IMG/VR virus record: IMGVR_UViG_3300046660_000219
Coordinates: 141,909 to 205,908 of that record
From: a virus
Strand: one strand, 5' to 3'
Length of the DNA stretch: 64,000 bases
Positions 1 through 64,000 of this stretch are shown piece by piece (the first letter of the stretch is position 1; each line of letters opens with the position of its first letter). A program made the translations under genes and the position numbers. Under the pieces are notes generated by a model. That model ran no database searches, was not told the DNA's origin, and saw nothing but the letters and a program-made list of their open reading frames with translations.

Positions 1-95
1 TCCAGATTGGCGTCGCAGTTGTCCAAGACAAATTGCGCCTGCTCACGCGTGAGTTCGACGAAAACGGTAGATTCATCGTTGTGGTTGGCCGTCAT
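1..95 (-). CDS. Partial unknown gene at left edge
   Basis: Reading leftwards from the ATG at 93-95, 31 codons are visible before the window ends. The product begins MTANHNDESTVF. Nothing is recognised from so short a piece. The ATG overlaps the TGA stop of the gene to its right (ATGA), so translation is probably coupled. Confidence 0.6.
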   Translation of the reverse strand, partial: MTANHNDESTVFVELTREQAQFVLDNCDANL

Positions 96-433
96 GGCTT
101 CTCTCGCGACGTATTGTAAGTTATGACTGCCTTCCTGTAATGCGCGTTGGCGTATACTGTTTTCGTGGTCTTGGCTATAAACAGTTGATAAGACGGATCG
201 ATTACCGGGTCACTATTTGGCGTACGTCCTGTAATAGTACCAGCATAGTGCCAAACTAAACCAGACGGGCTACGTGGATCAAGCCCAGCTTGCTCGCGAC
301 TGACGAATATTCCTGTACCATTACAGCGACGACAACGAACTAAATCGCCGTAAACACTTAATGCGCCATATTTCCGGCTACTAACGTAGCCGGAGAACCC
401 TGAGCTGTCACAACGTTTGCATTCATAACCCAT
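92..433 (-). CDS. Small zinc-finger protein with DnaJ-like Cys motifs
   Basis: 113 aa. I start it at the ATG at 433 because GGAGG lies 4 nt upstream; a longer reading to 487 would run into the next gene. CKRCDSSG (residues 5-12) and CRRCNGTG (34-41) are CxxCxxxG-type knuckles like half of a DnaJ zinc centre, so it probably binds one zinc. No J domain is present. Role unknown. It overlaps the gene on its left by 4 nt. Confidence 0.6.
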   Translation of the reverse strand: MGYECKRCDSSGFSGYVSSRKYGALSVYGDLVRCRRCNGTGIFVSREQAGLDPRSPSGLVWHYAGTITGRTPNSDPVIDPSYQLFIAKTTKTVYANAHYRKAVITYNTSREKP

Positions 434-447
434 AACGCCTCCATTGC

Positions 448-684
448 TTATACGTAAGCGCGTTCCGCTGTGTCGTGCTCGCGCCAATCGCTAAACGGTA
501 CCACCACGATGATATCATCTTCGTTTTGATCAGTGGCATTTTCTGCTAGCCAACCCTCGATGGCTTTCGCCATGGATGTTGCGGTTACAAAGGAGTTGTA
601 AATAACACTACGATCATCCAAGCCTTCCGTGCTGCCGCTGCGGTACTTAATAAGGTAAGATCGAACGCAACCATGTTCAGACAT
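448..684 (-). CDS. Hypothetical protein, 78 aa
   Basis: Begins MSEHGCVRSYLIKYRSG, with a middle helix (MAKAIEGWLAENA) and a hydrophobic strand IIVVVPF near the end. GGAGAAATAGTA precedes the ATG, one of the two commonest start contexts here. No family recognised; the short alpha/beta makeup suggests a small soluble protein. Confidence 0.7.
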   Translation of the reverse strand: MSEHGCVRSYLIKYRSGSTEGLDDRSVIYNSFVTATSMAKAIEGWLAENATDQNEDDIIVVVPFSDWREHDTAERAYV

Positions 685-695
685 TACTATTTCTC

Positions 696-962
696 CTAAT
701 GCAGCGTGCGTGGTGCGTCTTGCTCGTTGTTGTCAGGCTCTCTGCGCCACATCGCTTCCAACGTGATCTTCCATTTCTTGACGTCATCCACGCTGACTTG
801 ATCGACCATGCCGAAGAACATCGTCTGTAGCTTCTTAGCGTTGATCAGTGCGTATTCAAGGTTGGCTAGAGCTTGTTCCTGCTCCGGCGTCAGATCCTTG
901 GCTTCCTTCAGGAAGAAGTCTAGGAACTCGCGAGCTTGTTCTAGGTCCAGCGATTGTCGCAT
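696..962 (-). CDS. Hypothetical helical protein, 88 aa
   Basis: Strongly helical and charged (LEQAREFLDFFLKEAKDL, then PEQEQALANLEYALINAKKL). The start is fixed by AAAGGTA just upstream of the ATG. No family recognised. It could be a small coiled-coil dimer. Confidence 0.7.
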   Translation of the reverse strand: MRQSLDLEQAREFLDFFLKEAKDLTPEQEQALANLEYALINAKKLQTMFFGMVDQVSVDDVKKWKITLEAMWRREPDNNEQDAPRTLH

Positions 963-973
963 GCTATTTACCT

Positions 974-1318
974 TTATGCGTATTGTGGAAGTATTACCGG
1001 GATCAGTTCGTTCAAACTATACCAGCGGTAATACGGCGGGTTTTGGTCCACAATATTCTGACGCAAGAACGCCACGTCGCGAGCCACGCCTTCTGGTGTG
1101 TTAAGGCCGCGTGTGATCAACGATGCTTCCCAGGTTTCCTGTACGTCTGGATTGTACGGTGTGGGTTTGTAGCCGTACTTACGCGCCAGTTCTCGAAACA
1201 CCGGTAAATCTGGAAATGGTATTAAAACTTCGCGGTTGGGTGGATCGTTCGGTTGTCGGAACGGGTTGTTAGGGTTGCTAGCCACCAACACCTTGAACCA
1301 AAAACGGTACACGGTCAT
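974..1318 (-). CDS. Hypothetical protein, 114 aa
   Basis: Start chosen at 1318 (MTVYRFWFKVLV) because GGAGG lies upstream; the frame stays open to 1477 but that part overlaps a terminator-like hairpin and the neighbour. Proline- and asparagine-rich middle (NPFRQPNDPPN). Two copies of the dispersed AANRGTA heptamer lie inside, at 1215 and 1303, in different reading frames. Confidence 0.7.
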   Translation of the reverse strand: MTVYRFWFKVLVASNPNNPFRQPNDPPNREVLIPFPDLPVFRELARKYGYKPTPYNPDVQETWEASLITRGLNTPEGVARDVAFLRQNIVDQNPPYYRWYSLNELIPVILPQYA

Positions 1319-1340
1319 GCGAACCTCCAGTGAATAACGA

Positions 1341-1368
1341 AACGCCCCGACCATGAGGCCAGGGCGTT
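1341..1368 (-). terminator. Hairpin, likely terminator of the P-loop gene
   Basis: AACGCCC (1341-1347) and GGGCGTT (1362-1368) form a perfect 7 bp stem with a 14 nt loop. On the minus strand it is followed by a moderately T-rich stretch. It lies between the kinase-like gene stop and the next start. Confidence 0.5.
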
Positions 1369-1407
1369 GGATTGATGGGGGATTGTAGTCGATGGTCGCA
1401 GAAGTGT

Positions 1408-1803
1408 CTAGCAGTGCTCCCAACGCTCCTGCATAAGGGCGATTTGCTCTTGCGGCACGCCATGGACGCTCCCCCACGTCCCCGTGGCCGTAATGACCCG
1501 CAAATCGGCCCCGTAGCGCGAAGCCATGGCGTAGTACACGTGCATCTCCCAGAGTGAACAGAAGGTGTTGGCGACCACGACAGAGCTATCGTTACGCAGA
1601 GCTTCATCAACTTGCGCCGCGCACCAGTCGTGAGCGAGCTTCTGGTCTTCACGTCGATAAGTGTAAACACCATCGACAACAAAGAACTGGTCCGCCTCAA
1701 AATGACGAAGCGCCGGGTCGGTGGCGCACATCTGCTGTGCGAGCGTGGTCTTGCCGCTACCTGGCAAGCCACGAATAAGAGTAATGGTACGACGATCGTT
1801 CAC
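1408..1803 (-). CDS. P-loop kinase-like NTPase (AAA_33 / polynucleotide-kinase-like)
   Basis: 131 aa from a GTG at 1801-1803, which has GGGGG 6 nt upstream; the frame is open to 1890 but would overlap the neighbour by 70 nt. The Walker A motif GLPGSGKTT is at residues 12-20, followed by an acidic FEADQFF segment and VVVANTF, the arrangement of small zeta-toxin/T4 Pnk-like kinases. The phosphate acceptor (nucleotide, polynucleotide end or small molecule) cannot be told. Short for the family, so it is probably a bare kinase core. Confidence 0.65.
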   Translation of the reverse strand: MNDRRTITLIRGLPGSGKTTLAQQMCATDPALRHFEADQFFVVDGVYTYRREDQKLAHDWCAAQVDEALRNDSSVVVANTFCSLWEMHVYYAMASRYGADLRVITATGTWGSVHGVPQEQIALMQERWEHC

Positions 1804-1820
1804 AGTGCCCCCTGATTGGT

Positions 1821-2285
1821 TTAATTGTAAGCCCCGCTGAACGGTTCGATCCACACGTAGGCGTCGGCCTTCTTGTCGGATTTCGCCCACATCATATCCG
1901 GCTCACGCCAGGAAAAGGAAAGATCCGCGCGAGCATCCGGATAGGTTTCGAACTCCCAGAAGTCGTGCATCATCTTGATGACCTCGAACGAGGTGAGGCC
2001 AAATCTACCCGGATCAAAAACGATAGGCGGTAGACCCGAGACACGATGCGGCACGTCTAGTTGCCATATCGGATCGCTGTCCCGCTCGATCTTGAATTCG
2101 CGCCGCATGCGAGCCACGAAATTGTTGATCTCGCTCGTGGCTACCTTTCCCATGAAGTCACCGGCGCGGCTGTAAACGTCGTGGTATTTATACCGGCCGC
2201 CTTCTTGCACCGGGTAAGCAACGCCGCACGTGAGCATGATCACCAGCTTGCGCTCGTAGCCTACCAATTTGTCGAACAATCGCAT
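1821..2285 (-). CDS. Hypothetical protein, 154 aa
   Basis: Begins MRLFDKLVGYERKLVIMLTCG, so a hydrophobic strand or short membrane-touching helix lies near the N-terminus. The C-terminal half is aromatic and acidic (FEVIKMMHDFWEFETYPDA). GGAGA lies before the ATG. No family recognised. Confidence 0.7.
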   Translation of the reverse strand: MRLFDKLVGYERKLVIMLTCGVAYPVQEGGRYKYHDVYSRAGDFMGKVATSEINNFVARMRREFKIERDSDPIWQLDVPHRVSGLPPIVFDPGRFGLTSFEVIKMMHDFWEFETYPDARADLSFSWREPDMMWAKSDKKADAYVWIEPFSGAYN

Positions 2286-2295
2286 AACAGGTCTC

Positions 2296-2700
2296 CTAAC
2301 AACGATCGTAGAGGCGGCCGTTCAGGAATTCGACGATCTTATCCGCGCCGTCCTTCTTGACCAAGGGTCCACGCACAAGGCGCTCCGAGCGGATACCGTC
2401 ATTGCACGTGGTTGCCCGCATGATATGCGCGAATGCAAACACGTCTTCCGCGCCTCTATCTTCCAAATAGTAGGCCGTGGTTGTGCGCGGCTCGTCCATT
2501 TCCGCACTGTCGAAGAAGAAGAGTAGATTTAGGTTCTGTTGGTTGAGGTCGTTGGCCACGCGAATGAGCATGCTGACGATATCGTCCCGGCTGATATCGT
2601 CGTTCATGAACAGCAACGGACCGTTCGTGGTGATCAAGCTAACCAGCTTGCCCGTATCCAGGGCCTTAAGCGACTTGTTGAATTCGGTCGAGTTAGGCAT
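2296..2700 (-). CDS. Hypothetical protein, 134 aa
   Basis: Helical N-terminus (LKALDTGKLVSLI), a DDISRDDIVSMLIRVANDL helix and a LLFFFDSAE strand near residue 60. Ends FLNGRLYDRC. No family recognised. Confidence 0.7.
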   Translation of the reverse strand: MPNSTEFNKSLKALDTGKLVSLITTNGPLLFMNDDISRDDIVSMLIRVANDLNQQNLNLLFFFDSAEMDEPRTTTAYYLEDRGAEDVFAFAHIMRATTCNDGIRSERLVRGPLVKKDGADKIVEFLNGRLYDRC

Positions 2701-2710
2701 GTGTCTATCC

Positions 2711-2905
2711 TTACCTTAAGTTATGCGGTAGTTGTTCAAATCGTTGGCAGCATTGACGCAAACGTTGCACAAAATAAGCACGCTCGCTCGGCAAACGGTT
2801 GCGATGATCAGCGATGTCACGCAACACCAAAACCTGCGTAAGTTTGGCTTTCACTGGTGACAGTAGGACACGCTTACCTTCGCGGATTTCGTGAGTAGGT
2901 TTCAT
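2711..2905 (-). CDS. Hypothetical basic protein, 64 aa
   Basis: Basic (many Arg/Lys), starting MKPTHEIREGKRVLL and ending QRFEQLPHNLR. It starts directly after a GGTAAAG-type context. Could bind nucleic acid by charge alone; nothing firmer can be said. Confidence 0.6.
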   Translation of the reverse strand: MKPTHEIREGKRVLLSPVKAKLTQVLVLRDIADHRNRLPSERAYFVQRLRQCCQRFEQLPHNLR

Positions 2906-2917
2906 GTCTCTTTACCT

Positions 2918-3226
2918 TTATTGATGTTGCGCGACGAACGCTCGCATGAAGGCCTTAGCCTCGTACGCCTTGTCGAACTTGCGCGTGTGCGTGAGAGTCA
3001 GCCCGTTAGCCGTCTCGTAGGTGAACGTCCACGGCGCACCGCTTTCCGTGGGAACGACTTTACCGGGGCGCAACGGGCGTTGTTCAGCGAGCACGGACAC
3101 TTGATCAGTGATAATAGCTGCGCGGCGCTCCTCGGCGCGCAAATCAGCCAAGCCACGATCGAGTTCGGCCCATACATCATCCTGCGTTGATCGCGGAGCA
3201 TGAAGAAAGAGGCGCTTGAGAGGCAT
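2918..3226 (-). CDS. Hypothetical protein, 102 aa
   Basis: Start fixed by GGAAAAGGTAAC before the ATG. N-terminal basic stretch, charged helix (DDVWAELDRGLADLRAEERRA), then beta-rich C-terminal half (WTFTYETANGLTLTHT). No family recognised. Confidence 0.7.
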   Translation of the reverse strand: MPLKRLFLHAPRSTQDDVWAELDRGLADLRAEERRAAIITDQVSVLAEQRPLRPGKVVPTESGAPWTFTYETANGLTLTHTRKFDKAYEAKAFMRAFVAQHQ

Positions 3227-3239
3227 GTTACCTTTTCCT

Positions 3240-3470
3240 TTAAATCTCGTCCAAGCGACAAAGCAAATTCAATTGGTCGCGTTGCGCCGTGAAGCTGTAG
3301 ACAGCCCCGTCGCACTTAAACTCGCCGTCAAAGGCCTGTAGGTCACGCGGGGTAACAGTCACCGCCGCACCTTCGAAAATCAGCCCGTCCGCGCAAGCAT
3401 GCGGCCAATCATCGCCATTGATAGCGACGGAGGCTGTAAGGAAAGCAGCCCACTGTGTCTTGTCGATCAT
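3240..3470 (-). CDS. Hypothetical protein, 76 aa
   Basis: Begins MIDKTQWAAFLTASVAINGD; mostly short beta-strands with two cysteines. AAACGGTA stands in place of the ribosome-binding site, one of the variants of the recurring heptamer. Function unknown. Confidence 0.7.
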   Translation of the reverse strand: MIDKTQWAAFLTASVAINGDDWPHACADGLIFEGAAVTVTPRDLQAFDGEFKCDGAVYSFTAQRDQLNLLCRLDEI

Positions 3471-3482
3471 GTTACCGTTTCC

Positions 3483-3671
3483 TTATCCCCAAGCGCCGAC
3501 AGCTTCGGCGAGCGCTAGATATTGCCTGACAGCAAACCGCTTCGCGCTGTGATACGGCCCCGGCCGATAGAAGTCGTACGCTGCGCTGTGGTTCGCCAGA
3601 GCGTATGAAGAGCCTTCTTCCTTCATCTGGAAACGGGCGTCACGCTTGGTGTCGTTATATTCGCTGCACAT
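3483..3671 (-). CDS. Hypothetical protein, 62 aa
   Basis: MCSEYNDTKRDARF at the N-terminus, tyrosine-rich middle, helical end (VRQYLALAEAVGAWG). AAACGGTAAT lies before the ATG. No family recognised. Confidence 0.65.
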   Translation of the reverse strand: MCSEYNDTKRDARFQMKEEGSSYALANHSAAYDFYRPGPYHSAKRFAVRQYLALAEAVGAWG

Positions 3672-3683
3672 ATTACCGTTTCC

Positions 3684-4283
3684 TTACAGGTACTTGCCAG
3701 CGCAAATCGGGCCGATCCCGCGCGCGATCGATTCGGCGTTAGTCAGCTCCGCACCGCAGCAGCCACAGATACCCGTACGCTTGCCGAAGGCCACGAAAGC
3801 CGCCTCACGATCCACAGAAAGGGTACGCAGCGCGGTAATCGTGCCTTCCGGCGTCTCATCACGCGGCGTGAACATCCCGTTCAGGTCGATGTGACCGTAG
3901 TACTTCGATTGACCATACGGCCCGCCGTCAGCGACGTGAAAGCCGCCCTTGTTGGCGCGGGTGATCTTCAGCGTGTCACCGTTTTCCGTGGCAATCCAGA
4001 ACGCGGAGCGGCCTTCCGGGTTAGTGCGGTCGAACAATTCGGCGATACCATTACCGACGAGAACAGGGCGACGCCCTTTCTTTTCGGGCGCAGCGTTAGC
4101 CGAGTCGGCCATGTCCGCGCGCTTGGTAGCTTCCGCCGTGAGCTTGATCACCCAATCCCATTGGCGCTGCGACAACGCCTTAGTCTCAGCTTGCGCCAAG
4201 AGGCTTTTAGCAAAGCCCTGTTGGCCGGGAGGCAGTTGCGAAACCACGGCGGCCAAGGCGGCAAGTTCAGCTTGCAGGAACAT
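3684..4283 (-). CDS. DUF6011-like zinc protein
   Basis: 199 aa. The C-terminus carries GICGCCGAELTNAES then GIGPICAGKYL, the Cys-x2-Cys ... GIGPxC signature of DUF6011-type phage proteins, probably one zinc site. The N-terminal half is helical; the middle is beta-rich (FWIATENGDTLKIT). I start it at 4283 (GAGGGG upstream) and not at 4328, because a strong promoter at 4316-4344 would put the earlier ATG upstream of the transcript. First gene of a leftward operon. Confidence 0.65.
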   Translation of the reverse strand: MFLQAELAALAAVVSQLPPGQQGFAKSLLAQAETKALSQRQWDWVIKLTAEATKRADMADSANAAPEKKGRRPVLVGNGIAELFDRTNPEGRSAFWIATENGDTLKITRANKGGFHVADGGPYGQSKYYGHIDLNGMFTPRDETPEGTITALRTLSVDREAAFVAFGKRTGICGCCGAELTNAESIARGIGPICAGKYL

Positions 4284-4315
4284 GGGGTAACCCCTCAAAT
4301 CATCAAGTTGCCACC

Positions 4316-4366
4316 CTTGTAAACCCATTAGCTGTCCATGTCAACCCTAGTCGGAAAAATTGCCAA
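4316..4366 (-). promoter_or_regulatory. Sigma70-like promoter with upstream palindrome
   Basis: Minus strand: TTGACA (4339-4344), 17 nt, TACAAG (4316-4321), in the context GGGTTTACAAGGGTG shared with four other promoters. An AT-rich inverted repeat TCGGAAAAATTGCC (4351-4364) starts 6 nt upstream of the -35 box. Drives the gene at 3684-4283 and those to its left. Confidence 0.8.
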
Positions 4367-4374
4367 TTAAGGGG

Positions 4375-4779
4375 TCAAGCCGCCAAGGGTTGGATATTAA
4401 GGGTAGACAGCGTAACTCCCTCCCTCGTGCTGACACGCTGGCGCATCTCCTCGATAGCCGCGTTGAGCTTAGCGAAATCTACGCCAATCGGATCGAGTTT
4501 GTATGCGGCTTCCGAGTAGTTTCGCACCACCTCGCCAAACTTGTCCCACAACCGATGTGCGTCGAACGACACGATGAGACAGATAGGATTACCGCTCTCG
4601 CTCCACGGAAGACAGATCAACCCCTCACCAAGATTCTTGATCAGGAGGATTGAGGCTACCATTACTTGATTGTAGCCGCATTGCTGCGTGTTGATAACAG
4701 CAACGCCTTTGTTGTCTCCACCGTTCTCCAGTTTTGGAATCAATTTCTCTGCAAGCTCTTCGACTTGTAGTGTTTCCAC
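4375..4779 (-). CDS. Hypothetical protein, 134 aa
   Basis: Starts at a GTG (4777-4779) with AGGAG 8 nt upstream. Acidic helix at the N-terminus (VEELAEKLIPKLE), central hydrophobic strands (VMVASILLIKNLG, GLICLPW), helical C-terminal half. No family recognised. The stop lies just upstream of the palindromic promoter. Confidence 0.7.
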   Translation of the reverse strand: METLQVEELAEKLIPKLENGGDNKGVAVINTQQCGYNQVMVASILLIKNLGEGLICLPWSESGNPICLIVSFDAHRLWDKFGEVVRNYSEAAYKLDPIGVDFAKLNAAIEEMRQRVSTREGVTLSTLNIQPLAA

Positions 4780-4790
4780 GTGCGTGACTC

Positions 4791-4991
4791 CTATTTTCCG
4801 GTTTGCATGATGCGATAAGCAGCCGCTACCTTTGTTTGCATGCGCTTAGCGACATAGCGGTTTTGATAGGTCTTGACCTTCTCCGGGTTGGCCGCTTGCC
4901 ACCGGCGTGCCTTAGCGGCAAGACATTTGCCGCAATCGCTAGAACGTAAGACGCCGTGTTCGCATGGTTGACCGTGAGCTTTCTTCTTCAT
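4791..4991 (-). CDS. Small zinc-binding basic protein, 66 aa
   Basis: C10EHG, C20GKC23 plus the histidine form a likely zinc knuckle of the CxHG(x)nCxxC type seen beside phage HNH genes. The rest is a basic helix (RRWQAANPEKVKTY). A nucleic-acid-binding role is plausible. Its ATG follows directly on the stop of the next gene. Confidence 0.6.
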   Translation of the reverse strand: MKKKAHGQPCEHGVLRSSDCGKCLAAKARRWQAANPEKVKTYQNRYVAKRMQTKVAAAYRIMQTGK

Positions 4992-5567
4992 TTACCGCTC
5001 TCTCGCGGAATTACCGTGTTCTTTCTGCTGCACAGGATCGTACGGATCGCGCGCCCACGGCCTGTACTTTACACGAGAGCGATCGCGAAATGCTGCACGT
5101 TGTAGGACATACAGTTTCTTGTGCGTGTTCTCTTCGATGACCACGCGACGTGGTAGCGGTTGCATAATGTCTAGCATGTCTGTTAGGTGCAGCAGATCAC
5201 GCGGCGCGAGCAAGGTGCACTCGATGAGAACTTGATAATCCTTGACTATCTGACGAATGAGACCTCCGTAGCTACCAATTTCAATGAATTGGATAGCGCC
5301 AGGAGCCCAGCAATCGTGCGCATGGATGCATACGGTAACGGGCTTCTTGCTACGCGTGTATTTGTTGAACGTTTTCACAGATAGTGCGATCGTACCTTTA
5401 TGCATAGGACAGCCGCAAGCACGACAACCGGTGACGCGTTCAAGCTCCACCGGCTTAGCTGTGTCCTCGCAATCACGCACACGACCATCGCCGTGCGGTG
5501 TAACGATGAGACCACCGGAGCGCATCAACGCGACAAACTCCGGTGGCATGACCTGAACCAGCTTCAT
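4992..5567 (-). CDS. Cys-rich hypothetical protein, 191 aa
   Basis: C48RACGCPMH places three Cys and one His close together, with CIHAHDC further on, so at least one zinc site is likely. The C-terminal 40 residues are strongly basic and probably flexible. No family recognised. Adjacent to the HNH gene on its right. Confidence 0.65.
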   Translation of the reverse strand: MKLVQVMPPEFVALMRSGGLIVTPHGDGRVRDCEDTAKPVELERVTGCRACGCPMHKGTIALSVKTFNKYTRSKKPVTVCIHAHDCWAPGAIQFIEIGSYGGLIRQIVKDYQVLIECTLLAPRDLLHLTDMLDIMQPLPRRVVIEENTHKKLYVLQRAAFRDRSRVKYRPWARDPYDPVQQKEHGNSARER

Positions 5568-5571
5568 TAGC

Positions 5572-6276
5572 CTATACCTTTTCTTCGTGTTCTAGCGCCT
5601 TCATTTGCAGGAAAGCTTTCGGCGGTACATGGTCGTATTTCGCAGCGTCTTCTTTGAGCTTGGTGTGCGCTGCCATTAACAGTCGTGTCGTACGCAACCA
5701 TTTCACGTCCGGAACAGTGCACGGTGGCCACATCTCGATCAAGTGCTGTCGAAATAGGTAGAACTCAGGAACAGGCCGCATTAGAGCACCGCGCATGTTG
5801 TTGCACGGTTGACAGGCCGCCATCAGGTTCTCCATGGCGTCCGTGCCGCCGTTGCAGCGTTCGACCAAATGCTCGATCGTGTATTGCGAATTGCCGATCG
5901 CCTTGACCATCAGTCCATGGCAATAGCAGCACTTACTGTTTTGGGCTTCGCTTAGAACCCGGCCAACCTGTTTACGCCCAAGAAGGATTGTGCGTGCATT
6001 GCGCGCGGCATCCGCTTCTAGAAGTGCGGCCACTACGGGCGCGTCTTCGAAAAACGGTAGCGGTTCAGTAGGATCGAACTTCTGTCGGTTCTTACACGTC
6101 TGCAATACGGCCATCACCTTTCGCAAGGCTGTATCGCGTCGATATGGCCGCTTGCTGCTACGGTAATTGGCGAAGGTACGTAGCGTCGAGTTGGATAACA
6201 TGTCCAACTTACCATTTGTCTCAATGGTGATCAGAACGTGTGCAATCTCGTTCTCTGTCAGGTGTTGGATATTCAC
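5572..6276 (-). CDS. HNH endonuclease
   Basis: 234 aa. Residues 116-119 (CCYC), E135-H136 in YTIEHLVERCNGGTD, then MENLMAACQPCNNMRG (148-163) give the full HNH pattern: two CxxC zinc pairs around a beta-beta-alpha-metal core with His136 as probable general base and Asn150 as metal/structural residue. The N-terminal 110 residues are helical and basic and may be a DNA-recognition part. Either a free-standing homing enzyme or a genome-processing nuclease. Confidence 0.85.
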   Translation of the reverse strand: MNIQHLTENEIAHVLITIETNGKLDMLSNSTLRTFANYRSSKRPYRRDTALRKVMAVLQTCKNRQKFDPTEPLPFFEDAPVVAALLEADAARNARTILLGRKQVGRVLSEAQNSKCCYCHGLMVKAIGNSQYTIEHLVERCNGGTDAMENLMAACQPCNNMRGALMRPVPEFYLFRQHLIEMWPPCTVPDVKWLRTTRLLMAAHTKLKEDAAKYDHVPPKAFLQMKALEHEEKV

Positions 6277-6303
6277 GTGCCTTAACTTCTCTTTGTCGCC
6301 GAA

Positions 6304-6486
6304 CTACGGCGTGATTATGTAGGCGGACAGTATGCCGACTATAGACAGCACGACCCACGTCACAGCACCTAGCTTCGACAACACGAAGCACACCTGACGC
6401 ACACGTGGTGATTGGGCGCTCTCGGAGTAGTAAAAGGTAACTGACGTGAACAACATCGTCAGTACCCACCAAGCGGACAGGTTCAT
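6304..6486 (-). CDS. Small two-helix membrane protein, 60 aa
   Basis: Two hydrophobic segments (about residues 3-19 and 34-56: LSKLGAVTWVVLSIVGILSAYII) point to an inner-membrane protein. No lysis-gene neighbours that would make it a holin. The ATG overlaps the stop of the gene to its right. Confidence 0.65.
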   Translation of the reverse strand: MNLSAWWVLTMLFTSVTFYYSESAQSPRVRQVCFVLSKLGAVTWVVLSIVGILSAYIITP

Positions 6487-6818
6487 GTTCTATTCTCCGC
6501 GTACGTGTTACCGCCGGACCATACCGTTTTGGCCTTGAGCGCAAAATTGATCTCGTTACCAGTCACATAAGCAATCAACCCGAACCATTCCATGGTGGCT
6601 CTCTGCGAGGTTACGCCCATACGAACAGCGCGCACGCTCTTTCCAATGCTGGCGGCGATGTCTGAAAGGGTATACGGCGAACCCAGGATCATCTTAGCCA
6701 TCGACCAGCGCATAACCTGAATGATACCGTCAACACCGGGCGGGTAGATGGTTGGAATGATTGGGTACCAACCGAAAGGATAGCGGCTAGTGGACAGCAG
6801 CAACCTGGGTTTTGGCAT
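6483..6818 (-). CDS. Hypothetical protein with possible HTH, 111 aa
   Basis: Start at 6818 (MPKPRLLLSTSRYPF), with GAGGAA 8 nt upstream; it lies inside the end of the next gene, so coupling is likely. LSDIAASIGKSVRAVRMGVT (about 54-73) has the spacing of a helix-turn-helix. DNA binding is an inference from this pattern alone. Confidence 0.55.
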   Translation of the reverse strand: MPKPRLLLSTSRYPFGWYPIIPTIYPPGVDGIIQVMRWSMAKMILGSPYTLSDIAASIGKSVRAVRMGVTSQRATMEWFGLIAYVTGNEINFALKAKTVWSGGNTYAENRT

Positions 6819-7245
6819 CTTCGTATTCCTCAATAAAGGTACGCCAATCCGGTAGATTGACGCCGGTGTCTGCGCACATTTCCTTGTGCATCTTGTCGAG
6901 ACCATGTTCCAGATCCGCCAAGCGGCCCGGTTTACGTAACTCGCCCATGTTATATGCCGTGGTGAACAAGCTTTTAGCGTAGTGGCGATACACCGGAATG
7001 ATGTTGAAGCCGATCACAATTGCGCTGATCTCGCGTGGCCCGTTAGACCACGCCAGGATTTTCGGTTCAATGCGGCTAGCGAAATACGAAGACAGCTTGT
7101 CGAGGAACACATTGTAGTGTGTAGGGCTACTTACATTTTTCGGCACACCATTCACACCGGGAAACAGAACGGTGAAACCCTCCGTTGATAGCATGGCAGC
7201 TTCGACACGCGCTGCAAGACGTTTCCATTGGAATTCGAAGAGCAT
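6787..7245 (-). CDS. Hypothetical protein, 152 aa
   Basis: ATG at 7245 with AAAGGTAATACC directly upstream; longer readings start without a ribosome-binding site. Starts MLFEFQWKRLAARVEAAML. Mixed alpha/beta with an acidic C-terminal helix (FIEEYEDAKTQVAAVH). No family recognised. Confidence 0.7.
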   Translation of the reverse strand: MLFEFQWKRLAARVEAAMLSTEGFTVLFPGVNGVPKNVSSPTHYNVFLDKLSSYFASRIEPKILAWSNGPREISAIVIGFNIIPVYRHYAKSLFTTAYNMGELRKPGRLADLEHGLDKMHKEMCADTGVNLPDWRTFIEEYEDAKTQVAAVH

Positions 7246-7255
7246 GGTATTACCT

Positions 7256-7645
7256 TTAATGCGCCGAGCGTTGATGGAAGGCTTGCCACCCGGCATGATT
7301 TGCTTGCCAGTCAGAGGCAACGGCCGGGCGATGCTTATCACGGTCTTCCGTGTGGAACATGTGCTCACGGTTGGTTAGTATTTCCATTCCACGCTCGATT
7401 TTCTCGAACGCATAGCGCAGTTGCTCGATGCGTGGATCGACAGAGACCCACTTACCTTGTTGGTAAGCGTAATACTGCGCCACGGGGCGCATAGACATCG
7501 GTGCTTGCTCCGCCGTCATGCCTTCAGGTAGGTATGCACGACAGTGAATGACGCGTAACCATACCCTTTGCTGCATGCCCTGTTGTCCAACATCAATCCA
7601 CGCCCAGAGGGTGCGTTGCACACAACGCCAGCGCTGTTTGATCAT
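7256..7645 (-). CDS. Hypothetical protein, 129 aa
   Basis: AGGAG is 6 nt before the ATG at 7645, the second of two neighbouring ATGs. Tryptophan- and histidine-rich (WRCVQRTLWAWIDVGQQ; DWQANHAGWQAFHQRSAH). No family recognised. Confidence 0.65.
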   Translation of the reverse strand: MIKQRWRCVQRTLWAWIDVGQQGMQQRVWLRVIHCRAYLPEGMTAEQAPMSMRPVAQYYAYQQGKWVSVDPRIEQLRYAFEKIERGMEILTNREHMFHTEDRDKHRPAVASDWQANHAGWQAFHQRSAH

Positions 7646-7674
7646 ACCCATCTCCTAAAACGGTAATAACGTAA

Positions 7675-7857
7675 TCACCACCACATAAGTAGCTTACCAA
7701 GCACGCCAAGCGACATGACGCCAAGGATCAACCAATGGGTCCAACCAGGTTTTTCATCGCTGAACCCAAAGGCGTAGGCGGAATAGTCGGAGAGATTATC
7801 AATCTGCCGTTTGAATTCAGGCGTACAGTCTTTAGGGTAGATGCGTTTACTGCGCAT
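7675..7857 (-). CDS. C-terminally anchored small membrane protein, 60 aa
   Basis: Hydrophilic N-terminus, then one transmembrane helix HWLILGVMSLGVLGKLLMWW at the very end: a tail anchor. The ATG overlaps the stop of the next gene (TAATG), so it is coupled to it. Confidence 0.7.
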   Translation of the reverse strand: MRSKRIYPKDCTPEFKRQIDNLSDYSAYAFGFSDEKPGWTHWLILGVMSLGVLGKLLMWW

Positions 7858-8444
7858 TAGGCTGGATCCTTCCACAGTTCGCGCACATCGGGAACTTCTA
7901 GGATACGTTCCAAGTAGCCGTGTCGGTCGTAGAACAACTGAATCAGGCGCTTACCTTTCCAATGAGGTTTGGCGAGGTCGTAGTGACCAGCGAACGGTCG
8001 CACCATGCTACTTGTACCGAGCACGTTACAAACGGAATCATCGGCATTGATCAGCATATCGACAACCATGCCGGCCGCGTTGTGGTTTTCACCGTAGTGT
8101 TTTGCCAACCAACTGGTCTTGGGATTATGCGTGATGATCCCGCCGGTGTAGCCTTCTACTTTGGGTGTGTCTTCAGTGTCGTTACGCTCGATGATCATGA
8201 GTTCATCGTCACGGTACCCTTTGATGTACATGCCGCCGTGAATAGGAGTCATGCAGTCATGGTGAGAGAGGTCGTCTAGAACGGTGCCCGGTGCAACCGT
8301 AAGAGCGTAACGCGGTTCGGGCTTATTATCATTTTTCCGCTCATGCGTCATGTCGTAATACCGCTGCATGACGTATAGGCGAACACCCGTCTCGACGATC
8401 TCGACCAACGCCCCGGTCGGAATGCGATGCTTGGCGATTTCCAT
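7857..8444 (-). CDS. Hypothetical protein, 195 aa
   Basis: Start at 8444 after AGAGGGACG. Begins MEIAKHRIPTGALVEIVETG, a beta-rich opening, then acidic and His/Asp-containing stretches (LSHHDCMTPIHGGMYIKG). It might be a small metal-dependent enzyme or a beta-barrel, but no family is recognised. Confidence 0.65.
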   Translation of the reverse strand: MEIAKHRIPTGALVEIVETGVRLYVMQRYYDMTHERKNDNKPEPRYALTVAPGTVLDDLSHHDCMTPIHGGMYIKGYRDDELMIIERNDTEDTPKVEGYTGGIITHNPKTSWLAKHYGENHNAAGMVVDMLINADDSVCNVLGTSSMVRPFAGHYDLAKPHWKGKRLIQLFYDRHGYLERILEVPDVRELWKDPA

Positions 8445-8473
8445 AATTTTCGTCCCTCTTGAAATAGTAGCGA

Positions 8474-8707
8474 TTACAGATCGCTGGTGGTGTGCGAAAA
8501 CCGCCAATACTGGCGGATACCCATGCAAACTAGGCAGAACATGCCATAGCCGGTAGTGTAACGGTGTCGATCGCACGGGCACATGGGCGGACCGTCTGGG
8601 ATCGCATAGACGCCTTCGCGTGGAACTACACCCTCACGCACTACGACCTGTCCAGCCGCATTGCGAGTTAGACCAACGACGATTTCTTGTTGAACCATTT
8701 CGGGCAT
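8474..8707 (-). CDS. Small zinc-binding protein, 77 aa
   Basis: CPCDRH (43-48) and CLVC (58-61) form a four-ligand zinc site; the N-terminal part is beta-rich (EIVVGLTRNAAGQVVVREG). GGAGGGACAAC precedes the ATG. Role unknown. Confidence 0.65.
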   Translation of the reverse strand: MPEMVQQEIVVGLTRNAAGQVVVREGVVPREGVYAIPDGPPMCPCDRHRYTTGYGMFCLVCMGIRQYWRFSHTTSDL

Positions 8708-8729
8708 GTTGTCCCTCCAGAACGTAAGA

Positions 8730-8763
8730 AACCCGGAGCGCCAATCAAGGCAGGCTCCGGGTT
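8730..8763 (-). terminator. Intrinsic terminator after the spike-like gene
   Basis: AACCCGGAGC / GCTCCGGGTT 10 bp perfect stem followed by TTTCTT on the minus strand. Confidence 0.8.
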
Positions 8764-8787
8764 AGGAAACAATATTGTACGCAGATA

Positions 8788-9039
8788 CTACACGAGAACG
8801 TCGGACGCACCGTCCACGATCGTGTCGTTGCGGGTGTCCTTGCCGCCTTTATAGGCGACAGGGTGGCTACCACCGTTAAGGATCGTCTTACCTGTAGTGC
8901 GAACCTCTCCACCAGTTACCGTTATCTTGTCGCCGTTTGTAGTGATGCTAGCGCCGCCGGCCGACGTGAACATGAAATCACCAGCGTCAGTAATCTTGAT
9001 CGTCGCACCAGCGTACGACAGCAGCATCTTGTCAGCCAT
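8788..9039 (-). CDS. Possible baseplate/tail-spike tip-like beta protein, 83 aa
   Basis: Start MADKMLLSYAG at 9039. The body is a series of short strands (KITDAGDFMFTSAGGASIT, KITVTGGEVRTTGKTILNGG) ending GSHPVAYKGGKD, which resembles the C-terminal strands of phage spike and PAAR-like proteins that end in a GsxPVAxxGD turn. This is a resemblance by eye, not a firm family call. It is a single-gene unit with its own promoter (9209-9237), a 170 nt leader and a terminator, suggesting controlled or strong expression. Confidence 0.4.
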   Translation of the reverse strand: MADKMLLSYAGATIKITDAGDFMFTSAGGASITTNGDKITVTGGEVRTTGKTILNGGSHPVAYKGGKDTRNDTIVDGASDVLV

Positions 9040-9061
9040 AACTGTAAGCCCTTGAGTAGAT

Positions 9062-9091
9062 GAGGGGCGGGTTTCGCAGCACCCGCCCCTC
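9062..9091 (-). promoter_or_regulatory. GC-rich leader hairpin
   Basis: GAGGGGCGGGT (9062-9072) pairs perfectly with ACCCGCCCCTC (9081-9091). It lies in the leader between promoter 9209-9237 and the ATG at 9039, after a 17-codon mini-ORF. It lacks a T-run, so it may regulate rather than terminate. Confidence 0.5.
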
Positions 9092-9118
9092 TGACTGGAA
9101 AATGGTAGATTTGAAGTC

Positions 9119-9172
9119 TCACAGGTTAATCCACCAAACACGCTTTCGGATACCCGCCACCCCTGAAGTCAT
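9119..9172 (-). CDS. Possible 17-aa leader peptide
   Basis: ATG-initiated mini-ORF MTSGVAGIRKRVWWINL in the leader of the spike-like gene, ending about 28 nt before the GC-rich hairpin. The ribosome-binding site is weak (GGGAACC). Promoter, mini-ORF, hairpin, gene is an attenuator-like order, but translation is unproven. Confidence 0.3.
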   Translation of the reverse strand: MTSGVAGIRKRVWWINL

Positions 9173-9208
9173 GTAGCCGGTTCCCGTTGTCGTGTTTCCA
9201 GACGCGCC

Positions 9209-9237
9209 AGTGTATCACAAGTGCGCTCTAGGTGCAA
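9209..9237 (-). promoter_or_regulatory. Sigma70-like promoter
   Basis: Minus strand TTGCAC (9232-9237), 17 nt, TACACT (9209-9214). Upstream of the spike-like gene; no palindrome of the TCGG-type. Confidence 0.6.
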
Positions 9238-9254
9238 ACCCATGCGTAGGCGCT

Positions 9255-9755
9255 TTAGTGCGCCGTAGCCCGTATGGATACCTGATATTCACCACGTAGC
9301 AGGCGCGGCATGGGTACCGTGCCTTTGTAGCGCTTCACGTGGTGTGACAGCTCGCCAGTGCTAGTCAGCGGGTGGCGCGTACTGTGCACCTCCAGCTTGC
9401 CCAGCAACTTCATCGCAGCTTCGGCGGCGCTCTTGTGATCGTTGCGTGCGATCTTTGTCTCGACCGAGTCCATACCATTTTCTAGAATGGTGTCCCGCGC
9501 GATTTCATGTTCATCCGTCAAGGCTAGCGCGCACGTGAAGCCGAGACAGAACCCGACCCAAAGCTCATGTATTTCTTTGTTGCGATAGCCATCCGTCTTT
9601 CGCTCGAAATTGATTGGCGTGCGCCGCCCCAGGTGCTCAAACCGCATCGTCAAATTATGTTCGAAAAGGGTATACAGCGCATCACGATCTTCGGTCATGA
9701 GCCGTTCGACCGTGTGCTCTTGGATGTCCGGGGTGAGTTGAGCGAGGTTCAGCAT
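9255..9755 (-). CDS. Hypothetical helical protein, 166 aa
   Basis: Mostly helical (TVERLMTEDRDALYTLFEHNL, then a hydrophobic LWVGFCLGFTCALAL around 66-80), beta-rich basic end. The hydrophobic stretch is long enough for one membrane helix but contains charges nearby. No family recognised. Confidence 0.65.
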   Translation of the reverse strand: MLNLAQLTPDIQEHTVERLMTEDRDALYTLFEHNLTMRFEHLGRRTPINFERKTDGYRNKEIHELWVGFCLGFTCALALTDEHEIARDTILENGMDSVETKIARNDHKSAAEAAMKLLGKLEVHSTRHPLTSTGELSHHVKRYKGTVPMPRLLRGEYQVSIRATAH

Positions 9756-9791
9756 GGCTGTTACTCTTTTCGCGACAGGAAGATGAAACCA

Positions 9792-10193
9792 CTAGTTAGG
9801 GGTATGTTCTAGGTCTCGACCGTAGACGACGTGGAGGATTTCATCGGCCGTGTTCAGGTACACGGCGCGATAGAATGGTAGTTTAGCGTTTGATTCGTTA
9901 ATCGCTACTTCGAGACGCGATGAACGCTCCCCGTGCAGCTCTGTACTGATACGCAAAGCTAACGTATCCGCCGTGTACTTGTTGGGGTCCAACTCGTCAG
10001 TAGCAAGACGAAATCCAACGATCTGTCCGTGCAGCTTTTCTAGAAACTGGACCGCACCGTCTTTCGGGTATCTGCTGTTATCAGTGTCGTCTAGAAAAAT
10101 GACCTCGATAGCGGAAAGCAGCCCCTCTAGAATGGTAGAAACATCGCGCGGATAAACGATGCACGAAGATGGGATCATGGTGAGTTGGTGCAT
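9792..10193 (-). CDS. Hypothetical protein, 133 aa
   Basis: Begins MHQLTMIPSSCIVYPRD. Alternating helix/strand with VIFLDDTDNSRYP and ILHVVYGRDLEHTPN. GAGGGAC lies upstream of the ATG. No family recognised. Confidence 0.65.
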   Translation of the reverse strand: MHQLTMIPSSCIVYPRDVSTILEGLLSAIEVIFLDDTDNSRYPKDGAVQFLEKLHGQIVGFRLATDELDPNKYTADTLALRISTELHGERSSRLEVAINESNAKLPFYRAVYLNTADEILHVVYGRDLEHTPN

Positions 10194-10206
10194 AAAATGG
10201 TGTCCC

Positions 10207-10602
10207 TCAGATCACCGGTAGCATTTGTGGTGGCTGACGCGGTGAATGATTAAAGTGTACGGCCCAATAGGCGATCTGGCGATACGGTTGACGCACACCA
10301 CAGGCCCGCATAGCTATCTTGAACTCAAGATCAGCGCGCGATTTCTCCCACGCCAGTTGCGTAAGGAGCCAATCGTGCAACACGGACGGGGCCAACAAAT
10401 GATCCATGGGCATGAGAAACTGTAAAAGCCTAGGAACGCTAGGGCCGTCTGTCAGAAATCCAGCAGGGATGACGACCGGGTGATTTGAACCCAGGAAGCC
10501 GATTTCGTAAACGATAGGCTGCTGAACGTGCAGCATAGGGAAACCACGGATAGACAGCAGATCAGTACGTTGCGTAATCACCGCCGTGGTAAAGCTGCTC
10601 AC
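10207..10602 (-). CDS. DUF1353 family phage protein
   Basis: 131 aa, normal length for DUF1353. Diagnostic stretches: IPAGFLTDGPSVPRLL (47-62), LLAPSVLHDWLLTQ, then a KSRADLEFKIAMRACGV helix with the conserved His-Asp pair in LHDWL. DUF1353 proteins are common in tailed phages; their biochemical role is unknown. Confidence 0.85.
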   Translation of the reverse strand: MSSFTTAVITQRTDLLSIRGFPMLHVQQPIVYEIGFLGSNHPVVIPAGFLTDGPSVPRLLQFLMPMDHLLAPSVLHDWLLTQLAWEKSRADLEFKIAMRACGVRQPYRQIAYWAVHFNHSPRQPPQMLPVI

Positions 10603-10666
10603 GGGCTTATCCTTGCTTGGTGCGCTATCAGTTACCTATAAATTAGCTACGCGCACCCAGACACGG

Positions 10667-10696
10667 AAAAGGGCGAACCCGCGAGAGTCCGCCCTT
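10667..10696 (-). terminator. Intrinsic terminator
   Basis: AAGGGCG (10669-10675) pairs with CGCCCTT (10690-10696); minus strand ends in TTTTCC. It closes the gene at 10723-11223. The 10603-10666 stretch holds no gene; TATAGG at its left could be a weak -10. Confidence 0.7.
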
Positions 10697-10722
10697 ACCA
10701 AACAACGCTAGACGTCCGGACA

Positions 10723-11223
10723 CTAGACCGGAGCTTGTTGCTCCGTCCGACCACGATCACGTGCGCGATCCATACGGTTTTGCGACGTCGTCGGCGTAGG
10801 TGGCGCGGAATCGATGAAAGCCGTCATGACGTGCTTGCGCAGCATGTCGAGAGCCAGACTCATACCGCCCGTCTCCGCTTCATGCATTTCGACAGCATCG
10901 GCGGCGATCCTCCACAGGTCTGCGCGGTTCCTATTACGCAGATCCCACATGGCGTCGCTAACGGCGTCGTTACTCTTTCGTAGGACATGGAAGACCACAG
11001 CGCCGTATAGGAGCGCGAGCGTCACGATCATTATGATACCGTTAATCAGAAGGTCGGCCATAGTACTCGGCGACGGCGGCTTGACGACAACCAAGGTGAT
11101 CGTAGCCGTCTGCCACAGCAGCATGGCCACGACGACGAAGATATAGATCAGGCTGGAGCGATGCGCCAGACCGATAGCGGCCCAGCGGAAACGATCCCAC
11201 GTAGTGCTTTCGATAGGTTCCAT
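10723..11223 (-). CDS. Two-helix membrane protein, 166 aa
   Basis: Transmembrane helices at about 25-48 (LIYIFVVVAMLLWQTATITLVVV) and 59-81 (LLINGIIMIVTLALLYGAVVF), then a soluble charged C-terminal domain of 85 residues ending in a proline/Gln-rich tail. AAGGAAATAGTATA precedes the ATG. No family recognised. Confidence 0.75.
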   Translation of the reverse strand: MEPIESTTWDRFRWAAIGLAHRSSLIYIFVVVAMLLWQTATITLVVVKPPSPSTMADLLINGIIMIVTLALLYGAVVFHVLRKSNDAVSDAMWDLRNRNRADLWRIAADAVEMHEAETGGMSLALDMLRKHVMTAFIDSAPPTPTTSQNRMDRARDRGRTEQQAPV

Positions 11224-11258
11224 TATACTATTTCCTTGTTGAGACGTTGAGAAGTTGA

Positions 11259-11753
11259 CTACTCCAACCAGACGACCGCCATGGTCTCTAGCTGGTCGTA
11301 ACGGGTGTACGGTTCAAGCAACGTCGGATCGAGCACTTGCCCGCGTTCGACGTAGACAAAATGGCTCCCGCTCTGACTGCGTTTACGCAGGCTAGGAACG
11401 AGGTGAATGGCGTTGCGGTGGGTGACACGATCGCGCGTCATCGCGCCCATGTATTGCGGCGCTAGCTTTTCTGGGTGGTGGTAGCGCGGATTATGACCAA
11501 GACGACGCAACAACGTGATCAGTTCTAGAAAGGTAAGCCCATCTTCGTAATACTGAAACGCCATCCCGGCGGCGTACACGTCGTCGTAATCATCACCGGT
11601 TAGCATCGTCACGCAGCACGCCCAGCAATCAGCCGCCTCGGCTTGAAACTGTAGCGGTGGCAAGTTCAGGTAGCGATCGAAGCTATCGCCCATGACGGCG
11701 TGGATCGCAGTTACCGGTTCAGGCCACTTGAAATTAGACAGCATGGCGTTCAT
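11259..11753 (-). CDS. Papain-fold (C39-like) cysteine-protease-like protein
   Basis: 164 aa. FQAEAADCWACCVTMLTG (36-53) resembles the nucleophile helix of C39-like peptidases (Gln then Cys), followed by a G-x-TFLELITLLRRLGH helix typical of that fold, GSHFVYVERG (His) and VLDP (Asp). All three catalytic positions of a papain-like triad can be placed. Whether it cleaves a host or phage protein is unknown; it has no signal peptide, so it acts in the cytoplasm. Confidence 0.6.
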   Translation of the reverse strand: MNAMLSNFKWPEPVTAIHAVMGDSFDRYLNLPPLQFQAEAADCWACCVTMLTGDDYDDVYAAGMAFQYYEDGLTFLELITLLRRLGHNPRYHHPEKLAPQYMGAMTRDRVTHRNAIHLVPSLRKRSQSGSHFVYVERGQVLDPTLLEPYTRYDQLETMAVVWLE

Positions 11754-11761
11754 GTACCGAC

Positions 11762-11959
11762 CTACAGTTTTGGTTGTTGTCCGAAAGGGTCACGCCAAAT
11801 GTACGGGTCACTACTGTCTAGCCGGATGGCGGCGATAACAGCAACGGCGGTGTCCACGCACTCGTCACAAATCAGCGCATTGACGGGCGCAGCCAGCAAG
11901 GTCTTAACCTCGTAGTCCGCCTTGCCACAGAAAGAACAGTAGTTTACTTGCCTGTTCAT
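11762..11959 (-). CDS. Stand-alone ClpX-type zinc-binding domain
   Basis: 65 aa. CSFCGKADYEVKTLL (8-22) and ICDECVDTAVAVI (30-42) match the N-terminal zinc domain of ClpX almost residue for residue (CSFCGK...EV..L...ICDECVD), with the two CxxC pairs 20 residues apart. There is no AAA module: the gene ends soon after. In ClpX this domain dimerises and receives adaptors (SspB, UmuD) and some substrates, so a free copy could compete for or bridge to host ClpXP. The start overlaps the stop of the next gene. Confidence 0.75.
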   Translation of the reverse strand: MNRQVNYCSFCGKADYEVKTLLAAPVNALICDECVDTAVAVIAAIRLDSSDPYIWRDPFGQQPKL

Positions 11960-12201
11960 GGTTTACCTTTTCTACGACGACGCATCTTGCGGATAGCAGC
12001 GTGTTCCAGGCGTTGGGCCGCTTTGAGCTTATCGTTATCGACGAGCTTCTGTATAAGCGCGCGTTTTAGCGGGCTAATCTCGATGTACAAACGCCTGTCG
12101 GTATCTACGTCACGCACCTCTAGGAGGGGAACTTTTCGCACGGGAATACCCGCTGCGCAGAACGGACAATCGCAGCCTACCGTAACGCTATGCATCACCA
12201 T
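11956..12201 (-). CDS. Small Cys/basic protein, 81 aa
   Basis: CDCPFC near the N-terminus (10-15) can hold a metal with other ligands; the C-terminus is a basic helix ending RKMRRRRKGKP. Probably nucleic-acid binding. Overlaps the ClpX-like zinc gene by 4 nt, so the two are co-translated. Confidence 0.6.
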   Translation of the reverse strand: MVMHSVTVGCDCPFCAAGIPVRKVPLLEVRDVDTDRRLYIEISPLKRALIQKLVDNDKLKAAQRLEHAAIRKMRRRRKGKP

Positions 12202-12211
12202 GCTGATACCT

Positions 12212-12529
12212 TTATGCTTCGATAGTCAGCGTCAAAGAGATCCGATCAGCATCGACGCCGATGATTTGCGCAAGCTTCTCGCGCGTCTCATCGCAAATGG
12301 TTTGCATCGTCTTCGGCTCGATCGCCGCGACAAGCTCGACGGCGCGCTCCGTAGGTGTCTTAGTGTTCGGGACGTCAGTGTCGTTCTCAATAGACATTGA
12401 AGCTACCTTTCTTTGCTTATCTTGCGCGATGACGTTGGGGCACTCGCTATAATCATAACCACCGTCACAGCGCAAAAAACATTCGACAAAGCCACATGAA
12501 TTCGGCTCGTGTATAAATGGAAGTTGCAT
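12212..12529 (-). CDS. Hypothetical protein, 105 aa (or 61 aa)
   Basis: Two starts are possible: 12529, coupled to the previous stop (TAAATG) and giving a Cys-containing N-terminus, or 12397 (MSIENDTDVPNTKTP) with a clear AAAGGTA ribosome-binding site. The common part is a helical domain (AVELVAAIEPKTMQTICDE) ending in strand ISLTLTIEA. No family recognised. Confidence 0.55.
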   Translation of the reverse strand: MQLPFIHEPNSCGFVECFLRCDGGYDYSECPNVIAQDKQRKVASMSIENDTDVPNTKTPTERAVELVAAIEPKTMQTICDETREKLAQIIGVDADRISLTLTIEA

Positions 12530-12814
12530 TTAGAGCAAGCGCAGTCCGTACACTCCATCTTCTTGATGGAAACAGGGACCGTGTACCCACGCATCTACGA
12601 GCGTGCCGTCGTACATGTACAGAGCAACAAAACGATAAGGTGAATTCAAACGTTGTTCCGTAGCTAGTGCCACAGTGGCTGTAAAAATCTTGCGGGCTTC
12701 GCTTATAGTCGGATATGAGCTTTCGCCGCTACCATGAGCCATAATCGTTACAACGCGATGCTCGACAGCACCCTCTTCGGGACGTTTAGCCGGTTGGCCG
12801 GGATTGTCACACAT
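12530..12814 (-). CDS. Hypothetical protein, 94 aa
   Basis: Starts 20 nt downstream of the big terminator of the ubiquitin-like operon, with AAAAGGTA upstream of the ATG. Beta-strand-rich middle (RFVALYMYDGTLVDAWV). No family recognised; no promoter is seen, so it may depend on readthrough. Confidence 0.6.
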   Translation of the reverse strand: MCDNPGQPAKRPEEGAVEHRVVTIMAHGSGESSYPTISEARKIFTATVALATEQRLNSPYRFVALYMYDGTLVDAWVHGPCFHQEDGVYGLRLL

Positions 12815-12834
12815 GACATGTACCTTTTCTACAG

Positions 12835-12860
12835 AAAAGGGCGGGCTGTTAGGCCCGCCC
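12835..12860 (-). terminator. Strong intrinsic terminator closing the Ub-like operon
   Basis: GGGCGGGC (12839-12846) and GCCCGCCC (12853-12860) pair perfectly; the minus strand continues TTTTCT. It lies 36 nt beyond the stop of the ubiquitin-like gene. Confidence 0.9.
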
Positions 12861-12873
12861 TCCGAGTTCCTGC

Positions 12874-12897
12874 AACAGGGTGCTTGCGCGCCCTGTT
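12874..12897 (-). terminator. Second hairpin at the Ub-like gene stop
   Basis: AACAGGG (12874-12880) pairs with CCCTGTT (12891-12897); the stem includes the stop codon region of the ubiquitin-like gene. With the following hairpin it makes a double 3' end. Confidence 0.55.
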
Positions 12898-13426
12898 AGC
12901 CGCCGCGCGCTTGCGTAACGGTAGTGATGGTCTTGTTCTCGTTGATCACAGCCGTCTGCGTCAGCTTGGTGTTGTTGCTGTCACGCAGCATCAGGCCGGT
13001 CGGCGCGCCGGCCTTCTTGAGGTGATCGCCGAGCGTCTTGCCAGTGGACAGCGTGGACGATCCAGCGAACGAACCCGAGAAGGTCACGGTCACGTCTTCC
13101 GTGGTAGCGACAGCCGGAACAGCGGCCGGAGCTTCTTCCGTACCGTTTTCCGGCGGTTGGGCTTCACCTTCCGCGACAGCTTCCGTTTCCGCCGTCTGTT
13201 CCGTGACGGGTTCCTCGGCGGCGACCGTTGCGGTTTCAGCGGCCGGAGCTTCTTCCGTGGTGGCTTCTTCCGACGCGGCGGCCACTTCTTCGGCGACCGG
13301 CTCTTCGGCGACGGGTGCGGCCGATTCTTGAGCCGACGTTTCGGCGCTCGTTTCGTTGGTGGCGGCGTTGGTCTCAGCGGTGTTTTCCGCCGCGCCGTTT
13401 TCCGGCGTTTCGTTTTGATCGGTCAT
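12896..13426 (-). CDS. Ubiquitin-like beta-grasp protein with C-terminal Gly-Gly
   Basis: 176 aa. Residues 1-110 are an unstructured Ala/Glu/Thr-rich acidic arm. Residues 111-174 read as a beta-grasp fold: strand VTVTFSGS, strand STLSTG, helix KTLGDHLKKAG, strand TGLMLRDS, and final strand KTITTVTQAR. The protein stops right after GG (175-176; codons GGC GGC TAA), the mature tail of ubiquitin, ThiS and MoaD, so no protease is needed to expose it. The layout matches the PRTRC-C/Prok_Ub kind of bacterial ubiquitin-like proteins. Encoded 55 nt downstream of the E1-like gene, last in the operon. Inferred role: the modifier that the E1-like enzyme activates. It could instead be a sulfur carrier, but no sulfur-pathway genes are near. 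Confidence 0.75.
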   Translation of the reverse strand: MTDQNETPENGAAENTAETNAATNETSAETSAQESAAPVAEEPVAEEVAAASEEATTEEAPAAETATVAAEEPVTEQTAETEAVAEGEAQPPENGTEEAPAAVPAVATTEDVTVTFSGSFAGSSTLSTGKTLGDHLKKAGAPTGLMLRDSNNTKLTQTAVINENKTITTVTQARGG

Positions 13427-13481
13427 GTGTAGTCCCTAGCTAGGTTGTTGTGTTGGTACGCTTACTATTAACGCAGCCGTC

Positions 13482-14201
13482 CTAAGCTGCGCGCAACACT
13501 GACGAAGGATATCGCTTCTTCAGTATCGTCCAGGCGGAGAGGTCAGCAATGACCTCGTTCGCTTGAAGCTTGTTGTTCAGGGCGTCCATGGCCAGACAAA
13601 TAGTAGTCTGGCTGGCGATCTGCGCCGTAGCCCCGATCGAAATGGTATTACCGCACGTGCCGATGTCGGCGGACGCTTCGGCGTCGTCGTACAGCATTTC
13701 ATAGTACGCGGCTTGTTCGCTCAAGTCAAACGGCCGGTAGGCGAAGCTCATAGCCGTGCGCCCGCTGGTCCTGGCGTCGTAGCCGACGCGGGTGTCGAAC
13801 ACCCATTCGACCTTGGGGTTAAGCTGACAGCCCTCTTGCGCGATCTGCTTACGGACCGTCATCGTGTCCACGCACATGAACACGAGATTGGCATAGACGC
13901 GCCCACCAAGATACCGTTTCTTGTGGCCAGCGATCTCGGTACCTGTGGCCTCATAAACGCGCTGGCGTAACGCATTCACCTTCAAGCGCTCAATATCATC
14001 AGGGCCATAAGGGTACTGGTTAGACAGGTTATGCGGTTCGACCACGTCGTCATCCCACACCGTGATGTTCTCCAGGCCCAGCTTAGCGAGACCCAGGACG
14101 ATGCTCGACCCAACAGCGCCCGCACCGATCACGAGGATCGACTTGTCGCTGAACTTGTGCGGATCGAATGCACTCAGGTGGCGTATCGTTTCAAGAGCCA
14201 T
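13482..14201 (-). CDS. E1/ThiF-like ubiquitin-activating enzyme (PRTRC ThiF-like)
   Basis: 239 aa, a minimal single-domain E1. Nucleotide-binding loop VIGAGAVGSS (24-33), acidic WDDDVVEPHNLSNQ (49-62, with the Asp and Asn/Gln pattern of adenylating E1s), Lys74 in ERLKVNAL, and FMCVDTMTVRK (108-117, CxD motif). Cys183 in DIGTCGN is the best candidate for the thioester cysteine; Cys202 is the alternative. The zinc CxxC pairs of MoeB/ThiF are absent, as in plasmid PRTRC ThiF proteins. Predicted reaction: ATP-dependent adenylation of the Gly-Gly tail of the neighbouring beta-grasp protein and transfer to a thiol. The ATG overlaps the stop of the HTH gene (TAATG). Confidence 0.85.
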   Translation of the reverse strand: MALETIRHLSAFDPHKFSDKSILVIGAGAVGSSIVLGLAKLGLENITVWDDDVVEPHNLSNQYPYGPDDIERLKVNALRQRVYEATGTEIAGHKKRYLGGRVYANLVFMCVDTMTVRKQIAQEGCQLNPKVEWVFDTRVGYDARTSGRTAMSFAYRPFDLSEQAAYYEMLYDDAEASADIGTCGNTISIGATAQIASQTTICLAMDALNNKLQANEVIADLSAWTILKKRYPSSVLRAA

Positions 14202-14494
14202 TAGCGGCGGCCTTTCTTTGCGGGGTTACCATTCTTGCGCGGTTCCTCTTTTGCGACGAACCGGCGAGCAAGATTGGCGATGTGGGGATGCGCCAGGGAA
14301 TTATCTTCGAACTCCACGGCTAAGTCAAGCGACGCTAAATGCAGCAATTGCTGGACCTTAATCGGCAAGTCTTCGATCCGACTCAACTCGATAGGATGAT
14401 ACGAGCGATCGGAAATGCCAAGTTTGTCCGCCATGGCTCGCTGGGTTAAACCCAGCTCACCACGCAGTTCGAAAAGTGTATTGAAGCGATACAT
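14201..14494 (-). CDS. XRE-type helix-turn-helix protein within the Ub-like operon
   Basis: 97 aa. LFELRGELGLTQRAMADKLG (7-26) followed by ISDRSYHPIELSRIE is a classic Cro/XRE HTH; the C-terminal tail is Lys/Arg-rich. Lies between the E2-like and E1-like genes and is translationally coupled to the E1 gene. Probable autoregulator of this operon; the palindrome GGCAAATTTGCC over the operon promoter is a natural candidate target, but that link is inferred. Confidence 0.75.
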   Translation of the reverse strand: MYRFNTLFELRGELGLTQRAMADKLGISDRSYHPIELSRIEDLPIKVQQLLHLASLDLAVEFEDNSLAHPHIANLARRFVAKEEPRKNGNPAKKGRR

Positions 14495-14531
14495 CGGAAA
14501 TCTCCTTCGACGATGAAGCTACTGTTACTAA

Positions 14532-16334
14532 TCAATCCTCGTCATCTTCATCGTCGTCAATTTCTCCCTCGTCATCCTCCATATCGTCTTCTTCATCCGC
14601 ATCGTCTTCTTCATCCTCTTCAGCGGCGAAGTCACCGTTCTCCCAGGTGCGCGGCGTGCCAGCGTCAGCCACAGCCTCGTCTTGGAAGTTACGCAACAGG
14701 CTGTCAGGACCATCTTCACCGAAGGTTCCGATAAGATGCTGCCACACACTTATGTGTACCTTTTTCGGAGGTTCTTTGGAGTCCGGTAAGAGCGACCACT
14801 TTCCAATATGATCCGTGTCGAATGTACGGTAGTACTCCATGATCGCCAAGATCAGGTTATAGTAGTCATTGGTGCGGATCGCTGACTCGAACAATCGATC
14901 GAATGAACCAACGCAACTACCGTGTGGATTACGATAGTCCTTGTTCGGCGACGCGATGTTACGAACGCGTACCGAACCTTCCGTACTGATTTGGATCTCG
15001 AAACGTCCGCAATAGCGCTCCGTCCTATCACGCATCGAAATGCCCAGCATGTTCTTGGTGACGACGATCATGCGAGACGGAGTGAGAGTAAGTGTGTCGA
15101 TTTCACCCATACCTTTAAGACGCTCGATAGATTCGCGCATGGCTCTTACGGTGTCGTCAGCCATGAGATTATAAGCACGTTCTGCGCCCTGGAATTTAGA
15201 GACCGCCTCTAGCATTTTCTTACGCAGCTTCTCCAATTCGTTCTGCGATTCCGCGTAGGTTGTTACGACGGATTTCGCGACGACTGCACCCCACCTAGCC
15301 AGAGACTCTTCCGACACGCCATCATTGGCTTCTAGCCGCTTCTCCAGCGCTAGTAGGAATGCGGCGTGGTTGGGGAACGTCGTGAAAATGACGGGCTTAT
15401 TATTACCCTGCACGGGCACGACAATGTAACCATGACGGAATGGTTCGCCATTAGCCAAGCGCACAGGAGGTGCGGCGTCGCGCGTGACCACGGCATCGAC
15501 GCTGGTGTTGCTTAATTTCGGTCGCGAAATAGTACGACGTGGTGTCACACCCTGCGCTTTAGGATCGGGTCGTTCATCTGACGGATCATAGACCAACGGA
15601 CGAAAACGCTCGCTAGCTTCTTGCCGCATGGCCGCGTGAAGATGCGGCGTCATGTGGTTGTCGAAGTGAATGCCTTCGAACACCACACCGTGAATGTACG
15701 TCGGATATGACGTGGAGCCGATGAAATCGGCATTGAACCGGTTTTCCCAGTTGAGAGTTTCACCACGATTAAAGGTATCACGCATCAATACCGGCATCAT
15801 GTAGCCGAATACCGTCAGACGCGTGGAATAACTACTCTTACGATCGCTCGTGCCCCAGTAAGAATAGTTGGCAAAAACCGTACCACCAGGGAGACGATTA
15901 CGCCACGACGCACGTAACGGGTCCGTGCCGCTGCGGACGTAGGACGAAGTATGCGGTGCTTGGTTGCGCGGCACGTCGTAGCCGTCATTGCCGTCAAGCG
16001 CCAGCACTTCCGTAAGCAAGGGTGACGGATTGATCACCGGGCATTCCGTCCGCTTAACCCAACCGTGAACCTGCGCCAGAGCCGGGATAAGGTAACGACG
16101 CTTCTCTGGCATTTCGTACGCATAGATCGGCAGCGTAGTCGTCGCTTGTAGTTGTTCCATCGTAAGCATGTTGGTAATGCGCGGATGGAACGGTGTGAAG
16201 GCCGGTGCGGGAAGGGTTTTGGCCTTCGTACCCTTCTTCGTGGTTGGATCCGTCTTAAGGTCAGCTTTAGAGAACTTGGCGCTAGCGCCTCCCACGGAAG
16301 GGACAGCTTTCAGGTAGGGGTTTGAACGAGCCAT
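14532..16334 (-). CDS. E2-like protein B (Ub-conjugating-like domain, 600 aa)
   Basis: Full-length paralogue of the gene to its right. After a 350 aa beta-rich N-terminal part (shared motifs EGIHF, PFRHGYIV) and a coiled coil (about 360-415), residues 420-515 read like an E2/UBC core: strands ERYCGRFEIQI and VRVRNIAS, then DYRNPHGSCVGS (466-477) and an LFESA...YYNLILAIMEYY helix. NPHGSC matches the HPN/HPH...C signature of eukaryotic and bacterial E2s, with Cys474 as the candidate thioester residue and His471 beside it. The last 35 residues are almost all Asp/Glu. GGAAATAGTAAC precedes the ATG. An alternative is that this is a structural domain that only resembles E2. Confidence 0.55.
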   Translation of the reverse strand: MARSNPYLKAVPSVGGASAKFSKADLKTDPTTKKGTKAKTLPAPAFTPFHPRITNMLTMEQLQATTTLPIYAYEMPEKRRYLIPALAQVHGWVKRTECPVINPSPLLTEVLALDGNDGYDVPRNQAPHTSSYVRSGTDPLRASWRNRLPGGTVFANYSYWGTSDRKSSYSTRLTVFGYMMPVLMRDTFNRGETLNWENRFNADFIGSTSYPTYIHGVVFEGIHFDNHMTPHLHAAMRQEASERFRPLVYDPSDERPDPKAQGVTPRRTISRPKLSNTSVDAVVTRDAAPPVRLANGEPFRHGYIVVPVQGNNKPVIFTTFPNHAAFLLALEKRLEANDGVSEESLARWGAVVAKSVVTTYAESQNELEKLRKKMLEAVSKFQGAERAYNLMADDTVRAMRESIERLKGMGEIDTLTLTPSRMIVVTKNMLGISMRDRTERYCGRFEIQISTEGSVRVRNIASPNKDYRNPHGSCVGSFDRLFESAIRTNDYYNLILAIMEYYRTFDTDHIGKWSLLPDSKEPPKKVHISVWQHLIGTFGEDGPDSLLRNFQDEAVADAGTPRTWENGDFAAEEDEEDDADEEDDMEDDEGEIDDDEDDED

Positions 16335-16364
16335 GTTACTATTTCCTCTAGCTAGATTCTGCGA

Positions 16365-18134
16365 TCAATATTCGTCGTAGGTGTCAGCGCTGCGACCGCT
16401 TTCGTAATCGTCTCGCAGCTTACCTTCGAATGAATACAGCGCCGACGTAAAGGCCGTGGCGATCGAACTACCGCCGCGCTTCTTGCGTGCCTTACCTTTA
16501 AATACGGCGCTATCCGGCCAATCACCGACGAGAACCTGCCAATCCGACTCATAGGTCTTTTCAGGCCGCTCCTTGCTCTTAGGCAGCAGATCCCACTTGT
16601 GCGTGTGGCCCTTGTCAAAGAAACGGTAGTACTCCATGCTGGATATCACGAGCTGATGGTAGTCCGACATGGCCAGCGCGGATTCGAAGATGCGGGAGAA
16701 CGAACCGACACAGCCGCCATGCGGATTACGGTAGTCCTTATGGGGTGCAGCGATGTTGCGGACACGCACGGCACTCGACAGATGGATTTGGATTTCCATC
16801 TGTCCGCAGTACCGTTCGTCACCGCTGTTGTCGTTGTAGCCCAACATGTCTTTGGAGACGATGATAAGGGTATCACCGTCACATGTCACCGACTCGATCT
16901 CACCAGCGTTGCGAATACGCTCCAGACTGACGTGTAACGTCTTGGCCGTGTCGTCGTTAGCTAGAGACAAGATGCGCTGTGCCGTCGCCCGTTCACCGGT
17001 CAACGTAAGCACCTCCGCCATCTTCTCTTCGATGCGTAGCGTGAGGTGATCGTAGGTGTCCTTAAGCGTGGATGTTACCCTTTGCGCCCAACGATCGGCG
17101 AAGACGTCCAGTACGTCACCGTCCGCGAGTTGCGGCACGCTAACGATACGATGCGTTCGCTCGTGCGCCGTAACGAAGCTCTCAAGCGACGGCGCAGTCG
17201 TAACGACGATCCGGTTGTCGATGACAATGTATCCGTGGCGAAACGGTACACCATTGGCTAGCGCCGGTGTATCGGCACAGCGCAGGGCGTGCACGTTGGA
17301 AAGTCGAGCGTGACGGTTGGTGCTATCCGTCAGCATTTCTTGGATAGAGCCTTGCGGCAGCTCAGAGACCGCCGCTTGCACGTCGCTCGCCAAGAACGAC
17401 AGGTCCCGAAACACGGCGTTAGCCTGGGCGACTACATGCGGGTTGTCGAGGTTGAAATGAATACCCTCGATGAGAACACCGCAGAAATAGGTAAGACGTC
17501 GATGGCTCGACGTGACGTAGTCGTGATTGCGCGAGTTCTCTAGAGCGATCATACCGTCTCGGCTTTGGAAGCACAGCGCCGGAATGGCCAGCCCATAGCC
17601 AAACAAGTTAAGGTAGCGATCATCTGTGTCCGGCTGGGACCACGGAATGAAGTAGCGCGCTAGAGAGCGCGAGTTTACACGCTCACGACAGAAGTCTAGC
17701 AAACTATCGTTTTCCGGATAGTCAGCATCCAAGGCTAGATTAAAGGTACGCGGCACAAGGAAGCACGGGTTCTCCGGACTGCTGGTCAGGGCGATGTAAT
17801 CGCGATCACGCGACACGTCGTCAGGCATGACACTCGTTTGCCACCCGTACGCCTTGGCCAGCAAGCGGAAGTTGGCACGCTCGCTCAGTTTCACCTCATG
17901 CAGATACACTTTCTTGAAATCCGCGCTGTACGGGCTGCGCTGGTCAACGGGCCGCAAATCAATGTGCGACTTGACCGTACGCGGCGTGCGTACCTTTTTA
18001 ATAGGTGACGGACTGCACGCCGCCGTAGCAGGATAATCCGGCGCGTCTCTAGTGGGGGCGGAGGTCTCTGTCATGGCTTCATTTGCGTAAATGCCAGCGA
18101 GCTTGAGCTTAGCGGAGGACTTCTGAGCAGCCAT
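16365..18134 (-). CDS. E2-like protein A (Ub-conjugating-like domain, 589 aa)
   Basis: First gene of the operon. Same architecture as protein B: N-terminal domain with VLIEGIHF and PFRHGYIVIDN, coiled coil (about 365-410), then ERYCGQMEIQI, VRVRNIAAPHKDYRNP and the motif NPHGGCVGS (470-478) with Cys475, followed by IFESALAMSDYHQLVISSM. It lacks the acidic tail of B and ends in a Gly/Ser/Lys segment. N-terminal 60 residues are low-complexity and basic. Cys, preceding His and flanking strands are conserved between the two copies, which argues for a catalytic role. Transcribed from the promoter at 18220-18247. Confidence 0.55.
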   Translation of the reverse strand: MAAQKSSAKLKLAGIYANEAMTETSAPTRDAPDYPATAACSPSPIKKVRTPRTVKSHIDLRPVDQRSPYSADFKKVYLHEVKLSERANFRLLAKAYGWQTSVMPDDVSRDRDYIALTSSPENPCFLVPRTFNLALDADYPENDSLLDFCRERVNSRSLARYFIPWSQPDTDDRYLNLFGYGLAIPALCFQSRDGMIALENSRNHDYVTSSHRRLTYFCGVLIEGIHFNLDNPHVVAQANAVFRDLSFLASDVQAAVSELPQGSIQEMLTDSTNRHARLSNVHALRCADTPALANGVPFRHGYIVIDNRIVVTTAPSLESFVTAHERTHRIVSVPQLADGDVLDVFADRWAQRVTSTLKDTYDHLTLRIEEKMAEVLTLTGERATAQRILSLANDDTAKTLHVSLERIRNAGEIESVTCDGDTLIIVSKDMLGYNDNSGDERYCGQMEIQIHLSSAVRVRNIAAPHKDYRNPHGGCVGSFSRIFESALAMSDYHQLVISSMEYYRFFDKGHTHKWDLLPKSKERPEKTYESDWQVLVGDWPDSAVFKGKARKKRGGSSIATAFTSALYSFEGKLRDDYESGRSADTYDEY

Positions 18135-18173
18135 GGCGTTGTGATCCCTTGTGTGGAAATAGCAGATAGCAGA

Positions 18174-18207
18174 ACGCCACGTCGTGTGGTTCGACGTGGC
18201 GTTTCAA
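18174..18207 (-). promoter_or_regulatory. Leader hairpin of the Ub-like operon
   Basis: AACGCCACGTCG and CGACGTGGCGTT form a perfect 12 bp stem with a 7 nt loop, between the promoter (18220-18247) and the first start codon (18134). There is no T-run, so it is more likely a 5'-stabilising or regulatory hairpin than a terminator. Confidence 0.6.
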
Positions 18208-18219
18208 ATGCGAAGACAC

Positions 18220-18250
18220 AGTATACAGGAATCGGCAAATTTGCCAATAC
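18220..18250 (-). promoter_or_regulatory. Promoter of the Ub-like operon with overlapping palindrome
   Basis: Minus strand TTGGCA (18242-18247), 16 nt, TATACT (18220-18225). GGCAAATTTGCC (18234-18245), a perfect 12 bp palindrome, overlaps the -35 box; elsewhere the same type of palindrome sits just upstream. A repressor site is likely. Confidence 0.75.
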
Positions 18251-18255
18251 CCCCG

Positions 18256-18429
18256 CTACTGGACCAAGAAGCTCCTGTAACCACAGGGTTTTCTGGTGTG
18301 ACGCTCCATGCGACCGCTCTGGCCTTGCCGTACGACCCACATGGCGACCTTGTAGGGATCAGCGTTGACGTAAACTTCGCGGATAGGAGACTTGCGGCGA
18401 CGGCGAGCACGAATGGTTTTGATACGCAT
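18256..18429 (-). CDS. Small very basic protein, 57 aa
   Basis: ATG at 18427-18429 with an AAAAGGTAGAT context. Begins MRIKTIRARRRRKSPIRE; 18 Arg/Lys in 57 residues, ends FLVQ. Likely nucleic-acid or ribosome binding. Its stop lies just before the promoter of the Ub-like operon. Confidence 0.6.
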   Translation of the reverse strand: MRIKTIRARRRRKSPIREVYVNADPYKVAMWVVRQGQSGRMERHTRKPCGYRSFLVQ

Positions 18430-18453
18430 TAATCTACCTTTTCTGTGTTGTGC

Positions 18454-18657
18454 TTAAGGCGTGTAGCTAAGACCAGCCGCGTGCAGCACCTCAACGAACT
18501 CGTCCTTGCTCATAGCAGTGAAGCATTGGAAATGATCGTTGTCGCGGTAGACGATGCCGATGGTAACAGTATCGCCGTCGTTCATGATTTCGATGGAGTT
18601 GGGCTTGCCTTCCATGGGTATGCGCACGGTGCACGTGGTAGTGAACTTGCCCGCCAT
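18454..18657 (-). CDS. Hypothetical protein, 67 aa
   Basis: Beta-rich N-terminal part (FTTTCTVRIPMEGKPN, DTVTIGIVYRD) and a C-terminal helix (SKDEFVEVLHAAGL). No family recognised. Confidence 0.65.
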   Translation of the reverse strand: MAGKFTTTCTVRIPMEGKPNSIEIMNDGDTVTIGIVYRDNDHFQCFTAMSKDEFVEVLHAAGLSYTP

Positions 18658-18662
18658 GATGG

Positions 18663-19274
18663 TTACTCTTTCACGTCATCAGTGGATTGCGCGAAACTCG
18701 TTAACGTAGCGCCATTAGCAAGCTTATCCGCACGCCGGCGCAGGTCCGTGATCTGCCTGTTTAGATACTCCGGATCGACGGTGTTGTAATTATTAATAAT
18801 GGTCTGCATGCGATCTAGACGGTCCATACCGTAACGCAGGGCTAGATACCACAGCTTGTAAGACCAACCCATCAAAACCAACCACGCCCAAACACGCGAC
18901 GTGGTGATGACGCCGTTGGTTTTGTGGTGATGTGGATGCACACTGTAGAAGGTCACCAGAGAAAAGGTACGCATCCAATTTCGGTTGACATAGCCACGTG
19001 CCACCTTCACCCGATTAGGATGACCAACATAACCATGTGTGATCGTGAAACTGTCTTCCGCCCAGTGTCGAAAAGTGTAGCTCTCGAACGTGGCGATGCG
19101 TTGGCCAAGAAACACCGCCTGCTGGTCACTGAATGCATAGAAGCCAACAACTTCGTTGTTTTCGGTCTGGACACAGTAGTTAGGGCCGCGTAGGCGCATC
19201 ATACAGCGTTGAAACAGGCTTTGCGCCGGGTCCTTGACGATCAGGCGCTTGGGCGCATTGAGATTGAGCGGCAT
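18663..19274 (-). CDS. Hypothetical membrane-associated protein, 203 aa
   Basis: The N-terminal half is beta-rich; one hydrophobic aromatic segment (VWAWLVLMGWSYKLWYLAL, about 128-146) may be a membrane helix; the last 50 residues are a charged coiled coil (YLNRQITDLRRRADKLANG). No family recognised. Confidence 0.6.
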   Translation of the reverse strand: MPLNLNAPKRLIVKDPAQSLFQRCMMRLRGPNYCVQTENNEVVGFYAFSDQQAVFLGQRIATFESYTFRHWAEDSFTITHGYVGHPNRVKVARGYVNRNWMRTFSLVTFYSVHPHHHKTNGVITTSRVWAWLVLMGWSYKLWYLALRYGMDRLDRMQTIINNYNTVDPEYLNRQITDLRRRADKLANGATLTSFAQSTDDVKE

Positions 19275-19283
19275 AGCGCCCTC

Positions 19284-19562
19284 CTAATCTTTGGGTGTCA
19301 TAAAACGGTACGACAAGGCCGTACACCACGAGATGTTGCAGAACCACAGACCGAACGACCAGTGCCAGCCGTCGTAGTACATGTGTTGCGGGCCGAAGTA
19401 GCGCGACTCCTTCGGCAACCAGTTCCACCAATAGAAATAGTAGCTGTAACTGGCCATGCTCGGATACTCGGGAGGGACGAACCATCCCCACTCGACACCA
19501 TCCCACATCCAATGGATGCGCGGTTGCTTTTTAGTCTGCGTTTCAATAATACAAGGCTCCAT
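19284..19562 (-). CDS. Trp/Tyr-rich protein, 92 aa
   Basis: Exceptionally aromatic: 14 Trp and 10 Tyr in 92 residues (YYFYWWNWLP, YYDGWHWSFGLWF). Could be membrane-interfacial. The frame is used consistently and a ribosome-binding site (GGAACCGAGGCA) is present. Not recognised. Confidence 0.6.
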   Translation of the reverse strand: MEPCIIETQTKKQPRIHWMWDGVEWGWFVPPEYPSMASYSYYFYWWNWLPKESRYFGPQHMYYDGWHWSFGLWFCNISWCTALSYRFMTPKD

Positions 19563-19600
19563 TGCCTCGGTTCCTTCTTCTTGCTCTCTAGGTTGTCAAC

Positions 19601-19634
19601 ACAGCCCATGGAAACATTAAGCACCATGGGCTGT
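19601..19634 (-). terminator. Hairpin after gene 19656-19904
   Basis: ACAGCCCATGG (19601-19611) pairs with CCATGGGCTGT (19624-19634). No T-run on the minus strand, so termination strength is uncertain. Confidence 0.5.
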
Positions 19635-19655
19635 TAGGATAGCCTAGTCGAAACG

Positions 19656-19904
19656 CTAATGCGAAGCGTCAAATAATGTCAGATAGCGCTCCACCGGGGT
19701 GTCGAGTTCCGGGGCCTTCTCGTACAGCTCACGCGGCGAATAGGCTTCTAGGCACTGGCCGTCGTTGTTGTACAGGGCAACCAAAAGTGTAGATGCACGA
19801 TCACCACGTGTTTTATACGTATTGAACTGAGCTAGACACGTGATCATCGTGCCTACAGTGATAGCTACGCTATGCGTACCGACGATAACGAGTTTACAGG
19901 CCAT
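19656..19904 (-). CDS. Hypothetical protein, 82 aa
   Basis: ATG at 19904 with AAAGGTAACCAC upstream. Begins MACKLVIVGTHSVAITVGTMI, two hydrophobic strands, with a helical acidic C-terminus (PRELYEKAPELDT). Soluble alpha/beta; no family recognised. Confidence 0.65.
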   Translation of the reverse strand: MACKLVIVGTHSVAITVGTMITCLAQFNTYKTRGDRASTLLVALYNNDGQCLEAYSPRELYEKAPELDTPVERYLTLFDASH

Positions 19905-19908
19905 GTGG

Positions 19909-20121
19909 TTACCTTTCAGGATGTTCGCTGATGATATAGTTTTCGAAACCCTCGCCACCGTGTGCGGTGTCGTTAAGGCGCTCAAGCATGTCTTCCAGTT
20001 CTGTGTCATTCATCGCCACGGCTTGAGCGCGAATAGCGCGGCGGGTTTCCTCTTGACGCAGATCAACATATTTTTCTTCAGCGGCTTGCCGCGTCAGGTG
20101 GCGTGTGGATTTAACGCCCAT
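19909..20121 (-). CDS. Hypothetical helical protein, 70 aa
   Basis: Charged helices throughout (RQAAEEKYVDLRQEETRRA; DTELEDMLERLND). GGGTAACCA lies before the ATG. Possible coiled coil. Confidence 0.65.
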   Translation of the reverse strand: MGVKSTRHLTRQAAEEKYVDLRQEETRRAIRAQAVAMNDTELEDMLERLNDTAHGGEGFENYIISEHPER

Positions 20122-20133
20122 TGGTTACCCTTT

Positions 20134-20445
20134 CTACGTCTGCGCGGTTTTTGTTTCGCGATACTCGGACCACGCTTCTTCTCGTATGACAGCGGCGTAC
20201 TTTAGCATACGCTTATCGAAGTTGTCCAATTCCAGCACAACCCCGTCAATCTTAAGGGGTTCGTACGGGACGCCAAGGAACGCGGCTAGATCGATAGCTT
20301 CGAACAACGAGCGTTCGGGCTTGTAGTGCATCCACGGCGTTATGGTCTCACCCTTGTCGTTGTGAATGGTAACCCAATACTCGTACTTGGTGTCGTCGGT
20401 GCGCGACGTCGTCATACGACCGATAGATACCTTTGTCGCGGCCAT
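20134..20445 (-). CDS. Hypothetical protein, 103 aa
   Basis: Beta-rich start (YEYWVTIHNDKGETITPW), then helix AIDLAAFLGVPYEPL and basic helical end. The ATG shares its last base with the stop of the next gene. Confidence 0.65.
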   Translation of the reverse strand: MAATKVSIGRMTTSRTDDTKYEYWVTIHNDKGETITPWMHYKPERSLFEAIDLAAFLGVPYEPLKIDGVVLELDNFDKRMLKYAAVIREEAWSEYRETKTAQT

Positions 20446-20630
20446 CAGACGGTCTCCTTGGTTTGAGCGTCTGTGCGTAACTCATCGTACCGTTTAAGAA
20501 TCGATGCATCACACGACGGACAGGTGGCGCTAAGCCCCATACGATCCCAATCGACGCAGCGCATACACGTGCCGACGTCTTGTTGTGCTTTGAGCCATAG
20601 CTCGCGACTAGGTTGGAGGAGAAGGGCCAT
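20445..20630 (-). CDS. Small zinc-finger protein, 61 aa
   Basis: C22xxC25 and C37xxC40 (TCMRC, TCPSC) give a four-Cys zinc knuckle between two helices. Probably nucleic-acid or protein binding. Confidence 0.65.
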   Translation of the reverse strand: MALLLQPSRELWLKAQQDVGTCMRCVDWDRMGLSATCPSCDASILKRYDELRTDAQTKETV

Positions 20631-20634
20631 CAGC

Positions 20635-20841
20635 TTACCTTTTCACCGTGAAGCCGCAACACGGGCAGATGTCGCAGACGTAGATTCGCGTTTGCAAGTT
20701 GGCAATGACGTTAGGGACGTCAAACAGCGACGCCCCGTCGAGTGCAGCTTGTAGCACGCCCTCATCCGTCACCGGGCTGGTGTCGTAGCGCGCTTCCAAG
20801 CGATGGCCGTCGCGTGCGCAGTTGTGTTTGCGGAAGAACAT
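20635..20841 (-). CDS. Small zinc-binding phage protein, 68 aa
   Basis: HNCARDGH at the N-terminus and VCDICPCCGF at the C-terminus supply at least four Cys and His ligands, a layout common among short phage proteins of unknown role. Confidence 0.65.
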   Translation of the reverse strand: MFFRKHNCARDGHRLEARYDTSPVTDEGVLQAALDGASLFDVPNVIANLQTRIYVCDICPCCGFTVKR

Positions 20842-20852
20842 AGTTGTTACCT

Positions 20853-21059
20853 TTAAACAGGAGACCAGCGCCAGTCATTGGCTTGTTTGTCGTCTTCGGT
20901 TGGTTTGTAACGGTAGCGTTCGCCGATGTCATAAGACTCGGCGAAGATTTCCCCATCCTGGCCTTTGGTGACTTGCTTGCACAGATCGTCATCGATCCAA
21001 GCTTGCCGGGTCATCCAGTTGCCTTGACGGGCCTTGATCATGGCTTCTTCGTAAGTCAC
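20853..21059 (-). CDS. DUF2829-like protein, possible Tad2 anti-Thoeris factor
   Basis: 68 aa. MTYEEAMIKARQGNWMTRQAW (first 21 residues) has the DUF2829 N-terminal pattern (M-x-(F/Y)-E-E-A ... G ... R-x-x-W) and the end Y-x-P-T-E-D-D-K-Q-A-N-D-W matches its C-terminal S/T-x-x-D-x-x-A-x-D-W. Tad2 proteins of this family bind TIR-made signal molecules (1''-3' gcADPR) and block Thoeris defence. This copy is slightly shorter than usual and lacks part of the middle, so ligand binding is uncertain. Confidence 0.55.
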   Translation of the reverse strand: MTYEEAMIKARQGNWMTRQAWIDDDLCKQVTKGQDGEIFAESYDIGERYRYKPTEDDKQANDWRWSPV

Positions 21060-21095
21060 GGTTGGTTCCTTTCGGAAAATGTAGAGGTTTGGATG

Positions 21096-21117
21096 AACCC
21101 GCGCCTAAGCACGGGCT
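21096..21117 (-). terminator. Terminator-like hairpin
   Basis: AACCCGCGCCTAAGCACGGG forms a short stem whose CGCGCCTAAGCACG core is shared with the terminator at 25796-25830. It ends the gene at 21148-21576. Confidence 0.5.
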
Positions 21118-21147
21118 CCGCGAAGCATCTACCCTTTCGTGTGAGGT

Positions 21148-21576
21148 TTATTTGTAGAAGCCAGTCTTGGGTTTGTGTCCTCTGGCACGACGAAGACGTC
21201 CGTCTTCATCCTCGTATTCAATATCCGCGTCATCGGACTTCATAGCGCGGATAGCTGACGACGACACATGGTCGGGGTATTCGTAATCGCTACCCTCGTC
21301 GTACAGCGGCTCCTCGTGCCGGTTGTGCGGCACGTCCGCCACCGTCGATAGCCATATGGGGCTGTGCTCGTGCACGCACGTAACCGGGGAGATACCGATC
21401 ACGTTAGCCTTGAGCCACGCTAGGGCGCGGTCTGCGTCAGGCGCATTAGTATAGACCGATGTCCAGGCGAAATTGAGGCTTTGCGCCAGCGATTGCATAG
21501 TGCTGGGATGGCCGGTATCGAAAACAGTAGCACCCTCGACGAAGGTAGCCACCATGCGGCTGTGAGCGAGATTCAT
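21148..21576 (-). CDS. Hypothetical protein with acidic tail, 142 aa
   Basis: Alpha/beta N-terminal part (MQSLAQSLNFAWTSVYTNAPDADRALAWLK), then a low-complexity Asp/Glu/Tyr stretch (DIEYEDEDGRLRRARGHK). AAAGGGTAATATC precedes the ATG. Confidence 0.65.
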   Translation of the reverse strand: MNLAHSRMVATFVEGATVFDTGHPSTMQSLAQSLNFAWTSVYTNAPDADRALAWLKANVIGISPVTCVHEHSPIWLSTVADVPHNRHEEPLYDEGSDYEYPDHVSSSAIRAMKSDDADIEYEDEDGRLRRARGHKPKTGFYK

Positions 21577-21606
21577 GATATTACCCTTTTCGTAGAAGCT
21601 TAGCTA

Positions 21607-21630
21607 GACACGCACCGGAGTGCGTGCCCG
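21607..21630 (-). terminator. Hairpin after gene 21639-21926
   Basis: CACGCAC and GTGCGTG pair around CGGA. Sits 9 nt past the stop; T-run absent. Confidence 0.5.
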
Positions 21631-21638
21631 AGAAGCGC

Positions 21639-21926
21639 CTACAGGTTACCGGCGATGAACTTCGCCATGTCGCCGTACCAGACGGTCCAGACAACAAATG
21701 GATTTTCTGCGTAGTCGCGGTACGGCAGGTTCGGGAAGTTGGCGACGATGTGCGACAGCGAGTCACCTGTCGCGGCGACCTTAGTAACGCGATCGGCAAT
21801 ACCTACTGAACTAAGCCACGCCCGTATGTCGCTGGCTTCTGGTGTCTGGTACGTAATAGTATCCCAACGCTTTTCGTTCGAGTCGGAAGCCAGAACACCA
21901 GGTTCAAAGGTGACGATGATGGTCAT
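21639..21926 (-). CDS. Hypothetical protein, 95 aa
   Basis: AAAGGTAAACACC precedes the ATG at 21926; the longer frame upstream overlaps a secreted-protein gene. Starts MTIIVTFEPGVLAS; alpha/beta, ends WYGDMAKFIAGNL. No family recognised. Confidence 0.65.
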   Translation of the reverse strand: MTIIVTFEPGVLASDSNEKRWDTITYQTPEASDIRAWLSSVGIADRVTKVAATGDSLSHIVANFPNLPYRDYAENPFVVWTVWYGDMAKFIAGNL

Positions 21927-21940
21927 GGTGTTTACCTTTC

Positions 21941-22330
21941 CTATCCGATGGTGTCGCTGCGCATCGCGTCGATCAAACCCCAGAACGACTCGTCCTGGCG
22001 AATGGCGGTGTCTTGGCCGATAGCCGCGACACAGGCCGGAGTGTGCGGCTTGCGCCAGCATGCACCAGCCACGAACGCCGTGTGTGCCCGGTTGGCGATG
22101 GCGCACATCGCGTACCATTTCTGCAACTGAGCACGATTGAGCTTCAGGTCGGAGGATTTCAGCCCTTGTTCGGTGCACAGCGCGATTTGCGCTGCGGTTT
22201 GATCGGGCCACGTCTCCCCACGCTCAGCGCGCTCGTCAGGGACGTACCCTTGGTAGTTCTGGGCGCTCACCGTGGAGGCGCTGAAGAGCGCCACGCAGGA
22301 CAGAGACACGAAGAGAAGGCGGCGGATCAT
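21941..22330 (-). CDS. Exported protein with signal peptide, 129 aa
   Basis: MIRRLLFVSLSCVALFSASTVSA-Q is a clear Sec signal peptide with AxA-type cleavage after residue 23. The mature part (106 aa) has four cysteines (ALC, AMC, GAC, PAC), enough for two disulphides in the periplasm. Helical. Candidate for a periplasmic host-interaction or superinfection-exclusion role, with no direct evidence. Confidence 0.7.
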   Translation of the reverse strand: MIRRLLFVSLSCVALFSASTVSAQNYQGYVPDERAERGETWPDQTAAQIALCTEQGLKSSDLKLNRAQLQKWYAMCAIANRAHTAFVAGACWRKPHTPACVAAIGQDTAIRQDESFWGLIDAMRSDTIG

Positions 22331-22335
22331 GGTGT

Positions 22336-22458
22336 TTACCTTTTAGAAAAGATGGACTGCCACACGTGCAACACGTCGAGCGGCAGCAATGAGCGCGCCA
22401 TAAGGGCGGGTATACCATACCCCGTAGTGGCGACGAAGATGATAGCCGGTATCCACAT
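22336..22458 (-). CDS. Small membrane protein, 40 aa
   Basis: ATG with AAAGGTAATCGCT upstream. MWIPAIIFVATTGYGIPALMA forms one membrane helix; ends SIFSKR. Its stop codon is formed by the ribosome-binding AAAAGGTAA of the secreted-protein gene. Confidence 0.6.
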   Translation of the reverse strand: MWIPAIIFVATTGYGIPALMARSLLPLDVLHVWQSIFSKR

Positions 22459-22469
22459 AGCGATTACCT

Positions 22470-22829
22470 TTATTCGATGTCGTCGTCGGCTTCAACCAAC
22501 GTGGCGAGACACCACACGTCATCGTAATAGTAGATAACAAGCAGCGCGATGATGTGCTCGCGGCCGGGCGCGTCCTCATGGCTGACGACGTACGCCGTTT
22601 TGTTCCCGAGGTACTGATGCAGCAAGACCGTCTGCGGAGCGCCAGTTCGTGCTGCACCGACGTACAGGCTACGAGCTGTGTCGGGAAAAATAGTAAACAT
22701 GTTTCCCACAGCCAAAGGCGTACCTTTGACGTCATTAGGTTGATGACCATGCATGTCGCAGACAGCTCGGCCCCAATAAGCCGAACCATCCATGGTGGCA
22801 GAGTGAAGGTTGATAGTGGCGTAGGCCAT
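22470..22829 (-). CDS. Hypothetical protein, 119 aa
   Basis: ATG at 22829 after AAAAGGTAACAACC. Beta-rich (MAYATINLHSATMDG; TAYVVSHEDAPGREHIIALLVIYYYDDVW), ends in four acidic residues plus I-E. No family recognised. Confidence 0.65.
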   Translation of the reverse strand: MAYATINLHSATMDGSAYWGRAVCDMHGHQPNDVKGTPLAVGNMFTIFPDTARSLYVGAARTGAPQTVLLHQYLGNKTAYVVSHEDAPGREHIIALLVIYYYDDVWCLATLVEADDDIE

Positions 22830-22903
22830 GGTTGTTACCTTTTCAGGTGAGAGGGCGTTTAGGGCAACCCGTGGCGCGTTGTCACGAGTTGAGTAGAAAC
22901 GTC

Positions 22904-23098
22904 CTAGTCGGCCAGGGCGGCGTACCGGGTACGCGTGGCAAAGTCGATCACCTCGCCGTACTGCGCCGGGTCGAAGGCGATCGGCATGGGGTCTTCGTCG
23001 TCGTTGATGTCCTCCCACCGTTGCAGGTCGGCGAGGATCGTATCGACGTCTTCGATTTCGACGTGGACCGGGTTAGCATTGAAGAGAGCGAGAGCCAT
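22904..23098 (-). CDS. Small acidic protein ending YAALAD, 64 aa
   Basis: MALALFNANPVHVEIEDVDTI, then Asp/Glu-rich, ends RYAALAD. The 21 nt encoding the last residues and stop are identical to the end of the gene at 59653-60420. Unknown role. Confidence 0.65.
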   Translation of the reverse strand: MALALFNANPVHVEIEDVDTILADLQRWEDINDDEDPMPIAFDPAQYGEVIDFATRTRYAALAD

Positions 23099-23118
23099 GT
23101 TGATGTTACCTTTTTGTG

Positions 23119-23688
23119 CTAAGCGCAACGCTTAGCGTGGTTGCGTTGGAATTCTTCCGACATGGCCTTAGCCGTCTGATAGGCGGCGACCGGGTCGTTC
23201 TCGTAGCCAGCTTGCGCTTCCTGGCGCTTCACAGCGTCGGCGTGCGAGAGCTTGTAGTAGTTCTTGTAAAACTCGACAGAGAACGCAACGCGAAACTCGT
23301 GGGCGGCGCTGTCGTACTTAGCCTTCAGACCAAGCGCGTTAATGGCCGCAATAGCGCCCTTAACGGTAGGCTTAGCTTCAGGCGGCAGTGGCGTCGCCAG
23401 ATCGGCACGAATACCCGCGAGTGTACGGCTAGCCAGGGTGACGCCGGCAACGAGGTGTTGCACGCCGTAGAAGCCGCCGAACTCGTTGAAAAGGTAACGA
23501 TTCAGCGCGTAGTGACCGCCTTGGCTGATCTGCACGAAGTATTCGCGCGAACGCCCTTGAAAATCGACGAGCTTGACGCTCACGCCCCGGTCACTGTCTT
23601 GCGTCCAGGGTTGGAACGTGCACGTCGCTTCGGTAATCCCAATATCGGCGAGAAAATTGCGAATGCGTTTGACGAACTGGTTGGACAC
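23119..23688 (-). CDS. Hypothetical protein, 189 aa
   Basis: Starts with a basic amphipathic helix (NQFVKRIRNFLADIG), a beta-rich middle (GVSVKLVDFQGRSREYFVQI), then a helical half with AAINALGLKAKYDSAAHEF and a Lys/Tyr-rich C-terminal helix. No family recognised. Confidence 0.65.
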   Translation of the reverse strand: MSNQFVKRIRNFLADIGITEATCTFQPWTQDSDRGVSVKLVDFQGRSREYFVQISQGGHYALNRYLFNEFGGFYGVQHLVAGVTLASRTLAGIRADLATPLPPEAKPTVKGAIAAINALGLKAKYDSAAHEFRVAFSVEFYKNYYKLSHADAVKRQEAQAGYENDPVAAYQTAKAMSEEFQRNHAKRCA

Positions 23689-23706
23689 GATGATTACCTT
23701 TTCAGA

Positions 23707-23757
23707 GTTAACAGTTTGGACAGGTAGCGAGCGGACCCGCTACCCAACGAAACCGTT
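23707..23757 (-). repeat. Recurrent post-gene hairpin module, copy A
   Basis: AACAGTTTGGACAG, then hairpin GGTAGCG/CGCTACC (23723-23744), then CCAACGAAACCGTTA running into the stop codon of the gene at 23759. Flanks recur around different hairpins at 29540, 30131, 33163 and 33564. Confidence 0.65.
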
Positions 23758-23758
23758 A

Positions 23759-24076
23759 TTATACGTCGGCTACGATAGACCCGTCCTCGGCAACTTCAAC
23801 GATCTTGATATGCGCGCCCAGGATCGTAAGCGCGATATTGACTTTTTCGATATTCATTTTCCGGGTGCACGCTTGCGCAGTGCCCGAAAATTCTCGCCAA
23901 CGGGCGTTCACTTTTTGCAGCATTTTGATGCTGATTGTAACGCGGCAATTCCGGCGCGGGTTCGGTACCTGTTCGAAAGCGAGAACGATAGACGAAACAG
24001 TTTCAGCGAAGACGACAGGGTTCCAAGTATCCAGCGGCTGGCAGGCGATACGCTTAACGGTCTTAGCCGGGGTCAT
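23759..24076 (-). CDS. Hypothetical protein, 105 aa
   Basis: ATG at 24076 with AAAGGTAACCGTC upstream, about 50 nt downstream of a strong promoter (24133-24161). Begins MTPAKTVKRIACQPLD; basic middle, ends in strands IKIVEVAEDGSIVADV. First gene of its transcript. Confidence 0.7.
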   Translation of the reverse strand: MTPAKTVKRIACQPLDTWNPVVFAETVSSIVLAFEQVPNPRRNCRVTISIKMLQKVNARWREFSGTAQACTRKMNIEKVNIALTILGAHIKIVEVAEDGSIVADV

Positions 24077-24132
24077 GACGGTTACCTTTAACCGGTTGGT
24101 GTTGGGCGGCTGGCGAACCAACCTTGGACACC

Positions 24133-24184
24133 CTTGTAAACCCGATTCCTAACTCTGTCAACTGCTGTCGGAAAAATTGCCGAT
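24133..24184 (-). promoter_or_regulatory. Sigma70-like promoter with upstream palindrome
   Basis: TTGACA (24156-24161), 17 nt, TACAAG (24133-24138); palindrome TCGGAAAAATTGCCGA (24168-24183) 6 nt above the -35. Near-identical to the promoters at 4316, 31684 and 46595. Confidence 0.8.
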
Positions 24185-24232
24185 TAACACGCGCAACCCC
24201 TTACGGCACAAGGTTTAGCTCAGATACGACAA

Positions 24233-24255
24233 AGCCGCCCCGATTAAGGGCGGCT
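24233..24255 (-). terminator. Intrinsic terminator
   Basis: AGCCGCCC / GGGCGGCT stem with 7 nt loop and TTTG downstream on the minus strand; ends the paralogue pair at 24280-25321. Confidence 0.75.
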
Positions 24256-24279
24256 CGCGCAGTTACCAGCTTAGGGGCG

Positions 24280-24819
24280 TCATCGCTCACGAATAGGAGC
24301 CGCTTGCTCACGCGCCATACCGACGTGGTGCAGCTTGCGATTAAGTGGAATGCCATTACGGGTAACCACCTTCACCAGATTGAAAAACGCTGTCTCCGAC
24401 ATTGGTTGCATTAACGGTAGAATGCGCTGGCGTAGAAAATCTGTCAACACCATGTCGCCGGGAACTGCGTCCGAATACGTGTACGCACCGCACTGGTTAC
24501 TATTAAATGACGAGTGTATACGCAACTTGATCCCTTCAACCTCAAACACCTGATCAACCAAGTCCGGTAAATAAACAATAAGAGGAGTAGCGAGTGCGGT
24601 AGGACGTGGAGCAACACCGATGACCTCGGGCTCTATCCCTAGATGACGACGCACATAATCCGCACCGTTACCTTTAGCCGCTGTTATCTTCAGCTCTAGT
24701 GGGTATTCGTATGGGAATACCGGGCCGGGCATATCTGTCTTGAGTATAATGGTATCAGGACCGCCCCGATCGTGCGTGACGACGATAGCTTCGACGATGT
24801 TTAGCGTTATAGCAGGCAT
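24280..24819 (-). CDS. Hypothetical protein, paralogue 2 of a tandem pair
   Basis: 179 aa. GGPDTIILKTDMP (19-31), ELKITAAKGNGADYVRRHLG and LTDFLRQRILPLM align with matching stretches of the gene to its right, so the two arose by duplication. Beta-rich N-terminal half, helical C-terminal. Family not recognised. Confidence 0.65.
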   Translation of the reverse strand: MPAITLNIVEAIVVTHDRGGPDTIILKTDMPGPVFPYEYPLELKITAAKGNGADYVRRHLGIEPEVIGVAPRPTALATPLIVYLPDLVDQVFEVEGIKLRIHSSFNSNQCGAYTYSDAVPGDMVLTDFLRQRILPLMQPMSETAFFNLVKVVTRNGIPLNRKLHHVGMAREQAAPIRER

Positions 24820-24829
24820 GTTTAACCCC

Positions 24830-25321
24830 CTACGTGATCTTGCGCATGAGTGTTTGTGGCGATTGCGTCATGCCGGTGTAATCACGAAGCGATGCATAAG
24901 CGTTCTTCGGTAGTAGCGGCTTGATATAGTTGTTGAGGTAATGCCCGATTGTCATATCACGCGGTAGCGGCAACGGAGGTGATTGATAAGGGTACACACG
25001 CGCATCGTACGGATGCACGTATAGCCAAACCTTGTGCTCGGACCAGACGCGATCCATCAACTCAGCAACGGTGGTAGTGGGACCAGTCAACGCACCATCG
25101 TCGGTGACGTACTTAATGACGGTCACTTCATCGCTAAAATATAGCCGCGCGTAGTCAGCACCTTTACCGTAAGGCAAAGTCACCTTCAAACTAAGCACAT
25201 CATTTACGGTGCCACCAAATCTAGGCACATCCGTATATAGCGTAATGGTATCTTGTCCGTCGCCGTCCGGTTTACCTATCTCAACTTCCACCCGGCTGAT
25301 GTTGATAGTGTTTTTCGTCAT
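24830..25321 (-). CDS. Hypothetical protein, paralogue 1 of a tandem pair
   Basis: 163 aa from ATG 25321 (AGGAG upstream). DGQDTITLYTDVP, SLKVTLPYGKGADYARLYF and IGHYLNNYIKPLLP correspond to segments of the gene at 24280. Directly downstream of the promoter 25353-25381. Confidence 0.65.
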   Translation of the reverse strand: MTKNTINISRVEVEIGKPDGDGQDTITLYTDVPRFGGTVNDVLSLKVTLPYGKGADYARLYFSDEVTVIKYVTDDGALTGPTTTVAELMDRVWSEHKVWLYVHPYDARVYPYQSPPLPLPRDMTIGHYLNNYIKPLLPKNAYASLRDYTGMTQSPQTLMRKIT

Positions 25322-25352
25322 AGCGCTATAGCTCCTATAATTCCGAGCCGCC

Positions 25353-25381
25353 ACTATACCACGCCGATCCTATAGGCCCAA
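25353..25381 (-). promoter_or_regulatory. Sigma70-like promoter
   Basis: TTGGGC (25376-25381), 17 nt, TATAGT (25353-25358), 30-60 nt before the tandem-paralogue genes. Only a half-site of the palindrome (ATCGGCC) is seen. Confidence 0.6.
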
Positions 25382-25401
25382 ATCGGCCGGACTCCAGGCA
25401 C

Positions 25402-25435
25402 GAAAAAGCCCCTAGAGGATCATCCTCTAGGGGCT
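25402..25435 (-). terminator. Very strong intrinsic terminator
   Basis: AGCCCCTAGAGGA / TCCTCTAGGGGCT perfect 13 bp stem, 3 nt loop, TTTTTC tail on the minus strand. Confidence 0.9.
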
Positions 25436-25464
25436 CGGCCGCTACCGTCTAGGGGTAGAGGTGG

Positions 25465-25641
25465 TTAGGCGGCTTCTAGGGCCGCCAGGGTGGCCTCACA
25501 GCCCTCGGCTTGGGCCTCGCGGGCGTCCGCCTCGGCGCGGGTGGCGTAGACCCCCAGGATCAGGCCCGAACGGGGGTCCGTGGCGGTGTGCAGGGTGGCG
25601 GGGGCGGTCGGGTAGGTAAAGATATCGGCTTGGTAGGTCAT
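25465..25641 (-). CDS. Small Ala-rich GC-rich gene, 58 aa
   Basis: MTYQADIFTYPTAPATL, then SGLILGVYATRAEADAREAQAEG; ends LAALEAA. GGAGGACCCGCC is an unusually canonical ribosome-binding site for this genome. The gene and its surroundings (25440-25680) are much richer in G+C than the neighbours and use GCC/GCG/CGG codons, which may mean recent arrival. Flanked by strong terminators on both sides. Confidence 0.7.
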   Translation of the reverse strand: MTYQADIFTYPTAPATLHTATDPRSGLILGVYATRAEADAREAQAEGCEATLAALEAA

Positions 25642-25795
25642 GGCGGGTCCTCCGGGAGGGGGTTTCAGGTAGCGGCCGGTTGGCCTGAGACCTATATGGC
25701 ATGATTCCCTACCATATACAACGTGCCTGTAAGGAAAAGGTTGCCTAACCATAGTGTTTCTTAGGTGTGTTGCTACGATACTACACCCACTAAAC

Positions 25796-25830
25796 GCAAA
25801 AACCCCACCGCGCCTAAGCACGATGGGGCT
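25796..25830 (-). terminator. Intrinsic terminator of the transglycosylase gene
   Basis: AGCCCCA...TGGGGTTTTTG on the minus strand, with inner CGTGC/GCGCG stem and TTAG loop shared with 21096-21117. The 25642-25795 stretch holds no gene; the inverted repeat CTATATGG/CCATATAC near 25692-25718 may be an operator. Confidence 0.85.
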
Positions 25831-25911
25831 GCGGATACAAGCACGATAGGTCGGGTACGCTCTCCGCTTAGCTATTGCGGGCTCGCCAACGGCTCTCTTG
25901 CATCTAAACGC

Positions 25912-26739
25912 TTAGCTCACAGGAGCATCCACAGACGAGGCTGTGGTTTGACTAGCTACATGAGAGTTAGCGTCTTGGGTGGCGACCTGGCTATCCACGT
26001 GCCTATAACGGGCTATGTGGTCAGCTACGCGGGCGCAATAGGTACTGTTTACACGGGAGTTGCCTAGGCCTCGGTTGTACAGCGACACGGCGCGGCACGG
26101 ATTACCTTTAGCCAACCTATAGGCTTTCGCCAGATAGGCAGTCCCGTATTGCAGGTTCACGCTGGCGTCGAGTAGGCGCGATCGTGCGCCAGTAAAGCCA
26201 ACGGAACGGGCAGTGGACTCCTTGATTTGCATGAGACCTAACGCACTGGTTTGTGCGTGAGGGTTAAAGCCACTCTCTGTAGCGATCACGGCATAGATCA
26301 ACTCAGGTGGCAAATTGTGCGACAATGCTAACTGACGAATGGTAGCGTCATGCGCCGATACGAAGGCGAGAGGCGGACCACGTGTCAACGGTTTACCCTT
26401 TACGGGGTTAGCGGTAATGCTCGGATTGTTGATGTTATATGCGTACTGTTTTTCACTGGACTGGCGCTCCGCTGAGTGTACGCGCTTGGTGACAGCGGGC
26501 GCTTGCGTGGGCGTCGTCGTAGCCTCGTTAGTGTAGATCACGACTTCACGCGGTTTAGAAAAGGTAGTAGATGGCATAGTTACCGTGGGCGCGTTGCGCC
26601 ACAGAATGCCGATGAGCCCGCCGTCATGCATGACGTTCAGGGCTTGTAGGAGAAGGAGAGCTAAGGTCGTCGCGATTACGCCGACCAGACCTCGCGGAGC
26701 TTGTAAGGCTTGTGATTGAACATGCACTAGACTTCTCAT
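25912..26739 (-). CDS. Membrane-anchored SLT lytic transglycosylase
   Basis: 275 aa. One N-terminal membrane helix (19-37, LVGVIATTLALLLLQALNV) then a Thr/Pro-rich linker and the SLT domain (about 128-245): ELIYAVIATESGFNPHAQ with catalytic Glu155, SALGLMQIKESTARSVG, and YNRGLGN. The fold cleaves peptidoglycan between MurNAc and GlcNAc. Start set at 26739 because an earlier in-frame ATG (26772) lies inside a terminator stem. A membrane-anchored enzyme not next to tail genes could act in lysis or local wall opening. Confidence 0.85.
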   Translation of the reverse strand: MRSLVHVQSQALQAPRGLVGVIATTLALLLLQALNVMHDGGLIGILWRNAPTVTMPSTTFSKPREVVIYTNEATTTPTQAPAVTKRVHSAERQSSEKQYAYNINNPSITANPVKGKPLTRGPPLAFVSAHDATIRQLALSHNLPPELIYAVIATESGFNPHAQTSALGLMQIKESTARSVGFTGARSRLLDASVNLQYGTAYLAKAYRLAKGNPCRAVSLYNRGLGNSRVNSTYCARVADHIARYRHVDSQVATQDANSHVASQTTASSVDAPVS

Positions 26740-26753
26740 TCGATTGTTGATCC

Positions 26754-26790
26754 AAAACACTAGCGGTGGCATTGACGCGCACCGCTAGTG
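26754..26790 (-). terminator. Strong intrinsic terminator
   Basis: CACTAGCGGTG (26758-26768) and CACCGCTAGTG (26780-26790) form a perfect 11 bp stem with TTTT after it on the minus strand. Confidence 0.9.
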
Positions 26791-26822
26791 TTGGCGGCTA
26801 CAAATAGTAGCAGCACGACGCT

Positions 26823-26855
26823 TTAATAGTCGTCGATGGGCGGATGGTACGTCAT
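26823..26855 (-). CDS. Possible 10-aa micropeptide
   Basis: ATG-to-TAA mini-ORF MTYHPPIDDY with AAGGAAGGA upstream. It has a Pro-Pro pair and sits just before the terminator at 26754. May be a leader or chance. Confidence 0.3.
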   Translation of the reverse strand: MTYHPPIDDY

Positions 26856-26913
26856 GACGCAGTCCTTCCTTGTTTACGGTTTCAGCAAGTGTCAGAGAAA
26901 CGACAGGACGAGG

Positions 26914-26943
26914 TTAGTCGTCCTTGACGGGGAGACGGATCAT
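26914..26943 (-). CDS. Possible 9-aa micropeptide
   Basis: Mini-ORF MIRLPVKDD with a very strong GAGGAGG site 6 nt upstream. A TTGACA lies about 25 nt further up (26979-26984 region) without a clear -10. Such a good ribosome-binding site before nine codons suggests use, but this is unproven. Confidence 0.35.
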   Translation of the reverse strand: MIRLPVKDD

Positions 26944-26986
26944 ACGAAACCTCCTCTACTGCTACAGAGTGAACTACCCTGTCAAA

Positions 26987-27613
26987 TTAGCGACGCCGCG
27001 CAATGCGCTCTAGCATGCGCGACAGAAAAGCGCGGATACCGCTTTCGCGCTTAGCCCCATACATGGCGTCGTGGTGCTCTACCAGTGACTGCATCATGAC
27101 TTTGTAAGTCTCTGCCGTGGGGTGCACACAGTCCGAACTAAGCGACGTATAAACATCTACTACCTTAACGTCGTTAGCGGCGCTGTACGGATCTACCATT
27201 TGTTCGAATGTCGGTGCAGCCGTGTCCATGTAGTGAATACGTGGCCCACGGCGACCCGGCCGATGTAGACGGCTTTGTGCTTGGAAGTTAAGATCCGGCT
27301 CGAACGTCACTGGCTCCATTTGGAAGTTCGAGATTTTTGAATAGTCTACCTTTACAGGTATGTCACTGTAGAGCTTCCCTTGAATGAGCGCCAACACATC
27401 CTTAGTGGCAGCCGCATTAACCGCTACACGCGCTGTTACAACGTCCAGACGTTGGATATCAAAGTAAGCGTAGGATTTCTTAGCCTTTCTCAACATCTCG
27501 TCGAGACGACACATTGCCTCTTGTCGCTTGGCTAGTGCGAACGTGGATGTGTTAGCCTGCCACAGCAGCAGCTTTACAAGGCTACGCACGCGTTGCGGCG
27601 CTCGCTTGGTCAT
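26987..27613 (-). CDS. Hypothetical protein, 208 aa
   Basis: Basic helical N-terminus (RAPQRVRSLVKLLLWQ...), beta/alpha middle, then basic C-terminus ending MLERIARRR. Possibly DNA- or RNA-binding. Family not recognised. Overlaps the next gene by 4 nt. Confidence 0.65.
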   Translation of the reverse strand: MTKRAPQRVRSLVKLLLWQANTSTFALAKRQEAMCRLDEMLRKAKKSYAYFDIQRLDVVTARVAVNAAATKDVLALIQGKLYSDIPVKVDYSKISNFQMEPVTFEPDLNFQAQSRLHRPGRRGPRIHYMDTAAPTFEQMVDPYSAANDVKVVDVYTSLSSDCVHPTAETYKVMMQSLVEHHDAMYGAKRESGIRAFLSRMLERIARRR

Positions 27614-27939
27614 GGCAGGTTTCTTTCTTCATCTCGAAAAGTGTACGGAGCATTCTGATACGAATAGTCGTTCCAGAGGACGCCTTGATCATTAAGTACG
27701 TCCCAGGCGTCCTCGGACATACGCAGCCCGGTAAGACTGGTTACATTTTTGTCTTGCCAATCTCGAATAGTCTCGCCGCAACGTTTACAGCAGATACGGT
27801 GCTGGGTGACGGATTCAGCGACGTAGCAAGAAAAAGTATCACGAGATTTGCGATAACCGCGACGCACGGCAACGTGTGTCTTGTGTCCGATGCGTTCGCA
27901 CTTGAGACGTGGCGTACGCAATTCTTTCCACCAACGCAT
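27610..27939 (-). CDS. Zinc-binding hypothetical protein, 109 aa
   Basis: C14, C38 and ICCKRCGETI (49-58) provide zinc ligands with two nearby histidines; the C-terminal half is acidic and Tyr/Trp-rich. Co-translated with the gene on the left (overlap ATGA). Confidence 0.65.
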   Translation of the reverse strand: MRWWKELRTPRLKCERIGHKTHVAVRRGYRKSRDTFSCYVAESVTQHRICCKRCGETIRDWQDKNVTSLTGLRMSEDAWDVLNDQGVLWNDYSYQNAPYTFRDEERNLP

Positions 27940-27942
27940 AGG

Positions 27943-28110
27943 TTACCCTTTCTCTTCTGGATCAAACTCCGCACGCAGCGTGTCGAATTCCGCTTGCTCC
28001 TCGTCTGTGAGACCAAACAGTGCGCCATCGTCCCGCAACGCACGAAAACGGCGCTTACGCTTAATCTGCGCAAACGCCACGTCGAAGTCGTCTTGTGTTT
28101 CTTGGGCCAC
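27943..28110 (-). CDS. Hypothetical acidic protein, 55 aa (GTG start)
   Basis: GTG at 28108-28110, with GGGAG 6 nt upstream and 2 nt after the stop of the gene to the right. The longer open frame would read through that whole gene. Begins (M)AQETQDDFDVAFAQ; ends TLRAEFDPEEKG. Confidence 0.6.
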   Translation of the reverse strand: MAQETQDDFDVAFAQIKRKRRFRALRDDGALFGLTDEEQAEFDTLRAEFDPEEKG

Positions 28111-28112
28111 TG

Positions 28113-28313
28113 CTAGCTCCCGTTGTCGGTTTCCATGTAGACGCTGCCAGTGTTGAGAAACACTAACACGGTGTGCGCCTTCTCTTCGTTCCGCACTCGC
28201 ACGATACGTTTGGACGCGGTGTTGTACGGCGGCTGCGTTGACGTCCGCACATAACCGATTTTCTCCAAGGCCAATATGGCGTCGTCGATCGTCTTGTAGT
28301 TCATGCGCGGCAT
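28113..28313 (-). CDS. Hypothetical protein, 66 aa
   Basis: Helix DAILALEKIGYV then beta hairpin SKRIVRVRNEEKAHTVLVFL; typical small alpha/beta. AAAAGGTAGCGATT lies upstream of the ATG. Confidence 0.65.
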   Translation of the reverse strand: MPRMNYKTIDDAILALEKIGYVRTSTQPPYNTASKRIVRVRNEEKAHTVLVFLNTGSVYMETDNGS

Positions 28314-28325
28314 AATCGCTACCTT

Positions 28326-28541
28326 TTAATACGCGTCTGTTATGATAGCAGAACGGCGGACACAGATTTTTGCACTGCCATGCCACGTGACCCAACCGCG
28401 AACAGCAACACCGCCCGCTGCCTCACAGGATAGCCTTTGCCGCATATCGGCGGCGTGAGCCTCTACACAAAAGGGTATGATAACTAGAGCAGTCACAACA
28501 CCCGTGATAGCCGCACCAAAAGCCATACGAAATTTTTTCAT
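28326..28541 (-). CDS. Exported small protein with signal peptide, 71 aa
   Basis: MKKFRMAFGAAITGVVTALVI...VEAHA-AD is a Sec signal peptide (cleavage after AHA, about residue 30). Mature part of 41 residues has two Cys (SCEAAGG, KICVRR) that can form one disulphide in the periplasm. Confidence 0.7.
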   Translation of the reverse strand: MKKFRMAFGAAITGVVTALVIIPFCVEAHAADMRQRLSCEAAGGVAVRGWVTWHGSAKICVRRSAIITDAY

Positions 28542-28546
28542 AGTCG

Positions 28547-28777
28547 TTACCTCTCGTCTATAGAACCTAAATGGTAGGAACCGGGTTGCCAGCCAAGAAC
28601 GAAAGCCATAGCAGCACCTTGTACCCAAGCGGCGGTTTCGTCGTCGTGACATTCGGTCTTGCGGACGTGTTCGCCCTCAAGAACTTGCACCTTCCACTGA
28701 CCAAAACAGCAGCTCGGGTCACAGCGGCAAGTGACCTTGCCGACTAGGACGCTACGTGCGAAAGCTTTGGCAGACAT
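28547..28777 (-). CDS. Cys-rich hypothetical protein, 76 aa
   Basis: VTCRCDPSCCFGQWKV holds four Cys within eight residues, with another at EC43H; a zinc site or disulphides. Start at 28777. Its AGGGG ribosome-binding site is inside the hairpin 28786-28823. Confidence 0.65.
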   Translation of the reverse strand: MSAKAFARSVLVGKVTCRCDPSCCFGQWKVQVLEGEHVRKTECHDDETAAWVQGAAMAFVLGWQPGSYHLGSIDER

Positions 28778-28785
28778 GGAGAAAG

Positions 28786-28823
28786 CCCCTACAGCGAGCC
28801 GGTCTGACGACGCGTTGTAGGGG
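28786..28823 (-). promoter_or_regulatory. Leader hairpin covering the ribosome-binding site
   Basis: CCCCTACA (28786-28793) and TGTAGGGG (28816-28823) pair perfectly. In the mRNA the very 5' end pairs with the AGGGG ahead of the ATG, so translation could be gated. Confidence 0.5.
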
Positions 28824-28852
28824 TTATAAGACCCAAAGTGGGTAGGTGTCAA
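28823..28852 (-). promoter_or_regulatory. Sigma70-like promoter
   Basis: TTGACA (28847-28852), 18 nt, TATAAC (28823-28828); starts the gene at 28547-28777. Confidence 0.75.
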
Positions 28853-28904
28853 TCGATCGAGCTTGGATTCGCCTAGTAGGCGAGTAGCGCTCGTGTAGCT
28901 TGTG

Positions 28905-29189
28905 CTACCTTTTCTTGCGAATTTTCGCCATGGCTTCGAAGTAGGTATTCAATTCGTTGAACGCCGCTACAGGCATAGTCTCGTTAGCCAAAGCTTCGAT
29001 AGTATCATCGATACCCGGCATATCGCGCGACAAAACAGTAGCCATTGCACCCATACTCGTTAGCGATAAACCTTCATCATCGTAGGTCATCAGGCCAAGC
29101 TCGATCAGGTTAGCGGGCATACCACCAAGCCAGAGCTTAAGAAATAATACTTCATCGCCACTCAAAGCGCGGGAAAGCGGCTGGGTCAT
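28905..29189 (-). CDS. Hypothetical protein, 94 aa
   Basis: ATG 29189 after AAAAAGGTAATATC. Helical (SGDEVLFLKLWLGGMPANLI, DTIEALANETMPVAAFNELN), basic end. Not recognised. Confidence 0.65.
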   Translation of the reverse strand: MTQPLSRALSGDEVLFLKLWLGGMPANLIELGLMTYDDEGLSLTSMGAMATVLSRDMPGIDDTIEALANETMPVAAFNELNTYFEAMAKIRKKR

Positions 29190-29193
29190 GATA

Positions 29194-29526
29194 TTACCTT
29201 TTTTTCGTAATGCCATAGGCGTCGCTCACGGTGATATAGGTGTCGTAGATCGGTTGGCAGACGTCGGCGGGGACGGGTTTATCCTTTTCACGCAGCGGTA
29301 CGGGTTGCACTTGCGTGCAGGACGCGTACAGCCCGCCAATCGCGCTGACGACCTGTTGGCGGCCCTCTTGGCGCGCCGTCTCCATGTTGTTGAAATAGAT
29401 CTGCGAGCCGAAGCCCACGACCATCAGCACGACGCCGAAGATGGCGACCGCGAAGCCTGCGTTGAAGCCACGCGTGGTAGCGCGGTCGTTATAGTAGACT
29501 TGGCCGTCAATGGATTCGGTAGACAT
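29194..29526 (-). CDS. Single-pass membrane protein, 110 aa
   Basis: Transmembrane helix at about 24-46 (GFAVAIFGVVLMVVGFGSQIYF), then a periplasm- or cytoplasm-facing domain with two Cys. AAGGGG before the ATG. Role unknown. Confidence 0.7.
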   Translation of the reverse strand: MSTESIDGQVYYNDRATTRGFNAGFAVAIFGVVLMVVGFGSQIYFNNMETARQEGRQQVVSAIGGLYASCTQVQPVPLREKDKPVPADVCQPIYDTYITVSDAYGITKKR

Positions 29527-29539
29527 ATGAATTCCCCTT

Positions 29540-29602
29540 GGTTGATAGATCAGCTTGGCGCGTCACGCGGCGAACCACGTGACTAACGAAACTGGTATAC
29601 TA
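29540..29602 (-). repeat. Recurrent post-gene hairpin module, copy B
   Basis: GTCACGCGG (29562-29570), CGAA, CCACGTGAC (29575-29583): a stem with a UUCG-type loop in the minus-strand RNA, then TAACGAAACTGG before the next stop codon. Confidence 0.6.
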
Positions 29603-29803
29603 TTACTGTATGATCACATGCGGTGTGACGCCTTCGTCAACGATCCACGCCGCTGTTTCGTGATCACTTACGTTTGCTAACATTTCGTTAGCTTCAGCCA
29701 AGGTATCATAACGATCATAGACAACCGCCGCTAGCGGGTGCTTATCGTACAGGCTATTTAGGTCAGCCGCCCATAGAGCGTACCGTTTAGCTGCTTCGCT
29801 CAT
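29603..29803 (-). CDS. Hypothetical protein, 66 aa
   Basis: Helical (MSEAAKRYALWAADLNSLYD; TLAEANEMLANVSDHETAAW) with a beta end. Not recognised. Confidence 0.65.
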   Translation of the reverse strand: MSEAAKRYALWAADLNSLYDKHPLAAVVYDRYDTLAEANEMLANVSDHETAAWIVDEGVTPHVIIQ

Positions 29804-29806
29804 GGT

Positions 29807-30115
29807 TCAAACTCCTTCACGTTGGGCGATGACGCCACTGTTGTAGGCGCAGAGTTGGGCTTGCTGGTTTTCGTCCAGCCAAGGCGAGTAACGGATAGGT
29901 GGGCGCTTACCGGCCTCGCCGTGCAATTCGTCCTGCCAGCCGGCGTAAAACCAACGACGGTGGGGATTGAACAGGCCACCCCATTGTAGCGCCGCCTTAC
30001 GCATACGCTGGCGATCTTGTCGGGAAGCGCTGTTGGTCAAGATGTACCACAGCCGCCAAACCACCAGTGCCACGATTGCGCACGTAACGATGTTGTCAAT
30101 GTTGACGTCAGGCAT
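29807..30115 (-). CDS. Single-pass membrane protein, 102 aa
   Basis: N-terminal membrane helix VTCAIVALVVWRLWYILT (about 10-27) followed by a basic region and a soluble tail. Start at 30115 has AAGGGTAAGGG upstream. Confidence 0.65.
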   Translation of the reverse strand: MPDVNIDNIVTCAIVALVVWRLWYILTNSASRQDRQRMRKAALQWGGLFNPHRRWFYAGWQDELHGEAGKRPPIRYSPWLDENQQAQLCAYNSGVIAQREGV

Positions 30116-30130
30116 GACCCTTACCCTTAT

Positions 30131-30178
30131 CAGTTCAGACAGTCTCTTGGCGAACCAAGAGACCAACAGAGCCGATAC
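30131..30178 (-). repeat. Recurrent post-gene hairpin module, copy C
   Basis: CAGTTCAGACAG, stem GTCTCTTGG (30142-30150)/CCAAGAGAC (30155-30163) around a TTCG loop on the minus strand, then CAACAGAGCCGATA before the stop of the gene at 30181. Confidence 0.65.
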
Positions 30179-30180
30179 TA

Positions 30181-30357
30181 TTAATCATCGTCTTCGTCGT
30201 ACTCTTCGGTGTAATCGTGCTCTTCCCAATCATCATCCGTGTCAGCGGTATCGTCGTTGTAGACGACAGGCGGACCCGCCAACCATTTCACGAGAAGATA
30301 GAGTCCGCCAAAGAAGAGAACGGCCAATAGAAAAACCCCTAGAGTGTCCGTGTCCAT
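30181..30357 (-). CDS. Membrane protein with acidic tail, 58 aa
   Basis: One helix (FLLAVLFFGGLYLLVKWL, 9-26) followed by a 28-residue tail almost wholly Asp/Glu/Tyr/Thr. AAAAGGTAGGACG before the ATG. Confidence 0.7.
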   Translation of the reverse strand: MDTDTLGVFLLAVLFFGGLYLLVKWLAGPPVVYNDDTADTDDDWEEHDYTEEYDEDDD

Positions 30358-30361
30358 CGTC

Positions 30362-30625
30362 CTACCTTTTCTTCTTGAGACGCTTACGCACCTCGCTTTC
30401 CAGCGCGGAGACAACAGCGTTGTGAATTTCGAGTATGCGCGGGTTACTATCGCCGAGACGTGCGGTTTGCACTAAGGTTTGGACGAGAACGTCGTCCGTC
30501 ATGCTCTTAACTTTAAGGATAGTGCTTTCGGCGTTCGCCTGCGTGTTCGCTAGGCGCTTAGCTTCATTGGCGCGAGATTCTTCGCCTTGGGCTTGGATGA
30601 CGTCACTCCAGCTATCGAGACTCAT
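30362..30625 (-). CDS. Hypothetical helical protein, 87 aa
   Basis: Long charged helices (ESRANEAKRLANTQANAES), ends in basic ALESEVRKRLKKKR. Possible coiled coil. Confidence 0.65.
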   Translation of the reverse strand: MSLDSWSDVIQAQGEESRANEAKRLANTQANAESTILKVKSMTDDVLVQTLVQTARLGDSNPRILEIHNAVVSALESEVRKRLKKKR

Positions 30626-30629
30626 TATC

Positions 30630-30752
30630 TTACCCTTTTCTGTAGCGCACCACGGTGCGCGCGTTGTTGAAGTACTTGGCCGCAACTTCCCGGCAGGAGA
30701 GTGCGCCACACAGGCCAAACAGCAGGCCGTAGATGATGGGTCCGAAGTGCAT
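30630..30752 (-). CDS. Small membrane protein, 40 aa
   Basis: MHFGPIIYGLLFGLCGALSC, one short membrane helix, then basic tail TVVRYRKG. GGAGGTAAC lies upstream; ATG overlaps the previous stop. Confidence 0.55.
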   Translation of the reverse strand: MHFGPIIYGLLFGLCGALSCREVAAKYFNNARTVVRYRKG

Positions 30753-30753
30753 G

Positions 30754-31017
30754 TCAGTTACCTCCCATACGAGCGAGAATGATAGCCTTAGCCTCGTGGC
30801 CGACACGTTCCCAGCCCTTGATTTCCTTGTACGACATAGACGTCTGAACGACGGTCGTTTGCACAGCGATATCGTAGAAGGCCAATAACCGTTCGTTGCT
30901 CACGAGCTTGCGCTTGCTGCGCATCTCAGTAAGCGCGACCTGGAAATCTCGTAGCGACATTTCCGTACGATTGGGCTGTTCACGCGTTTCGTCGTGAGGG
31001 CGCATCATGTGCGGCAT
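30754..31017 (-). CDS. Hypothetical protein, 87 aa
   Basis: Basic and helical (SLRDFQVALTEMRSKRKLVS; KEIKGWERVGHEAKAIILA). AGGAAACGCT precedes the ATG. Two in-frame ATGs near the start are alternatives. Confidence 0.65.
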   Translation of the reverse strand: MPHMMRPHDETREQPNRTEMSLRDFQVALTEMRSKRKLVSNERLLAFYDIAVQTTVVQTSMSYKEIKGWERVGHEAKAIILARMGGN

Positions 31018-31025
31018 AGCGTTTC

Positions 31026-31133
31026 CTAGATCAGGTGCAGGCCGCGAGCCACGACGGCGCAGCCTAGAGTGATAAGGGTAGCGCCACCAAGAACGGTGCT
31101 GGCAGCGCGAGCGATGTAGGCAACGGCACTCAT
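31026..31133 (-). CDS. Small membrane protein, 35 aa
   Basis: MSAVAYIARAASTVLGGATLITLGC, a hydrophobic Ala/Gly-rich helix; ATG overlaps the stop of the next gene (ATGA). Confidence 0.55.
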   Translation of the reverse strand: MSAVAYIARAASTVLGGATLITLGCAVVARGLHLI

Positions 31134-31645
31134 TGTTCGTTCTCCACCAAAGCAGCGCGCTTCTCAGCTAGCCACACTTGCGCAGCGATTTGCGCCTTGT
31201 TCATCCATTGGACGGCATACGCTACGTCCCACGACTTCGGAGCCGACGCCATCGCCAGCTTGCTAATCAGGGTGTACCCGTAATCGTTAAGGGTACCGTG
31301 CACGAAGCAGACGCCGTTCGGGATCTCCGGGTGCGCGTCAACGAACGCGTTTACTTGCTCCTGCACCACCAGCAGCGACTTGTACGCGCCATGCGGGTTG
31401 AAGTAGTGGAATTGCGCCCGTTGCTTGACGTTCATACCTTTATCGGTCGTCACGGTCTTGCTGATGTCATCCCACGACAACGCCTTACGATTGCGCGCCA
31501 GCTTGAAGTCGTAGCAGTTGGTGCAGCGCCAGCCCTTGCGCATGTCGTCGTTGAAATCCAGCGTATGGGTAACGCGACCCACTTGCGGATAACGATCGTT
31601 AGGCGGGCAGCACGCGCGGCACGGCATCTTCTTGCTGGTAGACAT
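31130..31645 (-). CDS. Zinc-finger hypothetical protein, 171 aa
   Basis: CRACC near the N-terminus and CTNC (41-44) form a likely zinc site; the rest is alpha/beta. First gene after the promoter 31684-31712; GGAGGCCAACGCC before the ATG. No family recognised. Confidence 0.65.
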   Translation of the reverse strand: MSTSKKMPCRACCPPNDRYPQVGRVTHTLDFNDDMRKGWRCTNCYDFKLARNRKALSWDDISKTVTTDKGMNVKQRAQFHYFNPHGAYKSLLVVQEQVNAFVDAHPEIPNGVCFVHGTLNDYGYTLISKLAMASAPKSWDVAYAVQWMNKAQIAAQVWLAEKRAALVENEQ

Positions 31646-31683
31646 GGCGTTGGCCTCCCGGCCGGTTGATCACCTTGACCACC

Positions 31684-31739
31684 CTTGTATAGGCGCTAAC
31701 GAGACCTGTCAACCCTAGTCGGAAAAATTTCCGACTAGG
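31684..31739 (-). promoter_or_regulatory. Sigma70-like promoter with perfect 26-bp palindrome
   Basis: TTGACA (31707-31712), 17 nt, TACAAG (31684-31689). CCTAGTCGGAAA / TTTCCGACTAGG (31714-31725 and 31728-31739) around AA is the most complete example of the operator seen at several promoters; it also overlaps the end of the gene at 31735. Confidence 0.85.
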
Positions 31740-32517
31740 GGCGCTTATGCGGCTTAACTGGCTTTAACGGTCTAACGGGACGCACCGGTTTAACAGGCGG
31801 AGCCGGGTCAGGCTTGCGGACTGACTTAGGCCTAGCGTCAACATTCTTGCCGTACACCGGCCGCTCTTTGGTCACGCGCACGGGAGGTGGGTTACCAAGC
31901 GCAGCCTCGCGGCGTACCTTTAATCGCCACAGCAGTTCGCTCTTGTACGCGTTCTTCTGGCGCTCATACAGTGGAAGGAATGCACCAACACCCCGGTTGT
32001 AACACGTCGTCGCCGCAACAAGGCCCTCGACCAAATCAATGTCTTCTTTCTTAGAAATAGTAGCTTCCACTAACAGTGTCAGATCGGTTACCTTTTCCAA
32101 GCGTTCTTGTTCCGCCTCCAACCTGGATTGTCTTTCGCCGCGCGTTTCGTCCTCCGGTCCTGGGCGATTGCTACCATTGGCGATGATGTCGAAAAACCGC
32201 TGATAGTCACCGTCAGCTTCGCCGCTCTTCCGGCGGGCTTTGCGTTCGGCCTTGTCTTGCCGGCTCCATGTACCCTTGTCAGTGGCGAACGCCGATCCGC
32301 TTAAGCTCCAGTGCGACTTTCCGCTACCATTAACAACAGTGTCGTCACTCGGCGCGGCCGTAGTTTCCCCTAGATCTTCTAACACCTTTCGGCGCAGGGA
32401 CGTAGGAACGCCCCGCTTTGGGGGCGGGGCGTGCTTCTTTCCGGCGGACACGTCATGAGCGTGGACCTTAGGTGACGCGAGACTTGGATTGCCTACCTTT
32501 TTCACAGGCTTCTTCAT
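31735..32517 (-). CDS. Basic Pro/Lys/Arg-rich protein, 260 aa
   Basis: ATG 32517 (MKKPVKKVGNPSLASPKV). Central helical domain (about 120-190: RLEAEQERLEKVTDLTLLVEATISKK) between low-complexity arms; the C-terminus is a K/R-P repeat (PVKPVRPVRPLKPVKPHK). Similar K/R-P tracts occur at 56334 and 61228. Not recognised. Confidence 0.65.
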   Translation of the reverse strand: MKKPVKKVGNPSLASPKVHAHDVSAGKKHAPPPKRGVPTSLRRKVLEDLGETTAAPSDDTVVNGSGKSHWSLSGSAFATDKGTWSRQDKAERKARRKSGEADGDYQRFFDIIANGSNRPGPEDETRGERQSRLEAEQERLEKVTDLTLLVEATISKKEDIDLVEGLVAATTCYNRGVGAFLPLYERQKNAYKSELLWRLKVRREAALGNPPPVRVTKERPVYGKNVDARPKSVRKPDPAPPVKPVRPVRPLKPVKPHKRP

Positions 32518-32551
32518 TGGCGCGAATGCTCCTAATCGATAGCCAGACAAT

Positions 32552-32573
32552 ACACGCCTTCTCGTGGCGTGTC
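32552..32573 (-). terminator. Hairpin terminator
   Basis: ACACGCC / GGCGTGT stem with a 7 nt loop just beyond the stop of gene 32573; TATTGTC downstream. Confidence 0.6.
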
Positions 32574-32785
32574 TAATGCCGGGTTTGTGGCAACACGTAG
32601 TGCCCAATGACAAGTGCACCGCCCCAGGTCATTTGAACGCTGGCGGCAAACGGACTCGCGTTAGTTGCGGCGACCATGGTTTCGTAGAAGCGAAGGGCGG
32701 CCAAACCGTCATCGTAGGCCGCGCAAATCACTTGTACGAGGTCACCGCAACTAGCGCGGGCGGTAACAGTAAACAGCTCTTCCAC
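32573..32785 (-). CDS. Hypothetical protein, 70 aa
   Basis: MEELFTVTARASCGDLVQVIC then an AALRFYETMVAATN helix; compact alpha/beta. Same style of opening as its neighbour at 32785, so possibly distantly related. Confidence 0.6.
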   Translation of the reverse strand: MEELFTVTARASCGDLVQVICAAYDDGLAALRFYETMVAATNASPFAASVQMTWGGALVIGHYVLPQTRH

Positions 32786-32988
32786 TAGACGGCGACGCCG
32801 CTTTTACAGAAGACCGCTAGCACGCGATCTTCACTGTCAGTCAGCCGCACGTCGGTAATAGTAGAACCAGACAGCAGGCCAAGTAGCATGTAGCTGCCGA
32901 AGTGTGTAGCGGCATCGGCCGAGTCGGTGTACGTCTGTGAGGTCGCGCTAGTAGTGGAGCGCGCCTCCAGCGTGTAGGTGAGAGCCAT
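32785..32988 (-). CDS. Hypothetical protein, 67 aa
   Basis: MALTYTLEARSTTSATSQTY, then DAATHFGSYMLLGLL and STITDVRLTDSEDRVLAVF; beta-alpha-beta. Stop and next ATG overlap by one base. Confidence 0.6.
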   Translation of the reverse strand: MALTYTLEARSTTSATSQTYTDSADAATHFGSYMLLGLLSGSTITDVRLTDSEDRVLAVFCKSGVAV

Positions 32989-33003
32989 AAGAAAAACCTT
33001 TCC

Positions 33004-33135
33004 TTAGAAGACAGCGCGGAAGGCCGCGATGATACCGACCCACGAGCCGATCACGGCGGCCAGCACGAAGACGCGCGACCAGTGGATGCGCTGATGAAGC
33101 GGAGCGCGCACGGTCTCGACGATAGTGACGTTCAT
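33004..33135 (-). CDS. Small membrane protein, 43 aa
   Basis: AGGAGCTACC precedes the ATG at 33135. C-terminal helix RVFVLAAVIGSWVGIIAAF spans the membrane. Confidence 0.6.
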   Translation of the reverse strand: MNVTIVETVRAPLHQRIHWSRVFVLAAVIGSWVGIIAAFRAVF

Positions 33136-33162
33136 AATGGTAGCTCCTTTGTTTATGTGTTC

Positions 33163-33212
33163 TAACAGTCTGGACAGCCGGGTGGCGCGCCACCCGGCAA
33201 ACGAGAACGTTA
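33163..33212 (-). repeat. Recurrent post-gene hairpin module, copy D
   Basis: AACAGTCTGGACAG, perfect 20 bp palindrome CCGGGTGGCG/CGCCACCCGG (33178-33197), then CAAACGAGAACGTTA at the stop of the gene at 33210. Confidence 0.65.
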
Positions 33213-33536
33213 GGCGTAGTGATATTCGCCGCACATATCGGAGTGTTGGCGGCCATTGTCGGGACAACCGCACGGACGGTAATCGTTCTCTTCGTAGAAC
33301 GGTTGCGGCTCGTTAAAAGCGCCTTCTCGTTCTAAGGCCGCGTACAGCGCCGACTGATACAGCATGTCGCGTACGCTGGCGTCGTCTTGCGAAAGGTAGG
33401 CTCGCACGTGGTTGTCATGAAAGCCCATGTGGCCCTCGATCACGTCCACGTCCCACGAACGCTTGCGATCGGCTTCCGTGATGACCGGCAGAAAACCGAT
33501 CGGTCCCAGAGCTTCAAGTTCGGCGACGGTTTGCAT
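33210..33536 (-). CDS. Hypothetical protein with C-terminal Cys cluster, 108 aa
   Basis: MQTVAELEALGPIGFLPVI, helical centre; C-terminal CGCPDNGRQHSDMCGEYH (91-108) offers Cys/His zinc ligands. Confidence 0.65.
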   Translation of the reverse strand: MQTVAELEALGPIGFLPVITEADRKRSWDVDVIEGHMGFHDNHVRAYLSQDDASVRDMLYQSALYAALEREGAFNEPQPFYEENDYRPCGCPDNGRQHSDMCGEYHYA

Positions 33537-33563
33537 CGAAGTGTGTCCTTAGAAAAAGATAAC

Positions 33564-33610
33564 AACTTGGACAGTTAGCGGGACGCGTCCCGCTAACCAA
33601 CGAAGCCGTT
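33564..33610 (-). repeat. Recurrent post-gene hairpin module, copy E
   Basis: AACTTGGACAG, perfect 24 bp palindrome GTTAGCGGGACG/CGTCCCGCTAAC (33574-33597), CAACGAAGCCGTTA at the stop of gene 33609. Confidence 0.65.
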
Positions 33611-33830
33611 AGGCATAGCGGTATTCATCGAATTCGATGGCCCAACCACGCGAGGCTTGCGCACCGCTCATGTAGTGATCGAACTCGTTGCGAATGTCCG
33701 CGATTTGCGGGAGCAAGCCAGTCGAACCCGTTTCCCGAAACTTGCGCAGCATTGCCGCCATCTCTATGCGAGCCATGCGGGCACGATTAAGGTAGTGAGC
33801 TATCCAGCGACGATGCGAGTAGTCAGACAT
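33609..33830 (-). CDS. Hypothetical protein, 73 aa
   Basis: Basic helices (RWIAHYLNRARMARIEMAAML), acid/aromatic end FDEYRYA, like the HYA/RYA end of gene 33210. Directly downstream of the promoter 33862-33890. Confidence 0.65.
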   Translation of the reverse strand: MSDYSHRRWIAHYLNRARMARIEMAAMLRKFRETGSTGLLPQIADIRNEFDHYMSGAQASRGWAIEFDEYRYA

Positions 33831-33861
33831 GGTGGTGAGTCCGTGTTGCGTTGTTGAAGCC

Positions 33862-33918
33862 TATGTAAACCCGTTAACCGGCACTGTCAAGCCTAGTAGG
33901 CAATTTTTCCTATTCAGG
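33862..33918 (-). promoter_or_regulatory. Sigma70-like promoter with upstream palindrome
   Basis: TTGACA (33885-33890), 17 nt, TACATA (33862-33867); imperfect palindrome TAGGCAATTTTTCCTA (33897-33912) 6 nt above the -35. It overlaps the end of the gene at 33910. Confidence 0.8.
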
Positions 33919-34329
33919 CCTTACCGCGTAAAGCTTTCCGTCGTCCCCGATGCTAACGACTGTCCCACGTTCCAAGGGTTCGCCAGCTACGACCACCCTT
34001 GTTTGCGGGCTAACTGCCCATGTGTATGTATATGGCTGCTTACGGATTGGTGTACGCGGATTACGGGCGTTGTACCGCGCTTCGAAGTCATCGAGCTTAG
34101 CGCTAAGAACCGCTGCCCACGCGGTCGTATCGTCGTACACGTCTATATTCGCATTAAGGCTAAGATTTTTACGCTGCGTTGCATCGAGATAGTGAATACG
34201 ATCCCCGCCGACGACAAACCTACGACCACCGACGAAATATGCTCTACCTTCATTTCCAGCAAATATGCGAGCGCTTCTGTCGAGAAAATCTGACACTGGA
34301 TCCCAATTTGATTTATACTGATTGCTCAT
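33910..34329 (-). CDS. Hypothetical protein, 139 aa
   Basis: Beta-rich, with GGRRFVVGGDRIHYLD in the N-terminal half and a C-terminal VVSIGDDGKLYAVRP; the region around 105-139 (TRVVVAGEPLERGTVVSIG) resembles a small beta-barrel. Not recognised. Confidence 0.65.
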   Translation of the reverse strand: MSNQYKSNWDPVSDFLDRSARIFAGNEGRAYFVGGRRFVVGGDRIHYLDATQRKNLSLNANIDVYDDTTAWAAVLSAKLDDFEARYNARNPRTPIRKQPYTYTWAVSPQTRVVVAGEPLERGTVVSIGDDGKLYAVRPE

Positions 34330-34361
34330 AGTGTCCTACTATTAATGTTGATCCATACGAG

Positions 34362-34392
34362 AAAACCCCAGGAGCAATTCGGCTCCTGGGGT
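34362..34392 (-). terminator. Strong intrinsic terminator
   Basis: ACCCCAGGAGC / GCTCCTGGGGT perfect 11 bp stem, 6 nt loop, TTTTC on the minus strand. Confidence 0.9.
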
Positions 34393-34420
34393 TACAGTTT
34401 ATTGATAGAAGAAGTCCAAC

Positions 34421-35062
34421 TTACAGGTTGTTGCCACCTTCCGTGTAATAGCGCGTCTTGCCTATTGCGTCGCCCAACATAGGCGCTGTGAATTTCTCAC
34501 GTCCGACGATCTCGAAAGCTTCTCGTTGACGGTTGTAAATCACCGATGGGCGCGGGTGATCGATAATGTTTTGAATGGTACGAAGTGCGTGTTGCATGAG
34601 AGCTGACGGTTTCATGTGGCGATAACTATACGTCGATTGACCCACAGCCGTGCAGTACCCACTGTGTAATGGTACATGATTTTCATCATAGTAGTGGCTT
34701 GTAGGTTTAACCGAAGTCCACGCATTCCCGTAACGGCTTGTAGGTGTCACCGAAGTCCACTCATCCATGTGGTCGGCGTAGTAACTACGCTGTGTTATTG
34801 ATGGCCGTCGTCGCTGTTTTGCAACGTACGTTTTGTAGTCCACGATATGACCATTCGGAAACACCACGTCCGCATACATTACAGCATCCCCAATAGTTGC
34901 TACCCCGCGTAGCCATTGATTATACTGTTCTCGCACAGACATACGCTGGCTCTCTGCTATGTCGTAGCGAACCTTAGCCTCGTTGTGTGCTTTGTCGAAC
35001 AGTTCAATCACCACCGGGCTGTGGGATAGCGGATCCGTTACCTTTATCAGTATGCTATACAT
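34421..35062 (-). CDS. Hypothetical protein with internal repeat, 213 aa
   Basis: Start MYSILIKVTDPLS at 35062; the longer frame would include its own promoter. WTSVTPTSRY (102-111) and WTSVKPTSHY (115-124) are a tandem peptide repeat, mirrored by a DNA repeat (about 39 nt). Alpha/beta elsewhere (ALRTIQNIIDHPRPS). Single-gene unit between promoter and terminator. Confidence 0.7.
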   Translation of the reverse strand: MYSILIKVTDPLSHSPVVIELFDKAHNEAKVRYDIAESQRMSVREQYNQWLRGVATIGDAVMYADVVFPNGHIVDYKTYVAKQRRRPSITQRSYYADHMDEWTSVTPTSRYGNAWTSVKPTSHYYDENHVPLHSGYCTAVGQSTYSYRHMKPSALMQHALRTIQNIIDHPRPSVIYNRQREAFEIVGREKFTAPMLGDAIGKTRYYTEGGNNL

Positions 35063-35089
35063 GTCTAGTTCCCGATGTTTGCAGTGATC

Positions 35090-35118
35090 AGTATAGCACA
35101 CGCCTAATGCAGCACCAA
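35090..35118 (-). promoter_or_regulatory. Sigma70-like promoter
   Basis: TTGGTG (35113-35118), 17 nt, TATACT (35090-35095), about 30 nt before the ATG at 35062. No TCGG palindrome. Confidence 0.7.
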
Positions 35119-35122
35119 ATCC

Positions 35123-36409
35123 CTACGCCACCAGTGACAGACGCGGTTCCAATTTACCGCGTGTCAGGTACTTCTCTTCTAATGCTGACGCACCTAGCGG
35201 TAACAGGGGCACGACATGCTGGTCAAACCACCACTCTTCGCTAGCGTCAGGGAAGTAGGCCTTGTACATGCGTCGCGCTACTGTTTCATCGAGAGCCTTG
35301 ACCTCTTCGATCAAGCCAAAGCGGCCGGGACGCAACAGCGCAGGATCTAGTGTTTCCAGACGGTTTGTCGTAATAGCTAGCATACGACCTTCTCGCGAGG
35401 CAATCCCGTCGAAGGCGTTGAGTACACCACCAAGAGTAAGTTCCCCTTCGCGGCGCTCTTTCTTTTTCTCGTCAAGCAGCCCTTTTGTGGAGACACTACC
35501 CTTACGAGGAAGATCGTCGTCAGCTTTAGCGGCCTTGCGCTTGTGCACGACCTCATGCGTGTCGATGTCCTCAATCACACCAAAACCGTTCGGGCCGATA
35601 CCATTCACCGCCGATTGTAAGCCAGCGTCACCGCCAACCTGAGACAGATTGATGATGTAGATGGATCGGTTGATTGCACCAGCGAACGCCGCAATCAACG
35701 TGCTCTTGCCGGTACCGGGTTGGCCAAAGAAACAGTAGCCACGACGATATGGCGTTCCACGCGATCGGTAGACCTCTTTGCTGACGCAGAACTCCCGCAT
35801 GTCGTTGAGAATACGCGCCTTGGTCTCCTCATCCATGAAAATAGTATCTAGCGAGCGCTTGTACTTGTGATCGATCAATATGTAGCCCTTGCCGTCCCAG
35901 TAATGCACCTTCAGCGTATCCGTGCCTTCATGCAGATCTCGGGCGGCTTGAATCAGGTCGCGAATAGGCTGCTGAGAGCGCCCGATAGTGCGAAGAACGA
36001 TGTCCCCGCGCCGACGTCCTCCGAACAGTGAACCTAGGCCGCCCTCATCTTTAAAAACGCGGTTGATCAGGATGATGCTACCTTTATGCCAGATAACATG
36101 CCAGCCCGTACCGATCGTAACGCTCCACGTCCACTGCATTTGGCTGTAGTCGTAGTTTTCGGTCATCATGAGTTCGCGTGAGTTATTGGCCTTGTTCTCA
36201 CGTGCCAACCACGCGCTCATCATACCGTAAACGTCGTCTTCACTGTGCAGCGTCATGGTCACGGTGAAGAAATACAAGAACGCCGACCAGATTTTGGCGG
36301 GAACAGCCTTGAGGCTGTACGTGACCGTACCGGCGATGGTTGCACCAACCAAGCCCACTAGCATTTGGTTGGTCTGAAATTGGTTAGCTACCCAACTGAA
36401 AAGCGACAT
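35123..36409 (-). CDS. BCS1-like AAA ATPase
   Basis: 428 aa. N-terminal membrane-like segment (17-32), a beta-rich BCS1-N-like domain (about 45-190), then the AAA module: Walker A GQPGTGKST (229-237), Walker B GVIEDID (277-283), sensor-1 TTN (347-349), LLRPGRFG (359-366). A low-complexity Lys/Glu insertion (about 287-320) sits after Walker B. The mitochondrial family translocates folded proteins; in bacteria and giant phages such proteins are common but of unknown job. AGGAAATAGAG before the ATG. Confidence 0.85.
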   Translation of the reverse strand: MSLFSWVANQFQTNQMLVGLVGATIAGTVTYSLKAVPAKIWSAFLYFFTVTMTLHSEDDVYGMMSAWLARENKANNSRELMMTENYDYSQMQWTWSVTIGTGWHVIWHKGSIILINRVFKDEGGLGSLFGGRRRGDIVLRTIGRSQQPIRDLIQAARDLHEGTDTLKVHYWDGKGYILIDHKYKRSLDTIFMDEETKARILNDMREFCVSKEVYRSRGTPYRRGYCFFGQPGTGKSTLIAAFAGAINRSIYIINLSQVGGDAGLQSAVNGIGPNGFGVIEDIDTHEVVHKRKAAKADDDLPRKGSVSTKGLLDEKKKERREGELTLGGVLNAFDGIASREGRMLAITTNRLETLDPALLRPGRFGLIEEVKALDETVARRMYKAYFPDASEEWWFDQHVVPLLPLGASALEEKYLTRGKLEPRLSLVA

Positions 36410-36425
36410 CTCTATTTCCTAAATG

Positions 36426-36842
36426 CTAGTGAGGTCTCGTGGGGAACATGTAGATTACGCGGACGTTTTGGTTTTCGGCCCACTCGATTTCCCTTAGCGT
36501 GCTTTCACCCAAATAATTACCAGGATTGACCACGAAGATCATGTCGCTCATGGCGATCTTGTCAAAGTGTAGACTGTCGAGATCGCGCTTGGCCTGACAG
36601 TCGCCACCGTCACTAGTTAGAAACATCGCGCCAGTGGGAGAATCTGCGTGACCAAAACAAAATAAAGGTAGAACAATAGCACCGGACAACGACAGATGCA
36701 TTGGAGCTAATGCGTGCGCTTCAGGAAAGCGTGAAGAGCCACACAGCGTAATTACCATGCGCTTGTGAGTTTGTTCAACCTCTCGCGTATCCATAGCGTT
36801 CATGGCGGCAGAAATCTCTTTGATAGGAAAACCGGGCGGCAT
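36426..36842 (-). CDS. Nucleoside 2-deoxyribosyltransferase-like protein
   Basis: 138 aa from ATG 36842 (AAAGGTA upstream). VITLCGSSRFPEAH (30-43), LDSLHFDKIAMSD (88-100) and NPGNYLGESTLREIEWA (106-122) are the three signature stretches of the Rossmann-like family that includes deoxyribosyltransferases, with a Gly-rich substrate loop and an E-S-T segment at the active site. May salvage or hydrolyse deoxynucleosides, or act on a nucleotide signal. Confidence 0.7.
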   Translation of the reverse strand: MPPGFPIKEISAAMNAMDTREVEQTHKRMVITLCGSSRFPEAHALAPMHLSLSGAIVLPLFCFGHADSPTGAMFLTSDGGDCQAKRDLDSLHFDKIAMSDMIFVVNPGNYLGESTLREIEWAENQNVRVIYMFPTRPH

Positions 36843-36844
36843 GT

Positions 36845-37294
36845 TTATACCTTTACAGGTGTGACTAGATCGAGTAACCGCGTCCTGACGGCATCCCAAT
36901 CGACCGGCAAGGCGGAACGGTAAAGAATAGTAGCGTAACCACGTAGCGGTCGTAACCCAGGTCTGATGAAAGCGTCTGTGAACATCGGCACGCCGTTCGC
37001 CACTCCGACGATACCGTCAAGAACACCCATGAAACCACCGTCGATTAGGTAGACCTGGGCATTTGTCACGGTAGCCAAGGACATCTGACTTGCCAGCTTG
37101 GGACTGCCTAAGTAGTGTTTGCCGTACGCTTCTGGACTCAACAGGATTGCCGCGACCGTTCCTGTATGCATGAGAGACGACAATGACACCAAGAAACGAT
37201 CATGTGTCTCATCAATGGTGTGCGACGGAATCGCCTGCAATACCATTGTTTGCGCCCACTGTATGGCTTCAGGCGCTGGTATGATAGTAGTCAT
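36845..37294 (-). CDS. Hypothetical protein, 149 aa
   Basis: Helical start (PEAIQWAQTMVLQ), hydrophobic TVAAILLSPEAYG, YLIDGGFMGVLDGIVGVANG. Co-translated with the neighbours (overlap of 4 nt on the right). Family not recognised. Confidence 0.65.
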   Translation of the reverse strand: MTTIIPAPEAIQWAQTMVLQAIPSHTIDETHDRFLVSLSSLMHTGTVAAILLSPEAYGKHYLGSPKLASQMSLATVTNAQVYLIDGGFMGVLDGIVGVANGVPMFTDAFIRPGLRPLRGYATILYRSALPVDWDAVRTRLLDLVTPVKV

Positions 37295-37989
37295 GCCTGT
37301 ACGTCCTTGCTTATCTTCTCTCTAGCAGCCGCCATTTGCTCAGCTAGGCCCGGCGGGCGTCGTATATCCACAGACACGTTACCATTATCGTGAACGGTGA
37401 CGTGCGCATTGGGACCGAAACGTTCGTGCATGTCTTGCTTTAGTGATTGCTTGTGAGCTTCACTTACCAACAAGGCCACGTAGGCGTTGTGATGACGCGT
37501 TAGCTGTTCGTCCACGGTCAGCGCGTTCATACGCACGAAATCTATGTGTACGTCGTAAGCACGTGCCAGTCGCCCTTCATCAAAATACTGCCGCCAATGC
37601 GCTACTATTTCAGCACCTGTTGCCCCATTGGCTAGCAGTATGCAGCCTTGCCTCTGCATACTGTGTAGGATGCTGTCATTGGCGGACTGATCGCGACCGT
37701 GTTTGTACGCCTCGCTAAGCGTGCGGCCGCCAGTTAGAAAGGTACGAGCACCATGTTGAGTCTTGTCCGCGTACTTAGGGTCGTCGTAATCGTAGTTAGC
37801 TGGGTTGAGCTTGTGTCGTGCGAAGTCAGCGAAAGCCAGATCCGACTCGTAGTCACGATTGCGACGTACAGCCACTTCCGTACCATTACCACCACAACGG
37901 AAACACGGATCCGGACAAAAATGTGCGTCGGACTCGGGGTCGCAACCAGAGCCAGCACAGCGTGAACAATACTGCTTCCGACCAACCAT
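37291..37989 (-). CDS. Zinc-finger (DnaJ-like Cys motif) hypothetical protein, 232 aa
   Basis: N-terminal CSRCAGSGCD and CFRCGGNGT (8-37) are CxxCxGxG repeats like DnaJ, extended by CPDPC. The remaining 190 residues are helical, with an Ala-rich segment and VHDNGNVSVDIRR. No J domain. Role unknown. Confidence 0.7.
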   Translation of the reverse strand: MVGRKQYCSRCAGSGCDPESDAHFCPDPCFRCGGNGTEVAVRRNRDYESDLAFADFARHKLNPANYDYDDPKYADKTQHGARTFLTGGRTLSEAYKHGRDQSANDSILHSMQRQGCILLANGATGAEIVAHWRQYFDEGRLARAYDVHIDFVRMNALTVDEQLTRHHNAYVALLVSEAHKQSLKQDMHERFGPNAHVTVHDNGNVSVDIRRPPGLAEQMAAAREKISKDVQA

Positions 37990-37994
37990 CTTTA

Positions 37995-38276
37995 TTACCT
38001 TTTCTTTGAACGTGACGGTAAATTGGCGCGCGATCGTTCATGTTTACGCTTAAGCCGTGACGTGGCTCGATCTCTGGCTTTACGCACCCTACAGTGGGCT
38101 TCGGGGCTGAAATAAATACGAGTCAGTGGCGAGTAATCCCAGCCGCTAATCTTGTGTAGAACACGTGCACGATCATCGCTAGACAATTCACCCAACGCGA
38201 TCTCAGTAACAACACCACACTGCAATTGTGTTGATATGGGTAAGGAGTTGTACAGGAAGTACATTGTCTCTGACAT
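37995..38276 (-). CDS. Hypothetical basic protein, 93 aa
   Basis: N-terminal alpha/beta (MSETMYFLYNSLPISTQLQC), C-terminal 35 residues very basic (RKARDRATSRLKRKHERSR). Nucleic-acid binding is plausible. Confidence 0.65.
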   Translation of the reverse strand: MSETMYFLYNSLPISTQLQCGVVTEIALGELSSDDRARVLHKISGWDYSPLTRIYFSPEAHCRVRKARDRATSRLKRKHERSRANLPSRSKKR

Positions 38277-38286
38277 CTCTAACTAC

Positions 38287-38514
38287 CTATCCTGGCCCAT
38301 GGTAGGTGTCCCTCTTGGCGTGATAGGGACATCTGTCATAGGCGGCGCGCTCGGCTTGTAGAGCAGTGATGGCTCGATCTATCAACCGCTGCGCTTCACT
38401 CGAACTCGTACCATTTACGTGGATACGCGTAGACACATTACCACTAAGCGGTACGCGAACGGTTACCGTTAATCCAGGATCATCAGATATCGTGGAAAGT
38501 TCGTTGTGACTCAT
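38287..38514 (-). CDS. Hypothetical protein, 75 aa
   Basis: ATG 38514 (GGGAGTTAGTC upstream). Beta-rich (LTVTVRVPLSGNVSTRIHV) then helix SEAQRLIDRAITALQAERA. Not recognised. Confidence 0.65.
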   Translation of the reverse strand: MSHNELSTISDDPGLTVTVRVPLSGNVSTRIHVNGTSSSEAQRLIDRAITALQAERAAYDRCPYHAKRDTYHGPG

Positions 38515-38516
38515 GA

Positions 38517-39110
38517 CTAACTCCCTCTGATCTTTATCGGTTTGAACGGCTCCGTGATCCAACCGACTGCGCGTCTAATGTCATCCGTCGTGTTGCACGG
38601 AATAGTAACTACGCGATCAAGCAAGACGTCCGCGCTAGCGACGAGATTTGCCACCTGTGTTTTAGTGGCCTTCAGGAAGCGTTCGGTTTGCACCCGTTCT
38701 TGTTTGCGCCGTGCTTCTAGCACGCGCGGGTGTGCATAGGTCTTGGCTAACCGCACGCTGTAACCAGCCGCTAGACAGGCGGCTAAGAATTTACCATTAC
38801 CAAGACGCGCACCCTCTACCACGTAGTGCCGGAACACTGTGCTGGCGATGAACGCCAAAGCGTGCGGCTGTACCGCTTGCGAGAGGCGATCTGTTCCGGG
38901 GAATTGTTGGGTCGCGTCTTCGTAGCTTTTTCCGATCACGCAGGTGATCCCATCTCGCATGACGTAGTGTGGAGTCCATTTGACGTCGTGGAAGGTAGCG
39001 TCACGTACCAGCTCACGCACAATGGTAGATTTACCTGTGCATGGCTCCCCTACGATCATCGTCACGGATTTGCGCCGCGTGAACATTGGCCCGATAGATG
39101 TTCTGGTCAT
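38517..39110 (-). CDS. P-loop kinase-like NTPase, 197 aa
   Basis: Walker A GEPCTGKST (21-29), then YVMRDG, a VVEGARLGNGKF segment and a Lys/Arg-rich RRKQERVQTERFLK lid-like helix; the layout fits small AAA_33/dephospho-CoA-kinase-like kinases. Substrate unknown. Its start overlaps the stop of the next gene. Confidence 0.65.
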   Translation of the reverse strand: MTRTSIGPMFTRRKSVTMIVGEPCTGKSTIVRELVRDATFHDVKWTPHYVMRDGITCVIGKSYEDATQQFPGTDRLSQAVQPHALAFIASTVFRHYVVEGARLGNGKFLAACLAAGYSVRLAKTYAHPRVLEARRKQERVQTERFLKATKTQVANLVASADVLLDRVVTIPCNTTDDIRRAVGWITEPFKPIKIRGS

Positions 39111-39373
39111 TCCTTGATGCCTCCACAACTACGTACTATTTCAATCAACACGTCCATATGTGATTTTAATGGGTAAATGGAGAAGAACACAGGATCAATG
39201 GGGACAATATGGGTGAGATATGGTCCACCGTCCAGAAACACGCGCTCGCCATCATTGAATACGCACATGTAATTCCAACCCAAAGCGTCAGCGATTTGCG
39301 CAAACAGTTCACGGGTACGTCGATGCGCGTAGTCTAGTATTTCGAAGTGATCTGCGTCTTTAACATACTGCAT
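39107..39373 (-). CDS. Hypothetical protein, 88 aa
   Basis: Start at the ATG at 39373, which has AAAGGATGCG at the right spacing. Begins MQYVKDADHFEILDYAHRR; alpha/beta, ends EIVRSCGGIKE. Confidence 0.65.
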   Translation of the reverse strand: MQYVKDADHFEILDYAHRRTRELFAQIADALGWNYMCVFNDGERVFLDGGPYLTHIVPIDPVFFSIYPLKSHMDVLIEIVRSCGGIKE

Positions 39374-39385
39374 CGAACGCATCCT

Positions 39386-39829
39386 TTACACAGCTAGGAA
39401 GCCTTTGGCATTCTTTTTCGCGTTGCGCTTGGTGAAGTGTTCAATCGGTTTGGACAACACGCGCTCAAGCTCTGTCGCCACAGCGTTGTCGAAGTCTACA
39501 CCGGCGGCTTGTGCCAGAACCATAGCCGTCACGCCAATGCCACCTAGCTCTTGAAAAATAGTACCAACTGGACGCCGATCGATTTCGTCCAGCAGCTTAC
39601 GCGCCATGACCGGATCACCATCGCAAGCTTGGTAGCCTTCGTAGGCTTCTTCTAGCAGGCGCAGAGCACGTTGCTTGAGGTCAGTTGCTTCCTTGTACGT
39701 GAACGCCGCTATAGCCCACTCAGTGGCCACTGATTGCCGTTCGGGGTGCGCTTCAAAACGCGGCACGCCGTCATTACGGAAGCTGACGAAGGACGCGGAA
39801 AAAGTAATGGTAACTGGTTGTGTGGTCAT
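39386..39829 (-). CDS. MazG-like nucleotide pyrophosphohydrolase
   Basis: 147 aa. RALRLLEEAYEGYQ (55-68, EExxE metal site), RRPVGTIFQELGGIGVTAMVLAQAAG (85-110) and a final LERVLSKPIEHFTKR match the compact phage MazG-like family, which hydrolyses NTPs/dNTPs to monophosphates. N-terminal 40 residues are an extra beta-rich piece. Beside nrdB, consistent with a role in nucleotide-pool control. Confidence 0.8.
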   Translation of the reverse strand: MTTQPVTITFSASFVSFRNDGVPRFEAHPERQSVATEWAIAAFTYKEATDLKQRALRLLEEAYEGYQACDGDPVMARKLLDEIDRRPVGTIFQELGGIGVTAMVLAQAAGVDFDNAVATELERVLSKPIEHFTKRNAKKNAKGFLAV

Positions 39830-39882
39830 AGTGTGTCCCTTCGTGTGTCTCGTTCTGAATTAGCGCCGAGGTCCAAACGTAG

Positions 39883-39915
39883 AAAACCCCGTGGCCTTTA
39901 CGGGACCACGGGGTT
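39883..39915 (-). terminator. Strong intrinsic terminator of nrdB
   Basis: AACCCCGTGG / CCACGGGGTT stem with 11 nt loop and a TTTTC tail on the minus strand. Confidence 0.9.
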
Positions 39916-39921
39916 TTACTA

Positions 39922-40980
39922 TTACTCAGCAGCTAATATGCCGGAGGAGCGCCGGGACAGCAATTGCTCGAATTGCGTCCATACACCTTCTGCGCCATCC
40001 CACTTTCCTTGGGTAGCGCCCTTGCTGTATTCGGTGGCACGCGCTTCGAAGAAATTGGCGTGTTCGACACCGCTCAGCATCGATTGCAACCAATCGAGCG
40101 GGTTAACGCGATTGTCGCCATAAACGGTAGGTAACCGAAGCTGGCGTAACCGCCAGTCGGCGATGAAGCGAATGTAGGCTTTGATGTCGTTAGGCGTCAT
40201 GCCTTGGATGTCACCCGCCTCGAACGCAAGATCGATGAACTTGTCCTCAAGACCGACTACCGTCTTGCAGCAATCAATGATGTCATCCTGAACCGACTTG
40301 GTGACACACCCGGTCTCGGCATTAAAGGTATGGTAGAGCTTGATGATTGCTTCACAGTGCAAGCTCTCGTCGCGGATCGACCACGACACTACCTGACCCA
40401 TACCCTTCATCTTGTTGTGGCGCGGGAAGTTCATCAGCATCGCGAAGCTGGCGAACAACTGTAATCCTTCGGTGAAGCCGCCGAACATCGCCATGGTCCG
40501 CGCAATGTCTGCATTGGTTTCGACGCCGAACGTCTGCATGTAGTCGTGCTTGTCGCGCATGGCTTGATAGTCCATGAACGCGTTGAATTCGCTGTCGGGC
40601 ATACCGATGGTTTCTAGCAACAGCGCATAGGCCGCGATGTGTACTGTTTCCATATTGGCGAACGACGACAGCATCATCTTCACCTCGGTTGGTTTGAAGA
40701 CGCGCGCATACCGTTCCATGTAGTTATCATTGACCTCGATATCCGCTTGCGTGAAGAAACGGAAGATTTGGGTCAATAGGTTGCGCTCCTTGTCGTTGAG
40801 CTTAGTCGCCCAATCCTTCAGATCTTCGCCTAGCGGGATCTCTTCGCCAAGCCAGTGAATCTGTTGCTGACGCTTCCACGCTTCGTATGCCCATGGGTAG
40901 GAAAATGGTTTATAGGCTTTTGACGGTGTTAGGAGCCTAGGAAGTGTACCATCAGAGAGAAGATAAGGGGAGATGGTCAT
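39922..40980 (-). CDS. nrdB: Ribonucleotide reductase class I beta subunit
   Basis: 352 aa, full length. Di-iron/manganese ligands can be placed: TQADIEVND (Asp80), METVH (Glu111, His114), FTEGLQ (Glu171), RDESLH (Glu205, His208); Tyr118 four residues after His114 is the usual radical tyrosine position. Pairs with an NrdA that must lie elsewhere. Supplies dNTPs for phage replication. The ATG overlaps the TGA of the upstream HNH gene (ATGA), and the first 27 codons are a second copy of sequence found at 41450-41554. Confidence 0.95.
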   Translation of the reverse strand: MTISPYLLSDGTLPRLLTPSKAYKPFSYPWAYEAWKRQQQIHWLGEEIPLGEDLKDWATKLNDKERNLLTQIFRFFTQADIEVNDNYMERYARVFKPTEVKMMLSSFANMETVHIAAYALLLETIGMPDSEFNAFMDYQAMRDKHDYMQTFGVETNADIARTMAMFGGFTEGLQLFASFAMLMNFPRHNKMKGMGQVVSWSIRDESLHCEAIIKLYHTFNAETGCVTKSVQDDIIDCCKTVVGLEDKFIDLAFEAGDIQGMTPNDIKAYIRFIADWRLRQLRLPTVYGDNRVNPLDWLQSMLSGVEHANFFEARATEYSKGATQGKWDGAEGVWTQFEQLLSRRSSGILAAE

Positions 40981-41444
40981 GCGGATACTCTCAAAATGGT
41001 GGCTTGTTCTTCAGCACGGCGTCGTGCATAAACACGCCCGGCTTCTGCGGCAGTATCGTAGTATCCGAGACTAACTCGTCTACCGTTTACATACATACGG
41101 GCTTGATAACGTCCGCTGGTCTTGTGGCAAACAACACCAGGATTTCGCGTACTATTACGTTTAATCTCTTGTGTATTCCAGACATTCATTTGCGGAGTTG
41201 CTCGACGCAAATTCTTTCGTCTGTTATCTACTGTACACCCGTTCTTATGATCACCAAATACACCATCGCGGGGGCGCAAGCCCAACACAAGGCGATGCAT
41301 GTATATCATGTTACCTTTCTTATCCGTGGCTACCACATAATGCTTAGCACCAGTCTTGGTGACACGCCACGTGTATTTGGACACCAGTGCGTGGTCTGCT
41401 TTGTCGTACAGTACCATTACACCGGTTTTGGTGATCAGATACAC
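40977..41444 (-). CDS. HNH homing endonuclease with AP2 DNA-binding domain
   Basis: About 155 aa from a GTG at 41442-41444 that follows the truncated nrdB copy by 5 nt (an ATG at 41417 is an alternative; the frame stays open to 41573). YMHRLVLGL and GDHKNGCTVDNRRKNLR give the HNH core (His-x-Asp-His, Asn, Asn) and GVVCHKTSGRYQARMYVNGR...LGYYDTAAEAGRVYAR the AP2-type DNA-recognition part. Inserted between two copies of the nrdB start. Confidence 0.85.
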   Translation of the reverse strand: MYLITKTGVMVLYDKADHALVSKYTWRVTKTGAKHYVVATDKKGNMIYMHRLVLGLRPRDGVFGDHKNGCTVDNRRKNLRRATPQMNVWNTQEIKRNSTRNPGVVCHKTSGRYQARMYVNGRRVSLGYYDTAAEAGRVYARRRAEEQATILRVSA

Positions 41445-41449
41445 GGCGA

Positions 41450-41554
41450 CTACGCGTACTTGAAAGGTTTGTACGCTTTTGACGGCGTAAGCAAACCCGG
41501 CAGCGTGCCGTCGGCAAGAAGATATGGCGACGAAGCAGACGACAGGAGGGACAT
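41450..41554 (-). pseudogene. Truncated second copy of the nrdB 5' end
   Basis: ATG at 41552-41554 with AAGGA upstream; reads MSLLSSASSPYLLADGTLP, then 7 residues later PSKAYKPF, then a stop. The intact nrdB begins MTISPYLLSDGTLPRLLTPS...KAYKPFSY. So the 34-codon fragment is the original start of nrdB, cut after KPFKYA by the endonuclease gene. Confidence 0.8.
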
Positions 41555-41662
41555 GGAAAATCCTTGAACACAAAAGGGTACGCGGCGGACCAAAACTGGT
41601 CGTACCCGGAAGGGTGGGCGGTCCCTAATAAATTACGAGACACGCCCACTCCGTTTACTCAT

Positions 41663-41890
41663 TTACAGAGTGCCTAACAAAAGTATTGCTAGCACACATA
41701 CTCCCGCTGGTAGCCAGAAGATCGTCCAGAAAAGACACGCAAGAAACGATAGGGTTTTGCTGGACTGGCTCTGGAACGTCATGTTGCTACCAACCTGGCT
41801 TTGGTAGAACATCGTACCCAGAGCACCGATCAAAAGGTAGAGAAGTATGCAGATGATCAACACAGGTGGGATGACTAAGGAGACCTGCAC
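41663..41890 (-). CDS. Two-helix membrane protein, 75 aa
   Basis: GTG start (AAAGGTAACAAATC upstream). Hydrophobic helices at 5-26 and 47-74 with a short polar loop, so a hairpin in the inner membrane. It could be holin-like by topology but has no lysis neighbours. Confidence 0.65.
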   Translation of the reverse strand: MQVSLVIPPVLIICILLYLLIGALGTMFYQSQVGSNMTFQSQSSKTLSFLACLFWTIFWLPAGVCVLAILLLGTL

Positions 41891-41902
41891 GATTTGTTAC
41901 CT

Positions 41903-42835
41903 TTATTTTGATACACTCTTGGCGTATTCGCTGTAGACGATTTCCGAATGAAGCGCGTCGGCTACGTCAACGACATCTTGCGGCGTGACAGGAACAGTGG
42001 GTAACCCACTTCTCTTTGCGGCATCAGCCATCTTGATCATCGCGACTTCGTTTGCGAGTAGAGCCCAATCCACCAAGGCGATCCGCTTGGCGAGAACCTT
42101 GGAGAATTCTTCGCGTACGATGGCGCGCGTGTCGTATGGCGGACGCGTGTTTATCAGTGCACCAACAAACGGTACGAGATTAGCCGGACTGTAGGTCGGC
42201 GGTTTGATGACCTTACCGTATTGATCCTTGTTTGGACGTCCCGTAACCGGATCCATCTTGCTACTATTACTACGATCGACTTCAGCAATCGAACTGTCGT
42301 AGTCGAATCCAAAGGAGATCGCTGCACCAGTGTTGACCACGTCCATGTCACAGAGACCATCGAGGATCTGAACAGCGTCGCCAGCGAAGAAGCCATCATG
42401 GAAGGTTTCGAACGACTCTTCCAACGTCAAGCGAACACGCAGACGGTAATCTTCAGCGGATGGCCATTGCGGTGTAGCAGGGCGCGGTTGCTCGTACTTC
42501 CCCATCAATGCGTACACGCGCGTGTACGTGGTTGGTTTGCTGGAAAAGGTAAAGTGCGAGCTAGTGACAGACAGAGCATCCGGGCGTATCAGCATATTGT
42601 ACGGAATAGCGTCAACATGGACAAGTGAGTCGCCAATTAGCCCAGGCGAAATGACGCAATTCTCACCAGCAGGTAGCACGGCCTTCCCCAAATACGTCCA
42701 CGTAGAGGTATCCTTTTGCGACGACGCTACATCACCTGTACCGCCTTCAAGGAAGGCGCGCGTAGTTTCTGCAACATCAAGCTCCAACTCTTCGTGAGCT
42801 TCGGTGAATTCGGCCGAGCGTGTAGTATCAGACAT
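41903..42835 (-). CDS. All-alpha NTP pyrophosphohydrolase (MazG/HisE-like) with N-terminal extension
   Basis: 310 aa. The C-terminal domain has RLTLEESFETFHDGF (135-149, EExxE), Asp159 and Asp163 (QILDGLCDMDVV), EVDRSNSSK (185-193) and GKVIKPPTYSPANL (207-220), the signature of phage phosphoribosyl-ATP-pyrophosphohydrolase-like proteins. A 120 aa beta-rich N-terminal part is not usual. Second pyrophosphohydrolase of the window; it may clean the dNTP pool or degrade an alarmone. Confidence 0.8.
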   Translation of the reverse strand: MSDTTRSAEFTEAHEELELDVAETTRAFLEGGTGDVASSQKDTSTWTYLGKAVLPAGENCVISPGLIGDSLVHVDAIPYNMLIRPDALSVTSSHFTFSSKPTTYTRVYALMGKYEQPRPATPQWPSAEDYRLRVRLTLEESFETFHDGFFAGDAVQILDGLCDMDVVNTGAAISFGFDYDSSIAEVDRSNSSKMDPVTGRPNKDQYGKVIKPPTYSPANLVPFVGALINTRPPYDTRAIVREEFSKVLAKRIALVDWALLANEVAMIKMADAAKRSGLPTVPVTPQDVVDVADALHSEIVYSEYAKSVSK

Positions 42836-42852
42836 GTACTATTTCCTTGTTG

Positions 42853-43794
42853 TTAGGCGGAGTTACCTACGCCAAGAGACTCTTCCGTGCAATCCCAATC
42901 GATGTCGTATTCCATCAACGTGGCCATACCATTTGCCGCGCGATGGTGATTGATCCGATTCATCACAGCCTTTCGTGACAGGATACCAACGTCCTGCATA
43001 TAGAAGTGGCCATCCATCGTCTTGTGTACCTTATCACCCTTCTTTACGAGATAGGCGACGGGGCGCAACAAAGTCCTTTGTGGCGTGCCTACGCCCTTAT
43101 CGACGATGACTGACGACGGCGGTTGCGGCCTAGGCGAAGACGGAACTGGAATTGCCGACGCCGCAGAGGCCGTTTTCCGGCCCGTAGAAGCCACGGAAGG
43201 CCTCGGTTGGCGTTCGGCTACCGGCTCCGTCGTTTTGATGGTCTGTACGGCACTCCCGCCCGTGGGCGGCTCTGCGTGTTCGCTGGTGGTGGGCTTGTAA
43301 CCACCCTGCACCTTTTCTGGGCAGTCTTGTTGCGCAACGCTACCTTTATTTGTCTCGCGACTCTGCGAACGTTCTTTGGAGCGTTCGATTGCGTCAACTT
43401 CCTTAGACCACGTGTCAATCGGCAAGGCGATAACGAAATGGTTGGGTGAAGAGTCCACAAGACAGCAAGGCGTTGACCCGCTCTTATGTAGCGGAGACCC
43501 GCGAAAGGACGGCAGGCTCAGCCGCATACCTCCCTTACCGTTACGCTTCGCACCGAAGTTGCCATTAGGATCGTGCGCAACCATCACTTGCCCAGCGTGT
43601 TCGTCCGTGCCGATGTCAACACGCACCTTGAGAAGCTTGTTGGCTTCACCTTCACCGAAACCCGAGACAAAGGTATCTGCCAGATGTAGATCGGTGCGGA
43701 CCTTACCGGTCTTGCTAACACTGGTGGACGTCGCCACCATCGGTGTGCCCTTGATACGCGTGGGCTTACTATTTGAGAGAGTTTCCCAGCCCAT
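42853..43794 (-). CDS. Hypothetical protein, 313 aa
   Basis: Long, with a disordered Ser/Pro/Thr/Gln middle (about 130-230) between an N-terminal beta-rich part and a C-terminal domain (LVKKGDKVHKTMDGHFYMQDVGILSRKAVMNRINHHRAANG) that could be a DNA-binding helix pair. Not recognised. Confidence 0.65.
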   Translation of the reverse strand: MGWETLSNSKPTRIKGTPMVATSTSVSKTGKVRTDLHLADTFVSGFGEGEANKLLKVRVDIGTDEHAGQVMVAHDPNGNFGAKRNGKGGMRLSLPSFRGSPLHKSGSTPCCLVDSSPNHFVIALPIDTWSKEVDAIERSKERSQSRETNKGSVAQQDCPEKVQGGYKPTTSEHAEPPTGGSAVQTIKTTEPVAERQPRPSVASTGRKTASAASAIPVPSSPRPQPPSSVIVDKGVGTPQRTLLRPVAYLVKKGDKVHKTMDGHFYMQDVGILSRKAVMNRINHHRAANGMATLMEYDIDWDCTEESLGVGNSA

Positions 43795-43827
43795 TTTGTT
43801 ACGACCCTTGTTGTGCGTTGTTAGTAT

Positions 43828-44094
43828 TTATTGCGGACGGAAGCGACGCTCCGGAATCCACACGCCGTTGACGCGCACCTGACAGCCGCCGACAAACTTG
43901 TAGCGGGTCTGTACACCGTCGTACGCCGTGGCGCAGTTAATGCGCTGCGGCACTTGTTCGATCAACTGAACTGCGCCGATAAACAGCAACAGTGCCGCAA
44001 CACAGAATGTCATGTAGACCCACGGAAGGTCCCAAAATCTGCGCTTATCATTACGAAAAGCAGAACGTAAACCAGGATGAGGGTTCATGCTCAT
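43828..44094 (-). CDS. Small single-pass membrane protein, 88 aa
   Basis: Helix VYMTFCVAALLLFIGAVQLI (26-45), then an INCATAYDGVQTRYKF...GCQVRVNGVWIPERRFR domain. A very similar C-terminal pattern (GC-x-V-x-V-x-G-x-WIPE) is common in small phage membrane proteins. Confidence 0.7.
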   Translation of the reverse strand: MSMNPHPGLRSAFRNDKRRFWDLPWVYMTFCVAALLLFIGAVQLIEQVPQRINCATAYDGVQTRYKFVGGCQVRVNGVWIPERRFRPQ

Positions 44095-44106
44095 TGTTTC
44101 TTACCT

Positions 44107-44481
44107 TTATGATTTTTGGACCAAGAGATCCACGGGAGGGATGTTGAGTTCGTGTTGTGCGTTGGCTACGAGACGCAACGTCTCTAGGTCTTGCTGCACC
44201 TTGTCTGGGGCTGCGGAGTCACGCGCCACTAGGCGCAGCAGATCGGTCACGCGAGCAAAACCCTCTGCGACGTCGTTGGACAGCACGATGAATTTGACGT
44301 CGCCGTTGACCTGATACGGAGCCTTGTACAAGCTATCGTTCAGATAACGGTAGAATTTTTTGAGTTGGGTTTTATGCAACGCGGGCGTTTCACCGATACC
44401 GGGCGCTACGACCACGGCTTCATTTTGGCGCAACAGAGCGTTGGCACGGGCCGCTACTTGCGCCCAGGTCTTCTTGACCAT
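44107..44481 (-). CDS. Hypothetical protein, 124 aa
   Basis: Basic N-terminus, helical (TWAQVAARANALLRQNEA; LKKFYRYLNDSLY; ETLRLVANAQHELN). No family recognised. Confidence 0.65.
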   Translation of the reverse strand: MVKKTWAQVAARANALLRQNEAVVVAPGIGETPALHKTQLKKFYRYLNDSLYKAPYQVNGDVKFIVLSNDVAEGFARVTDLLRLVARDSAAPDKVQQDLETLRLVANAQHELNIPPVDLLVQKS

Positions 44482-44521
44482 GTGGTATCCCTACTATTTA
44501 TGTTAATAGGGCTTCAGACAC

Positions 44522-44572
44522 GAAAAAGCCCTCGGAAGTCCAGAATGAATTAGCTCCGGAGTACCGAGGGCT
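44522..44572 (-). terminator. Intrinsic terminator
   Basis: AGCCCTCGG (44527-44535) and CCGAGGGCT (44564-44572) stem, with an inner hairpin and TTTTTC on the minus strand. Confidence 0.75.
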
Positions 44573-44598
44573 CTTTAAAGAGCGTGTGCTGGCTTCTG

Positions 44599-44703
44599 TT
44601 AGGTGTGGATGATCCCGAGGATCATACTAGCCACGACGAGAAAGATAGCTGCGCCAATGACGATGACGGCCACCTTGCGGCTCTTGCTCAGTTCTTGCGT
44701 CAC
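44599..44703 (-). CDS. Small membrane protein, 34 aa (GTG start)
   Basis: GTG with AAGGAC upstream; (M)TQELSKSRKVAVIVIGAAI then FLVVASMILGIIHT: one transmembrane helix with a positive N-terminal side. Confidence 0.6.
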   Translation of the reverse strand: MTQELSKSRKVAVIVIGAAIFLVVASMILGIIHT

Positions 44704-44745
44704 GTTGTGTCGTCCTTGTGTTAGTGGGAAAAAGGTACGCATATA

Positions 44746-44774
44746 AAGGAGGCTAGGGACGTCCCTAGCCTCCT
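44746..44774 (-). terminator. Palindromic intrinsic terminator
   Basis: AGGAGGCTAGGGAC / GTCCCTAGCCTCCT perfect 28 nt palindrome (44747-44774), TTTATA after it on the minus strand. It covers the stop codon of the gene at 44765. Confidence 0.85.
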
Positions 44775-45037
44775 AAGAAGATGTGATCATCTTGCGATGC
44801 GTCTACCGGCTTTAGAAAGCCTTGGATCGCGCCGTCAACGACGACGGCGGCTAGAAACCATCCATCGCGACTGGCAACCGTACAGTAGACATTGCCTTGG
44901 TGATACTGCCCATACCACCAGTCCATTGAGGTCATGTAAAGGGTAGCGGCAACACGTGTCTCGTACGGAGTTTCGAACAGGCAGATGGGATCGATGGCTT
45001 GATTGCTCCCTACCGTTACTAACTCATAGAGGGTCAT
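44765..45037 (-). CDS. Hypothetical protein, 90 aa
   Basis: ATG 45037 (GGGGACGACA upstream). MTLYELVTVGSNQAIDPIC, then YGQYHQGNVYCTVASRDGW: beta-rich, ends in DDHIFLGG inside the terminator. Overlaps the next gene by 4 nt. Confidence 0.65.
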   Translation of the reverse strand: MTLYELVTVGSNQAIDPICLFETPYETRVAATLYMTSMDWWYGQYHQGNVYCTVASRDGWFLAAVVVDGAIQGFLKPVDASQDDHIFLGG

Positions 45038-45255
45038 TGTCGTCCCCGTCGAATTTCGCGCATGGCGTCGCGCCGTAGGCGCGTGCCGTGTTGTTTGTCG
45101 TACGCCTTGACGACGGTGTCTAGGTTGCCGCCGACCTTGCGACCAAGCGCAAGGTTGAGAGTGGCCGCGCTGCACACCTCACAACGCCTATAGCGCTTCG
45201 GGTCGTACGTATGACCGCAATTGCTGCACGTCGTCTTAACGGGCTTCTGGGCCAT
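45034..45255 (-). CDS. Zinc-ribbon protein, 73 aa
   Basis: MAQKPVKTTCSNCGHTYDPKRYRRCEVC: Cys pairs at about 10/13 and 25/28, a zinc ribbon; the C-terminal helix is strongly basic (RLRRDAMREIRRGR). Likely nucleic-acid binding. Confidence 0.7.
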   Translation of the reverse strand: MAQKPVKTTCSNCGHTYDPKRYRRCEVCSAATLNLALGRKVGGNLDTVVKAYDKQHGTRLRRDAMREIRRGRQ

Positions 45256-45286
45256 ATTCGGGTTCCTATTGCCGGGGCGGTTAGGG

Positions 45287-45314
45287 CGACGCATACCATT
45301 TCTGATATGCGTCG
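45287..45314 (-). terminator. Hairpin between genes
   Basis: CGACGCATA / TATGCGTCG with 10 nt loop that contains ACCATTT. Between the 45327 stop and the 45255 start. Confidence 0.5.
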
Positions 45315-45326
45315 AGTAGAACCGTC

Positions 45327-45770
45327 TCAGTCGTACAGCGCCGACATGTCGAACTTGTCGGCCACGCTCCAGGCTTCCAGCTTGGCGACAAACACGTCTT
45401 GTGCTGCACGTATACGCGCCTGTTTGTCGGCGATGTTGGCGTCACCGGACATGGCGCGACGACAAGACGCCTGCTGATCATTGATGGCTTCGAACAAAAC
45501 CAAGATCGACGGCTTGGCGGCAACCTGCGACAGCTCGCCTTCGAACTTTACGCTCCCTCCGCTAGTGAAACTGAAAATAGTAACGATGCAACCGTTACCG
45601 TCCGCCGCCGCGTGCGACGTGGTCCCCATGTACGCGAATTGGGGGTTAGCCGTCTTCCAGGCTTTAGCCGCCGCTACAGCGACGTCCTTACCGTCGAAGC
45701 GAAACCCACTACCTTTGGTGGCGCTTAGCTCGTAGCTAAACGCAAGATCGGGATGCAGCGCTGTGTCCAT
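45327..45770 (-). CDS. Hypothetical protein, 147 aa
   Basis: Begins MDTALHPDLAFSYELSATKG; beta-rich centre (DGNGCIVTIFSFTSGGSVKFEGE), helical end. Not recognised. Confidence 0.65.
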   Translation of the reverse strand: MDTALHPDLAFSYELSATKGSGFRFDGKDVAVAAAKAWKTANPQFAYMGTTSHAAADGNGCIVTIFSFTSGGSVKFEGELSQVAAKPSILVLFEAINDQQASCRRAMSGDANIADKQARIRAAQDVFVAKLEAWSVADKFDMSALYD

Positions 45771-45773
45771 TGA

Positions 45774-45920
45774 TTATTCCTTCCACCATTTCTTGCCCCA
45801 AGGCTTCCACCACGGGTCATCGTCGTAGCCGTAGCCGGGAGGCGGCGAGCCGTTCCACGTCAGTAGAACGATCAGCAGCAAGACAAGCGCAAAAGCGCCG
45901 AGGCCTATAACGAAGCTCAT
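45774..45920 (-). CDS. Small membrane protein, 48 aa
   Basis: MSFVIGLGAFALVLLLIVLL is one transmembrane helix, then a Gly/Pro/Trp/Lys tail (PWWKPWGKKWWKE). Confidence 0.65.
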   Translation of the reverse strand: MSFVIGLGAFALVLLLIVLLTWNGSPPPGYGYDDDPWWKPWGKKWWKE

Positions 45921-46141
45921 AGGCGCTTTCCTTGAAAGGTATCGACGGTGCGGGCGAAGGTGACGCCGATACCGCACGACAGCGCGCCGGAGAAGAATTG
46001 CGCCGCCGTATGCGGGTCGATTTGCGTGTGCGTAAAAAGGTAGACCTTTGTCGCAGCGATCGCAACGACAACCGGAGTTGCCGCCACCGTACCCAACAGG
46101 TTCATAGCGAAGACGTAGGCGGTGCGTTTCATGCGCGTCAC
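45917..46141 (-). CDS. Membrane protein, 74 aa (GTG start)
   Basis: AAAGGGTAGCACC is placed correctly for a GTG at 46141 (the next ATG, 46132, would be too far). Helix AMNLLGTVAATPVVVAIAATKVYLF; second weak one near AAQFFSGALSCGIGV. Confidence 0.6.
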   Translation of the reverse strand: MTRMKRTAYVFAMNLLGTVAATPVVVAIAATKVYLFTHTQIDPHTAAQFFSGALSCGIGVTFARTVDTFQGKRL

Positions 46142-46152
46142 GGTGCTACCCT

Positions 46153-46413
46153 TTAGTTGAAGTCGAACACCCACGACGGGATCGGCGGGCCGGGAATGGC
46201 GGGGACGTTAGCCGCCAAGATGTGCCACGGCCAAAGCGCCGTGTAGTACGCGACGAACTTCGGGTTGTTGGTGGCGGGCATAGCGTTCTTAGCCATCATA
46301 GCCGGGATGAGGCCGACCATCACGTAAACTGAGATGGCGAGAGCGCCCCACAAAATGCGAGACTCGTTGCGCGCTTTACGAAGAGCGGCACGATCGGAAT
46401 CACTCATGCGCAT
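46153..46413 (-). CDS. Two-helix membrane protein, 86 aa
   Basis: SRILWGALAISVYVMVGLIPAM (18-39) and a weaker second segment (YTALWPWHILAANVP). AAAAGGGTAACACC upstream. First gene after the attenuator-like leader at 46455-46560. Confidence 0.65.
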   Translation of the reverse strand: MRMSDSDRAALRKARNESRILWGALAISVYVMVGLIPAMMAKNAMPATNNPKFVAYYTALWPWHILAANVPAIPGPPIPSWVFDFN

Positions 46414-46457
46414 GGTGTTACCCTTTTCATAGATTTAGACGGTTGGTCTACTGGAAA

Positions 46458-46498
46458 CCCCTTACGCATACTGGGTTGGGGGAGTTCTGCGTAAGGGG
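46458..46498 (-). promoter_or_regulatory. Attenuator-like hairpin in leader
   Basis: CCCCTTACGCA (46458-46468) and TGCGTAAGGGG (46488-46498) form a perfect 11 bp stem, followed by TTTCC on the minus strand. Sits between a mini-ORF (46528-46545) and the gene at 46153-46413, downstream of promoter 46595-46623. Confidence 0.6.
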
Positions 46499-46527
46499 AA
46501 ACCGGAAATCCATCCGATGGCCGGGCT

Positions 46528-46545
46528 TTACTCCGGCGGGTACAT
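46528..46545 (-). CDS. Possible 5-aa leader peptide (MYPPE)
   Basis: ATG TAC CCG CCG GAG TAA with an ideal AGGAGG 5 nt upstream. Pro-Pro-Glu is a slow-translating sequence. Located in the leader after promoter 46595 and before the attenuator-like hairpin. Confidence 0.4.
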   Translation of the reverse strand: MYPPE

Positions 46546-46594
46546 GTTAGCCTCCTGTGTTGTCTCCAACGCTTCTTAAGCTTCAACAAGCACC

Positions 46595-46648
46595 CTTGTA
46601 GACCCGTTAGAACACGCTGTCAACAGGGATAGGAAATTTTTCTGATTA
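46595..46648 (-). promoter_or_regulatory. Sigma70-like promoter with upstream palindrome
   Basis: TTGACA (46618-46623), 17 nt, TACAAG (46595-46600); TAGGAAATTTTTCTGA (46630-46645) starts 6 nt above the -35. Drives a 175 nt leader. Confidence 0.8.
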
Positions 46649-47152
46649 GCTCTCGCCAGCGTCCGTCACGTTGGAGTTCAGCATGCCTTGCAACATGAGC
46701 TTGATGTTATCGCGATCCTTGTCGTTAAGGTCCGCCGTTGCGTTGTCGCAGAGATCCCGCATGACCTTCAACGTCTCTGCATCTATGGTGTTACCATTTT
46801 CCAGAGAACTGTCAGCCACCTCTACCACGGCTTTAAGCGCCCGCGTGAAGCGATCGTGTCGATAGGTCGTTTCCGCCATCGCCTCTAGATACTGTTTCTC
46901 ATTCTCGACGATAGCTTGCGCACCGCCAATATCCGCACCCAGCGCGATGAGCTGTAGAATGTCCTGTTCACCGACGCGGCGACCCTGCGTGCGGAAGAAC
47001 TGCCGCTGATCAGCGGAGAACAGTTTTTCGTAGGCAGTACGTACGAAGACAGGAAAGGTAACTTTAGGTGAACTAGACTTAACGTTAGGGGTTGCATTTG
47101 TAGACGCGATAATACCGGGGGAGACGGGGGCGGTTACGATAGGGCGGGTCAT
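46646..47152 (-). CDS. Hypothetical protein, 168 aa
   Basis: Disordered N-terminus (Pro/Ser/Thr), then helical (YEKLFSADQRQFFRTQGRRV; ENEKQYLEAMAETTYRHDR) with an acidic C-terminal helix. Not recognised. Confidence 0.65.
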   Translation of the reverse strand: MTRPIVTAPVSPGIIASTNATPNVKSSSPKVTFPVFVRTAYEKLFSADQRQFFRTQGRRVGEQDILQLIALGADIGGAQAIVENEKQYLEAMAETTYRHDRFTRALKAVVEVADSSLENGNTIDAETLKVMRDLCDNATADLNDKDRDNIKLMLQGMLNSNVTDAGES

Positions 47153-47466
47153 TCTGATACTATTTCCTTATTCATGGCGTAATGTTTAGCAAAATAGTCC
47201 GCCCAGTCAACGTGCGGACCGTCGCCAAGACAAAGCGAAAAAACACGTAAGCGCGGGCGTGCTCCAGTGTCCCATGCGCAAATTAGCATGTCGTGTACGT
47301 TATGTCGGGCAATAATAGTAGAGTGACCCAACGAGCAAACCAACGCGCTGTTCAAGGCTCTGTAAGCCAAGGTGCTCAGATCGACAATGTCTGTTAGGTA
47401 ACCGACGTGCTGAATGCGACCTTGCCGCCAGCCCTTACTCAGCTCTATCAACGTAAAGGTATGCAT
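47149..47466 (-). CDS. Hypothetical protein, 105 aa
   Basis: MHTFTLIELSKGWRQGRIQH, alpha/beta with a HSTIIARHNVHDMLICAWD segment (HxH motif but no partner Asp/Ser signature of JAB enzymes). Overlaps the next gene by 4 nt. Confidence 0.65.
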   Translation of the reverse strand: MHTFTLIELSKGWRQGRIQHVGYLTDIVDLSTLAYRALNSALVCSLGHSTIIARHNVHDMLICAWDTGARPRLRVFSLCLGDGPHVDWADYFAKHYAMNKEIVSE

Positions 47467-47478
47467 CTATCGTAGACC

Positions 47479-47925
47479 TCAGTTTGGCACGAGGGCGTTG
47501 AGGAGAGGTTGGATCTTGGTGCGTAATGTGCGCGCGTCAACCAGAGCTGACACGTAAGTCAGCATGCGTACCACACGACGCTGTTCATGCGTTAGCAGCA
47601 CCACACGACAGGCCCAATCACGCTCGCGCTGTTCGATGATCTGCAACAAAGAAAAACGTACTGTTTCTCCGGTGACGATGTTGATACGCACGAATTCACC
47701 GGGTCTAGCCACAACGGTGTCACGCCCCGCCAGACCGATGATGAAAGCGCCGTTAGCGCCGGTTGTCGATACGGCGGTACTTGGTAGATTGGCGTTAAGC
47801 CATTGCTGAAACAGTACACGTGTATTGACATCGCCCATAACCGGGACTTCGTGAAAGGTAAAGAGCGCGCCAATAGCGATAGGGCGCGGCGGGGCGTAAA
47901 GAGCGTCAAGGTTGATGTTGGACAT
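47479..47925 (-). CDS. Hypothetical protein, 148 aa
   Basis: Beta-rich first half (PIAIGALFTFHEVPVMGD; NGAFIIGLAGRDTVVARPG), helical Arg-rich second half. The LAGRDTVVARPGEFV stretch is a turn of a small barrel. Not recognised. Confidence 0.65.
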   Translation of the reverse strand: MSNINLDALYAPPRPIAIGALFTFHEVPVMGDVNTRVLFQQWLNANLPSTAVSTTGANGAFIIGLAGRDTVVARPGEFVRINIVTGETVRFSLLQIIEQRERDWACRVVLLTHEQRRVVRMLTYVSALVDARTLRTKIQPLLNALVPN

Positions 47926-47951
47926 TGGGTTTCACCTAACGGAGTAGCGAA

Positions 47952-47978
47952 GTCGGTGAGCCTGTAAGACCCACCGAC
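47952..47978 (-). terminator. Hairpin after NAMPT gene
   Basis: GTCGGTG / CACCGAC stem with 13 nt loop; followed by the CAACACCGTTACTATTT flank, like the post-gene hairpin modules. Confidence 0.6.
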
Positions 47979-47997
47979 TGAACAACACCGTTACTAT

Positions 47998-49536
47998 TTA
48001 CGCGGCGGCGTTTCGTTGCACAATATGCCAATCCGGCTGACCATAGGTCAACGAATTGGGTGCGAAAGCTTTTTGGAAATCGTAGAGAACGAAAGCGTCG
48101 TCGTTCGCTGCCGTGCTGGTCGCCGCCGCGAAACTTAGGCCGTCAACCGTCCGATAGCAGTTAGCTGCGTTGTTCACATCGGCGAAACGATCGAACACAG
48201 TCTTACAGTAACCCTTGAACGACTTCTTGGTGCCGTCGTCGGTCTTGGGGTCTTTGAACAGCGCGCACTCGACGCCGTTAATGGTAGCGCCCGTGGCTTT
48301 CATTGCAAAACCCCAGGTGTCGCGGGTGTTGCACTGATAGGTGTACGACCCGATACCCAGTACGACGTTGTTCGACGCGAAACCCTTCGCTTCCAAGCGA
48401 ACGAAGATTTGTTCAGCGCGCGGCATGGTGATCGAGTCGCCGTAGATCAGGCCGATGTGCGAGTCGAGTTCTTCGTACCCTTTCGAATTGGTGGTCGTGC
48501 CGAACACTTCCGCAAGGAGTTCAACAGCACCCTTGAACGCAGGCGAACCGGGCTCGGCGTTCGGATCACCGCAGATGATATCGACAGGGTCGCCGCTGTC
48601 AGGACGGATCACCAGCTTACCGTTACGCGCCATGATCTTGCCCTTCAAGCGTGGCAAGATATCGGTCAACACGTTCCAGAAGTCCCAGGTGTCCGAGACG
48701 ATCGAGATGATGCCTTCTGGGTAAATGGTAAGTAGACGATCATACGTCTCGAATTCCGTGGACGAACCACCAGCGCACATGACGCTGTGTTCCGTGGCCG
48801 GGACCGTTCCGTACTGCGACATGTCGAAACCGGTGTACAGTTGTTCAGCGGCGAACAGTGCGGGAATGGTATCCGTGCCGTTGAAGAACAACAGATGGCC
48901 GATGTTGTAGACCATGGCCATCTCCGAACCGCCCATCATGCCGCGCATAGAAAAGTCATGGCATTGGAAGGGAACGAAGCTGCGATCGTTACAGGTTAGA
49001 TCCGCCCAATGGTCGCAGAGCTTGCGGTAGTTGCGAGCAATGGTAGCCATGGTTTGCGAGCCCCACATGAGGTTCGACAGTTCGGTCTCGACGTAGTTGG
49101 TCAACCACGCGAAGTCGTCATGCGTGTTGAAGATGGTGAAGTGCACGACGCCGGTTCGCGTTACCGTTCCTTCGGGAAGGTGAAGGACGTTCAGCGGCAG
49201 ATAGCCCAACGTGTGCAGGGCTTCAACATGCGACAGGTCGGGATTGTCTTGCTTATAGTACGCCTTGTAGAAAGCGTACATTTCTTGCATGACCTCGACG
49301 TTAGGGCGTGCGAACCATTTCGCGAACTCTTCCACGATCGTGCGCGCAGCGTACGAGAAGCCGAAGAACACGACTTCCGGTTCTTGCTGCCAGAGTTGCC
49401 GGTTAGTGAGACGCGCGATCTTGTCGCTACGCGGCGTCCACGTGGACAGCAGTCGGGTCATTCCAGTAGGGAATTGAAACTTGTGTTGACCCTTGTAGCC
49501 GTCAGCCAGCAGCATAGCCGGAATGAAGAATTGCAT
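47998..49536 (-). CDS. nadV: Nicotinamide phosphoribosyltransferase family (NAMPT/NadV or Namat)
   Basis: 512 aa, full length. PATEHSVM (246-253, active-site His250), IRPDSGDPVDI (310-320), IYGDSI (364-369), CNTRDTWGFAMKAT (402-415) and KDPKTDDGTKKS (428-439) follow the NAMPT layout, including the Arg/Asp that bind ribose and pyrophosphate. Classical product is NMN from nicotinamide and PRPP; in phage NARP1 systems the homologue instead attaches nicotinamide to ADP-ribose pyrophosphate. Follows the PRPP-synthetase-like gene at once, and no NMN adenylyltransferase was seen in the window. Confidence 0.9.
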   Translation of the reverse strand: MQFFIPAMLLADGYKGQHKFQFPTGMTRLLSTWTPRSDKIARLTNRQLWQQEPEVVFFGFSYAARTIVEEFAKWFARPNVEVMQEMYAFYKAYYKQDNPDLSHVEALHTLGYLPLNVLHLPEGTVTRTGVVHFTIFNTHDDFAWLTNYVETELSNLMWGSQTMATIARNYRKLCDHWADLTCNDRSFVPFQCHDFSMRGMMGGSEMAMVYNIGHLLFFNGTDTIPALFAAEQLYTGFDMSQYGTVPATEHSVMCAGGSSTEFETYDRLLTIYPEGIISIVSDTWDFWNVLTDILPRLKGKIMARNGKLVIRPDSGDPVDIICGDPNAEPGSPAFKGAVELLAEVFGTTTNSKGYEELDSHIGLIYGDSITMPRAEQIFVRLEAKGFASNNVVLGIGSYTYQCNTRDTWGFAMKATGATINGVECALFKDPKTDDGTKKSFKGYCKTVFDRFADVNNAANCYRTVDGLSFAAATSTAANDDAFVLYDFQKAFAPNSLTYGQPDWHIVQRNAAA

Positions 49537-49577
49537 GTTTGAGTGTCCCTTTGATGTGAGCGGTTAGAAATGGTATA

Positions 49578-50477
49578 TTATTGATTGCTGTAATCGAACA
49601 GCGACAGCACTTCAGTATAATGCTTCAGCAGCTCGTCTTTGCCTTGTGAGAAGAGGCCATGCGTGACGTAGAGCCGCAGGTTGTAGAAAGTGTACGTCGA
49701 GCGTAACAGCTCGGCGATGCTGACAAACGTTCGTCCGCCGTCGCACAGATCATCGATGACCCAGAACGATGCGCCCGACGGTTGGATATCTACCGTTACG
49801 CCATCCGGCGTTTGCGCCGAAACGATCTTGTGGCCAACGATACGCCCTTCAAGGTCGCGCATCTTATCAGCGTATATGATCCCCGTGCCGTAGTGCTTGG
49901 AGAAGGCTTCGGCGCGGGCCTTAGCGCCTTCATCCACGGCCACCACGAAGTCGCGCGACGATGGCTGGTAACCGTTCTCGCGTTCCATCGTCGCGATGAA
50001 ACAATCTAACGACGACATAACAGTAAGTGAAGACAGCTCAACGCCGTCATGGCCGTCCGTCGACTTAATTGCATTATGCAACACTTTTACGAATACATCG
50101 CTGTGTGGGTCATACACAACAATGTTCCAAAAAACAGTATGCAGCAGAAGTTTTGCCGTAACATCCGCCGCATTAACTTCACCGGGCTTCTTCTGTTTAT
50201 CCGCACGTTGGTCGGGAAACGTTTGGATAACTAGGGTGTGACCTTTCCAGCCGCCGACGTAGTGGGACGGAGGAAGTAGAGCGCCGATCTGAAACAACGC
50301 AAAGACCGCCTGCGGAAGGGTAGTTTTCATTGTTACCGTTATTTCATTAACACTAAACGGTGCGCGGAAGGCAAACGAGCCATCCGGATATTGATCGACG
50401 TCCAGGGCGACAGGCGCACCAGAGACCGTTTCGTGCATCGTGAACCACGTGCGCGCGTCGGGATTGTTGATCGGCAT
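49578..50477 (-). CDS. prs: PRPP synthetase-like (Prs; possible ADP-ribose pyrophosphate synthetase)
   Basis: 299 aa from ATG 50477. NIVVYDPHSDVF (118-129), VAVDEGAKARAEAF (179-192) and VIDDLCDGGRTF (240-251), the last being the PRPP-binding loop of phosphoribosyl enzymes, are all in the correct order for Prs. Usual reaction: ribose 5-phosphate + ATP to PRPP + AMP; homologues paired with NAMPT-like genes may use ADP-ribose. The N-terminal 60 residues are divergent. Directly upstream of the NAMPT-like gene in the same operon. Confidence 0.85.
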   Translation of the reverse strand: MPINNPDARTWFTMHETVSGAPVALDVDQYPDGSFAFRAPFSVNEITVTMKTTLPQAVFALFQIGALLPPSHYVGGWKGHTLVIQTFPDQRADKQKKPGEVNAADVTAKLLLHTVFWNIVVYDPHSDVFVKVLHNAIKSTDGHDGVELSSLTVMSSLDCFIATMERENGYQPSSRDFVVAVDEGAKARAEAFSKHYGTGIIYADKMRDLEGRIVGHKIVSAQTPDGVTVDIQPSGASFWVIDDLCDGGRTFVSIAELLRSTYTFYNLRLYVTHGLFSQGKDELLKHYTEVLSLFDYSNQ

Positions 50478-50490
50478 GGTGTATTGAACC

Positions 50491-50691
50491 TCAGTGAAGG
50501 GTTGCGCCAATGGCGGCAACGGCGAAAAAGGTAGCTGGTCCCGCAGCGGCTATCATAAAGACTAAATAGAAGGCGCTGAAGGCCCACGGGCTCATCGTAC
50601 TGATATACTTGTCGCACTTGCACGCCACAACCATCGACAGATACGACCACAGAATTGTGGCCACGGTAAATCCAAAGCAAGGCCAATTCAT
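50491..50691 (-). CDS. Two-helix membrane protein, 66 aa
   Basis: TVATILWSYLSMVVAC and FSAFYLVFMIAAAGPATFFAV are two membrane helices. Start after AAGGTAGCTACC. Confidence 0.6.
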   Translation of the reverse strand: MNWPCFGFTVATILWSYLSMVVACKCDKYISTMSPWAFSAFYLVFMIAAAGPATFFAVAAIGATLH

Positions 50692-50701
50692 GGTAGCTAC
50701 C

Positions 50702-50884
50702 TTAATTGGTGCAGTAGACTTGCACGTGGCGTAGATGGCGATCGAGAAGAATACTAGCTAGCGTACCGCGCTGTGCGGCGCTTTCCGCATCAGGTAACGC
50801 GCGTTTAGCCGCGTTACTCACAGGACCACGCGATTTAGTAAGGCTGCGCAATTTCTCGATAGTGATAGTTTCCGGACCCTTCAT
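50702..50884 (-). CDS. Hypothetical basic protein, 60 aa
   Basis: ATG 50884 (GGAGAACTTCG upstream). Thr/Ile N-terminus, then basic AAKRALPDAESAAQRGTL helix; ends HLRHVQVYCTN. Not recognised. Confidence 0.65.
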   Translation of the reverse strand: MKGPETITIEKLRSLTKSRGPVSNAAKRALPDAESAAQRGTLASILLDRHLRHVQVYCTN

Positions 50885-50916
50885 CGAAGTTCTCCATAAT
50901 AGTAAGATGGTGGCGA

Positions 50917-50944
50917 GGCCGGTAGGTACCAAAACCTACCGGCC
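50917..50944 (-). terminator. Hairpin between genes
   Basis: GGCCGGTAGGT / ACCTACCGGCC perfect 11 bp stem, 6 nt loop; no T-run on the minus strand. Ends the KGG gene; a CGAACGACGACCTTA flank follows, like the hairpin modules. Confidence 0.6.
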
Positions 50945-50955
50945 GAACGACGACC

Positions 50956-51165
50956 TTACGTTTGCGGTGTCGCGGTGCGACGGCTAGTCTTACCGCCCTT
51001 CGTACCAGCTAGGGAGGCCAGTTCCCGGCTCTGGGAGAACGAACGCTTAGCCTTCGGCACGGACGCACCGCCCTTGCGGGCGATTTCACGACGGCGATCC
51101 GGGTCCATAGCGGCGAAACCGCGACGACCGCGCGGAGCTTCCGTGGTGTTGGTGGTGTCGGTCAT
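50956..51165 (-). CDS. KGG-domain stress-type protein, 69 aa
   Basis: GFAAMDPDRRREIARKGGASV (16-36) and LASLAGTKGGKTS (50-62) are two copies of the KGG repeat (GFxxMDPxxxREIxxKGG; LAxxAGxKGG). Family members are small hydrophilic proteins tied to stress or DNA association. In a phage the role is unknown. Confidence 0.75.
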   Translation of the reverse strand: MTDTTNTTEAPRGRRGFAAMDPDRRREIARKGGASVPKAKRSFSQSRELASLAGTKGGKTSRRTATPQT

Positions 51166-51213
51166 GTAGATAGTTCCTTCTAGAAAAGGTAGCATTTGCT
51201 ACGGGTTGGAGGT

Positions 51214-51429
51214 TTACTTGCGCTTCGGCTGGCGGCTGGCTTTCTTAGCGGCCTTGCTACCTTTGTGCTTGCGCTTGTGCGTTGACTTCTTGCGTGGCCG
51301 GTCGTCACGAATGTAACGGTAGTCATCGCTATAATGCGACAACCCAGCGCCAGCGCTAGCTAGTGCGAACGACGCCACGGAAGCAGCCGCCGCCATTAGC
51401 GGCATGATGGTACGATTGCTAAACCCCAA
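51214..51429 (-). CDS. Lys-rich protein with hydrophobic N-terminus, 71 aa
   Basis: TTG start at 51427-51429 with GGAG 7 nt upstream, overlapping the previous stop; an ATG at 51405 is the alternative. Ala-rich N-terminal helix (AAAASVASFALASAGAG), middle DDYRYIRDDRP, then a histone-like tail (RKKSTHKRKHKGSKAAKKA). Possible export or membrane contact of the N-terminus. Confidence 0.6.
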   Translation of the reverse strand: MGFSNRTIMPLMAAAASVASFALASAGAGLSHYSDDYRYIRDDRPRKKSTHKRKHKGSKAAKKASRQPKRK

Positions 51430-51820
51430 GGTACGACTCCACGTTAGTATCCACGTGCAACGGAGCAGGCCGCCAGACGAGGTTTTCCGGCAGTTGATCG
51501 TCGTTCACAGCGCACCAGTGCTTGGTAGAGACGTCGCGCGCCCTCATCATAGCGGCGAAGGAGTGCTTAGTATTTCGCTTCCCTTCGACCTTGTAGTGAA
51601 AGCTGAGAATTTCGTCGGTGGTCTTACCGTAGAAACCCGAACCGGTACGACCCATCCCATCGAGTTCGTGGCGAGCGTACTGCGTGCCAGCCGGAGTCTT
51701 AAGCACACGAATGATCACGCTCGCACTTCTCATATCGAACGTGTTCGCGTCTTGGCGCTGAAAGACGATCGCATCGGCGCGGCCGAGTTCCAGAGCCTCC
51801 AGGGCGTCGTGTAGAAGCAT
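51419..51820 (-). CDS. Hypothetical protein, 133 aa
   Basis: MLLHDALEALELGRADAIVFQR: helix, strand, and a TSASVIIRVLKTPAG region; GGAGTAATAGTAAG before the ATG. Not recognised. Confidence 0.65.
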   Translation of the reverse strand: MLLHDALEALELGRADAIVFQRQDANTFDMRSASVIIRVLKTPAGTQYARHELDGMGRTGSGFYGKTTDEILSFHYKVEGKRNTKHSFAAMMRARDVSTKHWCAVNDDQLPENLVWRPAPLHVDTNVESYLGV

Positions 51821-51849
51821 CTTACTATTACTCCGCTAGTGAGTTTGCG

Positions 51850-52632
51850 TTATCCGATTTTCGCGCGAGCGCGGGCCTTAGCTTTTCGCGATTGCGGTGT
51901 GATGATAAAGGCTTTCAGTAGATCCTTCGGCGGGAAGTGAACGCCGACTCGCGCTAAACCTTTACACATGGGCGGATTGGGGGAGTCGGCGGTAACGCCG
52001 TAACCTTCGGTGTAGCCACCGGTGACTGTCCAAATGCTATCGCGCTGTGGATCGGGTTTCTTCTTGAAAGAGAAGCGCACGTCCGGTTTGAATTGTGAGA
52101 AGTCGAAATCGTGATCTTCAGCAGCCAGCGGTTCGGTTTGCAGAAGAATGGTAGCCTGCATCAGTTCTACGTTACTGAGGCGCAACTTATTGCCCAACGG
52201 CGGATTGGTGTCAGGCGACGTACGCACTGCGACTACTTCCCATAGATCACATTCGACGACGCGCCATTCCGTATCACCCGTCTTGGGGTATTTAAAGTAC
52301 ACGCCCGGCACGAATAGCTTACTATTTTCGTGAACGGCTTCACGAGCACGGGCCGTAATAGTTTGAAATTGTTTTTCGAACAACGCCGTGGCGCGGCGAT
52401 AGTCCACGAAGTCGTTGAGCAGTGATGTGCGCTCATCCGGCGTCATACTGTCCCAGTAGATGACAGCGCCAGACAGTTGCTTGGAGTCGGTGTCACCGAG
52501 TTGGTCGGTACCGATATGCGGTACGTCTACCCATACCAATGCACCGTCACGTGCGAGCGCAGCCATCAAGTCTTCGACGAATTGGGCGCGCTGTTCGCGA
52601 GTGAGTTCAGGATACAGTTTCTTGAGCGACAT
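51850..52632 (-). CDS. Hypothetical protein, 260 aa
   Basis: ATG 52632 (GGAGCACG upstream). Helical N-terminal half (LTREQRAQFVEDLMAALARDGAL), beta-rich C-terminal half with a basic Ala/Arg/Lys tail. First gene after promoter 52677-52704; no family recognised. Confidence 0.65.
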   Translation of the reverse strand: MSLKKLYPELTREQRAQFVEDLMAALARDGALVWVDVPHIGTDQLGDTDSKQLSGAVIYWDSMTPDERTSLLNDFVDYRRATALFEKQFQTITARAREAVHENSKLFVPGVYFKYPKTGDTEWRVVECDLWEVVAVRTSPDTNPPLGNKLRLSNVELMQATILLQTEPLAAEDHDFDFSQFKPDVRFSFKKKPDPQRDSIWTVTGGYTEGYGVTADSPNPPMCKGLARVGVHFPPKDLLKAFIITPQSRKAKARARAKIG

Positions 52633-52676
52633 GATGTGTCGTGCTCCGCAATGAGGTGGCTGTGTGGCGAACACGC

Positions 52677-52704
52677 AGTGTACCACAGTCAAGGCTATCG
52701 GCAA
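52677..52704 (-). promoter_or_regulatory. Sigma70-like promoter
   Basis: TTGCCG (52699-52704), 16 nt, TACACT (52677-52682); a TCGGCAAAAT half-palindrome overlaps the -35. Confidence 0.55.
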
Positions 52705-52734
52705 AATCTCTGTTAAATCAGAGCATTAGATGCA

Positions 52735-52770
52735 CGAAAGGGCGTAGAGCCTAAGCCCTACGCCCTTTCG
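52735..52770 (-). terminator. Strong hairpin terminator
   Basis: CGAAAGGGCGTAG (52735-52747) and CTACGCCCTTTCG (52758-52770): perfect 13 bp stem, loop of 10. Ends the gene at 52775. Confidence 0.85.
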
Positions 52771-52774
52771 ATTC

Positions 52775-53245
52775 CTAGGAAGTCGCCAACCGTTCCTTAC
52801 GCATATCTGGTAGGGAACGCATAACTTCGCGCACCTCATGTTCCCGGAAGGAATCCGTGAAACCGTCACTACCATTTAACGTGATGATACGATGACTGAC
52901 GGGTGGGAGTCGACGCGGCGACGATGCGTCAACCACCCAGAACACACGCCGTACACCAGCTTGATACAGCCGGGTAAACAATCCAGCTTCTTCGTTGGCT
53001 AACTCAGCAGCCCGCGTAAAACGGTATGCAATGTCTAGCGGAAGTTCTGTTCCGCGTAAGATATTGTGTGCTTGGTTGCTACACCAAACATCCGGCTCTG
53101 TCAGAGCATTGTCTTGCGGTTCAAAAACGGCGACGCTGTCCAACTCCGAGCCAGGAACTTGCGCCAGCATTGCTATCAAGAGAGCGTGCCGTCCGCTACC
53201 CTGCGGTCCTTGGATTACAGTAATATGTGGAGTATCCGTGCTCAT
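52775..53245 (-). CDS. P-loop-like NTPase, degenerate Walker A
   Basis: 156 aa from ATG 53245 (AAAGGTAGTGCAT upstream). VIQGPQGSGRHALL (10-23) is a P-loop with Arg/His in place of Lys-Ser/Thr; VFWVVDASSP (100-109) is a Walker-B-like strand. It may bind but not hydrolyse nucleotide. Family not certain. Confidence 0.55.
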   Translation of the reverse strand: MSTDTPHITVIQGPQGSGRHALLIAMLAQVPGSELDSVAVFEPQDNALTEPDVWCSNQAHNILRGTELPLDIAYRFTRAAELANEEAGLFTRLYQAGVRRVFWVVDASSPRRLPPVSHRIITLNGSDGFTDSFREHEVREVMRSLPDMRKERLATS

Positions 53246-53256
53246 ATGCACTACCT

Positions 53257-53406
53257 TTATGGACGAGCGCCAAACCAGTAACAGATCGTTTCCCATAGCG
53301 ACAGAAAACGTCCTTGGCCGTCAGGCTCGATGCGCAGTACGACATCGCATTTGCGATGATAGCGAATTTCATTACCTACGTAATCGCTCGCGTGCTGGTC
53401 GCTCAA
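53257..53406 (-). CDS. Small protein, 49 aa (TTG start)
   Basis: TTG at 53404-53406 with an excellent GGAGG 7 nt upstream, overlapping the ThyX stop (TTGA). Begins (M)SDQHASDYVGNEIRYHRKC; ends TICYWFGARP. Not recognised. Confidence 0.55.
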   Translation of the reverse strand: MSDQHASDYVGNEIRYHRKCDVVLRIEPDGQGRFLSLWETICYWFGARP

Positions 53407-54686
53407 GTAATGGCCTCCCCGTTCTTGGTGATGGTTTGTGTGGCGCGCTTGGCGTAATTGTTTGGCTCGATGCGTACGGTAATGTAGTCCTTCAATTTAC
53501 CTTTTGTCACAGCAACCACATGGTCATGCATTGCCCAGGCACAACGACGCGCGGTCGGATGTACATCAGGCGCAGAACGGCGACTGATCACATACTGTGT
53601 TTGCTCTAGATGCGCCTCGTGATACCCCCACACTAGTGTGGCTAATGGTAGAGATAGTAACGCAACATGGCGATCTAACGTACCAGCATTTACGGCTTGA
53701 TACATCTCCGACCATAGCGCCAGAGCCGCCTGCATAACATCTTGTGACACTTCACCTAAGCGCTGAATGTACCACGAGTGCATACCACCGAAGTTACCAC
53801 TTGCCGGGATCACCGATGCAATCTTGATGTACGAGCCACGATGGCGTTGCAGATCACGATAGCTACCGTAATCGATCTTAAACGGGATCGGCATGGTACC
53901 GAACGCACGCGGGTTCACAGGTTGCTGCGAATCAAACATCTCCCAATCGTGGAAGACTTTTGCCTGTTCTACTCTTTGTGTGAAACGGTGGATATCGTGT
54001 TGCGTCAACGTCCAGTCAAACGCATGTGGCAAACCAAAGTGTTCGTCTGTGCCGAATAGATCTGGAAACACCTCAGCTAGAGCTAGAATAATTTCACGGG
54101 CATCGGCACGAACTTGCGGCTCAGGATGGCCCAACATACAAATGGTATGCTCACGCAGTGTCCGTATAGAGCCAGTCCACGACAACTGTGTCTGCACGCC
54201 GATAGGTAACAAACCGCGCACTACGTCGAAGGTCATAGCCTTCACACCGGCCGCCGAAAGCTCCGGATACTGTTGCGTGTAATGCTCCAGAACCAACGGC
54301 GTTGCTTGCGCGTACAGTCCCATCCAACGCTGATAGTATTCACCGGCGTAAGAAGGAAATGGCTGGTTGGCAAAATCGATGAAACGCGTCGATGTCTCTT
54401 GCCCGTTGTACAGACCGTTCTTAGCTTCTTGAATGGCCTTGGCGGTGAACAGTGAAACGCCTTCTATGAAAACGGTAATTTCGCCGCAATCACCGATACT
54501 CGCGTGGGAGTAACCGACGTAATACTGTTTTAGCGATTGTTTGATTTTGCTGACGTCGAAACCACTGTCTGACAAATCCTTCAGACGAGTCTCGATGCTC
54601 ATGTGCGAGCGAGAGTAGAATGCCGCCAGCATAGCGGCGACATCCGGATGGCCCTGCAATTCAGCAGGAGCTACGAAAACCTTCAT
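53403..54686 (-). CDS. thyX: Flavin-dependent thymidylate synthase, two-domain ThyX
   Basis: 427 aa, longer than the usual 220-250 aa. RHRGSYIKIAS (281-291) is the ThyX signature RHR-x7-S, at the second-domain position. In the first half QETSTRFIDF (96-105) resembles the first ThyX-like half without an RHR motif, so the protein is a fused pair, as in some giant phages. C-terminal HLEQTQYVISRRSAPDVHPTARR fits the substrate-binding helix. Makes dTMP from dUMP with FAD and methylene-tetrahydrofolate. The start overlaps the neighbouring stop. Confidence 0.85.
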   Translation of the reverse strand: MKVFVAPAELQGHPDVAAMLAAFYSRSHMSIETRLKDLSDSGFDVSKIKQSLKQYYVGYSHASIGDCGEITVFIEGVSLFTAKAIQEAKNGLYNGQETSTRFIDFANQPFPSYAGEYYQRWMGLYAQATPLVLEHYTQQYPELSAAGVKAMTFDVVRGLLPIGVQTQLSWTGSIRTLREHTICMLGHPEPQVRADAREIILALAEVFPDLFGTDEHFGLPHAFDWTLTQHDIHRFTQRVEQAKVFHDWEMFDSQQPVNPRAFGTMPIPFKIDYGSYRDLQRHRGSYIKIASVIPASGNFGGMHSWYIQRLGEVSQDVMQAALALWSEMYQAVNAGTLDRHVALLSLPLATLVWGYHEAHLEQTQYVISRRSAPDVHPTARRCAWAMHDHVVAVTKGKLKDYITVRIEPNNYAKRATQTITKNGEAIT

Positions 54687-54970
54687 CGGCGTTGTTTCCT
54701 TTCACGGGCGGGCATTGGTGGGCGGCGGCGAATGGTATCATCACCAACACTGTCAGGTGGCGAGTCTTTCGGGCGCTTACCCTTCTTAGTGGGCGGCGGA
54801 CCTAGCACTACAAGTTTGATGCTGTGGCCAGCTAATAGTACCTCGTCCACGTCGTCGAGCTTCTCGAACATGCCATCGTTCTGCGCGATAATAGTAGACT
54901 TGCCCGTGCTAGAAGGTTCTCATGTGCCTAGCGGGACGCGAATGATCAGCGTACCGTTACGCACCCACAT
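54683..54970 (-). pseudogene. Short conserved phage protein split by an in-frame TGA
   Basis: ATG at 54968-54970, MWVRNGTLIIRVPLGT, then TGA (54920-54922), then in frame EPSSTGKSTIIAQNDG and 62 aa of the readable MFEKLDDVDEVLL...PARERKQRR part to the stop at 54683. The phrase LIIRVPL-x-x-x-PS-x-x-GKS-x-I-I-A is the conserved start of a short phage/bacterial family, so both sides belong to one gene. Either a nonsense mutation, a sequencing error, or stop-codon readthrough. The ATG at 54871 may restart the C-terminal part. 12 nt after the DUF3310 gene stop. Confidence 0.55.
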
Positions 54971-54981
54971 TGTGGCGTTCT

Positions 54982-55623
54982 TCACGTCGGCGTCCCCGTG
55001 ACCAAAGTGTTGCCAGAGAAAAGATAATCAAACAAAGCAGACGGCACTTTCTGCCCACGCGTTCCCAGGTACAACGCAGGCAATGGTTTTAGCTTGTCGC
55101 TCTTGTCGTGCTGACTCTGGTAGATCAACGTAATAAGGGTAGCCAATCGCTGTAGAGCCACTTCACGCACTGCACGGTAAAAGGCGCGGTTAGTGACGTT
55201 GAGCATACTACTCGCATAAAAAGCTAGCAGCGCTTCAGCTTCGGCTAAAGCCATACGCGAATACGTGTGGCTCCCGTAAACGACTTGCGCACGTTCTAGC
55301 TTTTCCTTGAACGAGAAGAAGCCTTGCGGCACGAAGCTGCGCCATGACGCCCCGTTGTGCAACACACCGTCAAACAAGAAGTCCTCTTCACCATCCGTAA
55401 GCTCAAGAAAAAGCGTAGCGGCGATGTCGCACGCGTACCAAGCCGCCTTGGAGACATCCTGAATGGCAGTACCTTTATGATCAGCACGCGCCATGTACTT
55501 GTAGGTGTTGCCTACATTAAACGGTACGCTACGGATCACGTCGATCGGTTCCGGTAGCGACAGGTCTTGGTTGTAGTGCGGAGTGGCCGACACGATGTCG
55601 CCGCTAGTGAGGTCACGCGCCAT
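54982..55623 (-). CDS. DUF3310 family phage protein
   Basis: 213 aa. ATPHYNQDLSLPEPIDVI (13-30), FNVGNTYKYMARADHKGTAI (35-54) and DVSKAAWYACDI (56-67) are the DUF3310 core (Y-x-x-x-IxPIDxI...FxxGNxxKYxxRxxxK...DLxKAxWY), typical of phage replication-region proteins. The C-terminal 130 residues are a helical extension not seen in the short family members. Confidence 0.75.
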   Translation of the reverse strand: MARDLTSGDIVSATPHYNQDLSLPEPIDVIRSVPFNVGNTYKYMARADHKGTAIQDVSKAAWYACDIAATLFLELTDGEEDFLFDGVLHNGASWRSFVPQGFFSFKEKLERAQVVYGSHTYSRMALAEAEALLAFYASSMLNVTNRAFYRAVREVALQRLATLITLIYQSQHDKSDKLKPLPALYLGTRGQKVPSALFDYLFSGNTLVTGTPT

Positions 55624-55635
55624 ACTACTATTTCC

Positions 55636-55785
55636 TTAATGAGAGAAAACGGCGATACCACCAACGATGATAGCGATCCAGACAATCATCAGTACCGCGC
55701 ATACACGGTCGCCAACGACGTGGTTACGACTACGTACCTCTTCGTCGCGTTTAATGCGCTCTTCGCGCGCTGCAACAGTGTCCAC
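55636..55785 (-). CDS. Small membrane protein, 49 aa (GTG start)
   Basis: GTG with AAGGGG 7 nt upstream. (M)DTVAAREERIKRDEEVRS then AVLMIVWIAIIVGGIAVF: charged helix and one membrane helix. Confidence 0.6.
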   Translation of the reverse strand: MDTVAAREERIKRDEEVRSRNHVVGDRVCAVLMIVWIAIIVGGIAVFSH

Positions 55786-55812
55786 TGTTGATCCCCTTTA
55801 TGATACAGGCGT

Positions 55813-55850
55813 AGAAAAGGCGGGCTACCGTTAAGCAACCCGCCTTAAAA
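55813..55850 (-). terminator. Intrinsic terminator
   Basis: AAGGCGGG / CCCGCCTT stem, TTTTC on the minus strand and a T-rich run on the plus side, so bidirectional. A second hairpin, ACGAGGT/ACCTCGT, follows at about 55863-55885. The 55786-55947 gap holds only these. Confidence 0.8.
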
Positions 55851-55947
55851 ATGTTTTGTGCCTACGAGGTTACGGCTACCTCGTTTAAGCGTGGCATACA
55901 CTAACCAGCACTCGTTTTAAGAGCCCGCGCTGGATTGCAGGTACCGT

Positions 55948-56316
55948 TTAGCCAAAAGTGGCTGAAGACCGTTTGCTGTCGCCGTCGTAGTAGGTGCGCA
56001 CGTACTTGTTGCCGAACACGACGCTAGGCCAAAACAGCAGGTAGATGAACAAGAAGATGTTCACGATTGGGACGAAGCCCAGTAAAGCCCACCAACCACT
56101 GTGGTTGCGATCGTGCAGGCGGCGCACCGACGCCGCGACGGACAGCCACAACGACAGGATTAGAAAGGTAACCCCACACAATAGCGCCATCACTGTAACA
56201 TCGGATGCCGGGTGCTGGGTTAGTAAAGATCCGAAATAGTACAACATACCGGTGACGATCGTGATCATAATATAGATCAGGCGCGAAGACACACCGCGAA
56301 ATGAGAACACATCCAT
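55948..56316 (-). CDS. DUF805 family membrane protein
   Basis: 122 aa. Four hydrophobic segments and RRLHDRNHSGWWALLGFVPIVN (65-86), the DUF805 signature (RRLHDxxxSGWWxLLxxxP). Start at 56316 after GGGAG. Integral inner-membrane protein of unknown job. Confidence 0.8.
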   Translation of the reverse strand: MDVFSFRGVSSRLIYIMITIVTGMLYYFGSLLTQHPASDVTVMALLCGVTFLILSLWLSVAASVRRLHDRNHSGWWALLGFVPIVNIFLFIYLLFWPSVVFGNKYVRTYYDGDSKRSSATFG

Positions 56317-56333
56317 GTAGATCACTCCCTTTG

Positions 56334-56975
56334 TCAGCGCCCGCGTTGGGTTCCACCTTTGGACGGGCGCGTGTCCAAGATAGATGTGTAGATCGGGCAT
56401 TTGGGATCACGCTTCAATCGTAGCGTAAACAGTCGTTTACCTTTATTCCGATCAAACCAGTGAATCGTAAGGTGGTGCTTGTATAGCGAGCTGATCACTA
56501 TAACTGACGAAACAGATTGCGGGGCCGGTATGCTCACCGGATGCACAGCACCTACTAATTGCAGGCGACGCGTGGCGGGCGTATCTAGTTGTGGCGTAAA
56601 TCCAGACACAGCCAAAAGGGTACGTCCAACGACAGTGGAGACAGCCAGGGTCTCAAACAAGCCGTCGCGGATTTGACCGACTAGGGCGCGGTCATCGCCA
56701 GGGCCGAAGATTGCCGGTAGGCGTCTGCCTACGTTAGCCATAGCCGTAGAACGCTCTGAGAGGCCCGTAGGAGCCAAAAGGCGGGTAATGCGGCGCAGCA
56801 TACCACCCCGGTAGATAGCGACCGCTGGTGAGCCGCCTAGCTGACACGTCTGTGTCTGCCAGCGACCGGGAATACGCATGGTGTGCTTGGCGACGTTCGT
56901 TGTAGCGCTAGGACGTGACGCCGGGCGCTTTGGCTTGCTCGGTTTTATCGGCGGCTTACCTTTAACGTGGCGCAC
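56334..56975 (-). CDS. Hypothetical protein with K/P-rich N-terminus, 213 aa
   Basis: GTG start (GAGGTTGTTACGCA upstream). KGKPPIKPSKPKRPASRPS (5-23) is a basic Pro tract like the tails at 31735 and 61228. Rest beta-rich (TLLAVSGFTPQLDT; SVSSVIVISSLYKHHLTIHW). Not recognised. Confidence 0.65.
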   Translation of the reverse strand: MRHVKGKPPIKPSKPKRPASRPSATTNVAKHTMRIPGRWQTQTCQLGGSPAVAIYRGGMLRRITRLLAPTGLSERSTAMANVGRRLPAIFGPGDDRALVGQIRDGLFETLAVSTVVGRTLLAVSGFTPQLDTPATRRLQLVGAVHPVSIPAPQSVSSVIVISSLYKHHLTIHWFDRNKGKRLFTLRLKRDPKCPIYTSILDTRPSKGGTQRGR

Positions 56976-57001
56976 TGCGTAACAACCTCATAGATGGAAA
57001 A

Positions 57002-57029
57002 GACGGGAGGCGTGGCCACGCCTCCCGTC
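57002..57029 (-). terminator. Perfect 28-nt palindromic terminator
   Basis: GACGGGAGGCGTGG (57002-57015) pairs with CCACGCCTCCCGTC, TTTTCC on the minus strand. Confidence 0.9.
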
Positions 57030-57088
57030 CCACTCAGGTCTGTACGTGGGTAAGTCGCGAGAATACTAGCCCACGCTACTTACCGTTG

Positions 57089-57847
57089 TTAGGCGATCCA
57101 ACCACGCTTCTGCGCGTAGGCAAAGAGCGTGGTGGCCTTAGCCCGGCCACCGACGCCTTCCAGCGCCTTGTCGATCGCGGCGGCACGCTTCGGTTGACCT
57201 TCCAGCAAGAAGGCGCGCATGTCGGCCGTATTCATGGCCTGAACCTTTTGCGCTTGCTTGCTGAGTTTAGGCGATGCAGCCGATGCAGCCGGTACCTTAC
57301 TGTTTTTCACCGGAGCGGCTGGCTTGGCAGCAGGCTTGGCGGGTTTAGCGACGGGCTTTGCCGCACCACGAGCCGGGCGGCGCGGAGCGGGCTCTTCTTC
57401 CTCGTCTTCTTCATCGTCGCCGTCCGCGAAGTCATCGTCATCGCCGTCTTCGCCGTCATCAGCGAAATCGTCGTCATCTTCGTCGTCAGCGAATTCCGAG
57501 TCGGCGTCGTCATCCTCGTCTTCGTCGTCGTTCTCGCTGTCCTCGTCGTCGGCGAATTCTTCGTCCGTGTCGTCACCGTCTTCGCCGTCTTCATCGTCGA
57601 AATCGGTATCGTCAGCGTCGTCTTCAGCGGAGTCTTCAGCCTCGTAGCCGCCTTCGGTTTGAGCGGAAACGGTATTGATGATTGCTTCGATAGCGTCGAG
57701 CGCGCCGCCGATACCCGGCTCGATTAGAGCCATGATCAGAGCTTGCGCTTCGGCGTCAGTACCCGCGATGTCGAGTTCCTTCAGCGCAGCCGCTTGCTTT
57801 TCAAAGCGGCGGCCGAGATCGCGGATCGTACGTTGAACGGAGGCCAT
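57089..57847 (-). CDS. Acidic/Ala-Lys protein A, 252 aa
   Basis: Start MASVQRTIRDLGRRFEK at 57847 (AATAGTATGG context). A short helical head, then an Asp/Glu tract (about 68-150), an Ala/Pro/Lys linker (PARGAAKPVAKPAKP) and a C-terminal 60-residue domain (AQKVQAMNTADMRAFLLEGQP...GWIA). Same plan as proteins at 58796 and 59653. Own promoter and terminator, so probably well expressed; function unknown (virion or nucleoid component?). Confidence 0.7.
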   Translation of the reverse strand: MASVQRTIRDLGRRFEKQAAALKELDIAGTDAEAQALIMALIEPGIGGALDAIEAIINTVSAQTEGGYEAEDSAEDDADDTDFDDEDGEDGDDTDEEFADDEDSENDDEDEDDDADSEFADDEDDDDFADDGEDGDDDDFADGDDEEDEEEEPAPRRPARGAAKPVAKPAKPAAKPAAPVKNSKVPAASAASPKLSKQAQKVQAMNTADMRAFLLEGQPKRAAAIDKALEGVGGRAKATTLFAYAQKRGWIA

Positions 57848-57940
57848 ACTATTTCTTCCCTTGCAAGGGTTAGTGTGAGTTGGGAATAGCCGCAAAGAGT
57901 TGCGTCGAGTGTCGCGGCGAAACACCCAACGGAACGAACG

Positions 57941-57970
57941 AGTCTAAACGACCGTCTGACGCCTTGTCAA
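57941..57970 (-). promoter_or_regulatory. Sigma70-like promoter
   Basis: TTGACA (57965-57970), 18 nt, TAGACT (57941-57946). Drives protein A. Confidence 0.75.
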
Positions 57971-58012
57971 ATGGCCGTAAAATCGCACGTGTTTCGGTGC
58001 TAGTGGACACAG

Positions 58013-58032
58013 CGCCTATAGCGCTATAGGCG
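58013..58032 (-). terminator. 20-nt perfect palindrome
   Basis: CGCCTATAGC/GCTATAGGCG without a loop; after the gene at 58068. Could be terminator or operator. Confidence 0.5.
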
Positions 58033-58067
58033 TCCCTGGCAGCAGGATTGAATTAGGAGTCGTGGTC

Positions 58068-58700
58068 TTATTCGTCGTGGTCATAAGCCGCGTACGTGCC
58101 GCCGTCCTCTTCGTCGTCGTTCTCGCTGTCTTCGTCGTCAGCATCGCCTTCCGTGGCAGCTTTAAAGCCAGCAAAGATGGCGTCACCGTTAAATAGATCG
58201 GCATGGTTAGCCAGCGTACTATTTTCGTTGTACAGCGTATTCAGTTGCGCATAGCACTCGTTGAACGCCTGAACCGTAGCAGCGTCTTCACTTGGCGTAG
58301 TGGCGGCGAGCGCCATAGCCGGGGCTAGCATTGCTAGCATGTCCACGCCACAGCGACGCGCACTGATCAACAGGTGTGCCACGGACAACGTCAACTCAGA
58401 AAAGGTAGTCAACGCATCCGGCGGTGTATCGGTATGCGGCTCATGCTCGTCCGCGTGTTCCTGATCATCATCGTCCACCATATGGTCCGGCGCGAGCGCG
58501 CCGATACACATGTAGATAGACGCAAGAGCCGCACCGATTTGGATGTGTAGGTGTTCGTTGGTCTCTGGGTCGCGCAGGCGTTTCACAGAGGTTGGTACGC
58601 TGGCGTTTGACAGCGCGTCAGATACCCTTTCGCTCATGAGGGCGAATTCCGGCTGTAGCACTTGCGCAAGTGCCTGCGTGCGCTGATCGGTGAAAGGCAT
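58068..58700 (-). CDS. Hypothetical protein with acidic insert and tail, 210 aa
   Basis: Helical (VLQPEFALMSERVSDALSN; LSVAHLLISARRCG), with an Asp/His run DDDDQEHADEHEPHTD around 76-91 and acidic C-terminus ending GGTYAAYDHDE. Not recognised. Confidence 0.65.
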   Translation of the reverse strand: MPFTDQRTQALAQVLQPEFALMSERVSDALSNASVPTSVKRLRDPETNEHLHIQIGAALASIYMCIGALAPDHMVDDDDQEHADEHEPHTDTPPDALTTFSELTLSVAHLLISARRCGVDMLAMLAPAMALAATTPSEDAATVQAFNECYAQLNTLYNENSTLANHADLFNGDAIFAGFKAATEGDADDEDSENDDEEDGGTYAAYDHDE

Positions 58701-58730
58701 GTGCGCGTTACTCCATGACGCAAAAAGTAA

Positions 58731-58754
58731 GGCGCTAGGATTGCTCCTAGCGCC
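58731..58754 (-). terminator. Intrinsic terminator with GCAA loop
   Basis: GGCGCTAGGA / TCCTAGCGCC around a GNRA-type loop in the minus-strand RNA, followed by TTACTTTTTG. Confidence 0.85.
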
Positions 58755-58795
58755 CCAAAGGGTTCGAGTTGTAGAAAAAGGTAGGCGCCGAACGC

Positions 58796-59506
58796 TTAGC
58801 TAGCGTGGGCTTCTTGAGCCGCCTTCACCGCCTTCATGACGAAGTTGGTCAGGGCGCGGCCGGTCTTACCGTCCGACTTGGCCTTCTGGCCAGCCTTCAG
58901 GGCGGTGCGCATGGCGAAGGTGCGAGCACGCGAGTGCAGACCTTCGATAACGGTAGCCGGATCGACGCCCAGCTTGGTCAGGCGACCGCGCAGTTCGTCG
59001 GGCGTCAGGTCGGCGATGGTGCGACGACCGCCGCTGTTGGCCGAAGCCACGGCTTGGGCCGCCTGGGTAGCGCGACGACGGGTCGGAGCCGGCGCGGGTT
59101 CTTCGTTGGCGGCGGCGAGACGGGCACGGACCTTGGCGATCGACTGGTGCCCGGCGAAATCGTAGCCGTCCAGGTCGGTGACGTAGTTTTCGGTGGGCTT
59201 GCCGTTGGCGGCGACTTCGTAAGCGAAGCCTTCGTCATCGACGTAGATCGCCGAGGTGTCATCGCTGGTGAAATAGTAGCCAGCTTCGTAGTTGTCGCTG
59301 GTGTCGGCGTCGTCGTCATCGACCGTGGTGTCGTCCGCGTCGTCGTCATCGGCCAACAGCACGTCGGCGTCGTCGGTTTCCGGTTCGTCGATATCGATAC
59401 CGTTCTCGGCGAGAGCGGCGCGCAGGGTTTCGAGTTGCGATTCGAGTTGCTCGGTGCGCTCGACTTGCGCGTCCCAGAGCTTCTTGGTCAGAGCGAAAGC
59501 GGCCAT
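58796..59506 (-). CDS. Acidic/Ala-Lys protein B, 236 aa
   Basis: N-terminal coiled coil (QVERTEQLESQLETLRAAL), Asp-rich stretch (44-73), beta-rich piece (DTSAIYVDDEGFAYEV), then RRRATQAAQAVAS linker and a C-terminal helical domain (TPDELRGRLTKLGVDPATVIE). Shares the ATQAAQAVAS linker and domain style with protein C. Own promoter; GC-rich codons. Confidence 0.7.
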   Translation of the reverse strand: MAAFALTKKLWDAQVERTEQLESQLETLRAALAENGIDIDEPETDDADVLLADDDDADDTTVDDDDADTSDNYEAGYYFTSDDTSAIYVDDEGFAYEVAANGKPTENYVTDLDGYDFAGHQSIAKVRARLAAANEEPAPAPTRRRATQAAQAVASANSGGRRTIADLTPDELRGRLTKLGVDPATVIEGLHSRARTFAMRTALKAGQKAKSDGKTGRALTNFVMKAVKAAQEAHAS

Positions 59507-59560
59507 ATCGTTTGTCCCTTATGGCTGTGGAAATGAACTAGGTGGGTAGGTACGAGACGC

Positions 59561-59590
59561 ATAATAACCCGGCAACCGGTCTCGTGTCAA
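59561..59590 (-). promoter_or_regulatory. Sigma70-like promoter
   Basis: TTGACA (59585-59590), 18 nt, TATTAT (59561-59566). Confidence 0.8.
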
Positions 59591-59608
59591 ATCGCCAGGA
59601 TAGAAAGG

Positions 59609-59636
59609 GAGGGCTCGCCTGTTATAGCGAGCCCTC
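59609..59636 (-). terminator. Intrinsic terminator of protein C gene
   Basis: GAGGGCTCG / CGAGCCCTC with a 10 nt loop and CCTTTCT on the minus strand. Confidence 0.85.
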
Positions 59637-59652
59637 GAAGAAATGGTAGATG

Positions 59653-60420
59653 CTAGTCGGCCAGGGCGGCGTAAGCGGCTTGGCGGGCCTTCGTCGCGTT
59701 GCCGCCGTTGGTGCGAGCGGCCTTCTGGAAGGTGTAGAGCCAGAAGCGAATGACGTCGTCAAACTGGTGCTTCTTATAGCCGTTGGTGATCTTGGCGGCG
59801 TCGCCCTTGTATTCGAGGACGAGGTCGCGCATTTGCGCGCCGTCCATGTCGGCCAGCTTGACCTTCTTGGTCGAGGCGACGGCTTGCGCCGCTTGCGTGG
59901 CCTTGGCCGGAGCCTTCGGCGCGGTCGGCTTCACGGCGCGGGCCGGTTGCGAAACGGTAGCCTTCAGCTCACGAACCATCTTGGAGATGACCGGGGCCAG
60001 CCCGTTCTTAGCCTTCCATTCGAAACCGTCGAGCGAAACGTTCGCGATCGGCACACGGGTGTCACCGTCCAGGCTGAACATGGTGCCGTCCTTGGTCACC
60101 AGAACCGCGTCGCCCGTCGTCGGGTTGAAGTACAGGCCCGAAACGATCTCGTCGGTGTTGACCATGCGGCTCTCGGCGGGCTTGGTGGCCGGTTGCGCCT
60201 TGGGAGCAGCCGGAACCGAAATGGTAGCGGCCTGAGCGACGGTGTTGGCGACAGCGCCTTGAACCAGTTCCGGAAACTTCTTGGCGAAGTATTCCATTTC
60301 GGCCGAGGTCAGGCTGCGACGAACGACGATTTGCTCCAGACGGGCGATGGCCGTTTCAGCGCGAGCCAGACGCTTGGTCAGTTGCTCGTTGGTCAGGGCG
60401 GTTTGGGCTTGGGTGTTCAT
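59653..60420 (-). CDS. Ala/Lys protein C, 255 aa
   Basis: Helical head (NEQLTKRLARAETAIARLEQ), a beta-rich middle (GDAVLVTKDGTMFSLDGDTR), PTAPKAPAKATQAAQAVAS linker, then MRDLVLEYKGDAAKITNGY domain; ends YAALAD. GGAGATATC before the ATG at 60420. Belongs with proteins A and B. Confidence 0.7.
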   Translation of the reverse strand: MNTQAQTALTNEQLTKRLARAETAIARLEQIVVRRSLTSAEMEYFAKKFPELVQGAVANTVAQAATISVPAAPKAQPATKPAESRMVNTDEIVSGLYFNPTTGDAVLVTKDGTMFSLDGDTRVPIANVSLDGFEWKAKNGLAPVISKMVRELKATVSQPARAVKPTAPKAPAKATQAAQAVASTKKVKLADMDGAQMRDLVLEYKGDAAKITNGYKKHQFDDVIRFWLYTFQKAARTNGGNATKARQAAYAALAD

Positions 60421-60490
60421 AATGATATCTCCGAGAGAAGGTTGCGTTTGGTTTCTTAAGCGGTGGCGGTGTCGCCGTGTTGATGACGCT

Positions 60491-60541
60491 AAGATACGCA
60501 CCCTACAGCCGGTGTCAACGGCCTTGTCGGAAATTTTTCGC
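60491..60541 (-). promoter_or_regulatory. Sigma70-like promoter with upstream palindrome
   Basis: TTGACA (60513-60518), 16 nt, TATCTT (60491-60496); TCGGAAATTTTTCGCA (60527-60542) upstream. Confidence 0.75.
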
Positions 60542-60600
60542 AATTAGCCGCATTTTCTTTAGCCTGACGCTGCAAAAGCCTTACAGCGCTAGGTTTCAGC

Positions 60601-61206
60601 TTATTCACTTTCTTTGTTGTTACGTGTCCTAGCACCGTATTTAGCGCGTTTGGCCACGTCGCTAACAGACTGCGTACCGCTAACACGTGGCCCGCGCCAA
60701 CGTGATTTACCGCCATCGGCATACGGCAAGCTAACAGGTTTGGTGATGAATGCCGGCAGCGGTGTTGCTTGTGGTTTGATTTCGTCTAGCGCGTTAGCCG
60801 CTGCTTCGCGTGGTTGTCCAGGCCAACCGAACGATTGCGTGTGGATGATCGTGTACAGGCTTTCAGCGTTAGGGGGCCAACAGTCTACCGGATCGTCATC
60901 GCACACTAACCAAAATAGTAAACCAACCTCATGCTCAGTCATAGCACTTAGCAGCTTGGTGTAATCTCTATCCGAAAAGGTAATGTTGTAGGAGAGCCGC
61001 GTTTCCATGGCGATCAGGTTGAACAGCTTCATTGAGCGGTCGAGTGCGGCGAACCCGATGTTACCGACATTGACGATAGGTCGGGCGCGATGGCGCTTCA
61101 CCAGAGCACACGGTACACTTAACGCTTCTTGTTCCTGCACCATAGCCAACGCCACGCGCTGACACGTGGTTAGATTCGGTCCATGAATAACGATCACACC
61201 AGTCAT
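60601..61206 (-). CDS. Hypothetical protein, 201 aa
   Basis: MTGVIVIHGPNLTTCQRV: opening strand-loop-helix like a degenerate P-loop (no GK). Later GLLFWLVCDDDPVDCW and a basic C-terminus. AGGAG upstream. Could be a nucleotide-binding fold; not recognised. Confidence 0.6.
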   Translation of the reverse strand: MTGVIVIHGPNLTTCQRVALAMVQEQEALSVPCALVKRHRARPIVNVGNIGFAALDRSMKLFNLIAMETRLSYNITFSDRDYTKLLSAMTEHEVGLLFWLVCDDDPVDCWPPNAESLYTIIHTQSFGWPGQPREAAANALDEIKPQATPLPAFITKPVSLPYADGGKSRWRGPRVSGTQSVSDVAKRAKYGARTRNNKESE

Positions 61207-61227
61207 GCGGCTCTCCTACTATTTATA

Positions 61228-62481
61228 TTAATCACGGGCGACGTGATTATGCTCAAGGAAACGCGCCACGGACTTTGTCGTTCCCATGCAGATATCAATG
61301 TTGGGGCAGAGCTTGGCTTTGTAAAAGCCGTCAACCATACCCATTGGTTTGTTGAAATCCGCGATAGAGCGACATGGTCGCATACGTGCTACTTCGAACC
61401 AAGCGCGCGGCGTTTTATCTCTGTAGGCATCAGAGAGAGCATCGAATTGGCGCTTTGATCGACGCAAGCGCTTGCGCGTAGCTTCGGCGACCTCTCCCCA
61501 GAAAGGGTAAGGATAGAAAGACCAGTTGGTGATGATATCCGAACCAAGCGGAGACTTCTCCGACAGTTTTACGCTGATTTTGGGTTTAGTGAATTTGCCC
61601 GGTTGTTCGCGCGGGGCGAACATCAAACAGTAACCAATGATCGGTAGGCCTTGCAGCTTGTCACCAAACAGCTCAGCCAAAGCCAAACAGTAAGCTTGTA
61701 ACTGATGATGGTGTTTGCCATCTGCGTCTTCACGCCATCGTTGCGCGTTCTCGCTAGTGGTTTTCCAGTCACAGACCAGCCAACCTCGTGTCGTCTTGAC
61801 GAACAAGTCGATGTGACCGCCGCCCAGGCCACGGAAACCTTCGAACTCCAGCTCTTCATATTTGAAATAGTAATCAGCAGCACCGCACGTGAAACACGAA
61901 CGCGGGATGGGCTTGAACAGCTCCACCGTGTTGCAGCGCGTGCATTTGAAGTTGGCGTAGACCATGCTGCGCGCAACACCGGAACGACACACGAAAGTCT
62001 GTACAATTTCGTGGAAGGCCGTGCCGATGTCGAGATAGAACGATTGCCGGAACGTCGCGGGCTCATTCTTCGTCGCGTCAAGGATCGGGCAGTACGGTAG
62101 ACCGGATGGTCGTAGTTGTCGCCTAAAACGATCGGGCAGCTCAACCGTGTAGATACCATTTGCTACGGCACGAAGTTGGTTCACCGCGTCGCTAAGCATG
62201 TCCGCCGTGGGCGCGGTGTCCATGATAGCAGTGGGTACCAGAGCAGGTGGCTTAGAAATCTTGGTTGTACGTGCAGTTTCTGGTTTACGTACCTTTTTCG
62301 GTACTTCGCCGCGTGCCGATGGTCTCGTCACTGGGCGATCACGGTTAGGTTTACCGTTGGGATCTTTCAGTGAGCGTTGCGGCTTGCGTGGCCGTTCCGG
62401 CGCAGCTACCGTTTTACGCTGACGCTCATCAGGACGTGCAGGACGTTGTGGCTTAATCGGCTTCTTGTTCACGTTCGACAT
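61228..62481 (-). CDS. PD-(D/E)XK nuclease (Cas4/RecB-like) with basic Pro-rich N-terminus
   Basis: 417 aa from MSNVNKKPIKPQRPA (62481). Residues 1-90 are a disordered K/R/P region. Then GTAFHEIVQ (153-161, His), a CTRC...CFTC zinc insert (180-199), GGHIDLFVKT (221-230, Asp225), LVCDWKTTS (235-243, Asp238 and Lys240) and HHQLQAYCLAL (258-268, Gln260). This is the Cas4/RecB family active site with the motif order H-D-(D/E)xK-QxxxY. Lies next to a Rad50-like ATPase gene edge, so likely DNA end-processing or recombination. Confidence 0.85.
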   Translation of the reverse strand: MSNVNKKPIKPQRPARPDERQRKTVAAPERPRKPQRSLKDPNGKPNRDRPVTRPSARGEVPKKVRKPETARTTKISKPPALVPTAIMDTAPTADMLSDAVNQLRAVANGIYTVELPDRFRRQLRPSGLPYCPILDATKNEPATFRQSFYLDIGTAFHEIVQTFVCRSGVARSMVYANFKCTRCNTVELFKPIPRSCFTCGAADYYFKYEELEFEGFRGLGGGHIDLFVKTTRGWLVCDWKTTSENAQRWREDADGKHHHQLQAYCLALAELFGDKLQGLPIIGYCLMFAPREQPGKFTKPKISVKLSEKSPLGSDIITNWSFYPYPFWGEVAEATRKRLRRSKRQFDALSDAYRDKTPRAWFEVARMRPCRSIADFNKPMGMVDGFYKAKLCPNIDICMGTTKSVARFLEHNHVARD

Positions 62482-62510
62482 GGACGCCCCATAGGCACTT
62501 AACAAAGGAA

Positions 62511-62540
62511 AGCCCCGTGAGCATAAAAGCTCACGGGGCT
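62511..62540 (-). terminator. Intrinsic terminator
   Basis: AGCCCCGTGAGC (62511-62522) / GCTCACGGGGCT (62529-62540), TTTCC on the minus strand. Confidence 0.85.
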
Positions 62541-62571
62541 GGTAGCCTGCTACGAAAATATAGCTAAGCGC

Positions 62572-62958
62572 TTAGCGAGTCTTGGGACGCGGCTTGCCTT
62601 CCGGGGCGCGCTTAGCCTTGGCGGCCGGAGCGGCGTCTTCCGTGCCATAGTCGGCTTCGACTTCAACAAACTTCGGATTGTAGGTCAGGCCGTCCAGCAC
62701 GATACCTTTATCGGTGTGGTTGACGGTACCGACTTGCTTACGGCCAATACGCCCGTCCAGCAGTACGACTAGCTTGTCGTCACCGTAAGCGATAACTCGC
62801 TCGTTGGCGTACGACTTTTCGATCATGCGACGGCCGCCCGACTTGCGGCTCTTGAAAACAGTATGCGTGGCGTTGCGGGCAACCAGCACACCGTCAAGAC
62901 GATGAACTTGCGCCGGAGCAGAAACGTACAGGGTGGATTCGATGGAATTGCGGGCCAT
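62572..62958 (-). CDS. Hypothetical protein, 128 aa
   Basis: ATG 62958 (AAGGGACGCCTA upstream). MARNSIESTLYVSAPAQVH; beta-rich (VVLLDGRIGRKQVGTV; GIVLDGLTYNPKFVEVE) with a Lys/Ala/Pro tail. A small barrel is plausible. Not recognised. Confidence 0.65.
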   Translation of the reverse strand: MARNSIESTLYVSAPAQVHRLDGVLVARNATHTVFKSRKSGGRRMIEKSYANERVIAYGDDKLVVLLDGRIGRKQVGTVNHTDKGIVLDGLTYNPKFVEVEADYGTEDAAPAAKAKRAPEGKPRPKTR

Positions 62959-63052
62959 TAGGCGTCCCTTAAAGGTAGGTTGCGGGATAGAACAAGCGGT
63001 TACCAAGGAAGGGCCGCTGTGACCGTGTTAAATTACTATGTGCGGACATCGC

Positions 63053-63667
63053 CTAGCGTAAGCGTTTGGGCGATTTACCCGAGTTCTTATGCTTGGCGAT
63101 AACGGATCTCCAATAGGTGGCTTCGAAGTAGTCCTCTCCTTTTCCGCTGATAGCTTTCTTGAGGTTGCCAAAATCGGTAGCCATGACGACGTCATACAGT
63201 GCCTTGGTCTTACCGCGCTGCGGGGCTAGATGATTTGGGAGGGTAAAATACTTGCCGCGTTTGGGATCAGACAAGAACGCTACTATTTCACCGATAACAT
63301 GCGGCCGAAGATCATGGCGAATATTGGACGACAGCGCAGACAACGCATGCTCGCGATCAACAGCGGTGTTCGATAGCTCCTGCACGATGCGGTTTGGACG
63401 AACCGTAAAGTTTGCCGCTATACCAGGGCGGGCCTGCACATAGGTCTCAACTGCTTCCCAATCTATTTTACCATTTTCGTCAGCCACCAGAGGTTTTTCA
63501 CTCATTGCACTCACGACAAGCTCAGACTCGAACACGAACATACGCTCTGCCCGACCTTTTGCGCGTGAGACGCCGAGAACAACGGAGAAGTTACCCTTCC
63601 AACCCGGATAGTTCTCATTGACATAGTTCATCACCGAGATGGGATCGTGTTTGACAAAGACAAGCAT
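63053..63667 (-). CDS. Hypothetical protein, 204 aa
   Basis: MLVFVKHDPISVMNYVNEN; alpha/beta, with RAERMFVFESELV and a basic C-terminus (KHKNSGKSPKRLR). The ATG context is GGGGAGTACCTTT. Next to the Rad50-like gene; not recognised. Confidence 0.65.
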   Translation of the reverse strand: MLVFVKHDPISVMNYVNENYPGWKGNFSVVLGVSRAKGRAERMFVFESELVVSAMSEKPLVADENGKIDWEAVETYVQARPGIAANFTVRPNRIVQELSNTAVDREHALSALSSNIRHDLRPHVIGEIVAFLSDPKRGKYFTLPNHLAPQRGKTKALYDVVMATDFGNLKKAISGKGEDYFEATYWRSVIAKHKNSGKSPKRLR

Positions 63668-63770
63668 AAAGGTACTCCCCGTGATGATTTAGCCAATTTC
63701 GGCCTGTGGTGGTCCGAAGTACAGCTCGAAAGTTATGTGCCCGAAGGAAGGCTCTATCGGGCTGCTAAAC

Positions 63771-63793
63771 GCGGCGTTCACACCAAACGCCGC
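63771..63793 (-). terminator. Hairpin after the Rad50-like gene
   Basis: GCGGCGTT (63771-63778) / AACGCCGC (63786-63793), 7 nt loop; GTTTAG follows on the minus strand. The 63668-63770 stretch holds no gene that I can support. Confidence 0.6.
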
Positions 63794-63800
63794 TACGATT

Positions 63801-64000
63801 TTACTCGATGCGTGACAGCGTCTTATCCGCCTCGACACGATATCGACTACCGTGCACCGGGAAATCAGCGAACGATTGCGGCGTAACCACCAACAGATTG
63901 TCGTAACCGTTGTCTAAAACAGTAGGCAACAACTCTGCTAGTGCATGACGATTAGACGCCTGCGAACCGGCCTCGATTTCGTCCAGCACCAGTGTACGCA
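63801..64000 (-). CDS. Partial Rad50/SMC-like ATPase, C-terminal end
   Basis: The frame enters from the right edge with RTLVLDEIEAGSQASNRHAL, a Walker B and D-loop segment of Rad50/SMC/RecF-type ATPases (hhhDE-x-x-x-x-x), then LLVVTPQSFADFP, the strand with the conserved histidine-like switch position (here Thr-Pro), and the end of the domain. The body of the gene lies outside. With the PD-(D/E)XK nuclease close by it could form an SbcCD/Gp46-47-like DNA-end machine, though the partner nuclease is not the usual type. Confidence 0.7.
   Translation of the reverse strand, partial: RTLVLDEIEAGSQASNRHALAELLPTVLDNGYDNLLVVTPQSFADFPVHGSRYRVEADKTLSRIE

Follow-up and report, generated by a model that had tools for sequence, protein, structure and literature searches.

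Bacterial ubiquitin-like (Ub-like) conjugation is known mainly as a form of anti-phage defence, and a complete cascade encoded by a phage would turn these roles round; does the locus described here specify such a cascade, and what might the phage do with it? The window, by which we mean the whole stretch of 64,000 nucleotides that was analysed, is taken from a viral record of 205,908 bases, of which it occupies positions 141909-205908. Since this record codes for a large terminase, a tail sheath, a DnaB helicase, a topoisomerase II and an NAD-dependent DNA ligase, it can be assigned to a tailed phage of jumbo size. A first-pass annotation, made from the sequence, had proposed that five genes at 12896-18134 on the minus strand form a single Ub-like conjugation operon between one promoter and one terminator. 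All five ORFs were recovered at these places, in the order E2-like A, E2-like B, HTH, E1 and Ub-like, with intergenic gaps of 30, 37, 0 (a one-base start/stop overlap) and 55 nt, and the proposed numbering of the candidate catalytic cysteines (475, 474 and 183) was correct when checked on the translations. The features are listed below.

18220-18247, minus strand: sigma-70-like promoter, TTGGCA-16-TATACT, overlapping a palindrome at 18228-18251
18173-18203, no strand: perfect 12-bp inverted repeat, AACGCCACGTCG-7-CGACGTGGCGTT, a candidate operator between the promoter and the first gene
16365-18134, minus strand: E2-like protein A, 589 aa; candidate catalytic Cys475 in RNPHGGCVG, codon 16710-16712
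14532-16334, minus strand: E2-like protein B, 600 aa; candidate catalytic Cys474 in RNPHGSCVG, codon 14913-14915
14201-14494, minus strand: small HTH protein, Xre/HTH_19-like (2.6e-6), 97 aa
13482-14201, minus strand: E1/ThiF-like activating enzyme, 239 aa; candidate catalytic Cys183 in GTCGN, codon 13653-13655
12896-13426, minus strand: ubiquitin-like modifier, 176 aa; C-terminal TTVTQARGG
12831-12860, minus strand: intrinsic terminator, GGGCGGGC-CTAACA-GCCCGCCC followed by TTTTCTGT, read directly from the sequence

Both regulatory elements named in the first-pass annotation can be seen in the sequence: the promoter at 18247-18220, in a region where promoter-like matches are in no excess (4, against 2.7 in shuffles), and the terminator at about 12860-12831, whose 8-bp G+C hairpin is visible by eye and was not listed by an automated scan. 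The inverted repeat at 18173-18203 is the sole place in the window with both arms, and the second palindrome (18228-18251) lies over the promoter; judged by their sequence, both are candidate operators for the HTH protein, a probable autoregulator of the operon that would repress it through these promoter palindromes.

Across Pfam, NCBIfam and PHROGs, the only domain models that fit proteins of the operon were ThiF (8e-19) and HTH_19, the latter falling below its gathering score, and no relevant match was obtained for either long protein or for the Ub-like protein. The two long proteins therefore match no known virion family, PHROGs included, a possibility that had been raised against the proposal.

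Elsewhere in the window, the phage encodes a BCS1-like AAA ATPase (35123-36409; BCS1_N 8.5e-18 and AAA 5.5e-12), from a family best known as a mitochondrial translocase. A nicotinate phosphoribosyltransferase family protein (1.8e-38) lies beside a weak phosphoribosyl-synthetase-like protein at 47998-50519, and the two genes probably constitute, by sequence similarity, a phage NAD salvage pair.

The E1-like enzyme and the modifier

On sequence grounds, it is certain that the operon encodes an E1 of the ThiF/MoeB/UBA fold: the protein matches Pfam ThiF at E 8e-19 (68 bits against a cut-off of 28.1), and a family alignment searched against the PDB has E. coli ThiF as its best match (4e-18), followed by UBA1, UBA5, MoeB, Cap2 and BubCD. 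The enzyme is a stand-alone protein of 239 aa, unfused to an E2, and its Cys183 is invariant among the E1s of close relatives. The usual motif in ThiF, MoeB and UBA1 is SNLxRQ; this E1 family reads HNLSNQ, with Asn in place of the Arg, and its nucleotide binding may therefore differ.

The first 105 or so aa of the modifier form an N-terminal extension that is acidic, of low complexity and without Lys; the rest is a beta-grasp domain (residues 106-176, nt 12896-13111) which ends ARGG, so that the Gly-Gly lies at the exposed C-terminus, as had been claimed. The claim of a beta-grasp fold has also stood up well, in that an AF2 model of residues 106-176 with nine relatives has a pLDDT of 89.4 and the order strand-strand-helix-strand-strand, and nearly all of its 50 best PDB matches are ubiquitin, SUMO, NEDD8 or other Ub-like proteins, a bacterial E1-E2-Ubl complex among them (probability about 1.0, E 2e-3 to 2e-2). 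At the profile level, the modifier family matches SAMP2 (4e-5), and also MoaD and ThiS. In three distant phages, namely that of the window, the viral contig L002 and the cultured phage PhiXhv-12, the modifier tail is exactly Gly-Gly (3/3), and all three modifiers join an acidic low-complexity extension, with 0, 0 and 1 lysines respectively, to a basic beta-grasp domain. Because this scarcity of lysine accompanies a general lack of positive charge, we do not claim selection on lysine.

The two long E2-like proteins

E2-like proteins A and B are 37% identical to each other and both keep PHGxC. Protein A comprises an N-terminal region with LIEGIHF, a coiled coil and a C-terminal E2-like domain, and protein B, which has an acidic C-terminal tail (DDDEDDED), is 35% identical to the sole E2-like protein of L002, with YCG, VRxRNIA, YRNPHxxCVG and MEYYR conserved. 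Long proteins of relatives, encoded next to E1 genes that were reached through E1 alone, end in a PH...CxGN domain, and in an alignment of 18 E2-like domains one Gly and the Cys are invariant. When the phage set and the set from operons bearing a JAB peptidase (reached through E1 only) were aligned separately and compared using hhalign, they matched at E 3e-10 with a score of 71, whereas none of 30 column shuffles scored above 15.6. The Cys motif resembles both the active-site motif of PRTRC_B (APY.NVW..G.ICTGN) and that of Prok-E2_B members (RPHV..G.LCY). By hhalign, the JAB-less group alone scored 21.3 against PRTRC_B versus 24.8 in shuffles, within the shuffled range, and shuffles were exceeded only with JAB-bearing relatives in the profile. 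With hmmscan and hmmsearch, the E2-like proteins matched no known E2 family.

The full-length model of protein B is poor overall (mean pLDDT 54) and good at residues 400-530, where a coiled coil (342-407) is followed by five or six strands (412-459), the Cys loop and two helices (476-503). As modelled, this strand-Cys-helix order in the confident part (412-530) is an E2-like topology. Foldseek searches with the full-length model gave no significant match in the PDB or BFVD, E2 enzymes recurring in the list only at E 0.8-3, and for that reason we hold a UBC fold around Cys474, suggested by motif and model, to be probable rather than shown. Thus, the E2-like identity proposed for both proteins in the first-pass annotation finds support in the Cys motif, in profile homology and in model topology, but not in the fold search.

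The pair of long proteins is not peculiar to this operon: L005, L007, L019 and L020 have tandem E2-like genes as well. In the second copies of L019 and L020, the residues normally found around the Cys have been lost (ACVDE, ICPDE), and from their sequence these copies look like inactive partners. A tree groups both copies in the window with L002 (98/97) and places B nearer to L002 (94/83); on sequence, this hints that the duplication predates the split from L002.

Relatives and the missing deconjugase

L002, a viral contig of 140.9 kb, carries E2-E1-Ub with the same modifier tail as the window, and E2-like and E1 genes are found in the cultured jumbo phages Xanthomonas PhiXhv-12/15/16 and Erwinia Ep032. 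The E1 of L002 is 58% identical to that of the window and those of the cultured phages 34%, values near the identities of the corresponding terminases (48% for L002's contig, 34% for PhiXhv), which is compatible with long vertical residence without proving it. Among the four cultured phages, the E2-like proteins share 99-100% identity. The Ub-like gene was read in only one of them, PhiXhv-12, where the order is Ub-like (ending KASGG), an 892-aa E2-like protein and E1, between DNA ligase and topoisomerase genes. This 892-aa protein (L060:4316-6994) shares the EGIHFNV and RNIAAP elements, contains 36 Cys and is rich in cysteine at both its N- and its C-terminal end; from their composition, these ends are possibly zinc-binding and E3-like. 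In the cultured phages, the E1 genes are annotated as 'thiamine biosynthesis protein', and the rest as hypothetical or not at all. The HTH gene, previously counted as part of the pathway, was not seen in the PhiXhv cassette and is of doubtful presence in L002, which places it outside the conserved core.

Independent viruses share this gene set, with its tails and motifs conserved, and the operon is therefore more than a chance arrangement. Sequence and models together support a phage operon for Ub-like conjugation, as first proposed, with the E1 certain, the beta-grasp fold well predicted and the UBC fold of the E2-like proteins only plausible.

Its distribution is sporadic: 91 phage records match the window's phage in their terminase, but searches of the same collection with E1 and E2 found the cassette in only 4. 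No hit came from tblastn searches of the phage collection with E2-like B or of plasmids with E2-like A or E1, from E2-like A alone against viral contigs, or from the E2 alignment against the genome collection, and a scan with the modifier alignment found only L002's contig. A degenerate DNA search for YRNPH..CVG returned L057, which we rejected as a chance match in a repetitive 1006-aa ORF.

Distant relatives in other viruses, Melainabacteria and Patescibacteria combine E2-like, JAB, E1 and Ub-like neighbours. Operons with the order E2-like - JAB - E1 - Ub-like (L017-L028) come from MAGs of Melainabacteria, Myxococcales, Clostridia, Patescibacteria and Saccharibacteria, and may be chromosomal, prophage or contaminating phage DNA. 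In L008 (8665-12614), eight small genes follow E2-JAB-E1, and their products share a similar C-terminal tail (VIGGI, VIGSL, IVGGL, KEGI, VVGSI, LIGAI, RGYL, VVGGI), so that a shared C-terminal tag adjoins a Ub-like operon with no obvious separate modifier gene. Two viral contigs encode a reverse transcriptase with YADD about 0.3-1.2 kb downstream of JAB-E1 (L004:1877-2980 and L006:9904-11043; RVT_1 1.5e-19 for L006).

A separate arrangement was observed in crAss-like phages (Steigviridae/Asinivirinae) and bajarodcaudo virus 1 (L061, L062, L080-L083), where a conserved block runs primase - Ub-like (..KKIKSGA) - 370-430-aa protein - JAB - E1 - uracil-DNA glycosylase, with the JAB annotated as 'metalloprotease' and the E1 as 'thiamine biosynthesis protein'; in cr106_1 (L082), the Ub position holds only a short ORF. 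The Ub and E1 profiles match above shuffles. The 370-430-aa proteins, which have an invariant YMHSH...C.G.GP, were rejected as E2 homologues, their profile match being not above noise. Judged by its sequence, the block appears to be another Ub-like system carried by phages, in this case gut phages, and one that includes a JAB.

The first-pass annotation had reported no JAB-type deconjugase in the window, and this extends to the three records of the phage subgroup: neither PF14464 nor a profile derived from the relatives' JABs detected one in the whole 205.9-kb record, which may be incomplete, or in L002's contig, which is likewise not known to be complete, and the JAB profile detected none in the PhiXhv-12 record; one of the three is described as complete. 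The relatives-derived profile, which matches JAMM1 (1e-4) / Rpn11, does recover the JABs of other records. Most distant relatives carry a JAB, and several of their modifiers bear residues after the Gly (KGN, RGN, RGNS), which fits a processing role for the JAB. This link is a tendency only, because L026 has a JAB and yet its modifier also ends GG.

Possible functions and comparison with known systems

From these sequences and models, we consider it quite likely that the operon specifies a phage Ub-like conjugation cascade, in which the modifier passes from E1 via E2 to a target lysine and is not taken off again. The E1 would adenylate the exposed C-terminal Gly of the modifier, which would then pass, probably via Cys183, to Cys474/Cys475 of the E2-like proteins, and these would transfer it to lysines of targets chosen by their variable N-terminal part and coiled coil. 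With each conjugation event, a target would gain a basic beta-grasp domain bearing an acidic tail that is about 105 residues long and probably disordered. Processing would not be needed because the modifier already ends Gly-Gly, and the phage would not remove the tag because it encodes no JAB. The target would be a host or phage protein, and the tagging of such proteins during infection is the reading that we favour. We are also inclined, with less assurance, to see here a jumbo-phage cascade of its own subtype, defined by a ready-made Gly-Gly modifier whose acidic tail is almost free of lysine, long multidomain E2-like proteins (those of PhiXhv with cysteine-rich ends that could serve as a built-in E3), no deconjugase and a lasting modification of host or phage proteins during infection.

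The first-pass annotation had suggested, as hypotheses, self-tagging or counter-defence, and two of the alternatives are likewise statements of purpose. The phage might tag its own virion or replication proteins, for assembly, solubility or the control of replication. The location of the PhiXhv cassette near replication genes (DNA ligase, topoisomerase) points this way, as does that of the related crAss-like E1-JAB block between primase and uracil-DNA glycosylase; against it, no substrate is visible in the sequence and topoisomerase II lies about 16 kb from the operon in the window's phage, so that we regard auto-tagging as possible but doubtful. We think it unlikely that the genes serve inter-phage defence, a Bil-like superinfection exclusion in which structural proteins of competing phages are tagged, although this could hold together with the conjugation reading. 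Bil acts in anti-phage defence, and the sporadic spread among phages with related terminases resembles that of accessory genes. No defence-specific model matched, however, except via the generic E1 fold, no JAB was found, and the PhiXhv set occupies no obvious accessory region. Bacterial Ub-like conjugation by Cap2 likewise acts against phages (PMC10097602).

The remaining alternatives concern the chemistry. In a sulfur-carrier or small-molecule pathway, an E1 of ThiF/MoeB/MccB type would lead to a thiocarboxylated or adenylated Gly-Gly protein, and the long proteins would be accessory enzymes; the nearness of the E1 to E. coli ThiF, the thiamine annotation in cultured phages and the likeness of the modifier profile to ThiS/MoaD/SAMP2 agree with this, but beside the cassettes we saw no thiazole, molybdopterin or sulfur-transfer gene, and in relatives the same E1 is accompanied by invariant-Cys E2-like proteins and JAB peptidases, which makes such a pathway improbable. 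Equally improbable is a scheme in which the long proteins have no relationship to E2 and only the E1 and the Ub-like protein come together, in a covalent or non-covalent complex; the lack of a significant fold match or a matching E2 family model is set against the invariant Cys motif, the E2-like topology of the confidently modelled part and a conserved linkage to E1, JAB and Ub-like genes.

Our search of open-access papers turned up no description of a Ub-like cascade encoded in full by a phage, and priority is unproven. If the conjugation reading is true, a bacterial virus would run ubiquitin-like signalling, and the JAB-less subtype would show the minimum parts for conjugation. What the phage tags, and why, is directly testable because the same genes occur in the cultured phages PhiXhv-12/15/16 and Ep032.

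Among known systems, the PRTRC cassette (ParB-related, ThiF-related) appears to match row 6d of Iyer et al. 2006 (PMC1779556). It too has separate Ub-like, E1 and E2-like genes and is often found on mobile replicons, and its E2 motif resembles the APHV..G.aC.GN of the wider family here. The window's operon differs in that its E1 reaches only a partial match of 44.2 bits to PRTRC_ThiF (cut-off 144.75), no NCBIfam match to PRTRC B (E2) or PRTRC C (Ub) was obtained, no JAB (PRTRC A) was found in the 205.9-kb record, the E2-like proteins here have 490-890 aa as against about 250, and the modifier tail is different. Bil, a bacterial ISG15-like system (BilA Ub, BilB JAB, BilC E2, BilD E1), likewise has separate modifier, E2 and E1 genes, a likeness at the level of gene content, whereas the set here is phage-borne, has long E2-like proteins and was found to have no JAB (BilB). 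With CBASS Cap2/Cap3 and 6A-MBL E1-E2-JAB fusions, the operon shares the E1 fold, its E1 matching NCBIfam 6A-MBL across 82 residues (E 2e-14) and PADLOC E1-E2 at 2e-11, and also a motif of PH-x-C type, which Prok-E2_B members have in their E2 part; unlike in CBASS type II (Cap2/Cap3), the E1 is unfused and the modifier is a separate beta-grasp protein, and a nucleotidyltransferase model (for CD-NTase) is matched by 0/5 operon proteins. The archaeal SAMP/UbaA/JAMM1 system, to our knowledge described without a dedicated E2, is approached through the SAMP2 match of the modifier profile and the JAMM1 match of the relatives' JAB, but E2-like proteins are encoded here and a JAB is not. The E2-JAB-E1-Ub operons of L004-L009 and L017-L028 have E1s of 25-42% identity and a homologous E2-like domain; most have a JAB and several have tails with KGN/RGN plus extra residues that may need processing, whereas modifiers of the phage subgroup end in GG and no JAB is present. 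The window's operon is therefore best read as a phage-borne variant, lacking a deconjugase, of the prokaryotic Ub-like conjugation systems. On the features compared it differs from PRTRC and Cap2, and by analogy it would most likely work like Bil, Bub and Cap2.
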